The notes beneath the pieces are model-generated. The model was not told the DNA's origin and did no database searches. It saw nothing but the letters and a program-made list of their open reading frames with translations. Shown in pieces: positions 1 to 57,385 of a DNA stretch of 57,385 nucleotides (position 1 is the first letter of the stretch; each line of letters begins with the position of its first letter). The stretch comes from Alistipes sp. Its GTDB lineage: Bacteria; Bacteroidota; Bacteroidia; Bacteroidales; Rikenellaceae. The DNA is taken from positions 1-57,385 of the forward strand of contig JAFNXN010000037.1 of the NCBI GenBank assembly GCA_017379015.1, given 5' to 3'. A program made the position numbers and the translations under genes.

Positions 1-252
1 CTGATAACCTGTTCTACGCTTCTTCTTGAACACGAGGACCTTGTCGTCCTTGAGGTGCTTCAAGATCTTGCACTTAACTGAGGCGCCTTCTACTACAGGT
101 GCACCTACCTTAACCTGACCGTCGTTGTCTACAAGCAGGACATTGTCGAAGCTCACCGACGAGTTTTCCTCGCCCTGAAGACGGTGAACATAGAGCTTTC
201 GACCATTCTCAGCCTTGAACTGCTGACCTGCAATCTCTACTATTACGTACAT
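1..252 (-). CDS. rplU: 50S ribosomal protein L21, 3' end cut by the window edge
   Basis: The reverse complement from 252 reads [15 protein letters not shown] and continues through [10 protein letters not shown] to KKKRRTGYQ, the typical L21 sequence. L21 binds 23S rRNA in the large ribosomal subunit. The family is about 100 residues long and 84 codons are visible, so only the last few dozen residues lie beyond position 1. The start fits a predicted promoter about 25 bases upstream. rpmA (L27) normally follows and would lie outside the window. The identification is firm. Confidence 0.95.
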
Positions 253-281
253 TTAATCTAAAATTAGAATGTTTAGCGCGG

Positions 282-311
282 CAAAGGTACTAATTATTTT
301 CCTATTTACAA
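282..311 (-). promoter_or_regulatory. Predicted promoter of rplU
   Basis: On the minus strand a TTG (309-311) is followed after 19 bases by TACCTTTG (282-289). This fits the Bacteroides-type -33/-7 pattern TTG-N19-21-TAnnTTTG. Transcription would start near 275, leaving a leader of about 23 bases before rplU. Confidence 0.55.
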
Positions 312-429
312 CACTTCTCACCACTTTTTTCTCAAAACATGGCACACTTTTAGCCCATAGAACAACGTTTAATTACCAAACATCGAGCAACACGCCTGCC
401 AGCACAGCAAATTTATTGTTGGTAGCACC

Positions 430-460
430 TTGTATTATTCGGAAAATTTAGCTAACTTTA
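430..460 (+). promoter_or_regulatory. Predicted promoter of cysQ
   Basis: A TTG (430-432) is followed after 20 bases by TAACTTTA (453-460), one base off the TAnnTTTG consensus. The predicted start of transcription near 467 argues against translation from the ATG at 469 and for the ATG at 499. Confidence 0.45.
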
Positions 461-498
461 CGTAGTCAATGATAACCATCGCAAAAACAGACTCAACC

Positions 499-1326
499 AT
501 GATAGATCAAAGCATCAGAGAGTATCTCCTCCCCGAGCAATTCAACGCTGCCGTGAGGGCTGGGGCTGCGATAATGAAGATATACAAGAATAGCGACGAC
601 TACGACATCTCGCTGAAGAGCGACCGCACGCCAATAACCGTGGCGGATCGTCACGCTCATCTAACCATCAAGGAGTCGCTAGGAAGAACGCGCATACCGA
701 TACTCTCGGAGGAGGGGCGCGAGATGCTCTACGACGAGCGTCGCAACTGGGAGCTCTTCTGGCTGGTAGACCCTCTCGACGGCACGGTGGAGTTTATCAA
801 GGGGAACAACGAGTTTACGGTCAACATCGCCCTCATGGAGAACAACGTATGCGTAAGCTCGGTGGTCTATGTCCCCTACCACAACAAGATGTATATCGCG
901 GTGAAGGGTCATGGGGCTTGGGTGATGTATGGCGTTGCGCCAGCCAGCGATGCACAATATAGCTACGAGGATATCAACAGTAACATGCGTCGTCTTCCAC
1001 TCGCGGAGCAGGAGCACACGGCGTTTCGTGTTGCTCTCTCGCGATCGCACCAAACACCCGAGACGCACGCCCACGTCGAGACCCTACGCGAGGAGCATCC
1101 CGAGCTGGAGGTCGTTGAGCAGGGCAGCTCCTACAAGTTCTGCCTTCTGGCAGAGGGCACGGTAGACTACTACATACGCACCACAACCACCTCGGAGTGG
1201 GATACGGCGGCTGGCGAGCTGATACTCGAGGAGGCGGGTGGCACGACATACGCCTACCCTACTGGCGAGAGGCTAAGATACAACAAGGAGGTGCTTGATA
1301 ATCCGTGGTTTGTAGCCCGCAGATAA
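499..1326 (+). CDS. cysQ: 3'(2'),5'-bisphosphate nucleotidase CysQ
   Basis: This enzyme of the inositol monophosphatase superfamily removes a phosphate from 3'-phosphoadenosine 5'-phosphate, a by-product of sulfate assimilation. Metal-binding signatures are visible: LSEEG, then WLVDPLDGTVEF (the DPxDGT motif), and near the C-terminus SEWDTAAGELILEEAGG (the WDxAAG motif). The protein is about 276 residues, normal for the family. An ATG at 469 in the same frame would add ten residues, but it falls almost on the predicted transcription start, and family members begin close to the EYLLPEQF segment, so 499 is preferred. The gene stands alone and ends at a strong shared terminator. Confidence 0.9.
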   Translation: MIDQSIREYLLPEQFNAAVRAGAAIMKIYKNSDDYDISLKSDRTPITVADRHAHLTIKESLGRTRIPILSEEGREMLYDERRNWELFWLVDPLDGTVEFIKGNNEFTVNIALMENNVCVSSVVYVPYHNKMYIAVKGHGAWVMYGVAPASDAQYSYEDINSNMRRLPLAEQEHTAFRVALSRSHQTPETHAHVETLREEHPELEVVEQGSSYKFCLLAEGTVDYYIRTTTTSEWDTAAGELILEEAGGTTYAYPTGERLRYNKEVLDNPWFVARR

Positions 1327-1333
1327 TTATGCA

Positions 1334-1380
1334 ATAGAAAATAGAGGTGAGCAACAGCAGTGCTCACCTCTATTTTCTAT
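1334..1380. terminator. Bidirectional terminator between cysQ and the complex I-like operon
   Basis: A perfect 20-bp inverted repeat (1334-1353 with 1361-1380) encloses a 7-base loop. The stem's outer part is A-rich on one side and T-rich on the other, so it can end transcription in both directions. It overlaps the stop codon of the converging minus-strand gene. Confidence 0.85.
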
Positions 1381-2135
1381 CGCTTCTTGCTACGTAGCTT
1401 AGTAATACCCTCAATAAAACATAACGGATGTGTCGGCGCACCGGGCAGCCATAGATCCACGTGATACTTATCCAAGAACTTGCGATCTACAGCAGGGCTA
1501 TCGGCATACAAGCCTCCCGAGATGGCCTCAGAGCCACACACAACCAAGATCTTAGGCTCGGCAATCGAGTTGTAACATATATCCAATGCCTCTGCCATAT
1601 TGGCACTTATAGGGCCTGTTAGCACAACACCATCGGCATGACGAGGTGAGGCGGTAAAGCCAACACCATAGCGACCAAAGTCGAAGTTCACGTTGCCCGT
1701 AGCACCAAGCTCCATCTCAACCGACGCATCGCCACCTGCCGACACCTCGCGAAGCTGCAAAGCACGACCAAAATATTTCGATATCTCGGGGCGAACAGCC
1801 TCAAGGTTGAACTTAGGAGCTGTGTCACCCACCTTAACGATCAAGTCCTCACGACGCGATGCTGCCAGGCGATGCTCGTTAGTAAAACGAATGTTACGTG
1901 GCGCACACTTAGCACACTCGCCACAGAAGAGGCAGCGACCCATATCAAGGGTTAGAGGCTCGGTTGTGATAGCTCGCGTAGGACATATCGCTGCGGCACG
2001 CTCCACATCGCTTCGATCCTCGGTATCGGTAAGCAGCGGGAAGCCACGAAACTCCTCGGTGAGATTCACACTATAAAGATCTGGTATATACTGCCAGCCA
2101 TGGCTGCGCAAAATCTTTGCTTTTCCAAAAATCAT
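1377..2135 (-). CDS. Fused ferredoxin (NuoI-like) and NuoB-like subunit of an Ehr-type complex, proximal-cluster ligands missing
   Basis: The last gene of the six-gene operon. Residues about 45-85 hold one ferredoxin-like site: Cys51 (CPTRAI) with Cys68, Cys71 and Cys74 (CLFCGEC) can bind one [4Fe-4S] cluster, and an extra Cys77 follows. Residues about 115-240 match NuoB/HycG small subunits, with the strong signature SPRHADGVVLTGP at 163-175. The four cysteines that normally bind the proximal (N2) cluster are absent: the CxxC position reads GGDASVE (134-140), the GxCxxSGG position reads GSEAISGG (201-208) and PGCPP reads PGAPTHP (231-237). Other cysteines (187, 200, 239) lie nearby but off position. 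Frame-open sequence extends to 2243, but that would overlap the upstream gene by 83 bases; ATG 2135 sits 25 bases after its stop and starts a sensible protein of 252 residues. The role is inferred from the operon. Confidence 0.8.
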   Translation of the reverse strand: MIFGKAKILRSHGWQYIPDLYSVNLTEEFRGFPLLTDTEDRSDVERAAAICPTRAITTEPLTLDMGRCLFCGECAKCAPRNIRFTNEHRLAASRREDLIVKVGDTAPKFNLEAVRPEISKYFGRALQLREVSAGGDASVEMELGATGNVNFDFGRYGVGFTASPRHADGVVLTGPISANMAEALDICYNSIAEPKILVVCGSEAISGGLYADSPAVDRKFLDKYHVDLWLPGAPTHPLCFIEGITKLRSKKR

Positions 2136-2160
2136 AGTATCAACATTTTTAATCTTTCTG

Positions 2161-3675
2161 CTATAGGTCGTGACCGCAGTACGATAGGTTAAAACTCTTG
2201 TTATTGATTGGGAAGTCAGAGATTCCCTCCGAGCGCACAGCAATAGCTAGTCCTAGCCAGTTATGAAGGCTTGGATCCTTGATCTTATACTTTGCAATGT
2301 TACCTTCACTATCGGTTAGTGCCACATGGCATATCTCGCCACGCCAGCCCTCAACCAACGAGAACGAGAGGTGCTCAGCGTGCAACTTAGCAAAATAATC
2401 AGGCGCAGAGAGCTTTGCCGTAGGCTTGTAGCTTGCCAGCGTATTAAGGATTACATCGGCACTCTGCAACACCTCATCGAGGCGCATCATAAGACGCGAC
2501 ATCACATCACCATCCTGCTTTACGATCGACTCGTGGCTATGCTCCGTAGCATAGTAGCCAGAGGGGTGCGTTGCTCGAATATCTCGTCTTAAGCCACTGG
2601 CACGCGCCGCCTGTCCAACACCGCCAATACGCTCCATCTCGCTCTTTGGAACCAATCCACACTGCTCAAAACGAGCCAACAGCGTATGATCCTCCAATAT
2701 GTCGGCACGTAGCTCCTCATAACGACGACGCACATCGGTGATATTCTTAATGATAAGCTCGCGCTTCGCCTCAGTCATAGGGTGGTTGGTGCCAAGAGGT
2801 CTTATGAGGCTCTTTCCGAAACGATTGCCACACCATGCCTGCGTGGTGTTGATCACCACGGTACGCAGTGCCTCGCACGCCACCTGATAGAGCTGGAAGC
2901 CGATATCCGTTGCCAAAGCTCCTGTATCGGCAATGTGCATAGCTATACGCTCAAGCTCGATAGCTATCATACGCTCAAGCATAAGATCGCTCTCAACAGA
3001 TCTATCTGCAAGCTTCTCGACAAGCTCAGCGTAAGCCGTTGCATGACCCACTGCCGTATCGCCAGCTATCGACTCGGCAATAAGCGTGCGACGTAGGCTG
3101 TTATTATCGCGTAGCATCTCGCTCTCCACACCACGATGCTGGTAGCCTAGGGCTATCTCGAGGTGCAACACCTGCTCGCCGTTGCAAATAAAACGAAAGG
3201 CTCCCGGCTCAATGATACCCGCATGGATAGGACCTACGTTCACCTCATGGAGCTCATCTCCCGCGATGGTATAGAATGGGTAGGTATCCATCGTCGAGAG
3301 CTTGTTGCGCCTATCGTGCGAGAAGCGCAACGGCTTAAGCCATGGATGGCGATCGAAGTGAACACCATAGAGCTCGTTTATCTCGCGCTCAAAGGGGTGG
3401 AACTGAGGATGCACAGCCGTAAGCGAGGCAAGACCCTCGGCATAGTAGTCGGGCACGAACGACGAGATAAGCACCTCGGATGTCTTATCGTCGAGAATGA
3501 TGATATAGAACTTCAGACCTCTCTCACACTCTGTGGCAAAGTAGTGAGCCACATGATAGCGACTATCCTCCATGCGCAGCTTAAGATCGCCATAGAGCTC
3601 AACATAGTCGACTACAGGGATGTCGGCAATCGCCACCGAAGAGGCAGTATTATTTGTTATATGGTATAGTTTCAT
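2161..3675 (-). CDS. NuoCD/HycE-like large subunit of an Ehr-type complex, without nickel ligands
   Basis: The first 125 residues resemble NuoC, with the signature FEREINELYGVHFDRHPWLKPL. The rest resembles NuoD and the large subunit of group 4 hydrogenases: HAGIIEPGAFRF, then GYQHRGVE, then the long helical region. A real hydrogenase has two CxxC motifs that hold the Ni-Fe site. Here the first position reads ESIAGDTAVGH (201-211) and the C-terminus reads FNLSYCGHDL, so neither motif exists. That places the protein with energy-converting hydrogenase-related (Ehr) complexes, which share the fold but cannot be nickel hydrogenases. At 504 residues it is normal for the fused C-D form. It starts 4 bases after the upstream antiporter-like gene. 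The electron acceptor or substrate is unknown. Confidence 0.82.
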   Translation of the reverse strand: MKLYHITNNTASSVAIADIPVVDYVELYGDLKLRMEDSRYHVAHYFATECERGLKFYIIILDDKTSEVLISSFVPDYYAEGLASLTAVHPQFHPFEREINELYGVHFDRHPWLKPLRFSHDRRNKLSTMDTYPFYTIAGDELHEVNVGPIHAGIIEPGAFRFICNGEQVLHLEIALGYQHRGVESEMLRDNNSLRRTLIAESIAGDTAVGHATAYAELVEKLADRSVESDLMLERMIAIELERIAMHIADTGALATDIGFQLYQVACEALRTVVINTTQAWCGNRFGKSLIRPLGTNHPMTEAKRELIIKNITDVRRRYEELRADILEDHTLLARFEQCGLVPKSEMERIGGVGQAARASGLRRDIRATHPSGYYATEHSHESIVKQDGDVMSRLMMRLDEVLQSADVILNTLASYKPTAKLSAPDYFAKLHAEHLSFSLVEGWRGEICHVALTDSEGNIAKYKIKDPSLHNWLGLAIAVRSEGISDFPINNKSFNLSYCGHDL

Positions 3676-3679
3676 AACG

Positions 3680-5098
3680 CTAGTTCAGGTTTATGATTTG
3701 ATCAATAGCACTCTTCAGCACCTCTGGCTGCCACAAGCCCAGTACGATGGCAATGGCAAGAAGAACCGCTGCAGAGTACGACAAGCGACGATTTACCGCC
3801 GAAAGATGTATCTCATCCTGACTCGAATGGTAGCCAAGGCGTAGGGTGCGCGACCAGATAGAGTAGATCACTACGCACATGAGCAACAACATTATCACAA
3901 GCAGCCACCAGCTACCCTCAGACACTATCTCCGAGAAGATCATAATCTCGGATAGGAAGAGTGGCGAAGGTGGGAAGGCGAGAAGAACAAGCGTGCCAAG
4001 GATAAAGCCAACTGCACCCACACGATTAATACTCATGTAGTTACCAATACGGTTAATGCTATAACTATCGTAGACATGGCGCATGATGCCAACCTGGAAG
4101 AACATCGAGCTCTTGACGAGTGTATGGCACACCACATGGAACACCGCAGCCCAAAGTGCAACACCGCCAATACCCATACCGATAGCAACAATACCCATAT
4201 TCTCTACTGTAGAGTACGAAAGGAATCGTTTGTAGTTGTTCGTGCGACGCAAGAACATAGCACCCACCGCCAACGACAAGACACCTATGAGGATAAGCAC
4301 GTGGCGCGCCCATACGAAGACCTCCGCCGCCGAGGCATAGAGAGTATATATGCGCATAATAGAGACAAATCCCGCATTCACCAATGCCGTAGATATGAAT
4401 GCAGAGGCTGGAGCTGGCGCAGCATAGTTGGCATCGACACCTACGGTGTAGAGTGGGAATATCTCCATCTTACAGCTATATCCAACCACGATAAGCAGGA
4501 ATGCAACCTTCAAGTAGAGTGGGTTACCACTCTCGATAACAGCCTTAAGCGAGGCGTAGTCGAGAGCACCATGCTCCGCAACAGTCGACAGGAGCAAGAT
4601 GCCGAGGTAAGCCATAGCAATACCCGTAGAGCAGACGAAGATATACTTCCATGTAGCCTCCAACGACTGCTCAAACTCACGATGATAGATGATACCTGCC
4701 GAGCAGATTGTAGTTGCCTCGAGGAATACCCATGTCATCGCCACATTGTCCGAGTAGTAGACACACGTAATAGCCACGGCAAGCAACATTAGCAGCGTGT
4801 AGTATGCCTTATAGGAGCGTGTGGTGACCTTCTCGGCATGGAGATACGACGAGGAGTGAAGAAGCGCGAAGCCTAGCACAGCAGTCATCAATATGTGGAA
4901 GAGTATCGCCATGCTATCGGCACGAAAGATCGACAGCATGACACTATCGTGAAGCCCAAGGATGAAAATTAGGGCGATGCTTGCCACCTGCACAAGGAAG
5001 AAGAGCGACGAGACGATGTTCGATGCTCGCTCAGTACGCACCAAGAGAGGTGCTACTGCCAAAACAAGAGATACAATAATATAAATAAGCATAGCCAT
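3680..5098 (-). CDS. Antiporter-like membrane subunit (HyfF/NuoN-like) of the Ehr-type complex
   Basis: A 472-residue, almost wholly hydrophobic protein of the Mrp/NuoL-M-N proton-translocating family. Visible family marks are VFLEATTICSAGI (a buried Glu in a transmembrane helix), FLSYSTVENMGI, and HVVCHTLVKSSMFF (the His and Lys of the helix-break region). Such subunits move protons or sodium ions across the inner membrane when the attached redox arm turns over. It lies 4 bases from both neighbours, so it is translated as part of the operon. This is the second such channel subunit of the cluster, shorter than the 661-residue one. Confidence 0.85.
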   Translation of the reverse strand: MAMLIYIIVSLVLAVAPLLVRTERASNIVSSLFFLVQVASIALIFILGLHDSVMLSIFRADSMAILFHILMTAVLGFALLHSSSYLHAEKVTTRSYKAYYTLLMLLAVAITCVYYSDNVAMTWVFLEATTICSAGIIYHREFEQSLEATWKYIFVCSTGIAMAYLGILLLSTVAEHGALDYASLKAVIESGNPLYLKVAFLLIVVGYSCKMEIFPLYTVGVDANYAAPAPASAFISTALVNAGFVSIMRIYTLYASAAEVFVWARHVLILIGVLSLAVGAMFLRRTNNYKRFLSYSTVENMGIVAIGMGIGGVALWAAVFHVVCHTLVKSSMFFQVGIMRHVYDSYSINRIGNYMSINRVGAVGFILGTLVLLAFPPSPLFLSEIMIFSEIVSEGSWWLLVIMLLLMCVVIYSIWSRTLRLGYHSSQDEIHLSAVNRRLSYSAAVLLAIAIVLGLWQPEVLKSAIDQIINLN

Positions 5099-5102
5099 AG
5101 CG

Positions 5103-5729
5103 TTAATCTTTAATCGAGGTTAGAGCATCAGACTCATCGGTATGCATATCGTTGTCCATACGACGAAGGAACATGCCGAGGATGAGTATCGAGATAAGGA
5201 TATCGAGCATGATGGCGAGGTTGATAAGCATTGGGAGCTCAACACCAATAGCCATCGAGAAGAGGAATACACCATTCTCGATAACAAGGAAGCCGACAAG
5301 ATGGGCAAAGATTCTCTTACGCAACACTATGAGGATAAGACCCGATAGTAGCGCGTAGAGTGCTACGCCAAAGAATATCATGTCGGTACGATTATCTGCC
5401 ATGTAGTAGGTTATAGCACAACTAGCGATGAGTGCCAAGATCGACATCACCAACGCACCAAACTGCGTCGAGGCAGAGTGAATGCGGTTGATCTTAGTCT
5501 TGTTTATGATGTGCATCAGAATCGCTGGGATAGCTATCGCCTTGAACACCAACGTCTCAACGATAATAAAGCTTAGCTCAACAGGGTGGAACGCATGAAG
5601 TCGTGCCATGGCGATACCAAATAGTAGCAATCCTTGTATAGCAAGGATGGTCGTATGGTTGCGAAAGCGATCAGCTATCGAGAGATAGATGAGCGTCAAC
5701 ACATATAGTATTATTAGCGAGAGTACCAT
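5103..5729 (-). CDS. HyfE-like membrane subunit of the Ehr-type complex
   Basis: A 208-residue protein with about six hydrophobic segments, including ETLVFKAIAIPAILMHI and FLVIENGVFLFSMAIG. These match HyfE-type subunits of hydrogenase-4 complexes, which contain the NuoK-like part of the ion pathway. The start at 5729 is 5 bases after the upstream NuoH-like gene and the stop is 4 bases before the next gene. The C-terminus (MDNDMHTDESDAL) is polar and probably cytoplasmic. The family assignment is good; a separate activity is not expected for this subunit. Confidence 0.78.
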   Translation of the reverse strand: MVLSLIILYVLTLIYLSIADRFRNHTTILAIQGLLLFGIAMARLHAFHPVELSFIIVETLVFKAIAIPAILMHIINKTKINRIHSASTQFGALVMSILALIASCAITYYMADNRTDMIFFGVALYALLSGLILIVLRKRIFAHLVGFLVIENGVFLFSMAIGVELPMLINLAIMLDILISILILGMFLRRMDNDMHTDESDALTSIKD

Positions 5730-5734
5730 AGTCG

Positions 5735-6652
5735 TTAGATGTCAATGTTTTGATAAAGAAGAAATCCTGTTAGAAGCACAAGTGCCGACATAGCCACGAT
5801 AGTGAGAATGTAGGTGATGTTGCGCGAGAGCTTATTACGGGCACGCAACGACTCGATGCAGCCGATGGTAATACCTGTGCCAAGTATCGCTAGAGGTGTG
5901 GCAAACTCCCAGTGGAAGCAGACAACCACCGATACGGCATTTGCCGCGATGACTGCCCAGATAGCATTCTTCAACCAGCCAGCAATATTAATCATCGCGA
6001 GATCGATACCCGAGTAGTCAAGACACATAACCTCATGGATCATCGTAAGCTCAAGGTGGGTGCGAGGATCATCCACTGGCACACGTCCCGACTCGATAAT
6101 CATGATGATAAGGAAGACATAGGCAAGGAGCAACATGACGATTGTTAGGTTGGTATCGGTCTCCTGCGCCGTAGCGAATATATCGGCAAACGAAGAGTAG
6201 CCGCAGAAGAGTGCCAACGTAGCAAGAGCCATCATCAACGCTGGCTCGACAAGTGCTCCGTAGAGTGCCTCACGGGCTGCTCCCATGCCCTCGAACGAGC
6301 TACCTGTGTCGAGTGCTGCAAGCACAATGGCGATACGCGACAAGGCGAGAAGATAGGCAACAAGGATTATGTCGCCATGGAACGAGAGTATAGGCTCAAG
6401 ATCGGCGATCGGGATGAATAAAAAGGCAACGATAGCCGCACCGAGATAGACACACGGAGCAATGCGGAAGAGCACCGTTGTCGTGGGCGAATATACCGCA
6501 CCCTTAGAGAGCATTAGACGCGCATTATAGATATGCTGGAAGAAGCGAATGCCCTTACGTCCAGCCAGTATAGCACGTGTTCGATTGATGACACCCGTAA
6601 TCGAGAGCGCCACAACAATCATAAGCAGTGTGTTAAGTAGTTTAATTAGCAT
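5735..6652 (-). CDS. NuoH/HyfC-like membrane anchor subunit of the Ehr-type complex
   Basis: This protein matches the HycD/HyfC/NuoH family, the membrane subunit that joins the redox arm to the ion channels. The key segment is RVPVDDPRTHLELTMIHE, with the conserved Asp, Glu and His-Glu residues. About eight hydrophobic helices are present. I chose ATG 6652 (305 residues, starting MLIKLLNTLL). An in-frame ATG at 6688 would overlap the upstream gene by 17 bases and add a 12-residue stretch that looks less like the family; it remains possible. Confidence 0.83.
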   Translation of the reverse strand: MLIKLLNTLLMIVVALSITGVINRTRAILAGRKGIRFFQHIYNARLMLSKGAVYSPTTTVLFRIAPCVYLGAAIVAFLFIPIADLEPILSFHGDIILVAYLLALSRIAIVLAALDTGSSFEGMGAAREALYGALVEPALMMALATLALFCGYSSFADIFATAQETDTNLTIVMLLLAYVFLIIMIIESGRVPVDDPRTHLELTMIHEVMCLDYSGIDLAMINIAGWLKNAIWAVIAANAVSVVVCFHWEFATPLAILGTGITIGCIESLRARNKLSRNITYILTIVAMSALVLLTGFLLYQNIDI

Positions 6653-6671
6653 AGCGGTCTGAATTACAAGG

Positions 6672-8657
6672 TTATAGAATACCAACAAGTGTAAAGATTA
6701 GAACCACGGCAAGGAACAGAAGCGCGAAGGTAACATAGTTATTCACGCGACCCGTACGCAGACGCATGACATACATGTTGATGCGGTGCATGAGTCTTAC
6801 CCACCACATGCCGAGCAACGAATCCACCTTATCCTTGTGCTGCACCTCATAGTTGTGCTGCTTAGGGAATATCTCGCCCTTGTCCACCGAACGTCCATCA
6901 ACCATATTCTTAAGCAGCGGACGACCAATATTCTCCAATCCCTCAGAGAAGGACTCGCCGGTGTACTGCATACGGATGTTTGGCGCAGTGAAGCCACAAC
7001 CCCACGTAGGTCCACTCTCGATCTTACGCTTAAGCTGTGCGCGACGCTTCGCGACGTAGAGAAGCGCGATAACTAGGATAAGTATTATACCGACATAGCT
7101 AAGAGCCGTGAGCGTTGGCGTAAAGGCTGCAACCGCAAACGCGCTATCACCACCAGTAACAGCCTCCGCTACAAGAGCGATAGGACGAATGGCAAGCTGT
7201 GGCAAAAGACCAATAACAAGTATTAGCATAGCGGGGATAGCCATGGCAGCAATTCGCTGATTGTCAACCTCGGTAGACTCTGCAACATGGGTCGAACGAG
7301 GCGAACCGAGGAATACCACACCGTAGAGCTTCGAGAAGGCGAGAACGACAATACCTCCGATGAGCGAGAGAGCTATGATACCACCGATGGCGTACAACAC
7401 CTCGTGACCATCGCTCACGCCATTAAACATGCCGATGTAGATAAGCAACTCCGACACAAAGCCATTGAGTGGAGGAAGAGCACATATTGCCACTGTAGCA
7501 AAGAGCATAAGTATCGCCGTTACAGGCATGTGCTTTGCAAGACCACCCATCTGACTCATCGACGTAGTGTGCATACGCGAGTAGATGTTACCAGCACTGA
7601 AGAACAACATGCTCTTAAATAGCGAGTGGTTGACAACATGGAGCAAAGCACCACACATGCCACACATTCCGATAAGGTTGCTACCTGCAGCATGACCCAC
7701 AGCCGCAACACCCAAGCCGATGAGTATCACACCGATATTCTCGATACTTGAGTATGCCATAAGGCGTTTGATATCGTTCTGCATCGCGGCAAGTATCACA
7801 CCCCAAAGACCTGTGACGATACCTGCTAGCAGCACGATAAGACCTATTGCGTAGAGCAACTCCGTGTTATGGTCAATAGCCTGAAGGAGGCGCAACACAC
7901 CGTAGATACCCGTCTTGATCATCACACCCGACATGATTGCCGATACGTGTGACGGAGCAGCTGGATGGGCCTCAGGAAGCCAGATGTGCATTGGGAATAG
8001 ACCCGCCTTCATACCAAAACCGATAAAGAAGATGATGAAGAGTGGCAGTGGTTTTGCAACCTTGAAATAGCACTCTATAGCCTCGAAGTTAGCCGAGCCC
8101 GTAACACCATGCAACATCACAAATCCTGCAACGAGGAACATAAATCCGATGTGCATCATAACCAGATAGTTAAGTGCTGCACGACGCACCTCGTGACGAT
8201 CTGCCTCAAAGAGGATCAGTATAAACGAAGCTATGGTCATCAGCTCCCACGAGAAGAGGAACGAAAAACCACCACTCGACACCACAACGAGCATCATCGA
8301 CACCACGAGCAACACGAGTGCCGTGTAGTGTAGCGAGATGTGCGTAGGCGAGAAACGCTTCAGATAACCCTCGACATAGCCCTTCGAGTAGAGCACCGTA
8401 GCCACCGACGTAATCGAGATGATGGCAAGGAAGAGTGCCGAGACAGGATCAACCGATAGACGCTCTGCACCGAACATATCGGTCGAGAATGTTGCGAGGA
8501 GCACATCTCCCAGAAGAAGAGTTCTCACAACCAGATAGATAGCCCCGACAGCAGCTGCCGAGATGAGCGATGTTGCCACCCACACCTTAGCACGCAAGGG
8601 TGCTACAAATATGAGTACTATGGCAAGCAACGCCGCCAATAACGTGTATAAATACAT
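6672..8657 (-). CDS. Large antiporter-like membrane subunit (HyfB/NuoL-like) of the Ehr-type complex
   Basis: A 661-residue inner-membrane protein with some fifteen hydrophobic helices. Proton-channel marks are SWELMTIASFIL (buried Glu), AYSSIENIGVI and HVVNHSLFKSMLFFSAG. A polar segment near residues 545-625 (PTWGCGFTAPNIRMQYTGES) is typical of HyfB/HycC-like subunits and is followed by a last helix. It is the first of the six complex genes. Only 40 bases separate it from the stop of rsmE on the same strand, and I saw no clear promoter there, so rsmE and the complex may be co-transcribed. The set lacks any hydrogenase maturation gene in this window, in keeping with the missing nickel ligands. 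Confidence 0.85.
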   Translation of the reverse strand: MYLYTLLAALLAIVLIFVAPLRAKVWVATSLISAAAVGAIYLVVRTLLLGDVLLATFSTDMFGAERLSVDPVSALFLAIISITSVATVLYSKGYVEGYLKRFSPTHISLHYTALVLLVVSMMLVVVSSGGFSFLFSWELMTIASFILILFEADRHEVRRAALNYLVMMHIGFMFLVAGFVMLHGVTGSANFEAIECYFKVAKPLPLFIIFFIGFGMKAGLFPMHIWLPEAHPAAPSHVSAIMSGVMIKTGIYGVLRLLQAIDHNTELLYAIGLIVLLAGIVTGLWGVILAAMQNDIKRLMAYSSIENIGVILIGLGVAAVGHAAGSNLIGMCGMCGALLHVVNHSLFKSMLFFSAGNIYSRMHTTSMSQMGGLAKHMPVTAILMLFATVAICALPPLNGFVSELLIYIGMFNGVSDGHEVLYAIGGIIALSLIGGIVVLAFSKLYGVVFLGSPRSTHVAESTEVDNQRIAAMAIPAMLILVIGLLPQLAIRPIALVAEAVTGGDSAFAVAAFTPTLTALSYVGIILILVIALLYVAKRRAQLKRKIESGPTWGCGFTAPNIRMQYTGESFSEGLENIGRPLLKNMVDGRSVDKGEIFPKQHNYEVQHKDKVDSLLGMWWVRLMHRINMYVMRLRTGRVNNYVTFALLFLAVVLIFTLVGIL

Positions 8658-8697
8658 AATGTTATATTATTGGGTAGTAATGAATTAGCCTTCGTTT

Positions 8698-9408
8698 CTA
8701 CATCTTGTTAATGGTTGCCGTAATCACAGTTGCAACAACTGCGGCAGTCTCGGTGCGCAGTCGCTCCTTGCCCAGCGATATTGGCTTAAAACCATTTTGG
8801 AGTGCAAAGGTAATCTCTTCGGGCGAAAAATCACCCTCCGGACCAATTAAAATTAACACCTTGCCCCCTTTTTTTATCAAACGGCCCAAATATTCTCGCT
8901 CTCCGAACGAGGAATTGCAGTGGGCAATATACTTCTCGCCATCAAATGGCATAGCGATAACATCCCTCACCGAGCTCAGATCATGGAGCTTCGGATGGTA
9001 GGCCTTGAGCGACTGCTTGACGGCTGCCGTAACCACCTTCTCCTCTCGCTCGTGTTTGATCTGTCGGCGTTCGCTATGTTCACACTCGATTGGGTATATC
9101 TCAGATATGCCCACCTCCGTAGATTTTTCCAAAAACCACTCGAACCTATCAATGATCTTTGTGGGTGCTACTGCCATGATTAGTTGATAGTCCATCTTCT
9201 CGTATTCGGGGGTGTGCTCAACAACCTCAACGACACAGCGTTTCACGTTGGTATCCACCACCTTACAGCGATACATCGAGCCTCGACCATCGGTCAGATG
9301 AAGCTCGTCACCAGGCTCCATGCGGAGCACCCTCACACAGTGTTTCGACTCCTCCTCGGGAAGAGTATAAAAGGGCAATGTTATCTCAGGGGCATAAAAT
9401 AGTTGCAT
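8698..9408 (-). CDS. rsmE: 16S rRNA (uracil-1498-N3)-methyltransferase RsmE
   Basis: RsmE methylates N3 of U1498 in 16S rRNA with S-adenosylmethionine. The 236-residue protein starts MQLFYAPEI and has the usual N-terminal PUA-like domain (EESKHCVRVLRMEPGD) and a C-terminal SPOUT (trefoil-knot) methyltransferase domain with LIGPEGDFSPEEI and LGKERLRTETAAV, which form the cofactor knot. The length is normal. It is divergent from the M3 peptidase gene, and both -7 boxes sit in one palindrome between them. Confidence 0.93.
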   Translation of the reverse strand: MQLFYAPEITLPFYTLPEEESKHCVRVLRMEPGDELHLTDGRGSMYRCKVVDTNVKRCVVEVVEHTPEYEKMDYQLIMAVAPTKIIDRFEWFLEKSTEVGISEIYPIECEHSERRQIKHEREEKVVTAAVKQSLKAYHPKLHDLSSVRDVIAMPFDGEKYIAHCNSSFGEREYLGRLIKKGGKVLILIGPEGDFSPEEITFALQNGFKPISLGKERLRTETAAVVATVITATINKM

Positions 9409-9442
9409 AACAGCTATAATTTTGTTAACTTTGCAAAGTTAA
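9403..9442. promoter_or_regulatory. Divergent promoters in a perfect palindrome between rsmE and the first M3 peptidase
   Basis: The 18-bp sequence TTAACTTTGCAAAGTTAA (9425-9442) is a perfect palindrome. It contains TAACTTTG on the plus strand (9426-9433) and the same box on the minus strand (9434-9441), the two boxes abutting. For the plus-strand promoter a TTG lies at 9403-9405, exactly 20 bases upstream. No good upstream box is seen for the minus strand. Predicted leaders are about 18 bases on each side. Confidence 0.6.
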
Positions 9443-9457
9443 TTAAAAAAACTATAG

Positions 9458-11761
9458 ATGAAACGCCTTTTTGTATTATTATCGCTAATGTTTGCAGTAA
9501 CCATGAATTATTCATGTCAGGAGGAGGCTACTATCGTTGGTAGCAACCCACTGCTTGGCGAGTGGAGCGAGGGTAAGAACATCCCCCCATTCGACCTAAT
9601 ACGTGCCGAGCACTACCAGCCAGCAATGGAGATCGCCATGAAGATGCACAACGACGAGATCACCGCCATCGTGCGCTCTTCAGAGGAGCCCACCTTCGAA
9701 AACGTGATCCTCGCCCTTGACAATGCCGGCATCAAGCTTGCCGACATCAACAACGTCTTCGGCATGCTCTCATCGTCGGACCTCGACGAGACGATGCAGG
9801 AGGTGCAGAACCAGATGATGCCTCGCCTCGAGGAGCACTACAACGCCATAATGCTCAACGACTCACTCTTCATGCGTGTCAAGGCGGTCTACGACAAGCG
9901 CGCCTCACTACACCTTGGCGAGCTCGAGACACGCCTCTTGGAGAAGACATACAACAAATTTGTACGCTCGGGAGCACTTCTAGAGGGCGAGAAGAAGGAG
10001 CGATTGATGCAGATCAACTCAGAGCTCACAGCTCTCAACATTCGCTTTGGCAACAACCTCCTATCGGAGAATGCTTCGTTCTACCTAGAACTTAATGCCG
10101 ACGAGGTGAAAGACCTTCCTGAGGCAATTCGCAACCAGGCTGCCGAGGCTGCAAAGGCTATGGGCAAAGAGGGCTTTGTATTTACGCTCGACAAGCCTAG
10201 CATGCTCCCATTCTTGACCAACTCAACAAACCGCGATCTTCGCCGTAAGCTCTACGACGGATACCTGATGCGCGGCAACAACGACAACGACAAGGATAAC
10301 AAGGAGATCATCGAGAGGATGACCGAGCTTCGCATCGAGAAGGCTCAGCTCCTCGGCTATAAGTCTTATTCACACTACGTTACTGCCGACCAGATGGCTG
10401 GATCGCCAGAGGCCGTGTACAAGCTCCTTGACGAGGTGTGGACACCAGCTCTTGAGTCGGCAAAGGCTGAACTCGAGGAGATGAAGAAGCTCTTTGAGAA
10501 GGATCACCCAAATGAGAACTTCGAGAAGTCGGACTGGTGGTACTATGCCGAGAAGGTGCGCAAGCAGAAGTATCAGCTCGACGAGGATGCTGTGCGCCAG
10601 TACCTCTCGTTTGACAACGTTCGTAACGGTATGTTCCAGCTTGCTAACCGTCTATATGGCATCACCTTCCGTCCTATCGTAGCACCACGCTACCACAGCG
10701 AGTGCACCACATACGAGGTTATCGACATCAACGACACACACCTCGGCGTGCTCTACCTCGACCCATACCCACGTAAGACCAAGGGTGGCGGTGCATGGTG
10801 TGGCTACTTCAGCGAGCAGCGTTACGAGGATGGCAAGCGTCGCGCACCAGTGGTAGGCATCGTATGCAACTTCACACCTCCTGTTGGTGACACCCCATCG
10901 CTACTCACATTCGACGAGGCTGAGACCCTCTTCCACGAGTTTGGCCACGCCCTACACTTCCTCTTTGCCGATGTTAAGTATCGTGGCTTAGCAGATGTCG
11001 AGGGCGACTTTGTGGAGCTCCCTTCGCAGATCATGGAGAACTGGGCATTCGAGCCAGAGATCCTCAAAACATACGCAACGCACTATCGCTCAGGCGAGGT
11101 GATCCCCGAGCGTCTTATAACAAAGATTCAGCAGGCAGCACTCTTCAACCAGGGCTTTATCACCACCGAGCTTGCCGCAGCTGCACTCATCGACATGGAC
11201 ATCCACTCGCTTGAGAAGATGCCTGAGGAGTTCGACGTGGTGAAGTTCGAGAAGCACAACCTCGCTTCGCGTCGTGGTCTATTCCCCGAGATCGAGCCTC
11301 GCTACCGCTACACCTACTTCGCCCACATCTTCAATGGCGGATACTCGTCGGGCTACTACTTCTACCTATGGGCAGAGGTGCTCGACAAGGATGCCTTTGC
11401 AGCATTCAAAGAGTGTCGCGACATCTGCGATAAGGATCTAGCACACAGCTTCCGTCACGACCTACTCGCACAGGGTGGTCAGAAGCCTGGCATGGAGATG
11501 TATCGCAAGTTCCGCGGTGCAGCACCCGACAAGACAGCGATGCTCAAGGCACGAGGTCTCTGGAAGGAGCCAGAGCCTGTTGACAGCCTAGAGCTCGAGC
11601 GCGCAGAGAGTGAGATTGAGGTTGCCCGTCCAGAGCTAACACCTCAGCTTCCAGACAACGGCAAGCGCGCAATGCCCACAGTAAAGCGTCCTGGTGGCAA
11701 GCCCTCGCCCGGTACTATCACACCACAGAAGCCCCAGCGTGCTACACCCGTCAAGAAGTAG
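9458..11761 (+). CDS. M3-family metallopeptidase (Dcp-like), lipoprotein with Pro/Lys-rich tail
   Basis: A zinc peptidase of family M3, resembling peptidyl-dipeptidase Dcp, which cuts dipeptides or short pieces from oligopeptides. The active site HEFGHALH begins at His493; a downstream Glu in the EGDFVELPSQIMENW segment completes the zinc site. The N-terminus (MKRLFVLLSLMFAV then NYSCQEE) is a lipoprotein signal with the acylated Cys at residue 20, so the enzyme should sit at the periplasmic face or the outer membrane rather than in the cytoplasm, unlike E. coli Dcp. Residues about 695-767 form a low-complexity tail rich in Pro, Lys and Glu that the neighbouring paralogue lacks. A TTG-N20-TAACTTTG promoter precedes it. 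Confidence 0.88.
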   Translation: MKRLFVLLSLMFAVTMNYSCQEEATIVGSNPLLGEWSEGKNIPPFDLIRAEHYQPAMEIAMKMHNDEITAIVRSSEEPTFENVILALDNAGIKLADINNVFGMLSSSDLDETMQEVQNQMMPRLEEHYNAIMLNDSLFMRVKAVYDKRASLHLGELETRLLEKTYNKFVRSGALLEGEKKERLMQINSELTALNIRFGNNLLSENASFYLELNADEVKDLPEAIRNQAAEAAKAMGKEGFVFTLDKPSMLPFLTNSTNRDLRRKLYDGYLMRGNNDNDKDNKEIIERMTELRIEKAQLLGYKSYSHYVTADQMAGSPEAVYKLLDEVWTPALESAKAELEEMKKLFEKDHPNENFEKSDWWYYAEKVRKQKYQLDEDAVRQYLSFDNVRNGMFQLANRLYGITFRPIVAPRYHSECTTYEVIDINDTHLGVLYLDPYPRKTKGGGAWCGYFSEQRYEDGKRRAPVVGIVCNFTPPVGDTPSLLTFDEAETLFHEFGHALHFLFADVKYRGLADVEGDFVELPSQIMENWAFEPEILKTYATHYRSGEVIPERLITKIQQAALFNQGFITTELAAAALIDMDIHSLEKMPEEFDVVKFEKHNLASRRGLFPEIEPRYRYTYFAHIFNGGYSSGYYFYLWAEVLDKDAFAAFKECRDICDKDLAHSFRHDLLAQGGQKPGMEMYRKFRGAAPDKTAMLKARGLWKEPEPVDSLELERAESEIEVARPELTPQLPDNGKRAMPTVKRPGGKPSPGTITPQKPQRATPVKK

Positions 11762-11838
11762 CTCAGGAGGCACTTTGCGAGGGTTATACACCCAGACTTA
11801 CAAAGAAATGAATTAACTTATAATATTTTATTCATCGT

Positions 11839-13944
11839 ATGAAAAAATTTGCAATTATCATGTCAGCAGTGACCTTGGGTCTTGCGGGCTGCGCTAATGT
11901 TGAGAGCGACAACCTCGCAAACAACCCTTTCCTTCAGGAGTGGGATACTCCTTACCAGACTCCACCATTCTCTAAGATCGAGCTTAAGCACTATGAGCCA
12001 GCTATCGACTACGCTATCGAGGAGAATCGCAAGGAGATTGAGGCTATCATCAACAACCCTGAGGAGCCTACATTCGAGAATACCATCGTTGCTATGGAGC
12101 AGGCTGGAGCACTCCTTGCTCGTGTAACAGGCGTATTCTTCGTACTCGACAACTGCGAGTCATCTGACGAGATGCAGCAGATCGCTCTTAACATCACCCC
12201 TAAGCTCACCGAGCTTGGCAACGACATCTCACTCAACCCAGAGCTCTTCCAGCGCGTAAAGGCTGTCTACGACAAGCGTGCAGAGCTTCAGCTCGACCAG
12301 GAGGATATGCAGCTCTTAGAGGATAGCTACAAGAGCTTCGTACGCTCAGGCGCACTTCTCGAGGGTGAGGCTAAGGAGTTGTATCGTCAGTACACAGCAG
12401 AGCTCTCACAGCTCACACTTGCATTTGGTCAGAACGCATTGGCTGCAACAAATGCCTTCACTCTTAACATCACCGATCCTGCAAAGGTTGAGGAGCTTCC
12501 CGACTTTGTAAAGGAGGGTCTTGCAGCAGAGGCTGAGGCACGTGGCGAGCAGGGTTGGACTGTAACTCTTCAGGCTCCAAGCTACTCACCATTTATCACC
12601 TACTCATCGCAGCGCGACCTTAAGGAGCAGCTCTACCGCGCATACAACACCCGTGGTATTGGTGGCGACAACGACAACCTTGAGAACATCCGCCGCATCG
12701 CTGAGCTTCGCCTAAAGATTGCTCAGCTACTTGGCTACGAGTGCTACGCAGACTACGTGCTTGAAGACCGCATGGCTGAGAACCGCGAGACTGTCAACGG
12801 CTTCCTTCAGGAGCTTTGCGACGCAACACTCGAGTATGCACACAAGGATGTTGCTGCCGTTACAGAGTTTGCTCACTCACTCGGTTTCGAGGGCGAGCTA
12901 ATGCCTTGGGATTGGAGCTACTACAACGAGAAGTACAAGGAGGCAAAGTATGCTATCAACGACGAGCAGATCAAGCCATACTTCCAGCTTGAGAATGCTA
13001 CTAAGGCAGTCTTCATGCTTGCAGAGAAGCTCTACGGCTTGACATTCACTCAGGTGGACAACATCGAGACATATAACCCAGAGGCTACAGTATACGAGGT
13101 TAAGGATGCTTCGGGCAAGCTTATGGCTATTCTCTATCTCGACTTCTTCCCACGTGCTTCAAAGCGTCAGGGTGCATGGATGACCGAGTTCCGTGGCGTG
13201 AGCGTAAAGGATGGCGAGGAGAAGCGTCCTTTGGTACAGCTCGTTATGAACTTCACAAAGCCTACAGCTAATACCCCATCATTGCTCACATTCGACGAGT
13301 TCACCACATTCCTACACGAGTTTGGTCACGGTCTTCACGGCATCTTGGCTAAGGGTAAGTATGAGTCGATCAACGGTACATCTGTTAAGCGCGACTTCGT
13401 AGAGCTTCCTTCACAGATCATGGAGAACTGGGCAACAGAGAAGGAGTATCTCGACCTCTGGGCTAAGCACTACCAGACAGGCGAGGCTATGCCCGCAGAG
13501 CTTATCGAGAAACTTGTGGCTGCTAAGAACTACCTCGCTGCATACTTCAACATCCGTCAGCTCTCGTTCGGTATGCTCGACATGGCATGGCACACACTCA
13601 CTGAGCCATACGCTGGCGACGTTCTAGAGTTTGAGAACAAGGCTATCGCCTCTACTCAGATCCTTCCAGCTGTTGAGGGCACTGCTATGGGTGCTGCCTT
13701 CACACACATCTTCAGCGGTGGTTATGCTACTGGCTACTACGGCTACAAGTGGGCTGAGGTACTTGCTGCTGATGCCTTCTCATACTTCAAGCAGGAGGGC
13801 ATCTTCTCGCAGGAGGTTGCCAACAAGTTCCGCACCGAGATCCTCGAGAAGGGCGGCCACGAGCACCCTATGGATCTCTACGTTAACTTCCGTGGTCACA
13901 AGCCACAGACTCAGGCTCTTATCGACCAGATGGGTCTTAAGTAG
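11839..13944 (+). CDS. M3-family metallopeptidase (Dcp-like), lipoprotein, tandem paralogue
   Basis: A second M3 zinc peptidase, 701 residues, arising from tandem duplication with the gene 77 bases upstream. The active-site HEFGHGLH begins at His493, the same residue number as in its neighbour. The zinc-ligand Glu segment DFVELPSQIMENW is also kept. The signal peptide MKKFAIIMSAVTLGLAGC ends in a lipobox with Cys18. It has no C-terminal tail beyond the catalytic domain and ends ALIDQMGLK. Both genes probably share the upstream promoter; a terminator follows at 13983. They likely digest imported oligopeptides in the periplasm. Confidence 0.88.
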   Translation: MKKFAIIMSAVTLGLAGCANVESDNLANNPFLQEWDTPYQTPPFSKIELKHYEPAIDYAIEENRKEIEAIINNPEEPTFENTIVAMEQAGALLARVTGVFFVLDNCESSDEMQQIALNITPKLTELGNDISLNPELFQRVKAVYDKRAELQLDQEDMQLLEDSYKSFVRSGALLEGEAKELYRQYTAELSQLTLAFGQNALAATNAFTLNITDPAKVEELPDFVKEGLAAEAEARGEQGWTVTLQAPSYSPFITYSSQRDLKEQLYRAYNTRGIGGDNDNLENIRRIAELRLKIAQLLGYECYADYVLEDRMAENRETVNGFLQELCDATLEYAHKDVAAVTEFAHSLGFEGELMPWDWSYYNEKYKEAKYAINDEQIKPYFQLENATKAVFMLAEKLYGLTFTQVDNIETYNPEATVYEVKDASGKLMAILYLDFFPRASKRQGAWMTEFRGVSVKDGEEKRPLVQLVMNFTKPTANTPSLLTFDEFTTFLHEFGHGLHGILAKGKYESINGTSVKRDFVELPSQIMENWATEKEYLDLWAKHYQTGEAMPAELIEKLVAAKNYLAAYFNIRQLSFGMLDMAWHTLTEPYAGDVLEFENKAIASTQILPAVEGTAMGAAFTHIFSGGYATGYYGYKWAEVLAADAFSYFKQEGIFSQEVANKFRTEILEKGGHEHPMDLYVNFRGHKPQTQALIDQMGLK

Positions 13945-13982
13945 TAGTTTAGATCGCAGATTTAATAACTAAATCATATCAG

Positions 13983-14016
13983 AGAGGATAGCTCGTTTGA
14001 AGCTATCCTCTTTTTT
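13983..14016 (+). terminator. Terminator of the M3 peptidase pair
   Basis: An 11-bp perfect stem (13983-13993 with 14001-14011) with a 7-base loop is followed by a run of T. It lies 38 bases after the second peptidase gene. Confidence 0.85.
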
Positions 14017-14069
14017 GCTTTTAGCGACAACTTTAATACGCAAGATGACCAATATATAGAAAAAATGTA

Positions 14070-14077
14070 TATCTTTG
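14070..14077 (+). promoter_or_regulatory. Predicted -7 box of the fibronectin-like lipoprotein gene
   Basis: TATCTTTG at 14070-14077 matches TAnnTTTG and lies 35 bases before the ATG. No clear TTG is seen at the -33 position. Confidence 0.4.
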
Positions 14078-14112
14078 TAAATCTTTGTGTGTTCAACTAA
14101 AATTCAAATAGA

Positions 14113-15639
14113 ATGAGTATGTGTCGATTTTTCAAACTATTATGCATGACACTTTGTGCTACTATGGCATTTGTTGCATGCGACAAACCTCAAGATGTGG
14201 CAGTGCCACCATCAGTAGAGCTATCGCTTATTGACGTCACCGATCATTCGGTAACATTCTCCGTAACGACAACCGCAGCTGACGAGTGCCGTTATATCTT
14301 CTACGATGGCGATGTGATAACTGCCGAGAGAGTGCTTAGCGAGGGTTATGCCATTGAGGGTTCTGCGCAAGAGCGCAAGGTAAATAACCTTGAGAGCCAG
14401 ACCACCTATTACATCATTGCTGCAGCGCGCAACGCTAGCGGTGTTACGCTTTCGGAGCCTCTAGAGTTCACCACGCCAAAGCAGGAGCAGGGCACAATAG
14501 CACCTCCCGACGACCCCGATGCTCGTACGATCAATATCGTGAAGAGCACCTCGGGAAGATGGTATGAGATCTACAACTACTACGTAACACTTGTTGCCGA
14601 GAGTGGAGAGCACATCGTCTTGGATTTCTATACGCTTGATGAGACAATGTCGAGCTACCTCCCATACGGCAACTATATCATCGGCGACACTTTCAACCCC
14701 TTCACCCTTGGTGCTGAGTACTCGGGCATCTTCTTTAACCCAGGCACTGATGATGAGATAGGCTACAACTTTACCGAGGGATCATGTCTTGTAGATGTTA
14801 AAGATGGCAAGTACTGCCTAACGTTCTACCTCACATACGAGGTTGAGGGCACACCTTATAAGATCCAGGGCTACTACCACGGTCAACTATCGGGAGCATC
14901 AATCCCTAAGGGTGATGATGTTGGACAGGAGTCACTTATCGAGGTACTTGAGGTAGGCTCAACATCCTTTAAGTTTAGAATCAATGCCGAGGAGGGTCAG
15001 TATTGGCGTTGCTCGGTTGTCGAGAAGCGTGTCTACGATCAGCAAATATCTAACCCCGGTGCATGGGTGGTTAACTACGGCTTTATGCTCGAGGGAACAC
15101 TGACCTTCGACTGGGTGCATGGTGAGGTTTGTGAGCATGTCCCAGGATATGTGATGAACGTAGCCTCGTCGACAGACTACCTCATCCTCGCAGCACTGAT
15201 GGACTACAGCGAGGCAGGTAACGAGTATGACCTTCTAGGCGGTGTTGAGATTGCACAGCTCCGCACCGAGGCTGAGGCAGCAGGTACTGGTACCGTTGAT
15301 ATTGTCATCAAAGAGGTGAACGTCAACGACATAGTCTTCGACTGCACGCTCAACGAAGGTGTATGGTGCTGCTACGTCGCAATTCTTGAGACTGAGGTGC
15401 TTGATGAGATCAAAGCAGGACGATACCAGACTATTGGCTACAACAGCTACGAGGAGTGCATGTCATCGCTCATCCCAACACTTAGCTACGATTCGATGCG
15501 CCAATTTATGACATCGCAGCTAGACTACAAGTGGAACTACCTTAATTATAATACTAATTATACGATGTGCGTTAAGGTTGTCGACATGAACAACGGCGCT
15601 AACTACTTTGAATTAGAGCCTTTTACTACTAAAAAATAG
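14113..15639 (+). CDS. Lipoprotein with fibronectin type III-like modules
   Basis: A 508-residue exported protein of unknown function. The signal peptide ends in a lipobox (MAFVAC, Cys near residue 24), so it is membrane-anchored and probably on the surface. Residues about 33-125 form a fibronectin type III-like sandwich: PSVELSLIDVTDHSVTF, then LESQTTYYIIAAARN and LEFTTPK. Two later segments begin in a similar way (IEVLEVGSTSFKF and VDIVIKEVNVNDIVF) and may be further diverged modules. Such proteins are common in gut Bacteroidales and are usually binding or scaffold proteins; no catalytic motif was seen. It has its own -7 box and stands apart from the M3 genes across a terminator. Confidence 0.65.
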   Translation: MSMCRFFKLLCMTLCATMAFVACDKPQDVAVPPSVELSLIDVTDHSVTFSVTTTAADECRYIFYDGDVITAERVLSEGYAIEGSAQERKVNNLESQTTYYIIAAARNASGVTLSEPLEFTTPKQEQGTIAPPDDPDARTINIVKSTSGRWYEIYNYYVTLVAESGEHIVLDFYTLDETMSSYLPYGNYIIGDTFNPFTLGAEYSGIFFNPGTDDEIGYNFTEGSCLVDVKDGKYCLTFYLTYEVEGTPYKIQGYYHGQLSGASIPKGDDVGQESLIEVLEVGSTSFKFRINAEEGQYWRCSVVEKRVYDQQISNPGAWVVNYGFMLEGTLTFDWVHGEVCEHVPGYVMNVASSTDYLILAALMDYSEAGNEYDLLGGVEIAQLRTEAEAAGTGTVDIVIKEVNVNDIVFDCTLNEGVWCCYVAILETEVLDEIKAGRYQTIGYNSYEECMSSLIPTLSYDSMRQFMTSQLDYKWNYLNYNTNYTMCVKVVDMNNGANYFELEPFTTKK

Positions 15640-15692
15640 CACCAACAATAGATTAGAGTGACTCCGTTGAAGCAAACTTTTTACCAATAACA

Positions 15693-15723
15693 TTGGTATT
15701 TTTAAAAAATTATTATATATTTG
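15693..15723 (+). promoter_or_regulatory. Predicted promoter of the small barrel-protein gene
   Basis: TTG (15693-15695), a 20-base spacer, then TATATTTG (15716-15723): an exact match to the Bacteroides-type promoter. Transcription would start near 15730, 35 bases before the ATG. Confidence 0.7.
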
Positions 15724-15764
15724 TATTCGAAACGGATCTATTTTTAACCTAAAATTCTAATTCT

Positions 15765-16217
15765 ATGAAAAAGTTTTTACTTGCATTAGCAGCTATTTTG
15801 ATGGTTTCAGGTGCATTTGCACAGGAGCATAAACATGCCATTGGTCTTCGTTTGGGTAACGGTGCTGAGCTTCAGTATGAGCACCACCTTAACTCGGATA
15901 ATTTCATTAAGGCAAACTTGGGTCTTTATGGCTTCGGTAACTCGTTCTTTGTAACTGGAACTTACAACTGGAACTGCTTCGACTGGAACTGGACTCCAAG
16001 CGTAGGTCGCTGGTTCCTCAACGCGGGTGTTGGTGCATCGCTCGGTGCATACGCTGGCGGTTTCCAGCTTGGTGTTGCTGGTGATGTAGCATTTGGTATT
16101 AAGTTCAAGGCTCCAATAAGCCTATCACTCGACTACCGCCCAACAATCTTCTTGCTCCACAATAGCTGGGGTCATGGTTGGGGTAACATCTGCCTCGCTT
16201 GCACTTACAACTTCTAA
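15765..16217 (+). CDS. Small outer-membrane beta-barrel-like protein
   Basis: A 150-residue secreted protein. A clear signal peptide (MKKFLLALAAILMVSGAFA, cut before QEHK) is followed by alternating hydrophobic and polar strands rich in Gly and aromatic residues (NWNCFDWNWTPSVGRWF, GAYAGGFQLGVAG) and a C-terminal Phe (CTYNF), the usual end of an outer-membrane barrel. The next gene is a related protein: both carry W-T-P-S-hydrophobic/Gly-R/K-W-F. The function is unknown; it resembles small porin-like barrels. It has one of the best promoters in the window. Confidence 0.7.
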   Translation: MKKFLLALAAILMVSGAFAQEHKHAIGLRLGNGAELQYEHHLNSDNFIKANLGLYGFGNSFFVTGTYNWNCFDWNWTPSVGRWFLNAGVGASLGAYAGGFQLGVAGDVAFGIKFKAPISLSLDYRPTIFLLHNSWGHGWGNICLACTYNF

Positions 16218-16227
16218 TATTAAAGGT

Positions 16228-16270
16228 GCAAAGGGCTGTCGACATCTGTTAGCAGCCCTTTGCTATTTTA
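16228..16270 (+). terminator. Terminator between the two barrel genes
   Basis: An 11-bp perfect stem (16228-16238 with 16253-16263) is followed by TATTTTATT. It suggests that the second barrel gene depends partly on read-through or its own promoter. Confidence 0.7.
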
Positions 16271-16308
16271 TTAAGGCGTAGAGATACGCACATTCAATTC
16301 TAAGGACA

Positions 16309-16836
16309 ATGAAAAAGCTAACACTCCTCCTATTTGCGCTACTATTCGCCGGCTCAACATTCGCACAGGATATTGCTGCCGGATTTCGCGTAGGTTCTGG
16401 CATTCACGCCGTTGGCGTATATAACTACAAGCAAGATGCCACTATCGAGGCACGCTTTGGTGCATCATGGAACAACGACGAGTTTATCATTCACTACGGC
16501 AACGTCAACGCCTACGAGGTCTCACGCATCATGCTCGACTTCTCACTACTTCACACTTGGCGACTCCTCAACATGGACTGGACACCAAGTCTTGGCAAGT
16601 GGTTCGTGGATGGTGGTGCGGGCGTTAATGTTGGCGGTCGTGCTAACTATGCCTACGCAGGAGTTATGGGTATGGCACGCATCGGCCTAAGCTTCTTTGA
16701 GCTACCCCTTACAGTGACATTCGACTGGTCGCCATCGTTTGGTCCGAACTTCTGGTACAACGACTTTGGCACAAAGGCTGGCTTCAATGGCATGGGCATT
16801 GCAAACCTCGGCGTGAGCTGCATCTATCGCTTCTAG
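16309..16836 (+). CDS. Small outer-membrane beta-barrel-like protein, paralogue
   Basis: A 175-residue secreted protein with a signal peptide (MKKLTLLLFALLFAGSTFA, cut before QDIA) and barrel-like alternation of strands ending in CIYRF. It shares with the upstream protein the DWTPSLGKWF segment (there NWTPSVGRWF) and a Gly-rich stretch after it, so the two probably arose by duplication. No function can be named from the sequence. It lies 91 bases downstream of the first gene, across a hairpin that looks like a terminator, and ends at a second strong terminator. Confidence 0.68.
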   Translation: MKKLTLLLFALLFAGSTFAQDIAAGFRVGSGIHAVGVYNYKQDATIEARFGASWNNDEFIIHYGNVNAYEVSRIMLDFSLLHTWRLLNMDWTPSLGKWFVDGGAGVNVGGRANYAYAGVMGMARIGLSFFELPLTVTFDWSPSFGPNFWYNDFGTKAGFNGMGIANLGVSCIYRF

Positions 16837-16868
16837 ACCACTGTAGCAAACTGTGTGAGGAATATAAT

Positions 16869-16908
16869 TAGGAGGTGACTAACGCAAGATTAGTCACCTC
16901 CTAGTTTT
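16869..16908. terminator. Bidirectional terminator between barrel genes and glycosyltransferase
   Basis: A 13-bp perfect inverted repeat (16869-16881 with 16891-16903) with a 9-base loop, followed on the plus strand by GTTTTAT. It lies between converging genes. Confidence 0.8.
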
Positions 16909-16979
16909 ATACGATTTGTTCCCGCACTAGAGGACACTATTGCTACAACCTCGATATGTGCCAATACAAACTTTTTAGA

Positions 16980-17876
16980 CTACTTCGCTGAGCAAAGGAT
17001 GCCACGTGTGATATTATAGCGCAAGGCAAGAAGGTAGCGCGACTGCGCGGGGGTGTGTACAAAACACAAAAGCAGCGTGGCACACCACTTCAAAAGCTCA
17101 CCTAGGTAGAGCCTAAATACCCTTCCGTGCAACTTAGCTCTTAGGAGCTGGCTGCGACCCGTGTTGTAGGATAAACGACGGAAATAGCTCAAAGTGAGCT
17201 TCTCGGCAGGGATTATATGATACATCACCGCGCGAGGCACATAGTAACAGGCATAACCCCCAGCCTTGATACGCTCAAAGAGATCGCTCTCCTCGCCGCC
17301 AATAAGACTCTTGCCTGAGCGACCAAGCGTGATATCGAAGAGCCCCACACGATCAAATAGAGAACGACGCATCGCCATGTTACCACCTCCAGGTATGCGC
17401 GAAGAGGGGAAGAGCGACACCTCACTACCAAAGTCCATAGGGTTTGCAATAGGCTGCTCAGCATACTTTGACATCCAGCGAGGTCGTCCCGCGGGATACT
17501 CAGCGATGATCTTACCACCAGCTGCCATGGCATCGCTATGAGTATCGAAGAGTTCTATATAAGCCCCGACAAACTCTTCAACAATACGCTCATCATCATC
17601 TATAAAGGCTACAATATCGCCCACGGCGTGACGAATGCCAGCATTACGAGCATACGACAATCCCTGTGAAGGCTCGAATAGGTAACGGAAGTTAAACTCT
17701 GCGTGCTGCTCGATAAACTCTGCCACACGGCTACGCGTATCATCTCCGGAATTATTATCCACAATGATGCACTCCCACTCCTGCGAGGCGTGATGCTGAC
17801 GTCGCACGGAGTCAAGCGTTACGAGAAGCTGCTCGGCACGATTATAGGTTGCTATGACAAGTGATAGACGTATCAT
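16980..17876 (-). CDS. Family 2 glycosyltransferase
   Basis: A GT-A fold glycosyltransferase of 298 residues. It begins IRLSLVIATYNRAEQ, followed by the nucleotide-sugar site IIVDNNSGDDTRS and the DxD-like metal motif IVAFIDDDERI. A later GGEESDLFERIKAGGY segment resembles the catalytic-base region (ED motif position) of the family. The C-terminal 60 residues include a hydrophobic stretch (LYLGELLKWCATLLLCF) that may attach it to the membrane. It could add sugars to lipopolysaccharide, capsule or glycoproteins; no neighbouring sugar genes help to decide. Its ATG lies only 4 bases after a -7 box, suggesting a leaderless message. Confidence 0.85.
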   Translation of the reverse strand: MIRLSLVIATYNRAEQLLVTLDSVRRQHHASQEWECIIVDNNSGDDTRSRVAEFIEQHAEFNFRYLFEPSQGLSYARNAGIRHAVGDIVAFIDDDERIVEEFVGAYIELFDTHSDAMAAGGKIIAEYPAGRPRWMSKYAEQPIANPMDFGSEVSLFPSSRIPGGGNMAMRRSLFDRVGLFDITLGRSGKSLIGGEESDLFERIKAGGYACYYVPRAVMYHIIPAEKLTLSYFRRLSYNTGRSQLLRAKLHGRVFRLYLGELLKWCATLLLCFVHTPAQSRYLLALRYNITRGILCSAK

Positions 17877-17880
17877 AGCG

Positions 17881-17917
17881 CAAAGTTACCACTTTTTTCG
17901 AAAAATGGTTATCTTTG
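17881..17917. promoter_or_regulatory. Overlapping divergent promoters, both apparently leaderless
   Basis: TAACTTTG on the minus strand (17881-17888) lies 4 bases from the glycosyltransferase ATG. TATCTTTG on the plus strand (17910-17917) lies 4 bases from the phosphatase ATG. Transcription normally begins about 6-8 bases past this box, so both messages should start at or next to the start codon. The -33 zone of each falls close to the other's -7 box. Confidence 0.5.
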
Positions 17918-17921
17918 CACT

Positions 17922-18581
17922 ATGAAATATGATATTGTTATCTTTGACCTTGACGGCACATTGCTAAACACGATAGGTGATTTGGCAGCCTCTGTAGACT
18001 ATGTTATGCGCTCGCGCAACCTCCCTGAGCATACCGATGCCGAGTATCGCCAGATGGTAGGCGGTGGCATCAAGCGACTTGTAGAACGAGCACTCCCCGA
18101 CGACCTTGCACACAACAGCGCATACGTCGAAGAGTGCGTGACGGAGTTTCGCCGCTACTATGTCGACAACATCGACCGCTATACCGAGCCTTACGAGGGC
18201 ATGCACTCGCTACTCGTTGAGCTGCGAACGCTAGGCGTCGAGGTGGCTGTAGCATCGAACAAGTTTCAGCACGGCACCGAACGCCTTGTTGCGAAGTTCT
18301 TTGGCGACATCGACTTTGTAGCCATCGAGGGCAACCGCGAGGGAGCACCCCTCAAGCCAGACCCCGCGATAGTACATAACATACTCAGACAAACCTCCAT
18401 AGATCCATCGCGCGCCATCATGGTTGGCGACTCGGGCATCGACATCCGCACCGCCAAAGCTGCAGGCATCGACTCCGTGGGCGTGGCATGGGGCTTTCGC
18501 TTTGCCGAAGAGCTTGTCGAGGCGGGAGCTAGTGTCGTGGTGGAGAACTCAGCAAAACTACGCGAGATACTCCTAGCCTAG
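17922..18581 (+). CDS. HAD-family phosphatase, phosphoglycolate phosphatase-like
   Basis: A 219-residue haloacid dehalogenase-family hydrolase. Motif I is FDLDGTLLNT (nucleophile Asp), motif II lies near VAVASNKFQ, and motifs III and IV near KPDPAIV and MVGDSGIDIRTAKAAG. The cap domain between motifs I and II is helical, as in phosphoglycolate phosphatase (Gph), which hydrolyses 2-phosphoglycolate. Related enzymes of the same length act on other sugar phosphates or pyrophosphate, so the substrate is not certain. The start is fixed by the start of the family motif and by a -7 box just 4 bases upstream. Confidence 0.85.
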   Translation: MKYDIVIFDLDGTLLNTIGDLAASVDYVMRSRNLPEHTDAEYRQMVGGGIKRLVERALPDDLAHNSAYVEECVTEFRRYYVDNIDRYTEPYEGMHSLLVELRTLGVEVAVASNKFQHGTERLVAKFFGDIDFVAIEGNREGAPLKPDPAIVHNILRQTSIDPSRAIMVGDSGIDIRTAKAAGIDSVGVAWGFRFAEELVEAGASVVVENSAKLREILLA

Positions 18582-18591
18582 GCACTAGCTA

Positions 18592-19728
18592 TTAGGCATG
18601 ACAATACCTCTCGACAGCATCAGCAGTTATGCGACTGTCACTCAAGATTATGAGTCGCTCAACAGCATTGTGCAACTCACGAATATTTCCGGTCCAGGGG
18701 CGATGTTCCAAAAGGTCTATCGCCTCACGATCGATGCTCTTTGTCTCAATATTATAACGCCCACATATCTCGCCTATAAAGTAGTCGACGAGCATACCTA
18801 TATCTCCCTCGCGAGCACGCAGTGGAGGCACGTCAATCTCGATAACACTAAGTCGATGATATAGGTCCTCGCGGAAGTTGCCAACGGCTATCTCGTGACG
18901 AATATCCTTGTTTGTCGCCGCCACAACACGAACGTCGACCGCTATATCGTGGTCACCGCCTACGCGCGTAATCTTGTTCTCCTGGAGCGCACGTAGCACC
19001 TTAGCCTGCGCCGAGAGTGCCATATCGCCAATCTCATCCATAAAGAGCGTCCCTCCGTTGGCAAGCTCAAACTTGCCCTTACGCTGTTTTATGGCAGAGG
19101 TAAACGAACCCTTCTCGTGACCAAACAACTCACTCTCAATAAGCTCCGCCGGAATGGCGGCACAGTTAACCTCGACAAAGGGTGCTGTGCGACGCGAACT
19201 CTTCTCGTGCAACCATCGCGCAACAAGCTCCTTTCCAGTGCCATTCTCGCCTAAGACTAAGACACGCGCATCGGAGGGTGCTACACGGCTAATCATGTCG
19301 CGCACATGCTCAATAGCCTCGGAGCACCCTATGATTGGCTGAGTGGCACAACTCGCACGTCGTGACGCTGCACGCTGGGGCAATCTTGCTGGTCGCTGAG
19401 CTACACTCTCCGCGCCCGTGGGCTCAAAGCTACGAATAGTTGCAAGCAACTGATTCATATCCAAAGGCATTGTCAGATAGTCTATTGCGCCACAGCGTAA
19501 CGCACCAACAGCCGACTCTATCGAGGGCGACGAGCTAACCACTATTGTGGGGACTCCGAGCTGAGCTATGTCGATATTATCTCCAGCAATGGCAATGTCT
19601 ACATCTTCACACGACACCACTTCACTAGTATCGTGCAACTCAACGGTTGAGAAGTTCTCAAACCGCAGACGTTCACCAAGCGAATTGAGCATGCTTTTAG
19701 AGCGAAAGAGGAGTAAAATTTTTGTCAT
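18592..19728 (-). CDS. Sigma-54-interacting AAA+ regulator without DNA-binding domain
   Basis: An NtrC-like protein of 378 residues. Residues 1-100 look like a degenerate receiver: the sheet pattern is visible (DVDIAIAG, TIVVSSSPS, GAIDYLTMPLD), but the usual Lys-Pro after the last strand is Met-Pro and the phosphorylation Asp is not obvious. Residues 131-375 form the AAA+ domain: Walker A GENGTGKE (160-167), the sigma-54 contact loop as GSFTSA (207-212; usually GAFTGA), Walker B GTLFMDEIGD (226-235), and arginine fingers in NFREDLYHRL. It ends at AVERYCHA, right after the AAA+ lid, so the usual Fis-type helix-turn-helix is missing. The next gene converges 10 bases away, so this is not an obvious recent frameshift. 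It may act without binding DNA or through a partner. Confidence 0.82.
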   Translation of the reverse strand: MTKILLLFRSKSMLNSLGERLRFENFSTVELHDTSEVVSCEDVDIAIAGDNIDIAQLGVPTIVVSSSPSIESAVGALRCGAIDYLTMPLDMNQLLATIRSFEPTGAESVAQRPARLPQRAASRRASCATQPIIGCSEAIEHVRDMISRVAPSDARVLVLGENGTGKELVARWLHEKSSRRTAPFVEVNCAAIPAELIESELFGHEKGSFTSAIKQRKGKFELANGGTLFMDEIGDMALSAQAKVLRALQENKITRVGGDHDIAVDVRVVAATNKDIRHEIAVGNFREDLYHRLSVIEIDVPPLRAREGDIGMLVDYFIGEICGRYNIETKSIDREAIDLLEHRPWTGNIRELHNAVERLIILSDSRITADAVERYCHA

Positions 19729-19741
19729 AGTTAACTTTTAG

Positions 19742-19957
19742 TTACGACTTAGTTTGTATTTGTAAATAATTTGCATTTACTTTGTAGTGCAATTCCGACA
19801 TAAGGTCGGCTCGCAAGGTATGATCCTCATGGTTTGGCAACTCTTCATTGAGGATATACGAGGGATAAAGGTGATAATATTTATCCAACGGTGCAATATG
19901 CTTCTGGTAGATTGAACCGTACTGAATGAACAAATGGTTCGATTGAAACATTAACAA
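19742..19957 (-). CDS. Possible small protein of 71 residues upstream of the AAA+ regulator
   Basis: An open frame of 71 codons on the same strand as the regulator, ending 13 bases before its start. The product is rich in Tyr, His and Leu (LDKYYHLYPSYILNEEL), without signal peptide or membrane segment. I do not recognise it. In favour: spacing fits an operon, and the stretch 19729-20045 is otherwise empty. Against: it is short, no promoter was seen, and no motif supports it. The rest of that stretch shows no clear element. Confidence 0.35.
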   Translation of the reverse strand: MLMFQSNHLFIQYGSIYQKHIAPLDKYYHLYPSYILNEELPNHEDHTLRADLMSELHYKVNANYLQIQTKS

Positions 19958-20045
19958 CTCACCAAGGATGAGCCATCATCTACTCTTCAGGTAGCATTTG
20001 GTGTGGTTTGTGTTTCAATGAAGAGCTCACTCTGAAACAAACAGC

Positions 20046-20720
20046 ATGACAATGAGAAAGAATTATAACTTCACACGCCGCAAGCTCTATCTCCCTGAGT
20101 ACGGACGGCACATTCATGAGATGGTAGACTCGCTGCTCACAATCGAGGATCGCCAGGAGCGCACACGTCAGGCAAAGGCCGTGATAGCCGTAATGGGCAA
20201 TCTTAACCCTATGTTGCGCGACACCGAGGAGTTCAAACATAAGCTATGGGATCACCTCTTCATCATGTCTGACTTCCAACTAGATGTTGATTCGCCATAT
20301 ACGCAACCTTCACGCCAAGATCTGGATATTCGCCCTGCAAAGCTACCATATCCACAGTCACGCATAACATTCAAGCACTATGGCAAATACACTCAGAAGT
20401 TTGTACGTCAGATAGTTGCAGAGGCAGCAACCAAGAGCGTCGACGAGGAGCTACTCAACGTTGCGCGCCACATGCGCGCCAAGAGCTACGAGTTCAACAA
20501 CGAACATCCAAACAATGATGCTATAGCCCGCGACATTCGCATAATGTCGGCAAGCAACGTGGAGCTAAACCTTAGCGAGGTACTCAACCTACGCTGCGAA
20601 TACCGCACACACCAAACGCCACAGCGCAACGTAAAGGGCAAGAAGACACAGCATGCCCCACAGCGTAAAACTCAGAAGGGAGATGCAAAAAATAGCACTC
20701 GACATAATTCACACAAATAA
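20046..20720 (+). CDS. DUF4290 domain protein
   Basis: A 224-residue soluble protein of a family found throughout Bacteroidota. Family marks are LYLPEYGRHIHEMVD, TIEDRQERTRQA and GNLNPMLRD followed by FKHKLWDHLFIMSDF. The domain fills residues about 5-190. The last 40 residues are a basic, disordered tail rich in Lys, Gln, Thr and His (KGKKTQHAPQRKTQKGD), which suggests contact with nucleic acid or another acidic partner. Its biochemical role is unknown. The ATG at 20052 is an equally possible start (MRKNYNF). Confidence 0.8.
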   Translation: MTMRKNYNFTRRKLYLPEYGRHIHEMVDSLLTIEDRQERTRQAKAVIAVMGNLNPMLRDTEEFKHKLWDHLFIMSDFQLDVDSPYTQPSRQDLDIRPAKLPYPQSRITFKHYGKYTQKFVRQIVAEAATKSVDEELLNVARHMRAKSYEFNNEHPNNDAIARDIRIMSASNVELNLSEVLNLRCEYRTHQTPQRNVKGKKTQHAPQRKTQKGDAKNSTRHNSHK

Positions 20721-20777
20721 AACACGTTAGTAACTAAAGCACACTACTAAGTCAGTAGACAAATGATATTTAAAGAG

Positions 20778-21926
20778 ATGAAGAGATTATTCTATTTTGC
20801 TACTATTATAGCACTCGCCGTTGCAGCCACATCATGCTCAAAATCAGCAGTAAAGAGCGTTGTACGAGGCAGATTTGTTACCGACAGAGTTGACTCAATA
20901 TTCTTAGAACGCATCTCTGATGATTACGATGCCGTGACACGAGTAGGCGCCACAAGGCTAAGTGATGATGGTAGCTTTGAGTTTAAATTTGCGATGGACA
21001 ATGCAACTACCCCATCGCTCTATCGCCTCAGCTTCGACTCGAACGTACGCCCCATAACACTTGTAATCGCACAGGGTGATGACATCTACATCGACTCCGT
21101 TGGCGACCTCTTCCTCAACTACGAGGTGCAGAACTCCGAGGAGTCTAAGCTCATCGAGCAGTTTAACAAGGAGTACTACGCATCAGTAGACCGCCTAGCC
21201 AACCTTAGCGAGCAGATCGCACGCGGAGGCAACAATGTGGTTCAACTCAACATGCAGGCATATATCGCGGCTAAGGATGCTATGCAGGCACAGGTGCGCT
21301 TTGTGGGTAGCCATCAGCAGAGCTTGGCGGCCTTCTACGCCTCACGTCAGCACGTTGTCGAGGAGTATGTTCCAATGCTAGAGGGCAAGGGTATCTCGAC
21401 ACCACATCTTCAGGCTCTAAAGCTCGGTCTTGAGGAGCGTTACCCAGAGTCTCCATATATCAAACTTCTAGAGAGTGAGATCGAGGAGGCTCAGGCCCTG
21501 GCTCTACTAGCCGAGAACGTCACCGAGACGGCATATCCAAACATCGTCCTCGATGATATGTACAAGGAGAAGCACTCGCTTAGCGACCTCGATGGCAATG
21601 TCATATTGCTCTATTTCTGGTCGGCAGAGCTACCATTGTGCAACAATATAAATGCCGAACTTAAGGAGCTCTACGAGAAGTACCATGAGGATGGTTTCGA
21701 GGTCTACCACGTATCGGTAGATGGCTCACGCGCGCTGTGGATTGAGGCGGTGCGCGCTCAGCAGCTACCATGGACCTCTCTATTTGGCGGCAACGATCCA
21801 CAGCTATTCACGCTCTACAACATCGTGGAGTTGCCAATGGCATATATCATCTCACGTGACGGCACTATAGATACCTGCTCACTTGATCCAAAGACTCTCG
21901 AAAGCGAAATTAAGAGCCGCATATAA
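20778..21926 (+). CDS. Thioredoxin-fold lipoprotein (TlpA/AhpC-like) lacking the CxxC pair
   Basis: An exported protein of 382 residues. Residues 1-16 form a lipoprotein signal ending in ATSC. Residues about 25-130 resemble the DUF4369 domain often fused to such proteins (GRFVTDRVDSIFLERI), a helical linker follows, and the last 130 residues are a TlpA-like thioredoxin fold (NVILLYFWSAELPLC, then FEVYHVSVDG and the cis-Pro strand VELPMAYIISRDG). In active thioredoxins the first segment reads WCxxC; here only the second Cys is left, so dithiol chemistry is unlikely. The five-residue longer start at 20763 is less likely because MKRLFYF is a normal signal start. It lies next to lpxH (2 bases), in an operon with thyA and folA. 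Confidence 0.8.
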   Translation: MKRLFYFATIIALAVAATSCSKSAVKSVVRGRFVTDRVDSIFLERISDDYDAVTRVGATRLSDDGSFEFKFAMDNATTPSLYRLSFDSNVRPITLVIAQGDDIYIDSVGDLFLNYEVQNSEESKLIEQFNKEYYASVDRLANLSEQIARGGNNVVQLNMQAYIAAKDAMQAQVRFVGSHQQSLAAFYASRQHVVEEYVPMLEGKGISTPHLQALKLGLEERYPESPYIKLLESEIEEAQALALLAENVTETAYPNIVLDDMYKEKHSLSDLDGNVILLYFWSAELPLCNNINAELKELYEKYHEDGFEVYHVSVDGSRALWIEAVRAQQLPWTSLFGGNDPQLFTLYNIVELPMAYIISRDGTIDTCSLDPKTLESEIKSRI

Positions 21927-21928
21927 CG

Positions 21929-22687
21929 ATGATCTACTTTGCTTCGGACATACACCTTGGATCGGGCAACGCTGCGGAGGCTAAACGCTCCGAGCAAGCC
22001 TTCTGCCGCTGGCTTGACCACGTGGCAAGCGATGCCAAGGCGATATATCTACTTGGCGACATCTTCGACTTTTGGTTTGAGTATCAGAGGGTTGTACCCC
22101 AAGGCTTTGTTCGCGTTTTAGGTCGTCTTGCTGAACTACATGATCGAGGTGTGGAGATAGTCTTCTACACCGGAAACCACGACATGTGGTGCTACGACTA
22201 TCTAACACGTGAGTGTGGCATACGCATTGAGCATCGCCCTGCGATAGAGAGCCTATATGGCAAGCGCATACACCTAGCACATGGCGACAATCTGAACATC
22301 AAGGGTCAACCTATGTTGCGCCTTATGAATGCCCTCTTCCACTCACGCCTTGCGCGAAAGCTCTTCAGCTGGCTGATACACCCCGACCTAGCACTTAGGT
22401 TTGGAGCGTGGTGGAGTGGCAAGTCGCGCAAGTCGCACCGCAGTGAGTGGATCACCCCGAAACACCTAGACTACCTCATAGAGTATGCCCAAAAGTGCCA
22501 CTCGGAGCATGGCGATACCGATGCCTACATCTTCGGACACATGCACCTAGCACACCAGCACGAGGATGAGAACTTCCGAGTCCTCTTTCTGAGCGACTGG
22601 TCGGGCAAGAGGGCAACATACGCCTCGATGGATGCATCGGCAAACCTTGAACTCAAAACATTTGCGATAGATGAAACAATATCTTGA
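21929..22687 (+). CDS. lpxH: UDP-2,3-diacylglucosamine diphosphatase LpxH
   Basis: LpxH cleaves UDP-2,3-diacylglucosamine to lipid X and UMP in lipid A synthesis. The metallophosphoesterase motifs are in order: ASDIHLGSG (DxH), [12 protein letters not shown] (GDxxD), [12 protein letters not shown] (GNHD), LAHGDN (GH-type) and FGHMHLAH (GHTH-type). At 252 residues it has normal length. It begins 2 bases after the upstream lipoprotein and its end overlaps the thyA start by 17 bases, so the two are translated together. Confidence 0.92.
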
Positions 22688-23564
22688 ACTAATAGCCACC
22701 ATACGCGATAATGGTGTAATACGCGGTGATCGTACAGGCACCGGTACCAAGGGAATCTTTGGTTACCAGATGCGCTTTAACCTCGCCGAGGGGTTTCCTC
22801 TGCTCACCACTAAGCGCATATTTCTTAAGGGCGTAATACACGAGCTATTGTGGTTTCTTCGCGGAGATACAAATATTAAGTATTTGGTAGACAACGGAGT
22901 ACACATCTGGGACAGTGATGCCTTTCGCTACTACAACGAGCTGTGCGTAAAGCATGGAGTGCTCCCCGTTGACCTTGACACGTTCCTTGCAGCGGCGGGT
23001 GTCGAGTCACCCATCGAGGGCTACCGCTTTGGCGATCTCAACCACGTATATGGCTACCAGTGGCGTTCTTGGCCCACGACTTCGGGCGCGACGATAGATC
23101 AGATCGAGCGAGTCATCAACACCCTCAAGACTAACCCCACGTCGCGACGCATGATCGTCTCGGCATGGAATGTTGCCGATGTCGAGGATATGGCTCTTCC
23201 GCCATGCCACACGATGTTTCAATTCTTTGTTGCCGACGGCAAACTATCATGCCAGCTATATCAGCGTAGTGCCGACTGCTTCCTAGGCGTGCCCTTCAAC
23301 ATCGCGTCGTATGCCCTGCTTACGATGATGATTGCCAAGGAGTGCGGCTTTGAGCTTGGCGAGTTTATACATACGTTGGGCGATGCACACCTCTACCTCA
23401 ACCACCTAGAGCAGGTCGATGAGCAGCTTAGTCGTGAGCCACGCACGCTTCCGAGGATGATACTCAACCCAGAGGTGAGCTCTATTTTCGACTATACATA
23501 CGAGGATTTCACCCTCGAGGGCTACGACCCACACCCCACCATTAAAGCACCACTATCATTCTAA
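22671..23564 (+). CDS. thyA: Thymidylate synthase ThyA
   Basis: ThyA converts dUMP to dTMP using methylene-tetrahydrofolate. Visible are the phosphate-binding RGDRTGTGT, the catalytic Cys in [11 protein letters not shown], and the substrate segments [17 protein letters not shown] and [12 protein letters not shown]. The protein has 297 residues, longer than the E. coli enzyme (264) because of an inserted segment near residues 90-120 ([15 protein letters not shown]), a form also known from other bacteria. It overlaps lpxH and is followed after 6 bases by folA, which regenerates the dihydrofolate it makes. Confidence 0.96.
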
Positions 23565-23570
23565 AACACT

Positions 23571-24056
23571 ATGGTAAGCATCATTGTTGCAGTTGCCCAG
23601 AACGGCACTATTGGAGATAAGAACGCACTCTTGTGGCACATCAAGGAGGATATGCGCTTCTTCCGCACTACCACATCGGGGCACGCCGTGATCATGGGTC
23701 GCAAGACCTTTGAGTCGCTCGGGTCGAAGCCTCTGCCTAAGCGCACCAATATTGTCATCACACGCTCTGATCGTCAATTCGACGGGGCACTCACAGCGCA
23801 CTCGCTCGAAGAGGCTGTGCGCCTTGCGGGTGACGACAGCGAGGTATTTGTGATTGGTGGCGCACAGATTTATGCCGAGGCTCTCGGCATGGCTGATAGG
23901 ATCTACCTCACGCGTGTCTACCACTCTTACGAGGGCGACACATCATTCCCTGAGTTTGATCCAGATGAGTGGTCGCTCACATCGGAGGAGCACCACGAGC
24001 GAGGCGAGGAGTACGAATACCCCTTCGCCTTTCTATGCTACGATAGAAGAGGCTAA
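23571..24056 (+). CDS. folA: Dihydrofolate reductase FolA
   Basis: FolA reduces dihydrofolate to tetrahydrofolate with NADPH. The 161-residue protein has the N-terminal VSIIVAVAQNGTIGDKNALLWH, the substrate Asp segment KEDMRFFRTTT, the NADPH site GRKTFESLG and the strand VFVIGGAQIYAEAL. It lies directly behind thyA, forming the common thyA-folA pair, and is followed by a strong terminator. This is the target enzyme of trimethoprim; nothing in the sequence marks it as a resistant form. Confidence 0.95.
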   Translation: MVSIIVAVAQNGTIGDKNALLWHIKEDMRFFRTTTSGHAVIMGRKTFESLGSKPLPKRTNIVITRSDRQFDGALTAHSLEEAVRLAGDDSEVFVIGGAQIYAEALGMADRIYLTRVYHSYEGDTSFPEFDPDEWSLTSEEHHERGEEYEYPFAFLCYDRRG

Positions 24057-24070
24057 GACGATACTCGGCA

Positions 24071-24124
24071 AAAATGCCACCAATGGGTAGTACTTGACGT
24101 ACGTCCCATTGGTGGCATTTTTTT
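24071..24124 (+). terminator. Terminator after folA
   Basis: A 17-bp perfect inverted repeat (24071-24087 with 24105-24121) flanks a 17-base loop and ends in a run of T. It closes the DUF4290-to-folA gene group. Confidence 0.9.
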
Positions 24125-24333
24125 AGGGGCAGGAGATTACTCCTTACTAGATTAGAGTCAATTTGTTGTTAGAAGGCGTTAGATACAACGCTCGGCGAAT
24201 TTCGAGGCGATGGGCTGTACTAAAGCGTACTGCCCATTGACGAGATAATTCGTTAGCGGCAGTAGATGACGTCTTATCACAGCAAATTTTTTGTTAGGGG
24301 CCGCAATCGACCCCTTATCACAACAAATATGTT
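24119..24333. repeat. Diverged hairpin-bearing repeat modules between folA and def
   Basis: The space between the convergent genes folA and def holds about four related modules beginning TTAG plus a G-rich arm. The last two are the clearest: GTTAGCGGCAGTAGATGACG and GTTAGGGGCCGCAATCGACC each run on to CTTATCACA(A/G)CAAAT. The first module contains the hairpin AGGAGattaCTCCT, the second GCGTTagatacAACGC, and the last AGGGG...CCCCT. A longer hairpin, TGGGC...GCCCA, lies between the second and third. No gene is visible. The last module may also serve as the terminator of the def operon. Confidence 0.5.
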
Positions 24334-24882
24334 TTATCTCTTTGTCTTATATGCCGCTCGATACGACCCGCGTGCCATCTTCTGCAACTTGTTCTTTATG
24401 AGGTTGCGGCGCAAGGGCACAAGGTGGTCGGTGAAGACCTTACCCTCGATATGGTCGTACTCATGCTGGATGACACGTGCAGGCTTGCCTGTGAACTCCT
24501 CGTCGTGCTCCACGAAGTTCTCGTCGAGGTAGCGCATGCGGATGGTCACGGGGCGACGCACATTCTCATGCAGGCCGGGAAGCGACAAACAGCCCTCCTC
24601 GAAGAGCGATGTCTCCTCTGAACGCTCATAGATCTCGGCATTGATAAATACCTTGCGGTAGTCGGCAAGCGTAGGATCATCCTCGCCCCAAGGTGTGCAG
24701 TCGACGATGAAGAGGCGGATGTTCTTGCCAATCTGTGGTGCTGCAAGACCAACACCCTCAGCCTCGGCAAGCGTAGTCCACATATCGTCGATAAGCTTCT
24801 TAAGCTCAGGGTAGTCGGGGGTGATATCTACCGACTCGTTGCGCAATATCTGCGAGCCGTATATAACGATTGGGTATATCAT
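24334..24882 (-). CDS. def: Peptide deformylase
   Basis: Def removes the formyl group from the N-terminal methionine of new proteins. All three metal-site motifs are present: GVGLAAPQIG, EEGCLSLPG (metal-binding Cys) and QHEYDHIEGKVF (the HEYDH zinc motif with catalytic Glu). At 182 residues the length is normal. The C-terminal extension (RRNLIKNKLQKMARG) is typical of type I enzymes. It is the last gene of the glyS-peptide-ruvX-def group, 20 bases after ruvX. Confidence 0.95.
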   Translation of the reverse strand: MIYPIVIYGSQILRNESVDITPDYPELKKLIDDMWTTLAEAEGVGLAAPQIGKNIRLFIVDCTPWGEDDPTLADYRKVFINAEIYERSEETSLFEEGCLSLPGLHENVRRPVTIRMRYLDENFVEHDEEFTGKPARVIQHEYDHIEGKVFTDHLVPLRRNLIKNKLQKMARGSYRAAYKTKR

Positions 24883-24902
24883 CTTAAAAATAGTAATTAG
24901 TT

Positions 24903-25325
24903 CTATCTAAAATCATTCATTGAGGACATATAGTCTTGCAGGATTATCGCTGCCGACACCTTGTCTACTAGGCTCTTATCACGGCGTGCCATCTTGCCTA
25001 TGCCACTCTCGCGTATCGCACGCTGGGCAATCACCGAGGTAAAACGCTCATCAAACGCCACCACCTGCTTGTCAGGGTAGGCATGGCGCAGACGACCCAT
25101 GAGGGGCTGTATGAAGCGCATAGTCTCGGAGGGTGCTCCACTCATCTGTCGGGGGTGTCCCACAACGATTGTCGAGACCTCCTCACGTGCAAAGTAGTCG
25201 GCAAGGTAGCGTTCCAGCTGCTTGGTATCTACGGTCTCCAGTGGCGAGGCGATGATACCTAGCGGGTCGGTCACAGCCAACCCTGTGCGCTTGGTGCCGT
25301 AGTCTATGGCTAGGAGTCGTGGCAT
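24903..25325 (-). CDS. ruvX: YqgF/RuvX family nuclease
   Basis: A 140-residue RNase H-fold protein of the YqgF/RuvX family, implicated in pre-16S rRNA processing and annotated as a putative Holliday junction resolvase. Marks are the first acidic strand LAIDYGTKRTGLAVTDP, the second strand STIVVGHPRQMSG, DERFTSVIAQRAI, and the last acidic helix KSLVDKVSAAIILQDYM. It begins one base after the stop of the 36-residue membrane peptide, which indicates coupled translation. Confidence 0.9.
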   Translation of the reverse strand: MPRLLAIDYGTKRTGLAVTDPLGIIASPLETVDTKQLERYLADYFAREEVSTIVVGHPRQMSGAPSETMRFIQPLMGRLRHAYPDKQVVAFDERFTSVIAQRAIRESGIGKMARRDKSLVDKVSAAIILQDYMSSMNDFR

Positions 25326-25326
25326 G

Positions 25327-25437
25327 CTACAAGAGAGTACCTATGAGATAACCGACACCAAAGCCAACGACGGCACATGTAGCCAACAAGGCTACTACCA
25401 CCGACCACTTGCGTGTTGAAGAGCTCTTAGCTGTCAT
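25327..25437 (-). CDS. Small single-pass membrane peptide of 36 residues
   Basis: Read from the ATG at 25437 on the minus strand, a short frame encodes a basic start (MTAKSSSTRKW) followed by one hydrophobic helix (VVVALLATCAVVGFGVGYLI) and ends GTLL at 25327. It is packed between glyS (3 bases) and ruvX (1 base), with no other way to explain the gap, and the transmembrane pattern is unlikely by chance. Family and function are unknown; it may be a small inner-membrane peptide. Confidence 0.65.
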   Translation of the reverse strand: MTAKSSSTRKWSVVVALLATCAVVGFGVGYLIGTLL

Positions 25438-25440
25438 TTA

Positions 25441-26988
25441 CTATGCCTCCTTAATCTTCTTGAAGAGCTCGCGGAACGAAACCTCCTTCTCGATCATCGC
25501 GCGAAGATCCTCAATCTTGATACGCTCCTGAGCCATTGTGTCGCGATGACGCACGGTCACCATGCCATCGTTCAACGTGTCGTGGTCGATAGTTACGCAG
25601 AAAGGTGTGCCGATAGCATCCTGACGGCGGTAACGCTTACCGATAGAGTCCTTCTCGTCGTAAGTAACGTTGTAGTCGTACTTAAGGTCGTCGATAATCT
25701 GACGAGCCACCTCTGGCAGACCATCCTTCTTCACAAGAGGCATCACAGCCACCTTGGTAGGAGCGAGGGCTGCAGGGATGCGCAATACTACGCGCTCCTC
25801 GCCATTCTCGAGCTTCTCCTCGCAGTAGGCTGCCGACATGATCTGGAGGAACATACGGTCCACGCCGATAGATGTCTCAACGACGTATGGCACATAGCTC
25901 TCGCCACGCTCAGGATCGAAGTACTGGATCTTCTTGCCCGAGAACTCCTGATGACGACCAAGGTCGAAGTCGGTACGAGAGTGAATACCCTCCACCTCCT
26001 TGAAGCCGAATGGGAAGTTGTACTCGACATCTGTTGCGGCGTTGGCGTAGTGTGCTAGCTTGTCGTGGTCGTGGAAGCGGTAGTTCTCGTTGCCGAAGCC
26101 GAGTGCGCGGTGCCAAGCCATACGTGTCTCCTTCCACTTTGACCACCACTCCATCTCTGTTCCTGGCTGCACGAAGAACTGCATCTCCATCTGCTCGAAC
26201 TCTCGCATACGGAAGATAAACTGACGTGCCACGATCTCGTTACGGAACGCCTTACCGATCTGAGCGATACCGAAAGGCAGCTTCATGCGGCCTGTCTTCT
26301 GCACGTTAAGGTAGTTCACGAAGATACCCTGCGCAGTCTCAGGACGGAGATATACGGTGTTTGCGCCATCGGCTGTAGAGCCCATCTGTGTCGAGAACAT
26401 AAGGTTGAACTGACGCACGTCGGTCCAGTTGCGAGTACCCGATATTGGGCACACTATCTCGCAGTCGAGGATTATCTGCTTGAGCTCGTCGAGGTTGTTG
26501 GCATTGAGTGCCTCGGCAAAGCGCGCGTGCACCTCGTCCATCTTAGCCTTGATCTCGAGCACACGTGGTGATGTTGCGAGATACTGCTCCTCGTTGAAGT
26601 TCTCCTTGAAACGCTTGCGCGCCTTCTCCACCTCCTTCGAGATCTTCTCCTCCTGCTTAGCGAGCCAATCCTCCACAAGCACATCAGCGCGGTAACGCTT
26701 CTTCGAGTCCTTGTTGTCGATGAGTGGGTCGTTGAATGCTCCTACGTGGCCCGACGCCTCCCACACACGTGGGTGCATGAATATCGCAGCGTCGATACCC
26801 ACGATGTTCTCGTTGAGCTTCACCATCGAGTCCCACCAGTAACGCTTGATGTTGTTCTTGAGCTCCACGCCATTCTGACCATAGTCGTACACGGCGCCGA
26901 GACCGTCATAAATCTCGCTCGATGGGAATATAAAACCATACTCCTTGCAGTGAGCAATCAGCTTCTTAAACAATTCTTCCTGTGTCAT
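25441..26988 (-). CDS. glyS: Glycyl-tRNA synthetase, single-chain (eukaryote/archaea-type)
   Basis: This class II synthetase attaches glycine to tRNA-Gly. It is the homodimeric type of 515 residues, not the alpha2-beta2 type. It starts TQEELFKKLIAHCKEYGF followed by GLGAVYDYGQNGVELKNN. Class II motifs are visible: motif 2 as GKAFRNEIVARQFIFRMREF, and motif 3 near SIGVDRMFLQIM. The C-terminal anticodon-binding domain (APTKVAVMPLVKKDGL) is complete. It heads the minus-strand group with the membrane peptide, ruvX and def, and has a -7 box at 27049. Confidence 0.95.
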   Translation of the reverse strand: MTQEELFKKLIAHCKEYGFIFPSSEIYDGLGAVYDYGQNGVELKNNIKRYWWDSMVKLNENIVGIDAAIFMHPRVWEASGHVGAFNDPLIDNKDSKKRYRADVLVEDWLAKQEEKISKEVEKARKRFKENFNEEQYLATSPRVLEIKAKMDEVHARFAEALNANNLDELKQIILDCEIVCPISGTRNWTDVRQFNLMFSTQMGSTADGANTVYLRPETAQGIFVNYLNVQKTGRMKLPFGIAQIGKAFRNEIVARQFIFRMREFEQMEMQFFVQPGTEMEWWSKWKETRMAWHRALGFGNENYRFHDHDKLAHYANAATDVEYNFPFGFKEVEGIHSRTDFDLGRHQEFSGKKIQYFDPERGESYVPYVVETSIGVDRMFLQIMSAAYCEEKLENGEERVVLRIPAALAPTKVAVMPLVKKDGLPEVARQIIDDLKYDYNVTYDEKDSIGKRYRRQDAIGTPFCVTIDHDTLNDGMVTVRHRDTMAQERIKIEDLRAMIEKEVSFRELFKKIKEA

Positions 26989-27048
26989 ATCTATACTGTT
27001 TTTACATTATTTTTCCAACGCCATAAACCATAGGTTTATTACAACTTG

Positions 27049-27056
27049 CAAAGATA
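27049..27056 (-). promoter_or_regulatory. Predicted -7 box of glyS
   Basis: TATCTTTG on the minus strand (27049-27056) would start transcription near 27042, leaving a leader of about 54 bases before glyS. A matching TTG at the right distance was not found. Confidence 0.4.
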
Positions 27057-27157
27057 GGAAAAAATTGGCAAAGGCGCACACTTTTTCATGTAATTATCAC
27101 TTTGGGCAGGCTAAACCGCCGTGCCACGCCTAAGAGAAAAGATAAAGCGACAAGGCG

Positions 27158-27231
27158 ACAGAGAGACATGAGCGATGGTCGCGGACGAGGACAGAGGGAC
27201 ATGAGCGACAGAGCGATGGTCGCGGACAAGG
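27158..27231. repeat. Two abutting direct repeats in the spacer upstream of glyS
   Basis: Within the 412-base gene-free stretch 26989-27400, two adjacent copies (27158-27190 and 27191-27231) share ACAGAG(A/G)GACATGAGCGA and GATGGTCGCGGAC. The second copy has 8 extra bases. No frame or known element explains them. Confidence 0.6.
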
Positions 27232-27251
27232 AGCGCAGTTATTAGGGAAAT

Positions 27252-27335
27252 TAGGGAGTCTAAGGATTTTAGTGAGAGGCTTGGATAACTCCGAGATCAA
27301 ACGCCAAACTCCCTAAAATCCTTAATCTCTCTAAA
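27252..27335. repeat. Imperfect inverted repeat, possible terminator of the BACON/LRR gene
   Basis: TAAGGATTTTAG at 27261-27272 recurs exactly in inverted form at 27313-27324, and AGGGAGT is present next to both copies. The element lies just downstream of the minus-strand lipoprotein gene and could end its transcript. The rest of the spacer shows nothing else. Confidence 0.45.
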
Positions 27336-27400
27336 CTCCTTAAATGCTTTCGTTTTTCACCTTCGCTACTGCCTATTAATGTGTCGCGATATGCCGCGGG

Positions 27401-29800
27401 CTAGTCATGAGGTCCACTGTGCGGCTCTCCGGGCCACCACCAGCCTACACCATGGTCAGTCCAATGCCAGTTACCATCATTATCACGCCAATAATCTGTA
27501 TATCTGCTATCATAATAAAAATAATCTATCTCAGCAAATATACCACTGATCTCACGCGTTATCCTATTATTCTGGCAATCAAGGCCCCTCAACGCCGTGC
27601 AGCCCGAAACATGTAAGGTGGTGAGTTGATTATAATCACAACTAAGCCAGTCCAACGCCGCGCAGCCCGAAACATCTAAGGTAGTGAGTGGATTACCGCC
27701 GCACTCAAGCCACTCCAACGCATCCAATCCAGACAATGATCCTCCGCCATTAAGGTTATTGACGTCAAGCCAAAGTCCCATAACACGTCCCTCGTCATTG
27801 GTTCCGACACCATACCAATCATTAAGAGGTAGATCGGAGCACCAATTATCGTTGCGCGTCCAGTTGTCGCCACCGGTATCTTCATAGAACTTAACCAAAA
27901 TATCGCGATCACTATTATCCTCGGTCTTAACAACAAAAGTTGCCTCGTCGATAATCGTGCCATCGCTTGCGTAGATACGAGCATAGAGAGTATGGCTCTG
28001 GGTTGCAGCACGCGTCGCGGTGGGCGACCAGGTAACGCTAACCATGCCCTTGTCATCACTGATAGCTACACCCTCCGAGAGCTCACCACTCTCAGTCTCG
28101 AAGACAACGGCAGCATCCTCGCATGCCCAATACTGTCCCGTAACTGGGCTATATGCCTCGACCATAAATGTAACATCGACACTCTCGCCATATTCAAGCT
28201 CCACTCCGCCCTGCGGACTTACAAGCGAAAGACGCTTGGGAGAGGTGGTAAGCGGCGTATCGTCGACAACATTAAAGACATCCGACTTCCAAACCTCCTT
28301 ATCCCAAAAACCAAAGTCAAACTTTAGTCCCATGCGCATATCCATGCCACTAAAGTACTTATCGGTCCAGCCCACATAGTTTTCGCCATCGGTAGAGACT
28401 CTAAAGCCTGCCTGAACCACCTCCTTAACGTAGGGTCGAGGCTCAAGCCACGGACCGGCAAACTTATACAAGCCTATCTCAATCTGAGGATAGTAAGAGA
28501 CCTTGCCGTGCATAGATGCCTCAGCCTTAAGGGTTGGATGATAGATACTCATGTGTGGTGTTGCCCCATTTATAGGCACTACACCACCACTCTTGGTCCA
28601 CGACAAGCCCGTCCTTAGATCCACGCCTAGAGCAACACCTCCCGATGCCTCAACCTTACCCTTAGCACCAAGCTCAAGATACTGACCAAGGTGCGTATAG
28701 ACAAGCAGATGCACAGTAACACCGCCAACCAAGAACGTAAAGACACCTGTGGGAATAACGTTATACTTCAGAATCCTATCATCCTTGCAAACAGCACTAT
28801 TCTCATACTTATAGCGTAGAAGCATATCGGCACCAACAGAGCCTGTAAGCACAAAACTGAACTTCTCTAGCTCACCAACCTTATCAAATATACCATTGCC
28901 CGCAGCCTCGCCAAATGAGAAATTAAAGACACCATTCAACCCAGCATCAAAGGCACACTTATCCCACCATAGACGACCTCCATTACCACTAAATAGTGTA
29001 TCTCCGTTGAAATTCGTGTGCCACGACCATAGATTGACGCTCTCTGAGTAGTCGGCACGCGTGGCTGCATCATCCTCGTTATAGACCTCGACATAGTTGC
29101 CATCGGCATCTAAATAGCCTACTGCCGAGGGGGCAATCACAGGACGACCATCAACACCCGAAGCGCGGGTATCACCCGTGGTCGACAGCGTAAAGCTAGT
29201 GTTGCGGAACAGGTTACACATATTACCCTGCGTAGTGGTCATAGTAACACTATTTCCCTCGGTCACAACAGACTCAACAACACGAATATCAAACTGATAG
29301 TCGGCAGGAAGAACAACTGCACTACCAACCTTAACATCGGGAATATTACCATCGCTATAGGTCACGGTCAACTCGCCTGTCGAGTCGTTGTATTGCGTCG
29401 CAGTGCCAGCATCGTCAAAGCCCATATCTACATAGTCGGTCTCAACCTTCGGCTCTTGAACAATGCTAATAGTTGCCTCTGCCGTGTCGCACGACACAAC
29501 AAGCACAGCACGGCGCTCCTCCGAGAGCTCATTATCCAAAACAGAGATCGTAACATGCGCACCATCATCACCGCTATCGGGAGTCACACTAACCCACTCG
29601 GGAGCACCCGAAATGGTCCACTCACCGCTACTCTCGATACTCACCGAGCAGCGCGAGGCTGTACTCGAAAACGTCAACTCCGAAGAGGGAAGCACCCTAA
29701 CATAGGGATCGTCATCGCCAGACGGGGAAATGACAATCTCGCAGCCGCTGAGTAGTAGCGCAGCGACAAGTGCGAAGATATGCTTTAGATAGGTAGTCAT
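27401..29800 (-). CDS. Surface lipoprotein with BACON domain and C-terminal leucine-rich repeats
   Basis: A 799-residue exported protein. The signal ends in a lipobox (ALLLSGC, Cys20). Residues about 38-112 form a BACON domain (LTFSSTASRCSVSIES, EWTISGAPEWVSVTP, SIVQEP), a beta-sandwich typical of Bacteroidales surface proteins. The middle (about 115-540) is unrecognised. Residues 545-650 look like an Ig-like domain (LVSPQGGVELEYGESVDVTF). The last 150 residues start with FYEDTGGDNWTRNDNWC and continue as leucine-rich repeats (TLDVSGCAALDWLSCDYNQL), a pair often seen together in Bacteroidota surface proteins. It ends in an aromatic tail (WWWPGEPHSGPHD). A role in binding is likely; no catalytic residues are visible. 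It follows radC by 20 bases. Confidence 0.75.
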   Translation of the reverse strand: MTTYLKHIFALVAALLLSGCEIVISPSGDDDPYVRVLPSSELTFSSTASRCSVSIESSGEWTISGAPEWVSVTPDSGDDGAHVTISVLDNELSEERRAVLVVSCDTAEATISIVQEPKVETDYVDMGFDDAGTATQYNDSTGELTVTYSDGNIPDVKVGSAVVLPADYQFDIRVVESVVTEGNSVTMTTTQGNMCNLFRNTSFTLSTTGDTRASGVDGRPVIAPSAVGYLDADGNYVEVYNEDDAATRADYSESVNLWSWHTNFNGDTLFSGNGGRLWWDKCAFDAGLNGVFNFSFGEAAGNGIFDKVGELEKFSFVLTGSVGADMLLRYKYENSAVCKDDRILKYNVIPTGVFTFLVGGVTVHLLVYTHLGQYLELGAKGKVEASGGVALGVDLRTGLSWTKSGGVVPINGATPHMSIYHPTLKAEASMHGKVSYYPQIEIGLYKFAGPWLEPRPYVKEVVQAGFRVSTDGENYVGWTDKYFSGMDMRMGLKFDFGFWDKEVWKSDVFNVVDDTPLTTSPKRLSLVSPQGGVELEYGESVDVTFMVEAYSPVTGQYWACEDAAVVFETESGELSEGVAISDDKGMVSVTWSPTATRAATQSHTLYARIYASDGTIIDEATFVVKTEDNSDRDILVKFYEDTGGDNWTRNDNWCSDLPLNDWYGVGTNDEGRVMGLWLDVNNLNGGGSLSGLDALEWLECGGNPLTTLDVSGCAALDWLSCDYNQLTTLHVSGCTALRGLDCQNNRITREISGIFAEIDYFYYDSRYTDYWRDNDGNWHWTDHGVGWWWPGEPHSGPHD

Positions 29801-29820
29801 AGGTAGATTTGTTTAGCGAT

Positions 29821-30477
29821 TTATCTAATTTTATCGTGTCCGCGGAAGGAGTAGTGAGCACCGCGCGCGATGATGACATGGTCCAGAAGGCGAATGTCGA
29901 GAAGCGCAGCGGCCGAGGCAACACGCTCGGTAAGTTCCAGATCTTGACGACTAGGCTCGGCACTGCCCGAGGGGTGGTTGTGTACCAGAACAATCTGTGT
30001 AGCAAGAAGTTCGATGGCACGCTTAAGGATAAGCTTGCAGTCGACAACAGTAGCCTGCACGCCACCCTGACTAACCCTCATACGCTCGATGACACGTCCC
30101 GACGAGGCGAGATACAACGCCCAACACTCCTCATGTTGCAGAGCCCCAACAACAGGCTCCATGAGTCGCACAACATCGGCATCGGAGCTGATGCTATCGT
30201 GGAGAGCAGCCTCGGACGACGCCACCCTAAGCCCTAGCTCAGCAGCAGCCTTAAGGCGCATGGCACGACGAAGACCAAGACCCGACGACATGCGAAGACG
30301 CTGAAGATCGGTGGTGGCAAGGCGCAACAACGAGCCATCGGCAGAAGCGAGAAGCTCCGCAGCAACAGTCAGGGCACGATCGTCAGTAGCATCATCGGAG
30401 ATGATAGCCGCAACAAGCTCCACATCGCTAAGCGACTCAGCACCTCGCGAAACAAGTTTATCGGTAAGGTTTTTCAT
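29821..30477 (-). CDS. radC: RadC-family JAB/MPN domain protein
   Basis: RadC proteins have a zinc JAB1/MPN domain, and their biochemical role is unsettled despite the name DNA repair protein. The metal motif LVHNHPSGSAEPSRQD (HxHPSG...D) is intact. Family marks before it are RGAESLSDVELVA at the N-terminus and ECWALYLASSGRVI. At 218 residues it is a normal length. ATG 30477 (MKNLTDKLVSRG) is preferred over 30492, which adds only five residues. The helix-hairpin-helix part (LRMSSGLGLRRAMRLKAA) is retained. Confidence 0.9.
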   Translation of the reverse strand: MKNLTDKLVSRGAESLSDVELVAAIISDDATDDRALTVAAELLASADGSLLRLATTDLQRLRMSSGLGLRRAMRLKAAAELGLRVASSEAALHDSISSDADVVRLMEPVVGALQHEECWALYLASSGRVIERMRVSQGGVQATVVDCKLILKRAIELLATQIVLVHNHPSGSAEPSRQDLELTERVASAAALLDIRLLDHVIIARGAHYSFRGHDKIR

Positions 30478-30579
30478 ATTGCGATAGGTCAAACAGTGGT
30501 GTTGACACTTGACAATACGAAGATAAAAAAATTTAGGGAATAAAACAAATATGAGGGGATAAACCTCAACATCGCACTG

Positions 30580-31365
30580 CTAGCTCACAATGCGATCGAG
30601 TTTATCGAGAATGCGGGCACTATTCTCATCGTCGATAGACATGGTCTGCGACTGCGACACCGAGTAGGCGGCATTCTGCTCAGCAGCCTTCTTAGAGTCG
30701 CCCGAGCCATGACCTACGGCAATGCCGTCGATATATACCGTCGAGACAAAGCCCGAGTGCGACAAGCCCTGCGAATGGTCGCTCGTAGTGCGGAACTCAA
30801 TAGCGTAGTGGCTCTTCTGACACCACTCGATAAGGCGGCTCTTGAAGTCGGTCTCGGAACGAAGCACATCGTCTATAGAGAGATACTTACCATAGATCTC
30901 ATTGATAAGCAGACGATTAGCAAAGTCGTAACCCATATCGAGATATATCGCACCCATCATCGCCTCGAGAGCATCACCATAGATATGCTTCTGTGCCGTA
31001 TTTCCAGCAGCATGCGAGATGACATGTTTGTCAAGCCCCAACTCAGAGGCTATACGATTGAGCGACTGACGCGATACGATCTTCGAGCGCAGCTGAGTCA
31101 TAAAGCCCTCGTCACGATCGGGGAACTCGATGAAGAGATAGTCCGACGTGATGCTCTCAATAACAGCATCGCCCAGGAACTCAAGACGCTCGTTGTTAAC
31201 ATGACTTCCATCCTCAAGCTCAACCGAGGCAGACTTGTGGATGAGAGCCAGCTTATAGAGCTCTATATTGTGAGGGATAAACCCAAACATATCGTCGATA
31301 GCGGCATAGAACTCCCTATCAAGACCATAGTTACGACGATAATAACGCACCAACCTCTCAAACAT
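30580..31365 (-). CDS. rnc: Ribonuclease III
   Basis: RNase III cuts double-stranded RNA in rRNA and mRNA processing. The catalytic signature NERLEFLGDAVIE is followed by a normal RNase III domain with a second acidic cluster (DALEAMMGAIYLDMGYD). A C-terminal double-stranded RNA-binding domain follows (FKSRLIEWCQKSHYAIEF, GSGDSKKAAEQNAA). The protein has 261 residues, with a tail of about 25 beyond the RNA-binding domain. It is the third gene of acpP-fabF-rnc, a common arrangement in Bacteroidota, 18 bases after fabF. Confidence 0.95.
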   Translation of the reverse strand: MFERLVRYYRRNYGLDREFYAAIDDMFGFIPHNIELYKLALIHKSASVELEDGSHVNNERLEFLGDAVIESITSDYLFIEFPDRDEGFMTQLRSKIVSRQSLNRIASELGLDKHVISHAAGNTAQKHIYGDALEAMMGAIYLDMGYDFANRLLINEIYGKYLSIDDVLRSETDFKSRLIEWCQKSHYAIEFRTTSDHSQGLSHSGFVSTVYIDGIAVGHGSGDSKKAAEQNAAYSVSQSQTMSIDDENSARILDKLDRIVS

Positions 31366-31383
31366 AGCTACAAGAAAAGATGA

Positions 31384-32634
31384 TTACTTAGCTAAACGAC
31401 GGAAGATAACCGTAGAGTTATGACCTCCAAAGCCGAACGTATTGCTCAAGGCTGCACGCACCTCACGACAACGCGCCGTGCCGAGCGTAAGGTCGAGCTC
31501 AGGGTCGACCTCGGGATCAAGATTCTCCACGTTGATGGTTGGTGGGACGACACCTCGGCTAATAGCCATGATGCACGCCAAAGCCTCGATAGATGCTGCT
31601 GCACCGAGAAGGTGACCCGTCATAGATTTTGTCGACGAGATGCTAACACGCTTTAGGTCGTCGCCAAACACAGCACTAAGAGCCTTAAGCTCAGCGACAT
31701 CACCAAGAGGTGTCGACGTGCCGTGAACATTTATATAGTCGATATCGGAGGGTTGCATGCCTGCATCAAGAAGCGCCTCCTCCATCGAGATTATAGCACC
31801 CGCACCCTCGGGGTGTGGGGCTGTCATGTGATGCGCGTCGGCAGACATACCGCCACCCGCGACCTCACAATAGATCTTTGCGCCTCGTCTAACAGCATGC
31901 TCATACTCCTCTAAAACAAGAGCACCTGCACCCTCGCCCATGACAAAGCCATCGCGGTCACGATCGAACGGACGCGAGGCATGCTCGGGATCATCGTTAC
32001 GTGTCGAGAGTGCCTGCATAGAGCTAAAGCCACCAACACCCGTCTCGATGATAGGAGCCTCAGCACCACCCGTGACAATGAGCTCCGCTTTGCCCAGACG
32101 AATGAGATTTACGGCGTCAATAATCGCGTGGTTAGAAGAGGCACATGCCGAGGTAACGGTGTAGTTAGGACCCATGAAGCCATACTTCATGGCAATATGA
32201 CCTGCCGAGAGATCGGCAATCATGCGAGGAACAAAGAATGGACTAAACCTAGGGAGATTACCCCCCTTGGCATAGTCCATACACTCATTGAAATAGGTCT
32301 CGATGCCTCCGACACCCGAGCTAAATACCACGCCACAGCGACGACGATTTACATCGTCACCAAGCTGAGCATCCTCAATAGCCTCGGTTGCTGCAATTAC
32401 TGCGAACTGCGCAAAGCGGTCATACTTACGTACTTCGCGACGATCGAAGTATCGCGACCAATCATAATCTTTCACTTCGCAGGCGAAGCGCACCTTGAAG
32501 TTTGAAGCATCAAAATTAGTTATCGGTGCCGAACCAGAAACACCAGCCTCAAGATTTCGGAAGTACTCCTCAACGTTGTGACCCAATGGGTTGATAGTTC
32601 CTACACCAGTGACTACAACACGCTTTAACTCCAT
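31384..32634 (-). CDS. fabF: 3-oxoacyl-[acyl-carrier-protein] synthase II
   Basis: FabF condenses malonyl-ACP with growing acyl-ACP in fatty acid synthesis. The active-site Cys is Cys164 in VTSACASSNHA. The two active-site His residues are in INVHGTSTPLGD and SSTKSMTGHLLGAAA, and the C-terminal loop NTFGFGGHNSTVIF is present. The 416-residue length is normal. It lies 43 bases downstream of its partner acpP, and rnc follows. Confidence 0.95.
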   Translation of the reverse strand: MELKRVVVTGVGTINPLGHNVEEYFRNLEAGVSGSAPITNFDASNFKVRFACEVKDYDWSRYFDRREVRKYDRFAQFAVIAATEAIEDAQLGDDVNRRRCGVVFSSGVGGIETYFNECMDYAKGGNLPRFSPFFVPRMIADLSAGHIAMKYGFMGPNYTVTSACASSNHAIIDAVNLIRLGKAELIVTGGAEAPIIETGVGGFSSMQALSTRNDDPEHASRPFDRDRDGFVMGEGAGALVLEEYEHAVRRGAKIYCEVAGGGMSADAHHMTAPHPEGAGAIISMEEALLDAGMQPSDIDYINVHGTSTPLGDVAELKALSAVFGDDLKRVSISSTKSMTGHLLGAAASIEALACIMAISRGVVPPTINVENLDPEVDPELDLTLGTARCREVRAALSNTFGFGGHNSTVIFRRLAK

Positions 32635-32677
32635 GGCGATAAAATATATATCCTCCCCCCGCTATGTAGTGTGTCTA

Positions 32678-32911
32678 CTACTTGTGAGACTCGATATAGC
32701 TGATAGCGTCACCAACTGTCTGGATCTTCTCAGCGTCACCATCAGGAATCTGAAGATCGAAAGCCTTCTCGAACTCCATGATGAGCTCTACCTGATCCAA
32801 AGAGTCTGCACCAAGATGTGCTGTAAAGCTTGCTTCGGGCACTACCTCTGACTCCTTAACGCCCAACTTGTCAACGATAATCTCGACAACCTTTGACTGA
32901 ATTTCTGACAT
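32678..32911 (-). CDS. acpP: Acyl carrier protein
   Basis: A 77-residue acidic helical protein that carries growing fatty acids on a phosphopantetheine arm. The attachment Ser37 is in [15 protein letters not shown]. First gene of acpP-fabF-rnc; a -7 box at 32994-33001 gives a leader of about 75 bases. Confidence 0.97.
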
Positions 32912-32993
32912 AATTAATAAGTTTTAGTTAAACATTATAGTAGTAAATATCATGCTACTGTAATTTGTCTAAAAAAAATTCACTTAGACGGTG

Positions 32994-33021
32994 CAAAAAT
33001 AACACTTTTTTATTATCTTTG
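32994..33021. promoter_or_regulatory. Divergent -7 boxes between acpP and pepE
   Basis: On the minus strand TATTTTTG (32994-33001) serves acpP. On the plus strand TATCTTTG (33014-33021) serves pepE, about 65 bases before its ATG. The boxes face each other 12 bases apart. Upstream -33 boxes are weak. Confidence 0.45.
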
Positions 33022-33092
33022 ACATTATCTCGAGAAAAAATTATTAACAAATTACGATAAAATTACGTTAAACGCTTATTATCCAATTAATT

Positions 33093-33806
33093 ATGAACCT
33101 TTTACTAATTTCCAATTCCACTAATGCTGGCGAGGCTTATCTTAAATACCCCATTGCCGAGATAGCAAAGACGCTTGAAGGTGTTACCGAGGTAGTATTT
33201 ATCCCATACGCTGCCGTGACATTCTCATACGACGAGTACGAGCGTAAAGTTCAGGAGCGTTTCGACGAGATAGGCATCAAGGTTCGCTCGGTGCACCACG
33301 CACTCAACAAGAGAAACTTCGTGCGCCATGCTCAGGCAATCGTGATTGGCGGAGGTAATACGTTTGCTCTGCTCAAGAAGATGCAGGAGGAGGATCTCAT
33401 CGACATGATATATCGCCGTGTTAAGGCGGGTGTGCCATACGTAGGTTGGTCGGCAGGTAGCAACGTAACATGCCCCACTATCTGCACAACAAACGACATG
33501 CCTATCGTACAGCCTGAGTCGTTCCGCGCCATCGGTCTTGTACCATTCCAGATCAACCCTCACTATCTCGACGCAAACCCAGAGGGTCATGCTGGCGAAA
33601 CACGCGAGCAGCGCATCAACGAGTATATCGAGGCTAACCGCAGCCGCTATGTTGTAGGTCTTCGCGAGGGTTGTATGCTTCGCGTTACCGAGGACTCAAT
33701 CGAGCTAATAGGCTCACGCCCAATGCGTATCTTCAAGAAGGGCGTAGAGACATACGAGGTGCAGCCTGGCGAGAACATCGAGTTTCTTATCAAGCGCGCT
33801 AAGTAG
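33093..33806 (+). CDS. pepE: Peptidase E (alpha-aspartyl dipeptidase)
   Basis: PepE, family S51, splits dipeptides with an N-terminal aspartate. The sequence starts NLLLISNSTNAGEAYL, has the glycine loop VIGGGNTFALL and the nucleophile elbow VGWSAGSNVTCPT with its Ser, and a later FQINPHYLDANPEGH with the catalytic-site residues. The protein has 237 residues, a normal length, and is cytoplasmic (no signal). It overlaps yraN by one base, which starts with GTG. Its presence fits the peptide-directed gene content of the window. Confidence 0.92.
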   Translation: MNLLLISNSTNAGEAYLKYPIAEIAKTLEGVTEVVFIPYAAVTFSYDEYERKVQERFDEIGIKVRSVHHALNKRNFVRHAQAIVIGGGNTFALLKKMQEEDLIDMIYRRVKAGVPYVGWSAGSNVTCPTICTTNDMPIVQPESFRAIGLVPFQINPHYLDANPEGHAGETREQRINEYIEANRSRYVVGLREGCMLRVTEDSIELIGSRPMRIFKKGVETYEVQPGENIEFLIKRAK

Positions 33807-34162
33807 TGAGCACACCTCAATGGGCAATAGGTAGTCGAGGTGAGGATGTCGCCTGCGAGTGGCTGCGCCAACGAGGCTTCTACATCGTTGAGCGCAACTG
33901 GAGAGTGGGACACTACGAGATTGACATCATAGCCGAGCACTACGACACTATGCACTTTGTCGAGGTCAAGACCCGCAAAGCAGGAAGCTGGCAGTCGGCA
34001 TACGACAGCATCGACGAGCAGAAGATTCGCACGCTGCGTCGCGGTGCTACGGCCTATCGCGCGATGCGACACATAAGACACAACCTCCAGTTCGACCTCA
34101 TAGCAATAGAGGTAGACCAGAGTGGAGGCTACTCGATAGAGTATGTAGAAAACATATTATAA
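33806..34162 (+). CDS. yraN: YraN family protein (UPF0102)
   Basis: A 118-residue protein of the UPF0102 family with a restriction endonuclease-like fold. It has GSRGEDVACEWLRQRGF, the acidic strand YEIDIIAEHYDTMHFVEVKTRK (the D...E-x-K pattern of the fold) and AYDSIDEQKIRTLRRGA. The function is not established. It starts with GTG, shares one base with the pepE stop (TAGTG) and is therefore probably translated by coupling. A terminator follows at once. Confidence 0.88.
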   Translation: MSTPQWAIGSRGEDVACEWLRQRGFYIVERNWRVGHYEIDIIAEHYDTMHFVEVKTRKAGSWQSAYDSIDEQKIRTLRRGATAYRAMRHIRHNLQFDLIAIEVDQSGGYSIEYVENIL

Positions 34163-34206
34163 AATAGGTGTGGGGAGCTTAAATATGCATCCCCACACCT
34201 ATTTTT
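34161..34206. terminator. Bidirectional terminator between yraN and the protease cluster
   Basis: A 16-bp perfect inverted repeat (34161-34176 with 34190-34205) with A-rich and T-rich outer ends. It closes pepE-yraN and can also stop minus-strand transcription from the protease-lipoprotein cluster. Confidence 0.88.
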
Positions 34207-34256
34207 ATGGTAATAATAAGGCACTGTGCCTCTACACACGTGCGCAGTTCTCACTT

Positions 34257-34832
34257 TTAGAAAGTTATCTCCAGATGGTCAATCTCGCCAAGCTTGTCGA
34301 TCTTAAAACCCTCGGCTCCCTCGACTAGAAACATCGCTTCGTAGCTATCTGTCGCACTATAGTCGTGCTCAAGACCCTCGGCATAATCTTCGCTCGAGCC
34401 ATCACCCCAATCAACCGTTCCTCGTAGTGATGATCCATACCATTGAGGTGATAGCAAGTAAGACATCGAGTGACAGAGCTTAAGAGCCATCATCTCGGGC
34501 ATGCCCGTCTGCTTGATGGTAACACGGTGGCTCAACCCCTCTGCCGTGATAAGCAGCTGGGCAACACGATCGTCGTGATCGCCATTAGCCTCAACTACTA
34601 GCTCCACAATACCACCATCGGTAGATACTACGGAGATCCACGTTGCAACACACTCCGCCTCGACCTCGACATTACTCTGCACGGGGATTGAAACACGCTG
34701 AGCAGTATAATCTATATCAACCCTCTCGATATCAACTTCAAGATTTGGCTCTACAACATCAACATCGGAAGAACTGGTACAGCCAACAACAAACGCAAGT
34801 AGCGCAATAGCAATATAATAGAGTGATCTCAT
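34257..34832 (-). CDS. BACON-domain lipoprotein paired with the C10 protease
   Basis: A 191-residue lipoprotein (signal ending VVGC, Cys18). Residues about 30-108 form a BACON-like sandwich (VDIDYTAQRVSIPVQS, CVATWISVVSTDGG, LSHRVTIKQTG). The remainder contains GTVDWGDGSSEDYAEGLEH, a pattern typical of beta-sandwich surface modules of Bacteroidales. Its start lies only 3 bases after the C10 protease stop, so the two are an operon. Genes beside C10 proteases in other bacteria can encode inhibitors or chaperones of the protease; that this one does so is only a guess. It is the last of the three small lipoproteins of the cluster. Confidence 0.7.
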   Translation of the reverse strand: MRSLYYIAIALLAFVVGCTSSSDVDVVEPNLEVDIERVDIDYTAQRVSIPVQSNVEVEAECVATWISVVSTDGGIVELVVEANGDHDDRVAQLLITAEGLSHRVTIKQTGMPEMMALKLCHSMSYLLSPQWYGSSLRGTVDWGDGSSEDYAEGLEHDYSATDSYEAMFLVEGAEGFKIDKLGEIDHLEITF

Positions 34833-34835
34833 CGA

Positions 34836-36572
34836 CTACATGTTTTTAAGTGTGAACGTATAACTCTTGCTCTCAACACCACCATCACGCTCCAAGTATA
34901 TCGTATAGATATCATCGCGACGCAGATAGCGCGTGTCGATCTTTAGGCTTCGAGAGTTCTTCGTAACCCCCTCTTCAACCTTACTGCCGAGGAATAGCAG
35001 CGACGCACACACATCAACATCGTGGCTAATAGTCAACATCTTAGATGTCTTATCAAAGCTCAACGATGTAGTCTCACCAATGGATGGTTGCTTGAGCACT
35101 ATCTCATGGCGAACGGCATCCCCATTAGGCATCATACGGTGCCACTCATCGCCCTGCTTGCTACGATAGTAGATAGATAGCCTATCACCCGACTCTATCT
35201 CCGTGTTTATAATAGCACCTACATTAAGGACGGATGTAGCATAGTAATTCTCAAGCGAGATGCTCTGAGCGTCAGAAGCCCAGCTCTTAAACTCTCCATT
35301 AATGTCGCACACACCAACACGAATATTTCCATCGAAATTCAGGATAGAGGGGTTGACAACCGAAATAGCATCAATCACAAATCTTAGACCCGGCACAAAC
35401 TCAGTTGCGGGCATCGATATTCCAGGTGAGGCAACATATAACCAGTTGTCGACCTCGTCGTCACGCACAGGGTGTAATCCGAGGAAGGCCCACTGTCGTG
35501 TATCGAAGAGATAGGTGTCGAGCAGTAAGCCCTCGAGTTTAAAAAATCCATCGCTCACGCCACCCCAGCCCCAGTTCACATGAAAGTAGTCGCTATCGTC
35601 AAAGCCATCGAGCACAAAGGCATGACCCTCGAACGTTTCAGTATAACCGCTATAGAAGATGGGGCGACCAGCCTCAATCTCGCTACGCATCAACTCATTC
35701 CACCCTTCGTAACTATAGTTATCTCGCATAAAAAAGTTACACGATGGACTATATCCATAACTATAAAACAAAGAACTAGGATCGGGGAGTGCCGCGGTAG
35801 CCTCCGAGGCATAATTGGCCCTAAACGAGTGACCCAAGTCTGCCATGAGGAGGGCAACGGCATGAGCCTGCTCATCGTTATACTCACCTTCGACATATTC
35901 ATCGAGCATATTATCCCAGTCGTAGGAATGGTTCAGATCGCGATCGGCAACATAAATACCCTTAGTATCAGTTGTATAGGCATACGACACACCTTGCGCT
36001 CGCAGAGGCCAGCGATGGTGATACATGATGATTGCCATAGCCGTCTGCGTACACCCGGTCAACGAGAGAGCATCGCCATCCATCGGGCAATAGATGTTGT
36101 AGGGCATATTCTGACTCCAACGTGCAGTATTTAGTAGCGTCTGATCAGAATGTTCAAAACCCCTTGACCAAAGCTCACCAACAGCCTCACTCTGCGATAG
36201 GTTGTGCATCCTCACATAGCTCACCACGCCATCAACATATCTTAGCCATGCCTCGACGTTGGGTGGCATAAGATGGTACGATGGGGCTTCATAGCGTGTT
36301 GAGTATGCCAAAACAGGGACAACACGATCATCGCCCGCCACAATAACAAAGCCTCGCCCTGACTGGGGTGCAACGACATAGAACGTTGGAGTCATGCCAC
36401 CGCGCGTAGCACTAAACATCCTACTATCCCAAGCAACAGACAACTCTGCGCCTCGCGTAAGATCGCCAAAAACACCTCGCGCAACATCAAGTGCATCGGC
36501 CGGCGACACCTCTTTAGCCACCACCCCACTACAAGAGAGTAGTAGAAGGAGTGCAAAAATAATACGTCTCAT
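34836..36572 (-). CDS. C10-family (streptopain-like) cysteine protease
   Basis: A 578-residue exported protease. It starts with a signal (RRIIFALLLLLSCSGVVAK; either signal peptidase I or a lipoprotein cut is possible). Residues about 20-145 form a propeptide, including VVAPQSGRGFVIVAGDDRVVPVLAYS, common to the family. The catalytic domain has Cys174 in LTGCTQTAMAIIMYHHRWP and His317 in EGHAFVLDGFDDSDYFHVNW, and the GWGG segment follows. Residues 370-578 form C-terminal beta-rich domains ending TYTFTLKNM, perhaps a sorting or binding region. The family includes streptopain (SpeB), interpain and Bacteroides fragilis Bfp enzymes, which cut host proteins. It lies 62 bases after the second lipocalin-like lipoprotein gene. 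Confidence 0.88.
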   Translation of the reverse strand: MRRIIFALLLLLSCSGVVAKEVSPADALDVARGVFGDLTRGAELSVAWDSRMFSATRGGMTPTFYVVAPQSGRGFVIVAGDDRVVPVLAYSTRYEAPSYHLMPPNVEAWLRYVDGVVSYVRMHNLSQSEAVGELWSRGFEHSDQTLLNTARWSQNMPYNIYCPMDGDALSLTGCTQTAMAIIMYHHRWPLRAQGVSYAYTTDTKGIYVADRDLNHSYDWDNMLDEYVEGEYNDEQAHAVALLMADLGHSFRANYASEATAALPDPSSLFYSYGYSPSCNFFMRDNYSYEGWNELMRSEIEAGRPIFYSGYTETFEGHAFVLDGFDDSDYFHVNWGWGGVSDGFFKLEGLLLDTYLFDTRQWAFLGLHPVRDDEVDNWLYVASPGISMPATEFVPGLRFVIDAISVVNPSILNFDGNIRVGVCDINGEFKSWASDAQSISLENYYATSVLNVGAIINTEIESGDRLSIYYRSKQGDEWHRMMPNGDAVRHEIVLKQPSIGETTSLSFDKTSKMLTISHDVDVCASLLFLGSKVEEGVTKNSRSLKIDTRYLRRDDIYTIYLERDGGVESKSYTFTLKNM

Positions 36573-36634
36573 AGTAAAAAATGGGGGTAATCCTTCAATC
36601 AGAAGAACTACCCCACAATCAATTTAGGTAATGA

Positions 36635-37078
36635 TTACAAGAATGGAACAACCTCTGATGAACGAGTTGTGGTTGCCTCGGTGATGATCTCGGCTGGGAT
36701 CTCACACTTCTCGTAGATGCTTGTAATCGACTTATCCTCCTGGCTATACATAGAGAGCTGGTTGCCTTCAACCATAAACTTATAGCCCGAAGCCCAGTTA
36801 GAGCCATCCTCATAAGTACCGGTTACGATGTCGCCATTAACCTTGTAAGTACCCTTAAAGAGCTCATAGTCGAGCGACCATACCTGCTGGTAGATCTCAA
36901 AAGAGCCACTCTCAAACTTTACATATACCTCAAACTCAGGGCTCTCGCCATTCCACTCAACGATATGCCACTCGCCGTCAATCTTACCAGCTTTAGAACC
37001 TCCATTGTTATCAGGCTTCTGCTCGCAACCAACCAAGGCGAGAATAGCTATAGCGAAAATTGCAAAAAACTTCTTCAT
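36635..37078 (-). CDS. Lipocalin-like lipoprotein paired with the second S8 protease
   Basis: A 147-residue lipoprotein (signal ending LALVGC, Cys18) with a lipocalin-like pattern: a GxW motif at IDGEWHIVEWNG, then seven or more short strands (FEVYVKFESGSFEIYQQVW, GTYKVNGDIVTGTYEDGS). It is a paralogue of the protein at 39373: both share F-ES/DSGxF...QQV, GTYxV...GTYxDG and the end VVPFL. The gene starts 31 bases after the subtilase stop. It may bind and control that protease or a hydrophobic ligand; neither is shown by the sequence. Confidence 0.7.
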   Translation of the reverse strand: MKKFFAIFAIAILALVGCEQKPDNNGGSKAGKIDGEWHIVEWNGESPEFEVYVKFESGSFEIYQQVWSLDYELFKGTYKVNGDIVTGTYEDGSNWASGYKFMVEGNQLSMYSQEDKSITSIYEKCEIPAEIITEATTTRSSEVVPFL

Positions 37079-37109
37079 ATATATTGTTATACCTTAAAGC
37101 GTTAATATC

Positions 37110-39116
37110 TTACAACCAGCCACCAGCAATAGGTGCACCAGTACCCCCGTCAACCTTTACACCCTCACGAACGATGAACGCAAACTCCTGCTGTGCCTCC
37201 ATACCGCCAGTGATCTGACCACCACCAACAGTTGAACCACCAGCTACATACCTCAAAGTTACAAGTGCACTGCCAGGCTTTGTACATGTGAGCAGAAGCT
37301 TACTACCCATAAATTTAACATCGGTAATACCAAGCTTCTCGCGCACATCCTCACCAATGGCCGATTCGAGCATCTTAACCTGAAGATTGCGATCACCAAT
37401 GAAGTTGTTAATATCGAGTATCACCTGCTCGCCAAGTGGAATAGGAATACATGTAGTACCGCGCACAGCCATCATAACACGATAAGCATCAACGATACCT
37501 GTACCCATCTTTGCTCTGAAGCCATTGAGGTTCATCACGCCACCATCAAACCTTGCCTTAGTACCAGTCAACGAGGCATTGATGTCGTTAACAGATGTAA
37601 GAATAATATCCTGCAACTCAGCCAATGAAAGGACAATACCATGGTCGGCAGCATACGACACAGCAAGGGCAGCGATACCTGACACGTGAGGACATGCCAT
37701 AGATGTACCCTGGCTACGACCATACTTGTTATCAGGAAGAGTAGATACCACGCAACCGCTATCAATAGAAGAAGAGCCCTTAACAAAATACTCACCACCA
37801 GGAGCTGCTACATTACAGCCTCTATCGTAACATGTGTAATAGGTAGGAAGGCCATCGGGAGCAATCGCCGTAACAGCGATATACTTGTTGTAGGCAGCAG
37901 GATAACCAGCCACAGCCTTACCATCGTTACCAGCAGCAAAGATAACGATACCACCCTCAAGGTTAGGATGACGAGGGTGCTCCACATCGTGCTTCATGAA
38001 GTACTCGAAGGCTGTCTTCTCAACACCTGTCTGACCGCTCTCAAAATGGTTGTCATTGCTAATCACACCAGCCTGGAAACCCCATGAGTTCTGCAACACA
38101 CAAGCACCACGATCCTTAGCGTACTCGACAGCAGCTGCTGTGGCATTTACACCTGCAGCTTCACCACCAGAGATGATCTGACACGAGATCAAACGCACGC
38201 CATCGCCATTACCAGTACCACCAGCAACACCCGAAACACCGATACCATTGTTGTTAACCGCCGCTACAGTACCAGCTACGTGAGTACCATGACCCGAGTC
38301 ACCGTTACGTGTCCAGGTGACACGACCATTCTTCACGAAGTTGAAGCCATAGATGTCGTCAACATAGCCATTGCCATCATCGTCAACGCCATCAGTACCA
38401 TTAAGCTCAGCCTCGTTAGCGAGCATATTATCCTTTAGATCCTCGTGAGTATAGCAGACACCCTCGTCGAGAACTGCTACGATAACATCAGGACGACCCG
38501 CTGTCTGCTCCCACGCTGGGAAGAGGTTAATATCGGCACCCGCCTTAACACCAGGGAAGAGGCCCTCCTGACCGAGGTTGCGATAGTGCCACTGAAGAGG
38601 TAGCATTGGATCGTCGAAAGGACAATCATCGGCACGTGTCTGGGCGATCTCGGCAGGATCTACCTCAGTAACCTCGAACTTAGGTGCTACAATCTGTGTT
38701 GAGAACTGAACGCGCTCAACAACGTCGCACTTTGCAAGTCTCTGAGCAGCATCGTCGAGCTTAACATCATCAGAGAATGATACGGTATACCAGCGGTGCA
38801 TATCAAGCTCGCGCTTGCTCTTGGCATTAACCTTGAGGTTAAAGACAGGCTTGATCTCCTTAGCACCCACCTCGAGGGCAAAAGCATCAAGCTCCGATAC
38901 TCCCGAGCGAGTAGCACACTCCGCCATCATGAGCTGCTCGGCAGTGGCCTCATCAACAAAGATGATAAGCTCGCCTGCAACAGCAGAATCGGAGGTGTTG
39001 ACAAACTTCTTAGCTGCAATACTCTCAGCTGTAACCACCTGATCAACGGTATCTGTAGCACACGATGCTGCAAACATACCTACAAGTGCAAGAAGTAGTA
39101 GTTTTGTTCTGTTCAT
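37110..39116 (-). CDS. S8-family subtilisin-like protease, lipoprotein
   Basis: A 668-residue secreted serine protease. A lipoprotein signal ends at AASC (Cys19). Residues about 40-145 look like an N-terminal propeptide (GELIIFVDEATAEQLM, HRWYTVSFSDDV). The catalytic triad is Asp217 (AVLDEGV, where DEG replaces the usual D-S/T-G), His276 (GHGTHVAG) and Ser472 (GTSMACPHVSG), with Asn397 (FAAGNDG) for the oxyanion hole. A DDDGNGYVDD insert (245-254) resembles a calcium-binding loop. The last 120 residues are a separate beta domain. It is 67% or so the same layout as the 39874 gene and seems to be its tandem duplicate. A -7 box lies at 39181 and the paired lipoprotein follows. Confidence 0.9.
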   Translation of the reverse strand: MNRTKLLLLALVGMFAASCATDTVDQVVTAESIAAKKFVNTSDSAVAGELIIFVDEATAEQLMMAECATRSGVSELDAFALEVGAKEIKPVFNLKVNAKSKRELDMHRWYTVSFSDDVKLDDAAQRLAKCDVVERVQFSTQIVAPKFEVTEVDPAEIAQTRADDCPFDDPMLPLQWHYRNLGQEGLFPGVKAGADINLFPAWEQTAGRPDVIVAVLDEGVCYTHEDLKDNMLANEAELNGTDGVDDDGNGYVDDIYGFNFVKNGRVTWTRNGDSGHGTHVAGTVAAVNNNGIGVSGVAGGTGNGDGVRLISCQIISGGEAAGVNATAAAVEYAKDRGACVLQNSWGFQAGVISNDNHFESGQTGVEKTAFEYFMKHDVEHPRHPNLEGGIVIFAAGNDGKAVAGYPAAYNKYIAVTAIAPDGLPTYYTCYDRGCNVAAPGGEYFVKGSSSIDSGCVVSTLPDNKYGRSQGTSMACPHVSGIAALAVSYAADHGIVLSLAELQDIILTSVNDINASLTGTKARFDGGVMNLNGFRAKMGTGIVDAYRVMMAVRGTTCIPIPLGEQVILDINNFIGDRNLQVKMLESAIGEDVREKLGITDVKFMGSKLLLTCTKPGSALVTLRYVAGGSTVGGGQITGGMEAQQEFAFIVREGVKVDGGTGAPIAGGWL

Positions 39117-39180
39117 AGATGTTATAGTTAAAAGTTATTTGTTTCGCAAGATTCCGACTAATTGACAATCTCTCAAGATG

Positions 39181-39188
39181 CAAATATA
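39181..39188 (-). promoter_or_regulatory. Predicted -7 box of the second subtilase gene
   Basis: TATATTTG on the minus strand lies 65 bases before the start at 39116. It suggests that each protease-lipoprotein pair has its own promoter. Confidence 0.45.
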
Positions 39189-39287
39189 CAAAAAAATCCT
39201 AGATTGAAACTCTTTGGTGGATAAATTATTGAGTGACCGCACCTCAGTGGCAGAGAACGGTCATTACGCAAGCATCACAACAACGAA

Positions 39288-39336
39288 ATTGCCCCAAATG
39301 GGAAATACTCTAAAGTATCCTCCATTTGGGGCAATC
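39288..39336 (-). terminator. Terminator between the two subtilase-lipoprotein pairs
   Basis: An outer near-perfect 15-16-bp stem (39288-39303 with 39321-39335) encloses a second small hairpin, ATACTctaaAGTAT. It lies 37 bases after the first lipoprotein's stop. The T-run after it is modest, so it is less certain than the others. Confidence 0.65.
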
Positions 39337-39372
39337 TTCACGTTACCGCAGTTGCGGACCTATGATCGTGGA

Positions 39373-39843
39373 TTATAGGAATGGCACAACGTTGATAGCA
39401 CGTGTTGCTGTAGCCTCCTCCTTAACATCCTCAGGGATGACACACGCCTCGTAGACAAATGTCACTGGATTCTGCTCCTCGCTCTTAAGAGTCAAGGTCT
39501 TACCATCCTTGCTAACACCGCCGCTATAGTCGCACTTCCATGCTGTACCATCTTTATAGGTACCCGATAGCTTGTCATTTGCAACACTATACGTGCCATC
39601 GTAGTAGAGGAAATCGAGGGTATAAACCTGCTGAAAGAGGAAGAAGGTTCCCGAATCGAAGCTAATGTAGACATGGAAATCGTTAGGTACACCATTTACA
39701 GATACCAACTTCCACTCATTCTCAATAGCATCGAAACCTGAAATACTAGGTCCATTATTACCACCATCATCCTTATTATCCTTGCAACCTGTCAAGGCCA
39801 AAGCAAGCATCATAACAAGCGATAGAATCTTCAAACTTTTCAT
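39373..39843 (-). CDS. Lipocalin-like lipoprotein paired with the first S8 protease
   Basis: A 156-residue lipoprotein (signal ending LALTGC, Cys20). A Gly/Asn/Asp linker is followed by a lipocalin-like barrel: NEWKLVSVNGVP (GxW-like start), FHVYISFDSGTFFLFQQVY, GTYSVANDKLSGTYKDGT. It ends TRAINVVPFL; the paralogue at 36635 ends TRSSEVVPFL. Its start is 30 bases after the stop of the subtilase at 39874. The same order, spacing and C-terminus in both pairs point to duplication of a two-gene unit. Confidence 0.7.
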   Translation of the reverse strand: MKSLKILSLVMMLALALTGCKDNKDDGGNNGPSISGFDAIENEWKLVSVNGVPNDFHVYISFDSGTFFLFQQVYTLDFLYYDGTYSVANDKLSGTYKDGTAWKCDYSGGVSKDGKTLTLKSEEQNPVTFVYEACVIPEDVKEEATATRAINVVPFL

Positions 39844-39873
39844 ATCTCTATATTTTTACGTTATTGACCTTGA

Positions 39874-41901
39874 TTACAACCATCCGCCATTATCGTTAGC
39901 GTCACGCACAACGAGAACAACCTCCTTCTCCATGAGCTTACCACCTGTTGTGTTACCACCGCCGACCTTATCGCCACCAGCGATATACTTAACAGTGATC
40001 ACGCCGATACCTGGCTTCTTACATGTGATGTAGAGATTGTTGTTGAAGAAGTCGATCTTTGCGTCCAAATTCTTCTTAACATCCTCAGGAAGGACAAACT
40101 CCTTCGACAATGTTACATCAACGCCTGTATGGCCGAGGTAGTCACCTACGTCGAGCTTGAGCTCCTCACCAGTGATAATAGGCACACATACTGCACCGCG
40201 AAGCGACATGATAGCGAGTGTCGCATCGAGCTTACCAGTACCCATCTTACCCTTGAATGGATCAAGCGACCACTCATAAGGACGGTTTGTCTGATAGTGG
40301 AAACATGTCTTAGTACCCTTAAGGTCTACGTCGATGTTACGTACTGACGATGTAAGGATCTCATAGAGCTCTGTGTTAGTGAGCTTAATACCATTCTCAA
40401 CAGCGTAAGAGAGCACAAGGGCAGCTACACCAGATACGTGAGGACATGCCATCGACGTACCACACATATAACCATAATCATCACCAAAGGGAAGACCAGT
40501 ATAAGGGTCTACAGTCTCAGCTGGCACTGTTGATAGCACACCGCCATACTCTACCCATCTACCATTCACCACTGAATCGTCACCACCAGGAGCCGAAAGG
40601 TTACAGCCAAGGCCGTAACATGTGTATGTAGTAGGAAGACCATCAGCAGAATAGGCTGCTACAGAGAGCCACTCGTTGTAGGCACCAGGGTAGTTTGAAG
40701 ATGGCTTACCATCGTTACCAGCAGCGAAGATGATCACACCACCAGTCATTGCCGAGCAGTTGCTCTTCGACATGAAATAGCGCATAGCGTCAAGCTCAAC
40801 GCCGAATGACATAGCAAACGCACCATCAGTGAGCTGACCAACACTGTCCTGTGGAAAACCCCATGAGTTCTGAAGCACCGATGCACCCATATCTGCAGCA
40901 TACATGATACCCTTAGCAGTATTAGCCAATGTAGATTGATCATCACCATCGAAGATCTGGATAGACATGATGCGAGCACCATTGCCCGAGCCATCACCAC
41001 CAGCAACACCACAAACACCAAAACCATTGTTGTTAACAGCTGCAACTGTACCAGCTACGTGGGTACCATGACCTGTATCGCCCTCACGTGCCCAAGTAAT
41101 ATAACCATTCTGCTTTGTTGCATTAAGACCATAAATATCGTCAATGTAGCCATTGCCATCATCGTCAACGCCTTCTACACCATCTGCCTCCTTAATGTTT
41201 GTCCACATGTTAGCCTCAAGGTCGACGTGATCATACTTCACACCCTCGTCAACCACTGCAACGATAACCTCTGGGTTACCTGTGGTGAACTTCCAAGCAC
41301 CAAACGCACCAATATCCTCACCCTTCTTAGCCTCGTAGAAGTACTGTCGGTTACCGATATTGTTGTAGTGCCACTGGAGCTCGAGCATAGTATCGTCGAA
41401 TGGAAGCTCGTCAGAGTTGGCACGTGTAGCAAATGTCTGATCTACAGGCATAAACTTCACGTCAGGACGCTTAAGAAGAGTAGAATACTGCACACGCTCG
41501 ATCTCAGGCACTGCTGAGAACTTCTCAGCCGCAGCCTCGAGGTTTTCATCGTCGTCGAAGCTAACAACGAACCAACGGTGAAGGCCCATATCACGCTTAG
41601 CCTCAGCGTCGATAATCATATTAAACACTGGCTCAACAGAGTGCGCACCAAGCTCAATAGCCAAAGCATCGAGCTGCGCGCTACCCGAGCGAGTAACAGC
41701 CTCAGGGTTTGACCATGCCTCAGCGGTAGCCTCGTCTACGTAGAGGATAAGCTCGCCAGCCTGAGCCTCCTCAGCGGTGTTGATAATCTTCTTAGCAGAA
41801 CTTGCAACCTGCTGATCAGCTCCCTCGACAGTTGGATCCTGAACGCACGATGCAGCAAAGAGTGCTGCCAAAGCAAACAAAGATAATTTAACCTTATTCA
41901 T
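39874..41901 (-). CDS. S8-family subtilisin-like protease, lipoprotein, tandem paralogue
   Basis: A 675-residue secreted serine protease with lipoprotein signal ending at AASC (Cys19). The propeptide (GELILYVDEATAEAW, HRWFVVSFDDDE) and the catalytic domain match the 37110 gene. Triad: Asp218 (AVVDEGV), His278 (GHGTHVAG), Ser483 (GTSMACPHVSG); oxyanion Asn in FAAGNDG. The calcium-loop-like DDDGNGYIDD is also kept. The start at 41901 (MNKVKLSLFAL) aligns with the paralogue's MNRTKLLLLAL; an in-frame ATG at 41928 would add nine residues and lie only about 8 bases after the predicted transcription start. It is the first gene of the three protease-lipoprotein pairs. Confidence 0.9.
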   Translation of the reverse strand: MNKVKLSLFALAALFAASCVQDPTVEGADQQVASSAKKIINTAEEAQAGELILYVDEATAEAWSNPEAVTRSGSAQLDALAIELGAHSVEPVFNMIIDAEAKRDMGLHRWFVVSFDDDENLEAAAEKFSAVPEIERVQYSTLLKRPDVKFMPVDQTFATRANSDELPFDDTMLELQWHYNNIGNRQYFYEAKKGEDIGAFGAWKFTTGNPEVIVAVVDEGVKYDHVDLEANMWTNIKEADGVEGVDDDGNGYIDDIYGLNATKQNGYITWAREGDTGHGTHVAGTVAAVNNNGFGVCGVAGGDGSGNGARIMSIQIFDGDDQSTLANTAKGIMYAADMGASVLQNSWGFPQDSVGQLTDGAFAMSFGVELDAMRYFMSKSNCSAMTGGVIIFAAGNDGKPSSNYPGAYNEWLSVAAYSADGLPTTYTCYGLGCNLSAPGGDDSVVNGRWVEYGGVLSTVPAETVDPYTGLPFGDDYGYMCGTSMACPHVSGVAALVLSYAVENGIKLTNTELYEILTSSVRNIDVDLKGTKTCFHYQTNRPYEWSLDPFKGKMGTGKLDATLAIMSLRGAVCVPIITGEELKLDVGDYLGHTGVDVTLSKEFVLPEDVKKNLDAKIDFFNNNLYITCKKPGIGVITVKYIAGGDKVGGGNTTGGKLMEKEVVLVVRDANDNGGWL

Positions 41902-41942
41902 AGTTATTAAAAAATTAAAAATATTCACATTCTCTCACGCTA

Positions 41943-41950
41943 CAAATATA
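41943..41950 (-). promoter_or_regulatory. Predicted -7 box of the first subtilase gene
   Basis: TATATTTG on the minus strand, 41 bases before the preferred start at 41901. A TTG lies further upstream at a slightly long distance (23 bases). Confidence 0.5.
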
Positions 41951-42029
41951 GATAAAATTTTCGGTATGCGAAACAATTTGACTATTTCTCGATAAAAAGT
42001 TGCATAAATGCCATAAAAGATGAACGAAC

Positions 42030-42168
42030 CGAGAACCTCGATTGAGGGTGATTTAGGGTTGTTCGCAGCTAAGCTGCTAAGGGTAGAACGCAGCTAACGC
42101 TGCTAAAGGGTCGGGCGAGAGCTGAAGCTCTCTAAAGAGAAGTGCGCAGCTAACGCTGCTAAAGGGAA
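42030..42168. repeat. Series of unlike hairpins joined by CTAAGGG/CTAAAGGG
   Basis: Left of the 27-bp array lie several short hairpins: CCTCgattGAGG, GCAGCtaaGCTGC, GCAGCtaacGCTGC (twice, within 22-bp near-identical repeats) and GAGAGCtgaaGCTCTC. Most are followed directly by TAAGGG, TAAAGGG or a variant (TTTAGGG, TAAAGAG). The arms differ in sequence, but the layout of hairpin plus TAAAGGG is shared with the main array in inverted form. Confidence 0.7.
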
Positions 42169-42183
42169 AAACACTTAGCACCT

Positions 42184-42426
42184 CAAGGCGTGAGCCACCC
42201 TTTAGTGCCGCAAGGCGCGAGCCACCCTTTAGTGCCGCAAGGCACGAGCCACCCTTTAGTGCCGCAAGGCACGAACTACCCTTTAGTGCCGCAAGGCACG
42301 TACTACCCTTTAGTGCCGCAAGGCACGAACTACCCTTTAGTGCCGCAAGGCGCGAACTACCCTTTAGTGCCGCAAGGCACGTACTACCCTTTAGTGCCGC
42401 AAGGCACGAGCCACCCTTTAGCAAGC
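42184..42426. repeat. Tandem array of 27-bp hairpin repeats (eight full units and one partial)
   Basis: Eight complete 27-bp units start at 42184 and every 27 bases to 42373; a ninth at 42400 diverges at its end. Each has the constant part ACCCTTTAGTGCCGCAAGGC and a variable part of about four bases. Within each joint GTGCCgcaaGGCAC forms a 5-bp hairpin with a GCAA loop; where a unit has GGCGC instead, a G-T pair still closes the stem. Because 27 is a multiple of three, long open frames appear on both strands, encoding repeats such as LAALKGSSC; these look accidental. Confidence 0.9.
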
Positions 42427-42435
42427 TCTAAGCGC

Positions 42436-42473
42436 ACGAAAAACAAAGACCCCGCGGACAAGCCGCGGGGTCT
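42436..42473 (-). terminator. Terminator of the SusC-SusD operon
   Basis: An 11-bp GC-rich perfect stem (42447-42457 with 42463-42473) with a 5-base loop. On the minus strand it is followed by TTTGTTTTTCG. It lies 40 bases after the last gene of the operon. Confidence 0.88.
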
Positions 42474-42513
42474 AATGTTATCGGGTCGGATGACCCTCTA
42501 TCCTAAGCGATAA

Positions 42514-44850
42514 TTACTTAAGAGTTGCCTGAGCAAAATCGAATGTGTAGATAGGAGTAGCCTTGATAACAGGTGCGTACTCAACTGCAACACCTGCAAG
42601 GTCAGCCTGGCTGCAAACAACAGTCTCAGCAACCTTAGATGAAGCTACAACTACAGACTTAGACATTAGACCAGCAGCTGGTGCGATCTGAGTCTCAGGA
42701 GTGAACAAGAAGTAGTTACCAAGGAACTCACCAAGAGTATCAGTTGCGAGATCGTAACCATATACTCCCATAGCGAAGTAAGTAGTAAGCTTAGAGAGCA
42801 TGTTATCCTCAACCTCGAATACCATAAGAGCGGTAGGATCCTTAAAGGTATCATCCACTGAGCTCCTGTATGAATAAACCTGAGTTACCTCCTCGTTCAA
42901 TGCGCCATAGATCGTACCATACTGGTTTTCATACTTCTCGTAGCCAAGCTCAACACCTGTTACAGTGAATGTAGCATTCTCCTTATCGTACTCAGCATAC
43001 CACTGCGAACCATCGATATAAGAGTGAGAGAAGTAGTAGTCAGCATAGCTCTTACCAGGGACAACGCCGAATACCATCTGAGCCTGAGTAGTTGCATCCA
43101 TGAATGTGTAATCACCTACGTAGAACTCACCGTCGTAAGCAGGAAGAGTGTAAGGCTCGCTCTGATAGTCGATAGTAGTACCGTAGATAGTCTCGAAACG
43201 CATCAAAACTGAGTTTACAGTACCTGCGTTAACATTCACAGTACCAACCATAGAACCCTTCTCGCGAAGTTTTGGCAACCAAGCATCAGTAGCATCAGCA
43301 GCATACTCGCTGAAGAGCTCGTCAAGAGAGATACCCTCCTTCTCAACAGCAGCGATATCACCATAGAAAATCTTCATTGATGAGATAAGCGAACCATCAG
43401 CAGTGATCTTTACACCAATGTTGAAGCAACCTGGGCGACTAGCCTCCATCTCAGCAGCCTCCTCAGGAGCTACCAACTCAGAAGGAACACCAACCTGAAC
43501 ATCAACAGCTACCTCAGGCATCTCGCCAGCACCGTTGAAGTAGAAAGCAGTAGCATAAGCATCCTGAACGCGTGCCTCACCCTCAGCGGTATAAGGAACA
43601 GCTACAAGAGTGTAGTTACCAGGAGCAAGCTCTACCTCCCAACGACGTGTCTCAGCGTCAGACTCGAAGATAGTCAAATCCTTGCTACCAGCAACGATGC
43701 CGTCAACAACAGCAGCTGGATCAGCAACTACATCACCTGGAACAATGGCAAACTTGTAAGAAGCAACATCAGTACCAAGAGCGAAGTTGAATACAGCCTT
43801 AGCTACAGAGCCATCTGGAGAGATGTACATACCATCGTAAGCAGCAGAGATCTCGTAGCTTACGAACTCAGTACCTGGCAAGTAGAACTGCATGAAACCA
43901 GAAGAGTTACCATACTCCTCGTACGCACCAAGAAGCTTAGTGCTATCAGATGGATCGAGCGCAACAAGAGCAACCATACTTACAGGGAACTTGATGATGC
44001 CGTTCTCCAACTTGATAGGCTCAACGAAGCTACCATCCTCATTTGTGTGAAGATAGAAACCAAGACGAGCACCTGAAGCAATCAAGTTAAGTGAGATAGG
44101 GTTAGACGATGGAATAACGTTGTTAGGATCGGTGATATCGAACTCGATAGTGTGAGGCTCATCACCCTCCTCGATAGTCATCCATGCTGGGACACCACCC
44201 CACATTGCAGCGATATTCATCTTAGAGAATAGGTTGACAACGCGGATACGGTTAGGGTTAGTTGCATGCTTCTCGATGTCAACATAAGTACCAAGACCTA
44301 CGAAAGAGTCTGGCTCAGCAAATACATAGCACAAGCAGTCATCGAAGTAGATACCCTTAGTACCCTTGTCATCCCAAGCTACCCATGGCTCAGGAATAGC
44401 AAGTGTGAATACAGCATCAGAGATACCATACTGAGAAGCATTCTCCTGGTCGAGCTGCAAAGCGAACTCATAACGCTTACCAACCTCAAGATCAGCACCA
44501 TTGTAACCAAATACGATAGATGCCTCATCCTTACCAGCAGCGAACTGAACGCTTACTCTCGCAGCACCATCCTCGAACTCAGAACCCTGGATAGTGAACA
44601 AACCGCACTTGTTGATATCAGCAGCAAGAACGCTGATAGAAGCAGCCTCTGAAGCATTGTTACGCTTCACCAAGATAGTAGCCTCGGTGCCATCCTCTGT
44701 GAGGTCAACACGAGAGGTGCTTGGGAAAAATACACCCATTGTCGCATCCTGCGGACCAGGTGTAAAATCTGCATGCTCATGCTGACATGAAGCGAACGAG
44801 AGAACGCCTACAACAGCTAGAAGCAGACTTAAAAACTTAATATTCTTCAT
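42514..44850 (-). CDS. Large surface lipoprotein, third gene of the SusC-SusD operon
   Basis: A lipoprotein of 778 residues (signal ending LSFASC) encoded directly after the SusD-like gene. Residues about 35-130 resemble a Calx-beta or similar sandwich (TEDGTEATILVKRNNASE, ASIVFGYNGADLEVGKRYEFAL). Several later modules have the FnIII-like style of Bacteroidales surface proteins. No catalytic motif was found. In SusC/D systems such third proteins are surface ligand-binding proteins that hand material to SusD, and that is the likely role. I chose the ATG at 44850 (MKNIKFLSLLLAV), a normal signal start; an upstream ATG at 44865 would add five residues. Confidence 0.7.
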   Translation of the reverse strand: MKNIKFLSLLLAVVGVLSFASCQHEHADFTPGPQDATMGVFFPSTSRVDLTEDGTEATILVKRNNASEAASISVLAADINKCGLFTIQGSEFEDGAARVSVQFAAGKDEASIVFGYNGADLEVGKRYEFALQLDQENASQYGISDAVFTLAIPEPWVAWDDKGTKGIYFDDCLCYVFAEPDSFVGLGTYVDIEKHATNPNRIRVVNLFSKMNIAAMWGGVPAWMTIEEGDEPHTIEFDITDPNNVIPSSNPISLNLIASGARLGFYLHTNEDGSFVEPIKLENGIIKFPVSMVALVALDPSDSTKLLGAYEEYGNSSGFMQFYLPGTEFVSYEISAAYDGMYISPDGSVAKAVFNFALGTDVASYKFAIVPGDVVADPAAVVDGIVAGSKDLTIFESDAETRRWEVELAPGNYTLVAVPYTAEGEARVQDAYATAFYFNGAGEMPEVAVDVQVGVPSELVAPEEAAEMEASRPGCFNIGVKITADGSLISSMKIFYGDIAAVEKEGISLDELFSEYAADATDAWLPKLREKGSMVGTVNVNAGTVNSVLMRFETIYGTTIDYQSEPYTLPAYDGEFYVGDYTFMDATTQAQMVFGVVPGKSYADYYFSHSYIDGSQWYAEYDKENATFTVTGVELGYEKYENQYGTIYGALNEEVTQVYSYRSSVDDTFKDPTALMVFEVEDNMLSKLTTYFAMGVYGYDLATDTLGEFLGNYFLFTPETQIAPAAGLMSKSVVVASSKVAETVVCSQADLAGVAVEYAPVIKATPIYTFDFAQATLK

Positions 44851-44870
44851 AGTAAATCTCATCAATTAAA

Positions 44871-46550
44871 TTACAACTCCTTCTGCGCCTCCAATGCGTA
44901 AGATGGATCAGGGTTATTAACTGTAATAGCCAAGTTAAGGTCGGTCTCAGAACGTGGGATACAGTAGTTCCACCATGGAACACGACCCTCAGATACGTGG
45001 CGGCTACGCTCATCATAGTTAGAACCCTTGTAAGCACAGTTAATACCACGGTCAAGACGCTTCATATCGAACATCATAATACCCTCACCCCAGAACTCAA
45101 GGCTCTTGTTGAAGATGATCTCCTCAAGAACATCAGCATCAGGAAGTACTGCATAGTAATCGTCGCAACGGTTAAGCATGAAAGCACGCAACTTATCGAA
45201 AGCAGCAGAAGCACCCTGAGTGTGATAGATAGCCTCCATCTCGATGAAGTACATCTCCTCGATACGCATCAATGGGAGCGATACAGCACCTGCAGTCATG
45301 TTATCGTTACGGTTACCCAACGCAGGACGATACTTGAAGAAGATGTAAGGAGGAAGTGCATCGAACTCACCCTGAGACATAGATGTGTAGTTAGCAAACT
45401 GAGCATAAGTAGTCTTAGGACCCTTGATCAAGAGCTTACGGAAGTCATCATCGCGGATCTTGTCGTACCAGTTGCTAGGAACACCAGGCATAGTGTGTGG
45501 GAAGTAACCAGCCAAAAGCTCAGGTGAAAGGTGAGCAGGGTTCTGGTGAAGGTTACTTACTACAGTATCAGTAGAGCAGATCAATGCCAACATCCAAGAT
45601 GGAACAACAGTGTTAAAGCCGCTAGTGATGCTTGTCCACTCCTCCTTGCTCATGATTGAACCACCGTGAGCAGCGATAGCCTTCTGAGCATACTCAGCAG
45701 CCAAAGCATAGGCATCAGTACCAGAAGGGTGAACACCGTTAAGACCATCCTCAACAAATGCCTGGCCACCCAACCACATGTAAGCACGAGCATAGATACC
45801 GTAAACTACAGCAAGGTTAGGCTCAGAAGCGTTAGCACGAGCATACTCCTTCAAGCAAGCCTCAGCATCAGCAAGGTCAGCAAAGATAAAGTTGAACATC
45901 TCCTCACGAGTTCTACGTGGGTTGTTCTTAGCCATCTCCTCACCCTGCTCGCCGATGAATGACTCATCGAGGATAGGTACAGTTAGACCCTGAACACCGT
46001 CACCCAAAAGCTTATCGGTGTAAGCAGGGTTAGCTGGAGCCTCAGCATAGAGAGGGTCGTACAAACGAGCCAAATCGAGGTAGAAGTAAGCACGGTAAGC
46101 CTTAGCGATACCACGATACTTAGCAAAAGCCTCATCGTCACCTGCAATCTGAAGAATCTCGTTACAAGTACGGATCTGTGGATAGTAGCGGAACCAAGTC
46201 AAAGCACTAACAATACCAGTAGGGCCATAACCCTCACCCCACATACCGAAGTTGAAGTGGTTGTACAAAGGCTCACCCATGTTAGCAATCAACTTAGCCT
46301 CATAATCGTGCAACACACCCATAGCAAACATACCATAGTCAGAGTGTACACTTGAGCTATAGCACATAGACAACATGCTCGAGTGGATACCTGGGAGCAA
46401 TGCCTGAAGGATAACCTCCGTCTCACCCTTCAACAGCTGATCCTTGGTGATAGCTGTCTCAGTAGGGAAGGTCTCCTTGATACAGCCGGTGAACGCAACG
46501 CTCGATGCGAGGACAAGGGCTGTGATCTTAAATATCTTTGATACTTTCAT
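44871..46550 (-). CDS. SusD/RagB-family nutrient-binding lipoprotein
   Basis: A 559-residue lipoprotein (signal ending AFTGC). The SusD fold is a bundle of TPR-like helices around a ligand site. Marks are WFRYYPQIRTCNEILQIAG, YRGIAKAYRAYFYLDLARLY, and late YNYCIPRSETDLN-type end (WWNYCIPRSETDLNLA). It sits on top of the SusC-like transporter and captures the ligand. The gene lies 20 bases after the SusC-like gene and before the 778-residue lipoprotein. The ligand cannot be read from the sequence: it could be a glycan, a glycopeptide or a peptide. Confidence 0.92.
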   Translation of the reverse strand: MKVSKIFKITALVLASSVAFTGCIKETFPTETAITKDQLLKGETEVILQALLPGIHSSMLSMCYSSSVHSDYGMFAMGVLHDYEAKLIANMGEPLYNHFNFGMWGEGYGPTGIVSALTWFRYYPQIRTCNEILQIAGDDEAFAKYRGIAKAYRAYFYLDLARLYDPLYAEAPANPAYTDKLLGDGVQGLTVPILDESFIGEQGEEMAKNNPRRTREEMFNFIFADLADAEACLKEYARANASEPNLAVVYGIYARAYMWLGGQAFVEDGLNGVHPSGTDAYALAAEYAQKAIAAHGGSIMSKEEWTSITSGFNTVVPSWMLALICSTDTVVSNLHQNPAHLSPELLAGYFPHTMPGVPSNWYDKIRDDDFRKLLIKGPKTTYAQFANYTSMSQGEFDALPPYIFFKYRPALGNRNDNMTAGAVSLPLMRIEEMYFIEMEAIYHTQGASAAFDKLRAFMLNRCDDYYAVLPDADVLEEIIFNKSLEFWGEGIMMFDMKRLDRGINCAYKGSNYDERSRHVSEGRVPWWNYCIPRSETDLNLAITVNNPDPSYALEAQKEL

Positions 46551-46570
46551 AATATTATCTCTTATTTATA

Positions 46571-49500
46571 TTAGAATGTCAAATTAACACCACCTGAGAT
46601 AGTACGGATTGGAGAGTACTGAGCTGTACCTGTACCACGAGGATCAAAGCCCTTACGTGCTGACCAATACCATACGTTGTCGCATGCTACGTATAGACGA
46701 AGAGCTGAGATGTTACCCTTGAACCACTTTGCAGGGAAGGTGTAACCGAAGTTGATGTTAGAAATGTTCAAGTAGTTGGTGCTAGTGAGGAAACGTGTTG
46801 ATGTAGCAGCGTTGTACTGGTCACCAAACTGGAAACGAGGAATGTCAGAGTTCTTATTCTCTGGAGTCCAAGCGTTCAACAAGTCAAGGTGGTAGTTCTC
46901 ACCAAGGCTGTTGCTGTGTGGAGATGACATGTAGCTAGCATAAGAACCATCGATTGTAGTACCACCAAGCTGGTAGTCAAATGCGATAGAGAGGTCGAAG
47001 CCGTAAGCGTAGAGCGATGTACCGAAACCACCGAATACAACAGGCTGAGTACACTTAGAGAGCTTTCTACTCTTGAGGTTACCATTCATCTTGTTCTCGT
47101 AGTCAGAAGTCTTGATCCACTCGTTAGAATTTGGGTCAAGGTACCACCACTGTGACTCACCAGTCTCAGGATTTACACCAGCGTAGTCGTAGATGAAGAG
47201 AGTACCAAGTGAAAGACCCTCACCGATGAATGTAGAGCCGTTGATGAAGCCCCAGTGACCGTCAACCTCCATATCCTTACTAGACTCAGGAAGGCTCAAC
47301 ACCTTGTTCTTAACCCAAGTAAGGTTAGCGTTCATTGACCAAACAACGTCACGAGTGCGAACGATATCACCGTTCAAAACAAGCTCGATACCAGTATTTG
47401 ACATATCACCGATATTGCTCCAGTAAGAAGTGTAACCAAGTGATGGAAGAACAGGAACCTGGAACAACATGTCAGATGTGATACGGTAGAAGTAGTCAAG
47501 GCTACCAGTCAAGCGATCGTTCCACAAACCGAACTCTGCACCAATATTAATATTAGTATTAGTCTCCCAAGTTACGTTAGGATTACCCTTCTGAGCAAAT
47601 ACTACAGATACGTTATCGTTACCGTCGTTACCTACAGCGTAGATATCAGCATAACGGTAAGGACCGATAGCGTCGTTACCCTGTGAACCAGCAGAAGCCT
47701 TAATCTTCAACGAGCTGAATACAGGAGCGTTGAACCAAGACTCACGGCTGATAAGCCATGCAGCACCTACTGACCAGAAGTTACCCCAACGGTGCTCTGG
47801 GTGGAAACGTGAAGATGCATCACGACGATAAGATGCAGATGCGAAGATACGACCATCGTACTCGTACATAGCACGGAAGAAGTAACCCTCGTTGATGTAC
47901 TCTGTCATGTAAGATGAAGAGGCCTTACCATCGATGATAGAACCGTTAAGCTCAAGGTTCTCAGTAGAGTAGATCTTAGACTTTGATGCGCTCAAAGTGT
48001 AGTAGCGAAGATCGTAAGTCTCGTGACCGAGCAATACGTCAAGAGTGTGCTCACCATTAGCGCCGAACGACTTGTTGTAGTTCAACAACTGCTGGAGGTT
48101 GTGGTTGTAAGTACGGCTGTGGATCTTGCTAAGGATACCACCTGTAGGAGCAAACTGACCATAGTATGGGTTCTGCATTGATGTGCTACGAGTCTCATCG
48201 ATGGTTACCGAACCATTAAGAGTGAGCTTCAAGCCTGGAAGGATAGTGAAATCAGCAAAACCGTTAACTGAGAATGCGTTACCCTCAGAGTTAGACTGGT
48301 TCAACCAGATAGTCTGCAATGGGTTGTTGTTTGATGCGCTGTGACGCTTCATACCCCAGATAGAACCATCACCGAAGTCGTAGATAGGCCACTGTGAATC
48401 GTACTTCTTACCAGGATAGCCGTGACCTGCCTGGTTCTCCTCGTACATGATGTTACCCTCACCATCGCGGATGTAAACAGGGTAGATAGGAGCCATATCA
48501 GCTACAGCAGTAAATGGGTCGGCAACGTTACCAGAACCCTCAGAATCTGTTGAAGCACCGTCCCAGTTGAAGTTAGTGTAGCTCATGTTACCACCAATCT
48601 TCAACCACTTCTTAGCCTGGTAGTCAGAACGCAAACGAGCTGTCCAACGAGACATGTGCGAACCATCAGTAATACCAGTGTTATCCAAGTAACCGAATGA
48701 TGCGAAGAAGTTAGCCTTCTCGTTAGCCGCAGCGATCGATACGTTGTACTCGTGACGGAATGAAGGATCGTACAAAGCATCCATCCAGTCATCAGGAGTT
48801 ACAGTGTACTCCTCGCCATTGTAAGTGAACTTACGGCCAAGAGTAGCGTTAGGGTTCAAACGACCGTTAGAACCGATAAGAGTCTGACCCTCAGGAACTG
48901 TGAAGACGTTGTAACCAACACCCTTAACATTGCCAAACAAATCATTGATAGCCTGTGAGTGAGCAGCACCAGCATCCATACCATCAGCAAGATTTGCATT
49001 ACGCAATGCAGCGTAGTGCATCTCGTAGTACTGACCTGGATCGCGAGTGTAGTCATAGAGCTGACGAGCACGTGTGTTAACACCCCACTTAGCATCGAAG
49101 TTAACGCGAGCGTCACCTGCCTTAGCACGCTTAGTGGTGATCATGATCACACCATTCGCACCACGAGCACCATAAAGTGCGTTAGAGGCAGCATCCTTCA
49201 ATACGGTCATGGTCTCAACATCCGCCATGTTGATATTGTTCTTATCGCCCTCGTAAGGCACACCGTCAACAACCCACAATGGATCGTTACCAGCGTTAAG
49301 AGAACCGATACCACGGATACGGATAGATGGCTCTGAACCAAGAGAACCAGAACCCTGTGAAGTCTGAAGACCCGCAACCTTACCCTGAAGAGCGTTTGCG
49401 ATGTTAGACGACTGAGTCTTTACGATGTCGTCAGACTTGATTGTAGCAGCCGAACCGGTGAACGCCTCCTTCTTAGCAACACCGAACGCCTGAACTACGA

Positions 49501-49819
49501 CCTCCTCGATCTGCTCTGAATCAGCAACAAGAACGACATCGATTGTCGAACGACCTGAAACAGCTACAGTCTGCGCCTTGTAACCAAGGTAAGTGAATAC
49601 CAAGTTACCATTGGCAGGAGCCAAGATTTCATAATAACCGGCAACGTCAGTAGATGTGCCTCGGGTAGTACCCTCAACAACAACCGCTGCTCCGATGACT
49701 GGCGAACCAGTGTCATCGATCACTGTACCGGTAACACGCTGATCTTGAGCAAATGCGCCGAAGCAGCCCAAGAGCAGAGTTGCAACCATTGATAGTACAA
49801 CTTTTCTAACCATAAGCAT
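46571..49819 (-). CDS. SusC/RagA-family TonB-dependent transporter
   Basis: A 1082-residue outer-membrane transporter. After a signal peptide cut near AFAQD there is a carboxypeptidase-regulatory-like domain (VTGTVIDDTGSPVIGAAVVV), then the plug with QIEEVVVQAFG (TonB-box region), ANALQGKVAGLQ and the SusC marks PSIRIRGIGSLNAGNDPLWV and LKDAASNALYGARGANGVI. The remainder is a 22-strand barrel ending in ISGGVNLTF. It pumps ligand handed over by SusD, using TonB energy. It is the first gene of a three-gene operon with its own good promoter. There is no neighbouring anti-sigma, hybrid two-component or SusR-like regulator, and no glycoside hydrolase. Confidence 0.94.
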   Translation of the reverse strand: MLMVRKVVLSMVATLLLGCFGAFAQDQRVTGTVIDDTGSPVIGAAVVVEGTTRGTSTDVAGYYEILAPANGNLVFTYLGYKAQTVAVSGRSTIDVVLVADSEQIEEVVVQAFGVAKKEAFTGSAATIKSDDIVKTQSSNIANALQGKVAGLQTSQGSGSLGSEPSIRIRGIGSLNAGNDPLWVVDGVPYEGDKNNINMADVETMTVLKDAASNALYGARGANGVIMITTKRAKAGDARVNFDAKWGVNTRARQLYDYTRDPGQYYEMHYAALRNANLADGMDAGAAHSQAINDLFGNVKGVGYNVFTVPEGQTLIGSNGRLNPNATLGRKFTYNGEEYTVTPDDWMDALYDPSFRHEYNVSIAAANEKANFFASFGYLDNTGITDGSHMSRWTARLRSDYQAKKWLKIGGNMSYTNFNWDGASTDSEGSGNVADPFTAVADMAPIYPVYIRDGEGNIMYEENQAGHGYPGKKYDSQWPIYDFGDGSIWGMKRHSASNNNPLQTIWLNQSNSEGNAFSVNGFADFTILPGLKLTLNGSVTIDETRSTSMQNPYYGQFAPTGGILSKIHSRTYNHNLQQLLNYNKSFGANGEHTLDVLLGHETYDLRYYTLSASKSKIYSTENLELNGSIIDGKASSSYMTEYINEGYFFRAMYEYDGRIFASASYRRDASSRFHPEHRWGNFWSVGAAWLISRESWFNAPVFSSLKIKASAGSQGNDAIGPYRYADIYAVGNDGNDNVSVVFAQKGNPNVTWETNTNINIGAEFGLWNDRLTGSLDYFYRITSDMLFQVPVLPSLGYTSYWSNIGDMSNTGIELVLNGDIVRTRDVVWSMNANLTWVKNKVLSLPESSKDMEVDGHWGFINGSTFIGEGLSLGTLFIYDYAGVNPETGESQWWYLDPNSNEWIKTSDYENKMNGNLKSRKLSKCTQPVVFGGFGTSLYAYGFDLSIAFDYQLGGTTIDGSYASYMSSPHSNSLGENYHLDLLNAWTPENKNSDIPRFQFGDQYNAATSTRFLTSTNYLNISNINFGYTFPAKWFKGNISALRLYVACDNVWYWSARKGFDPRGTGTAQYSPIRTISGGVNLTF

Positions 49820-49953
49820 TAGTTTTTAAATAAAAATTTTTGTATAATGTTATAAAGTTTGTTTCTTCTACCCTACACCTAAACTGCTCATTTGTCGACC
49901 TAATCGGCGCATAGGTCACACAAATGGACACAATACGGGCATAAAGTAATGCA

Positions 49954-49983
49954 CAAAGATAGCCTAATAATTTGGATTAGCAA
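49954..49983 (-). promoter_or_regulatory. Predicted promoter of the SusC-SusD operon
   Basis: On the minus strand TTG (49981-49983), 19 bases, then TATCTTTG (49954-49961). Transcription would start near 49947, giving a leader of about 128 bases before the SusC-like gene. Confidence 0.6.
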
Positions 49984-50341
49984 AAATTCGATAATTATTT
50001 TTTTCAACATTTTGTGATTTTTTCCATTAATCGCAAACTCAATAACCATATTTCAACGCCACAAACCACCCCACACACCCATAAACCAGAGATTTTATAG
50101 AATAAAAACCATAATTCAAACAGCTGAATGAATATTTATGAAATATGCATGTTTGGCGAGTGTGTATCGAAATGCGGAGCTTAAAATAAGATAACATTTA
50201 TTCACATTATAGCCATATTTATACTTGTGTATTATGGCTATTACAACTATTTTTATGTCTATTTATTTTTGGTGGTCTGACATTTTATAGCCACATATAT
50301 CTTTTTTTTGATCTCGACGCAACAACGTGACATTTTTTTTG
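49984..50341. other. AT-rich intergenic region between divergent receptor genes
   Basis: No gene is convincing here. The only clear structure is the inverted repeat ATAGCCATA (50209-50217) with TATGGCTAT (50233-50241). The short minus-strand frame at 50259-50456 crosses the receptor's leader and promoter and is rejected. Confidence 0.5.
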
Positions 50342-50349
50342 TATATTTG
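50342..50349 (+). promoter_or_regulatory. Predicted -7 box of the Oar-like receptor
   Basis: TATATTTG matches TAnnTTTG and follows a run of T. Transcription would start near 50356, giving an unusually long leader of about 290 bases that contains the repeat pair at 50412-50591. Confidence 0.5.
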
Positions 50350-50411
50350 CACCGCAAAACAGTAAAATACAGACAGGCAAAAAAGCGACAAAGTGCTCTG
50401 TTTGACTCCGA

Positions 50412-50591
50412 GTTTACCTCAGTAAACAAGGATTTCGAGAACAAGCATAACGACAAAGTAGCCTTGTTAGCCCGTGGGTAAAATTGTATAACAAGAGCTA
50501 ATTTTAGGCTTGCGCAGTTTGAGAAACCGCAGCATACTAGGCGTATGTGAGGATTTCGAGAACAAGCATAACGACAAAGTAGCCTTGTTAG
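50412..50591 (+). repeat. Duplicated 42-bp leader element with variable hairpins
   Basis: An exact 42-bp sequence occurs at 50429-50470 and again at 50550-50591, 121 bases apart. Each copy begins AGGATTTCGAGAACAAGCAT and ends CCTTGTTAG. Directly in front of copy one stands the hairpin GTTTACctcaGTAAAC; in front of copy two stands CATACtaggcGTATG. Further up, both have GTTTGA followed by CCG. So the layout is shared but the hairpin arms differ. Within the core, AACAAG can pair with CTTGTT. The element precedes the receptor gene and lies in its predicted leader. Confidence 0.75.
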
Positions 50592-50646
50592 ACAATTTTA
50601 CAAATTATTAACCTGACACATAAATAGTGTCCCTAAATCTCAACCT

Positions 50647-53600
50647 ATGAAGCGAATGCTTTTAATGTTCGCACTACTCTTTGCCGTGGTAGTGTCGAAT
50701 GCTCAGGTTACAACATCATCAGTAAGAGGTGTGGTAACAGCAGACGGCAAAGCTATTGAGGGCGCATCTATTGCGCTACTACACAAGTCTTTGGGCAAAC
50801 CATACGGTACGGCATCTGCTAGTGATGGTCACTATGCCATAAGTGGATTACGAGCTGGTGGTCCTTACGAAATCACATTCTCATATATCGGATATAAGAC
50901 GGTGGTATACACCGATGTAGAGCTGCCCCTAGGTGAGGCACTGACAATCAATGTAGAGCTAAAGGAGGATACAAACCTCATCGAGGCGATCTACATCGCC
51001 CCCGACTGGCAGGAGATGCACACGCAGAACTACTCTAGCACCGTCATAGAGAAGATCCCAACAATCGACCGTTCGATATACGACCTCACGAAGCTGATGC
51101 CTACGGCTGTAAGCCCAGCGGCAGGAGGCATAATTCTTAGCGGTCAGAGCACGCGCTACAACGCCTTCACCATCGACGGCACATCGTCGGCAGACATATA
51201 TGGTCTAGGCACAACAGGCATGACAGGCTCGCTGACAAAGGCAAATCCTATACCGCTAGATGCCATTGCCCGCGTGCAGATAACAACAGCTACGGTGGAC
51301 CTGCGCGAGAGTGGATTTACGGGCGGCAGCATAAACGCCATAACACGCTCGGGCGACAACGAGTTTAGAGGATCTGCCTACACATATTATAATAATGAGC
51401 ACTTCTGGGGTACGACACCAGGCAACGATGTCGCCAAGCGCACACACCTGATGAACCAGACAACAAACATCTATGGCATCACACTGGGCGGCCCGATCAT
51501 CAAAAACCGCCTACACTTCTTCGTGGCGGGCGAGTTCAATCGCAACACCACCCCATCGACAAACCATCCAGGAGACAAGACATCAGCACTCACACTCGAG
51601 CAGGCTAAGCAGATATCGGAGCGATACAAGTTACTCACAGGCTACGATGGTGGCGGCTACGAGGCACATAACGTGCTCTCACTCACGGGCTCATTAGTGG
51701 CGCGCCTCGACTGGATGATAAATCGCGATAACAGCCTATCGGTGCGCTACAACATGCTGCATGCCGACGCCGCAGCATCGTCTAACACAGCACAGGCATT
51801 CTACTTCACAGGGGCGGAATATACCAACATCAACCGCACACACTCCGTAGTTGCGGAGCTAAACACAACAAAGAGGTGGGGATCGAACGGCCTACGCATA
51901 GGCTACACACGCCTAAAGGATGGACGTACAACACCCAAGAGCCTACCAGCCGTGATCATCAACGGTCTGGGTGAGCGCGAGAATGGCTCGGCAACGATCG
52001 GCACAAACCCCTACTCGGGACGTAACATCCTCAAGCAGGATGTCTTCATCATCAACGACGACGTGACGATAAACAGAGGTAAGCACACAATAATTTTCGG
52101 CACATCGAACGAGATATACCGTGCTGATAACCTGTATCTTGCAAACGCACGCGGCACATATACCTACGCCTCGCTCGACGACTTTATGGCGGATAATGCC
52201 ACACAGTATGTCTACGGATATTTTGCCGATGGCAAGCAGAACCCTCCGATGACAACTGCACAGTTTGCCCTATATGCTCAAGATGAGGTGGCACTAACGC
52301 GCAACCTACGCCTAACCTACGGCCTACGCGCCGACATCCCCGTGATGTTTGACAAGCCAGTGGCTAACGAGGAGTTTAACAAGAGCTATTTCGCCAAATT
52401 TGGCACTATGACGGGCGATATTCCACGAGCACAGCTGCTGCTCTCACCACGAGTGGGTGTCGAGTGGACAAAGAACATCGTCACACTACGTGGTAGCGCG
52501 GGCATATACACTGGACGCATACCATTTGTATGGCTCTCGAACTGCTACCAGAATACGGGTCTTCGCTCGGTGAGCGTAACGGTAACAAACCCCGAAGAGA
52601 CCCCAGCGTTTAGCCTCAACCCAGAGAGCGTAGGCATCAAGAGCAACCCATCTATTGACCTTGTAGCCAAGAACTTCCGCTTCCCTCAGGTATTCCGTGT
52701 AGCTGCGGGTGCGACAATAGACCTCTTTCCATGGAACATCTCGTTTGATGCTGACTACTCGAAGGGAATGAACAACATCGCTGTGGAAAATCTCGTTGCA
52801 GAGGATCTTGGCAAACGCCTCTACATGGGCGGCACCGATAGCTCAGCATCGGCGACATACTACAACTCTACAACCAAAGAGTACTCAGCCGTTTATCGCC
52901 TCTCGAACACCCAGAAGGGCTACTCGTGGTCAGCTACTGCACGCGTAGAATATAACTTTATGTATGAGCTTTCGGGCTTAAAGGTTATGGCAGCATACAC
53001 CTACTCGCAGTCGAAGAGCATCAACGATGGCATCTCGGCGCAATCATCCTCAAACTGGGGACGCACATACACCGTCGACAGCAACACGCCAGCACTAAGC
53101 AACTCAGTCTACGAGTTCCCCCACAAGGTCGTTGCACAGCTCTCCTACTCACGCCGCTACGGGCTATTTGGCACCGACGTGATGTTGCTCTACAACGGCT
53201 ACTCGGGCGAGCACTACTCGCTGACATACGCCAAGGGCAAGGTAGATATAAATGGTGACTCATACCGCGGCAACTCGCTGATCTACATCCCCACAGAGGC
53301 AGAGATGTCGACAATGCTTTGGGCAGACGACACATCGCAATCGGCGTTTAACGACTACATCAAAGAGGATAAATACCTAAGCGCACATCGTGGCATGTTT
53401 GCCGAGCGTAACTCACACTCATTGCCATTTGTACACCGTCTTGATCTTCACGTTGCTCAGGCGTTCTACTTCTCGAGGAGTAGCACACGACGCGTGGAGC
53501 TCACTCTCGACGTTCTCAACCTTGGCAACCTACTATCACGCTCGTGGGGTCTTGTGCATAGCACATCAAACTGGACTCTATCACCAGTGACGGTGGCCGA

Positions 53601-53718
53601 GCTTCGCGAGGTGGAGGGTGGCTATCGCCCCGTCTATAAGTTCAACGGTGCGAAATATACGATGAACGACATAGCCTCACGTTGGCACATGCAGCTAGGA
53701 GTTAAGGTGGTCTTCTAG
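50647..53718 (+). CDS. Oar-like TonB-dependent outer-membrane receptor
   Basis: A 1023-residue outer-membrane receptor. After a signal peptide cut near SNAQV comes a carboxypeptidase-regulatory-like domain (VRGVVTADGKAIEGASIALL), then a plug. The marks NAFTIDGTSSADIYGLG, DAIARVQITTATVDLRESG and GFTGGSINAITRSGDNEFRG are typical of Oar-like receptors rather than SusC. The rest is a barrel ending HMQLGVKVVF. Oar-like proteins are TonB-dependent and have been linked to large or proteinaceous cargo. There is no SusD partner next to it. The long leader with the duplicated repeat is unusual. Confidence 0.87.
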   Translation: MKRMLLMFALLFAVVVSNAQVTTSSVRGVVTADGKAIEGASIALLHKSLGKPYGTASASDGHYAISGLRAGGPYEITFSYIGYKTVVYTDVELPLGEALTINVELKEDTNLIEAIYIAPDWQEMHTQNYSSTVIEKIPTIDRSIYDLTKLMPTAVSPAAGGIILSGQSTRYNAFTIDGTSSADIYGLGTTGMTGSLTKANPIPLDAIARVQITTATVDLRESGFTGGSINAITRSGDNEFRGSAYTYYNNEHFWGTTPGNDVAKRTHLMNQTTNIYGITLGGPIIKNRLHFFVAGEFNRNTTPSTNHPGDKTSALTLEQAKQISERYKLLTGYDGGGYEAHNVLSLTGSLVARLDWMINRDNSLSVRYNMLHADAAASSNTAQAFYFTGAEYTNINRTHSVVAELNTTKRWGSNGLRIGYTRLKDGRTTPKSLPAVIINGLGERENGSATIGTNPYSGRNILKQDVFIINDDVTINRGKHTIIFGTSNEIYRADNLYLANARGTYTYASLDDFMADNATQYVYGYFADGKQNPPMTTAQFALYAQDEVALTRNLRLTYGLRADIPVMFDKPVANEEFNKSYFAKFGTMTGDIPRAQLLLSPRVGVEWTKNIVTLRGSAGIYTGRIPFVWLSNCYQNTGLRSVSVTVTNPEETPAFSLNPESVGIKSNPSIDLVAKNFRFPQVFRVAAGATIDLFPWNISFDADYSKGMNNIAVENLVAEDLGKRLYMGGTDSSASATYYNSTTKEYSAVYRLSNTQKGYSWSATARVEYNFMYELSGLKVMAAYTYSQSKSINDGISAQSSSNWGRTYTVDSNTPALSNSVYEFPHKVVAQLSYSRRYGLFGTDVMLLYNGYSGEHYSLTYAKGKVDINGDSYRGNSLIYIPTEAEMSTMLWADDTSQSAFNDYIKEDKYLSAHRGMFAERNSHSLPFVHRLDLHVAQAFYFSRSSTRRVELTLDVLNLGNLLSRSWGLVHSTSNWTLSPVTVAELREVEGGYRPVYKFNGAKYTMNDIASRWHMQLGVKVVF

Positions 53719-53812
53719 GGGCATTTGCCTGAGGCCATAAAGATGATAAGAGAAACTTAATAAAAAGAGTATTTTATCGTTCTAAACTACATCTTTTCCC
53801 TCAACTTCTAAA

Positions 53813-53858
53813 TAAAATGGGGATGGCTAATACACATTTTAGTCATCCCCAATTTTAT
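53813..53858 (+). terminator. Terminator after the Oar-like receptor
   Basis: A long near-perfect stem (53813-53830 with 53839-53857) ending in ATTTTATTT. It lies about 95 bases after the receptor stop. Confidence 0.85.
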
Positions 53859-53907
53859 TTGAGATAATATTTACGCGATTATATCCGAGAATTTGAGAAA
53901 TTATTTA

Positions 53908-53915
53908 TACCTTTG
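53908..53915 (+). promoter_or_regulatory. Predicted -7 box of the BACON/LRR surface lipoprotein
   Basis: TACCTTTG at 53908-53915 predicts transcription from about 53922. An in-frame ATG at 53913 lies before this point, which supports the later ATG at 53970. Confidence 0.5.
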
Positions 53916-53969
53916 CAAGAGCCTATATATACGCTTAGGCAAAGCTATCGAAAAAAAAGAAAAGGATAT

Positions 53970-56069
53970 ATGAGACGTTTATTACTATTTACAGCAATCA
54001 TTATCGGAGTTCTTGCAACCACAGGATGCGAGATGGATCTGGGCGAAGGAGCTACATTTAGCCAGGAGTGCGACCTCGCACCACAGTTTGATGCGGATGG
54101 CGGCGAGAGGGTGTACACCTTTGACACTCAGCACGCATGGCAGGTACTAACGTTAGATGAGTGGGTGAAGGTAGACCCCGAGGCGGGAAACTACAAAAAC
54201 CGCAAGTTCACGCTCAGCGTAGAGCCCAACGAGCTAGGCGAGCCCCGCTCAAGCCACATCCTTGTAAAGTTTAGCAACGGTAGCTCATACCACATCCCCA
54301 TCGAGCAGCAGATGCGCCTAAGATTCGACATCGAGGAGGTGAAGCACTATGTGATTGATGCTGAGGGCGGTGAGATCTCGATCGACATTGCCACCAACAT
54401 GAAATACAACACAAAGGTGACATTCGGTAAGGATTGGGCACACATTGGTCAGACACGAGCAATGATGCGCGACGAGCAGTTGAACATAACCATAGATACG
54501 AACAGAGAGAATAAGAGCCGCTACGCAACAATCGATGCTACGGACGAAGATGGCACACTAATACGCCGATTCACCATCATCCAATCGGCTGAGGGCGACG
54601 CCATCAACGAGATACGCTACACCACAGATAGCGACAACCCTATAGAGCTTGCCTCTACAAAGGGCTTCGGCACCGAATTCCTAGCACATCTGCACGATGG
54701 TCGCTACGGCCGTCTGGTGTTCTACTCTACAGTAACAGCATTACCCGACGACTGCTTCAAGGGTCAGTCGGACATCTCAACAATCCTAATCCCAGAGCAA
54801 GTAGCCAGCATTGGCGACAGAGCATTTAGCGGATGTAAAGAGCTCAGCAAGATAACACTACCAAGCTCTATCGAGACAATAGGTGGATCAGTATTTGAGG
54901 GCTGCTCAATCGAGCTTATCGTCAACTGCAACATCCCTAGCTACGAGTTCGAGGCAACAAACAACCAGGGCAACACCGAGCTTACGGCGATGTCGTCAAA
55001 CGACAAGCGACACTGGTTGAATGGCTCATACATCAACACTATGACCCTCAACGGCAATGTGGGAACAGCAGCTATGCTCGACTACACGCCACTTAAGAGC
55101 CTTACACTCTTGGCAGGAGCTCAGAGCCTTGGCATTGACGCCTTTGGAGGTTGTAGCTCGCTTGAGCGTGTCGAGGTTGCTAGCCTCGAGCAGTGGTGCG
55201 GCATCGACTTCAAGAACCTCACAGCCAACCCTATTGCCAACGACAACTCATACCTATATATTAACCAAGAGAGGCTCACGGCGTTGACCACACCTAGCTC
55301 GTTGTCAACAATCCGCGCATACGCCTTTGCAGGATACGACAACCTACACAGCATTGAGATCGGCAACAGCATAAAGAGCCTCGGCAGAGGATGCTTCGAG
55401 GAGTGCGAGGTGGAGAGCATCTATCTCGGCACTGCTCTCTCGGCAGTGGGTAGCTACGCCTTCAACAACTGCTCAGCAAAGAGTCTCACCATCAACTGCG
55501 ACCTTCCAAAGTTCTCTAAGGATGCTAGCAGCAATGTACACTGGTTCCACGGCATAAAGACCCCTAAGGTGATCTTTGGCGAGGAGGTAACCCACATTAA
55601 CGTCTTTGCGCTAAGTGGCTTACAGTCAGTTGAGAGTGTCGTTGTGGGCAACAACGTGAAGGTCATTGACCAGGGTGCTTTTGCAAATTGCACATCTATC
55701 GAGATGGTAGCACTGGGCAATAGCCTTACGACAATCGGAAAGCATGCCTTCTACGGATGCAACTGCATTGAGGGCATAACACTTCCTGAGAGCCTTAAGA
55801 GAATAGAGGGATACGCCTTTGATGGAGCTACAGCCCTTGGCACGATCACCATCCCTGGCGGTGTAGAGTATATAGGAGGCTACGCCTTCTACGGCTGCAC
55901 ATCGCTCGAGACGGTATATTGCAAGCCAACTACCCCACCAACACTCGACCAGGACTACATCTTCAGCGGCGCAGCCACCATCTATGTACCAAGCTCAGCA
56001 TACGAGGCTTACTGCCAGGCTGAGCACTGGAGCTACTTCGCTGAGGCAATATCGGCATACAGCTTCTAG
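53970..56069 (+). CDS. BspA-like leucine-rich repeat surface lipoprotein with BACON domains
   Basis: A lipoprotein of 699 residues. It starts MRRLLLFTAIIIGVLATTGC (Cys20), preceded by AAAAGGATAT. The earlier ATG at 53913 would put 19 basic residues before the signal and lies ahead of the predicted transcription start. Residues about 30-205 hold one or two BACON-like sandwiches (AWQVLTLDEWVKVDPEAGN, KDWAHIGQTRAMM). From about 250 to 680 it is made of LRR_5 repeats of the BspA type: IGDRAFSGCKELSKITLPSS, IGKHAFYGCNCIEGITLPES and others. Such proteins bind host matrix proteins or other cells. It lies next to the Oar-like receptor but has its own promoter. Confidence 0.87.
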   Translation: MRRLLLFTAIIIGVLATTGCEMDLGEGATFSQECDLAPQFDADGGERVYTFDTQHAWQVLTLDEWVKVDPEAGNYKNRKFTLSVEPNELGEPRSSHILVKFSNGSSYHIPIEQQMRLRFDIEEVKHYVIDAEGGEISIDIATNMKYNTKVTFGKDWAHIGQTRAMMRDEQLNITIDTNRENKSRYATIDATDEDGTLIRRFTIIQSAEGDAINEIRYTTDSDNPIELASTKGFGTEFLAHLHDGRYGRLVFYSTVTALPDDCFKGQSDISTILIPEQVASIGDRAFSGCKELSKITLPSSIETIGGSVFEGCSIELIVNCNIPSYEFEATNNQGNTELTAMSSNDKRHWLNGSYINTMTLNGNVGTAAMLDYTPLKSLTLLAGAQSLGIDAFGGCSSLERVEVASLEQWCGIDFKNLTANPIANDNSYLYINQERLTALTTPSSLSTIRAYAFAGYDNLHSIEIGNSIKSLGRGCFEECEVESIYLGTALSAVGSYAFNNCSAKSLTINCDLPKFSKDASSNVHWFHGIKTPKVIFGEEVTHINVFALSGLQSVESVVVGNNVKVIDQGAFANCTSIEMVALGNSLTTIGKHAFYGCNCIEGITLPESLKRIEGYAFDGATALGTITIPGGVEYIGGYAFYGCTSLETVYCKPTTPPTLDQDYIFSGAATIYVPSSAYEAYCQAEHWSYFAEAISAYSF

Positions 56070-56092
56070 AAGCTAAGATAAGCAACACCTAG

Positions 56093-56133
56093 GGGGGCTA
56101 AAAAGAGAGATTCAGAGATCTTTTTAGCCCCTC
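56093..56133 (+). terminator. Terminator after the BspA-like gene
   Basis: A 13-bp perfect stem (56094-56106 with 56119-56131) that contains A and T runs within its arms. The free T-tail is short, so its strength is uncertain. Confidence 0.7.
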
Positions 56134-56193
56134 TTCGTATGCCTACAATAAAGGGTATATCTTTCAATTTTTTAAAAAATTTAGTAACGCTGG

Positions 56194-56224
56194 TTGACTT
56201 TTCCGTTTTTATTTCGTACCTTTG
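56194..56224 (+). promoter_or_regulatory. Predicted promoter of the NifU-like gene pair
   Basis: TTG (56194-56196), a spacer of 20, then TACCTTTG (56217-56224): a full match to the Bacteroides-type promoter. Transcription would start near 56231, with a leader of about 59 bases. Confidence 0.7.
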
Positions 56225-56289
56225 TCACGATTTGTGCTAAACGAATAGATAAAGTAATAATACACAATAACTAAAAAGTAATTAAGACT

Positions 56290-56982
56290 ATGATTTACTC
56301 ACACGAAGTGCAGCAGATGTGCTGCGTGAAGAAGGGTGCTAACCACGAGTCTGCACCTATCCCCGAGGAGGGCAAATGGGTACGTGCCAAGGAGATTAAG
56401 GATATCTCTGGTCTTACTCACGGTATTGGCTGGTGTGCTCCACAGCAGGGTGCATGTAAGCTTACTCTCAACGTGAAGGATGGTATCATCGAGGAGGCAT
56501 TAGTGGAGACTATCGGCTGCTCAGGTATGACACACTCAGCTGCTATGGCTTCGGAGATTCTCCCAGGCAAGACTATCCTTGAGGCGTTGAACACCGACCT
56601 TGTGTGCGACGCTATCAATACAGCTATGCGCGAGCTCTTCAAGCAGATCGTTTACGGTCGTACTCAGTCAGCATTCTCAGAGGGTGGTCTCGTTATCGGC
56701 GCATCACTCGAGGATCTTGGCAAGGGTCTTCGCTCACAGGTAGGTACAATGTTCGGTACTAACGCTAAGGGTACTCGCTACCTCGAGATGGCTGAGGGCT
56801 ACTGCACACGCATGGCACTCGACGCTAACGACGAGGTTATCGGCTACGAGTTCGTACACCTTGGCAAGATGATGGACTTCATCAAGAAGGGCATTGAGCC
56901 AGCTGAGGCATTGGAGAAGGCTAAGGGCTCATACGGCCGCTTCAAGGATGCTGTTAAGTATATCGATCCCCGTCACGAGTAA
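56290..56982 (+). CDS. NifU-like iron-sulfur cluster assembly scaffold protein
   Basis: A 230-residue cytoplasmic protein with a NifU/IscU-like N-terminal half. Conserved cysteines lie in IGWCAPQQGACKLTL, and VETIGCSGMTHSAAMASEI takes the place of the IscU segment with its Cys. A further MCCVKK pair lies at residues 10-12. NifU scaffolds hold iron-sulfur clusters while they are built. The C-terminal part (LGKMMDFIKKGIEPAEALEKAK) is helical and not part of standard IscU. It is followed after 44 bases by the GGGtGRT gene, its usual partner in Bacteroidota and Firmicutes. No cysteine desulfurase is visible within the window. The codon use is strongly biased (GCT, GGT, AAG), which suggests high expression. 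Confidence 0.8.
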   Translation: MIYSHEVQQMCCVKKGANHESAPIPEEGKWVRAKEIKDISGLTHGIGWCAPQQGACKLTLNVKDGIIEEALVETIGCSGMTHSAAMASEILPGKTILEALNTDLVCDAINTAMRELFKQIVYGRTQSAFSEGGLVIGASLEDLGKGLRSQVGTMFGTNAKGTRYLEMAEGYCTRMALDANDEVIGYEFVHLGKMMDFIKKGIEPAEALEKAKGSYGRFKDAVKYIDPRHE

Positions 56983-57026
56983 CGAGGGCGTTCGAGAGTT
57001 ATTAACCATTAAATTTCAGGAAAATT

Positions 57027-57385
57027 ATGGCATTATTTGAGAGCTACGAGCGCAGAATCGAGAAAATTAACGCTGTGCTTGCACAATATGGTATCAAGTC
57101 TGTAGAGGAGGCTAAGGCTATCTGCGACCAGAAGGGTATCGATCCTTACAAGATGTGTGAGGAGACTCAGCCTATCTGCTTCGAGAACGCTAAGTGGGCT
57201 TACGTTGTAGGTGCTGCTATCGCTATCAAGAAGGGTTGCACTAACGCTGCTGACGCTGCCGAGGCTATCGGTGAGGGTCTTCAGGCATTCTGTATCAACG
57301 GCTCAGTAGCCGAGGATCGTAAGGTAGGTATCGGCCACGGTAACCTCGCAGCACGTCTTCTCCGCGAGGAGACTCAGTGCTTCGC
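57027..57385 (+). CDS. GGGtGRT family protein, 3' end cut by the window edge
   Basis: The first 119 codons of a protein beginning ALFESYERRIEKINAVLAQY, with IDPYKMCEETQPICFENAKW and GIGHGNLAARLLREET. This matches the start of the GGGtGRT family, named for a motif that would lie beyond the edge. Its function is not known; it is regularly found behind a NifU-like gene, as here. It probably shares that gene's promoter. Confidence 0.85.
   Translation, partial: MALFESYERRIEKINAVLAQYGIKSVEEAKAICDQKGIDPYKMCEETQPICFENAKWAYVVGAAIAIKKGCTNAADAAEAIGEGLQAFCINGSVAEDRKVGIGHGNLAARLLREETQCF

Follow-up and report, generated by a model that had tools for sequence, protein, structure and literature searches.

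Gene surroundings of the array

The array under study lies in an intergenic gap of the window, by which we mean the whole analysed stretch of 57,385 nucleotides from Alistipes sp. (contig JAFNXN010000037.1). The gap is bordered by two minus-strand genes: a subtilase gene (Peptidase_S8 by Pfam; 39874..41928) and a gene of 783 aa to which the Pfam search assigned no family (42514..44865). The latter comes after the Pfam-assigned genes for a SusC-like TonB-dependent receptor (46571-49819, minus strand) and for SusD (44871-46550, minus strand). Next to the array and outside the element, a terminator-like site of the upstream gene, with an 11-bp stem and a T tract, was predicted at 42447..42473 (minus strand) by a scan whose total of two sites does not stand out from its shuffles (mean 1.2). 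A terminator-like hairpin was seen by eye at the corresponding place in several congeners, both with and without arrays. On the other side, the promoter-like box TATATTTG precedes the subtilase gene (41943..41950, minus strand). We take it to resemble the Bacteroides -7 promoter box, and by eye similar DNA is present at the matching place in several congeners. The earlier note had placed the array between a terminator and the subtilase promoter, and this agrees with the predicted terminator-like site on one side and the promoter-like sequence on the other.

A head-to-head element of two arms

The 27-bp tandem array with constant spacers, as described in the earlier note, was recovered: TRF reports period 27, 8.3 copies, 94% matches and no indels at 42197-42421. 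We delimit this right arm, on the basis of sequence, TRF and the covariance models R2 and R1, to 42198..42421 of the plus strand. It comprises eight units of the plan CCCTTTA-GTGCC-GCAA-GGCAC/GGCGC-flank and ends with a bare CCCTTTAG core (42414-42421), the same CCCTTTAG being its invariant spacer. Six units match GTGCCGCAAGGCAC exactly (42232, 42259, 42286, 42313, 42367 and 42394), and the two at 42205 and 42340 carry the GGCGC arm. A degenerate first unit, CTTAGCACCTCAAGGCGTGAGCCA, with its core shortened to CTTA and an imperfect stem, was recognised by eye at 42174..42197 of the plus strand. It is followed toward lower coordinates by an A-rich centre of seven bases, AAAAACA (42167..42173), which separates the two arms.

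In the left arm (42081..42166, minus strand), three oppositely oriented units carry different stems, namely GCAGC-gtta-GCTGC, GAGAGC-ttca-GCTCTC and again GCAGC-gtta-GCTGC. Read on the minus strand, it follows the plan of the right arm: CCCTTTA, stem, loop, stem, GNNCTAC. In cmsearch, R2 matched 42081-42110 (E 2e-8) and 42137-42166 (E 6.5e-8) and R1 matched 42108-42139 (E 2e-6); the left-arm units were part of the set from which the models were built. A decayed outermost unit on the same strand (42056..42080) gave a partial R2 match with E 0.0067, and TRF likewise reports a weaker second array at 42064-42168. The 27-bp array is one arm of a head-to-head bipolar hairpin element. The opposite-strand array (42056-42166), the sister loci described below and their changing stems had been absent from the earlier note.

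The region folds better than 100 of 100 shuffles, with z values of -5.96 for plus-strand RNA, -4.02 for minus-strand RNA and -4.96 for plus-strand DNA; palindromes are expected to fold in this way whichever strand is read. Rfam covariance models at the gathering score gave no match over the array, and five weak sub-threshold matches all fell within 42438-42500, on the terminator side. Two other identities were discarded. A CRISPR is ruled out by the spacers, which are constant (CCCTTTAG-type) and not unique. As for a coding repeat, the overlapping ORFs of 115 and 107 aa are taken as spurious; in the right arm, three of six reading frames contain 5-9 stops and the other three contain none.

Sister elements in the same genome

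In the own assembly (1.71 Mb, 78% complete), CCCTTTAG occurs 25+24 times, compared with 6+5 times for the reversed control. Clusters with minus-strand followed by plus-strand copies lie on contig C12 at 44.7 kb and 58.4 kb, on C17 at 7.9 kb and 8.8-9.1 kb, and in the window, and a minus-strand pair lies on C1 at 2.1 kb. Their stems are GCACC, GCTCGC, GAGAGC, GCAAGC, GTGCC and GCCCGC, with a hairpin plan common to all loci. Fifteen isolated CCCTTTAG matches inspected by eye on other contigs of this genome had no hairpin plan. The 14-mer with at most one mismatch was found nine times in the genome, eight of these within the window array, and the ninth does not exceed what the reversed control yields (0+2). 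Between the two C12 elements (L017 and L018) there is a match of 178 bp with 90% identity that runs up to just inside the element edges, so that a composite element was copied. A genome-wide search, as proposed in the earlier note, does find the hairpin plan at other intergenic loci. That note had named a lack of a transcript, of copies elsewhere and of conservation in relatives as the outcome that would speak against it; the result was not fully of that kind, as copies occur at other loci and in relatives. Its view of the array as a structured, repeated element gains support from these copies and from the run of eight like units.

Distribution among relatives

Across genomes we searched with the pattern CCNTTTAGN{11,18}GNACTACNC. 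It matched in 10 of 180 genomes of the genus and was palindromic in six of them (G000 7+8, G035 31+37, G473 22+30, G492 14+20, G509 3+0, G433 0+1), the remaining four having single matches that do not pair, as judged by eye. With the covariance model R1, the carriers amount to 7 of 180 genus genomes, namely these six and G497. R2 returned the identical carriers among 268 genomes of the family, all of them in one of 22 genera. Both models were run with strict filters, and their match counts per genome stand for "at least". At the order level, the pattern was present in 8 of 393 genomes and palindromic only in the own genome. Among the matches listed, the carrier MAGs are RGIG4226 (roe deer colon), RGIG2147 (goat colon), RGIG6253 (sheep rectum) and SIG185; these we infer to be G035, G492, G509 and G473, respectively. 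A phage or virus origin was considered and rejected, with none of six pattern matches in viral contigs being palindromic.

On a one-gene tree (tRNA-synthetase, 30 best matches), the carriers need four changes, compared with a shuffled mean of 6.4, and 7 of 500 shuffles are as low. A single carrier clade is rejected on the same tree (p-AU 1e-7). Judged by this one gene, the carriers are clustered and do not form one clade, and draft assemblies may hide copies. In G035, the same element with its flanks was found on two contigs, C6 and C42 (L067/L094 and L068/L093), which points to duplication or strain redundancy. Among the papers listed, none describes this element as far as title or abstract opening shows, and those on Alistipes and Rikenellaceae were unrelated.

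Orthologous gaps, polarity and gene context

At the subtilase gap, G035 has a bipolar element as well, with the stems GCTCGC, GCGCC, GCACC and GCAGGC compared to GCAGC, GAGAGC and GTGCC in the window. The two adjacent C17 gaps with arrays are matched through their flanking genes in RGIG2147 and SIG185, although for the second of them SIG185 is matched by the left-flank gene only and the right flank in RGIG2147 at 49% over 146 aa; both are also matched in G433 by flank sequence, as judged by eye. In this second gap, the second unit of the right arm reads GCCCGC/GCGGGC in the own genome, GCTTGC/GCAAGC in RGIG2147 and GCAAGC/GCTTGC in SIG185, and the first reads GCTCGC/GCGAGC in the own genome versus GCTCGT/ACGAGC in SIG185. 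Across species, stems at shared gaps thus differ yet pair, and at the C17 gaps polarity and an A/T-rich centre are retained. Centres rich in A or T are also found in the sister elements on the own C12 and C17 and in RGIG2147, SIG185 and G433; those in G035 are longer and differ from the A-rich centre of the window.

The subtilase gap is plain by eye in G022, G446, G017, G021 and in the carrier G433. In G435, G436 and G454 (L183, L185, L186) other tandem repeats occupy it (TGGGGATTA, GTAGTCTCT and AGAGACAACAG/CTTTCGTC), the gap in G454 being placed by position, with its upstream gene unmatched by tblastn. It is as if this gap collects repeats.

For polarity we compared 67 clusters of at least two units each, from the own genome, from G035 without L091, L093 and L094, and from SIG185 and RGIG2147 among the stretches listed, with overlaps between stretches kept. 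Of these, 41 have minus-strand units on the left and plus-strand units on the right, 15 are all-minus, 11 are all-plus and none is reversed. No cluster (0 of 67) lies inside a called ORF, where ORF calling relied on length alone (110 aa) and any ORF located for the most part within a cluster had first been removed. Fifty-eight clusters have both neighbours, which are co-directional in 37, convergent in 11 and divergent in 10 cases; the other nine are at stretch edges. For all gaps of at least 60 bp the corresponding numbers are 98, 27 and 37, which by subtraction leaves about 61, 16 and 27 for gaps without clusters. Divergent gaps set against the rest did not differ between the two groups (Fisher p 0.24, approximate, as it rests on the subtraction), and a gene-end function was rejected for want of any enrichment of clusters at gene ends. 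The plus-strand assignment of the earlier note finds no support in an element of this kind, with sister elements among co-directional, convergent and divergent genes: since the element is bipolar, neither strand is "the" strand.

Stem pairing and covariation

To be independent of pairing, the main count relies on 257 units, distinct by context, chosen from five carrier genomes by their flanks alone. All five outer pairs are Watson-Crick in 238 of them, and the 1285 pair cells comprise 1257 Watson-Crick pairs, 8 G.U, 10 A.C and 10 others. Among the non-carrier loci L095-L174, this flank pattern gave 32 matches, none of them paired. With stricter flanks, the four named Rikenellaceae MAGs yielded 65 distinct matches, of which 63 show pairing of 5 bp or more, with nine different 5-base stem starts. 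In 30 other genomes, 0 of 30 matches did so and the longest flush pairing was 2 bp, these loci largely coinciding with the 32 above.

Covariation was calculated for 61 units of the 6/4 form (A1) and 47 of the 5/4 form (A2). It reached 0.465 in A1, compared to a shuffled mean of 0.089 and at most 0.176 for slid versions, and 0.601 in A2, compared to 0.186 and at most 0.128. Further pair types in A1 show no excess (10 versus 9.9 shuffled), and for pairs changed on both sides in A2, 43 of 500 shuffles reach the observed value. That all cells in A1 and A2 are paired is not independent evidence, because both sets were chosen for pairing; the flank-only counts are independent. Among 242 unique units, the stem has 5 or 6 bp in 213 and 7 bp in 29. 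The flank letters C, T, A and C are kept in 239, 208, 228 and 237 of these units, figures that lean upward, as 40 of 362 rows, namely those with fewer than three of five flank letters or at a stretch end, had been removed beforehand. Units are spaced by 26-29 bp, regularly so in many arrays.

Loops and the question of DNA or RNA

Loops of three bases are present in 125 of the 242 unique units. Among 109 four-base loops on the unit strand, TTTA is the commonest and GNRA accounts for 11. If distinct combinations of stem and loop are counted on the CCCTTTA strand, GNA makes up 20 of 60 triloop combinations, compared with 3.2 in shuffles (at most 10 in 5000), the mirror loop TNC 2 versus 3.3, and GNNA 16 of 55 tetraloop combinations versus 2.4 (at most 9). 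TNNA, with 17 of 55, is as common as GNNA. GNRA forms 4 of the 16 distinct GNNA combinations (p 0.08 against one half, a weak test). When a C-G pair closes them, GNA and GNNA loops have unusual stability in DNA, and they are stable in RNA as well. Consequently, and because TNNA is equally common, the loop bias does not prove DNA. The hairpin of the CCCTTTA strand seems favoured, without clear marks of RNA, which is suggestive and falls short of proof. RNA is not favoured, since G.U pairs do not exceed A.C pairs and GNRA loops are a minority. The earlier note had proposed a plus-strand RNA with GNRA loops, for which these loop counts provide no support, and its statement that a G-U pair maintains the stem does not extend to a general rule for the family. 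More generally, covariation in a repeat, even one with GNRA-looking loops, need not mean RNA.

Comparison with known repeat systems

REP and BIME sequences share several features with the element: they are short, intergenic hairpins with short loops, often opposed with the GTAG side outward (HH) (PMC3733652, PMC6006769, PMC12306157), and one family can contain alternative complementary stems. On its other strand, a unit reads GTAG-NNC-hairpin-TAAAG, and the family is multi-copy, intergenic and paired in inversion (67 clusters, 41 head-to-head). However, GTAG-type REPs are described with GTAG or GTGG 0-2 nt 5' of the hairpin and a fully paired basal stem of length 7-20 (PMC6006769), and here the tetranucleotide is well kept but 3 nt from the stem, and stems are mostly of 5-6 bp. 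Stem length alone is a soft criterion; according to PMC3733652, most REP stems have 6-9 bp and those of one species 5 bp. In further contrast to REPs, the loop preference is on the TTTA-foot strand and not on the GTAG strand, and a gene-end bias is absent. No RAYT, TnpA-REP (PF01797) or Y1 gene was found in the draft assemblies of five carriers (own, G035, SIG185, RGIG2147, RGIG6253). Among 101 genomes of the genus, a set that may omit the carriers G433 and G497, there was one Y1/RAYT hit, in a genome without these repeats; this sole Y1/RAYT-like gene is L211 (G458:C20:13102-13458). REPtrons can be absent from some species (PMC3733652). We conclude that the element is REP-like yet not a strict REP, given its GTAG distance, its stem length and the lack of RAYT in the five carriers. 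REPs in Bacteroidota are not new as such: according to PMC6006769, subclass 2.4 of tnpAREP is abundant in Bacteroidetes, and PMC12306157 has a table of REP-like counts that includes three genomes of Bacteroidota. PMC3733652 names Bacteroidetes for CGTC repeats but not for GTAG repeats.

The nearest Bacteroidales analogue that we found is the BrickBuilt MITE of Porphyromonas gingivalis (PMC4596501), which is likewise intergenic, with tandem units in variable number (23 nt in BrickBuilt), long stem-loops, a limited host range and no Rfam match, and next to 10 of whose 19 copies terminators or polyadenylation sites are predicted (PMC4596501). In contrast to BrickBuilt, no leader, tail or terminal inverted repeats were recognised in the present element, and it has two opposed arms, one covarying hairpin per unit and some sites common to several species. 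A non-exhaustive look at the copies compared revealed no terminal inverted repeats, common ends or target-site duplications. The ends of IS200/IS605 elements are similar in that they form small hairpins, read as ssDNA, whose foot has a conserved tetranucleotide on its 5' side (PMC6006769). Here the tetranucleotide is TTTA, directly at the hairpin foot, and by analogy it might be recognised as ssDNA too. In contrast to IS200/IS605, no Y1 transposase was found in the carriers tested, the hairpins are many and in tandem, and the stem letters are free.

Interpretation

We see about an even chance that the window array is a copy of a dispersed, non-autonomous REP/BIME-like element acting through a single-stranded DNA hairpin. 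Two arms of CCCTTTA-hairpin-GNNCTAC units point apart around a short centre. The hairpin would be active in single-stranded form, either on the lagging strand or within a copying intermediate, and a trans-acting nuclease or polymerase would read its shape, the TTTA foot and the CTAC tail, and not the stem letters. Composite elements would be copied into new gaps, and units might multiply in place through slippage. The element probably does little for neighbouring genes. Against this REP-like reading speaks that the mobiliser (Y1/RAYT) was not found in the five carriers tested. Further points against it are that no target-site duplication or common end was recognised in the copies compared, that the carriers do not form one clade on the one-gene tree, and that two of the covariation measures do not clearly beat their shuffles. 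If it is correct, it adds a REP/BIME-like hairpin family to an Alistipes-group lineage, without a REP transposase found in the carriers tested and with strong covariation but no sign of RNA-type pairing.

The main rival is a neutral minisatellite with templated palindrome repair, in which template switching between hairpin arms during replication rewrites one arm from the other, so that mutation bias would yield perfect palindromes with drifting letters, and slippage multiplies the units without structural selection; we consider it unlikely, though it deserves serious weight. Published work describes how template switching homogenises the arms of inverted repeats (PMC8604942) and causes mutations at quasipalindromes (PMC7202029). 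Near-perfect Watson-Crick pairing without an excess of G.U fits the copying of arm from arm, and so do the local homogenisation seen in the eight like stems of the window array, the other tandem repeats in the corresponding gap of G436, G435 and G454, and the modules of G433 presented below, whose stems vary little and two of whose loops vary strongly. However, arm copying alone would explain neither the conservation of the unpaired flanks TTTA and CTAC, nor the lack of any reversed cluster among 67, nor the strand preference of the loops. Arrays at shared gaps with different stems across species make the choice between selection on shape and templated repair directly testable.

Somewhat more doubtful is a new, RAYT-less class of hairpins of which the shape alone would be inherited: an enzyme would copy and reprocess single-stranded DNA hairpins, reading the TTTA foot and the CTAC tail, keeping the arms complementary and rewriting the loop in each cycle. 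If true, it would account for the differing yet pairing stems at orthologous sites and for the near-saturated loops of G433.

It is improbable that the units form a binding array for a nucleoid protein, gyrase or a regulator, that is, duplex or cruciform docking sites that might shape supercoiling between genes. For REP/BIME of E. coli this has been proposed, and PMC6006769 describes the binding of IHF, Pol I and gyrase to REPs. The regular spacing in many arrays, the intergenic location, the head-to-head polarity and the conserved flanks enclosing a variable palindrome would suit such a role. However, a protein that reads sequence should fix the stem letters, which vary, and the role would have to be a dispensable one, as no more than 7 of 180 genus genomes have the element.

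Least probable is a transcribed structured RNA with GNRA-type loops, serving as an insulator, mRNA-end stabiliser or small RNA: the folds are very stable on both strands, the array adjoins a terminator-like site, the right-arm loops of the window are GCAA and part of the loop preference is strand-specific, but G.U pairs are not above A.C, GNRA loops are rare, the gene-context counts show no preference for gene ends, Rfam has no match on the array and neither transcript would include the array, provided that the terminator and promoter are as predicted.

Five-hairpin modules in G433

The genome G433 contains dispersed, similar modules of five hairpins (L249-L267). We examined 19 of its 23 dispersed R2 matches, of which L259 is cut after the third hairpin. 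Each module holds one near-family unit, CCCTTTA-ACGCC-GCA-GGCGT-GAACTACCC. Over 17 copies (without L256 and L259), diversity per hairpin is 0.40, 0.63, 0.11, 0.25 and 0.68 for the loops, 0.012, 0.008, 0.000, 0.034 and 0.065 for the stems, and 0.100 and 0.018 for two linkers. Two loops are therefore near saturation (0.63 and 0.68) beside stems at 0.008 and 0.065. The loop of the family unit itself is not hypervariable, being GCA in 16 of 19 copies.

Other repeats in the window

Another intergenic repeat patch lies at 27149-27343 of the window, where repeats of the type GACAGAG-ACATGAGCGA are followed by the opposed TTAGGGAGTCTAAGGATTTTAG and CTCCCTAAAATCCTTAATC. By eye, its CTCCTTAAA-type motif resembles a motif in the element centres of G035. 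In addition, a gene with a BACON domain (27401-29800, minus strand) contains in its 3' part a 63-bp repeat of 2.1 copies (27590-27721).
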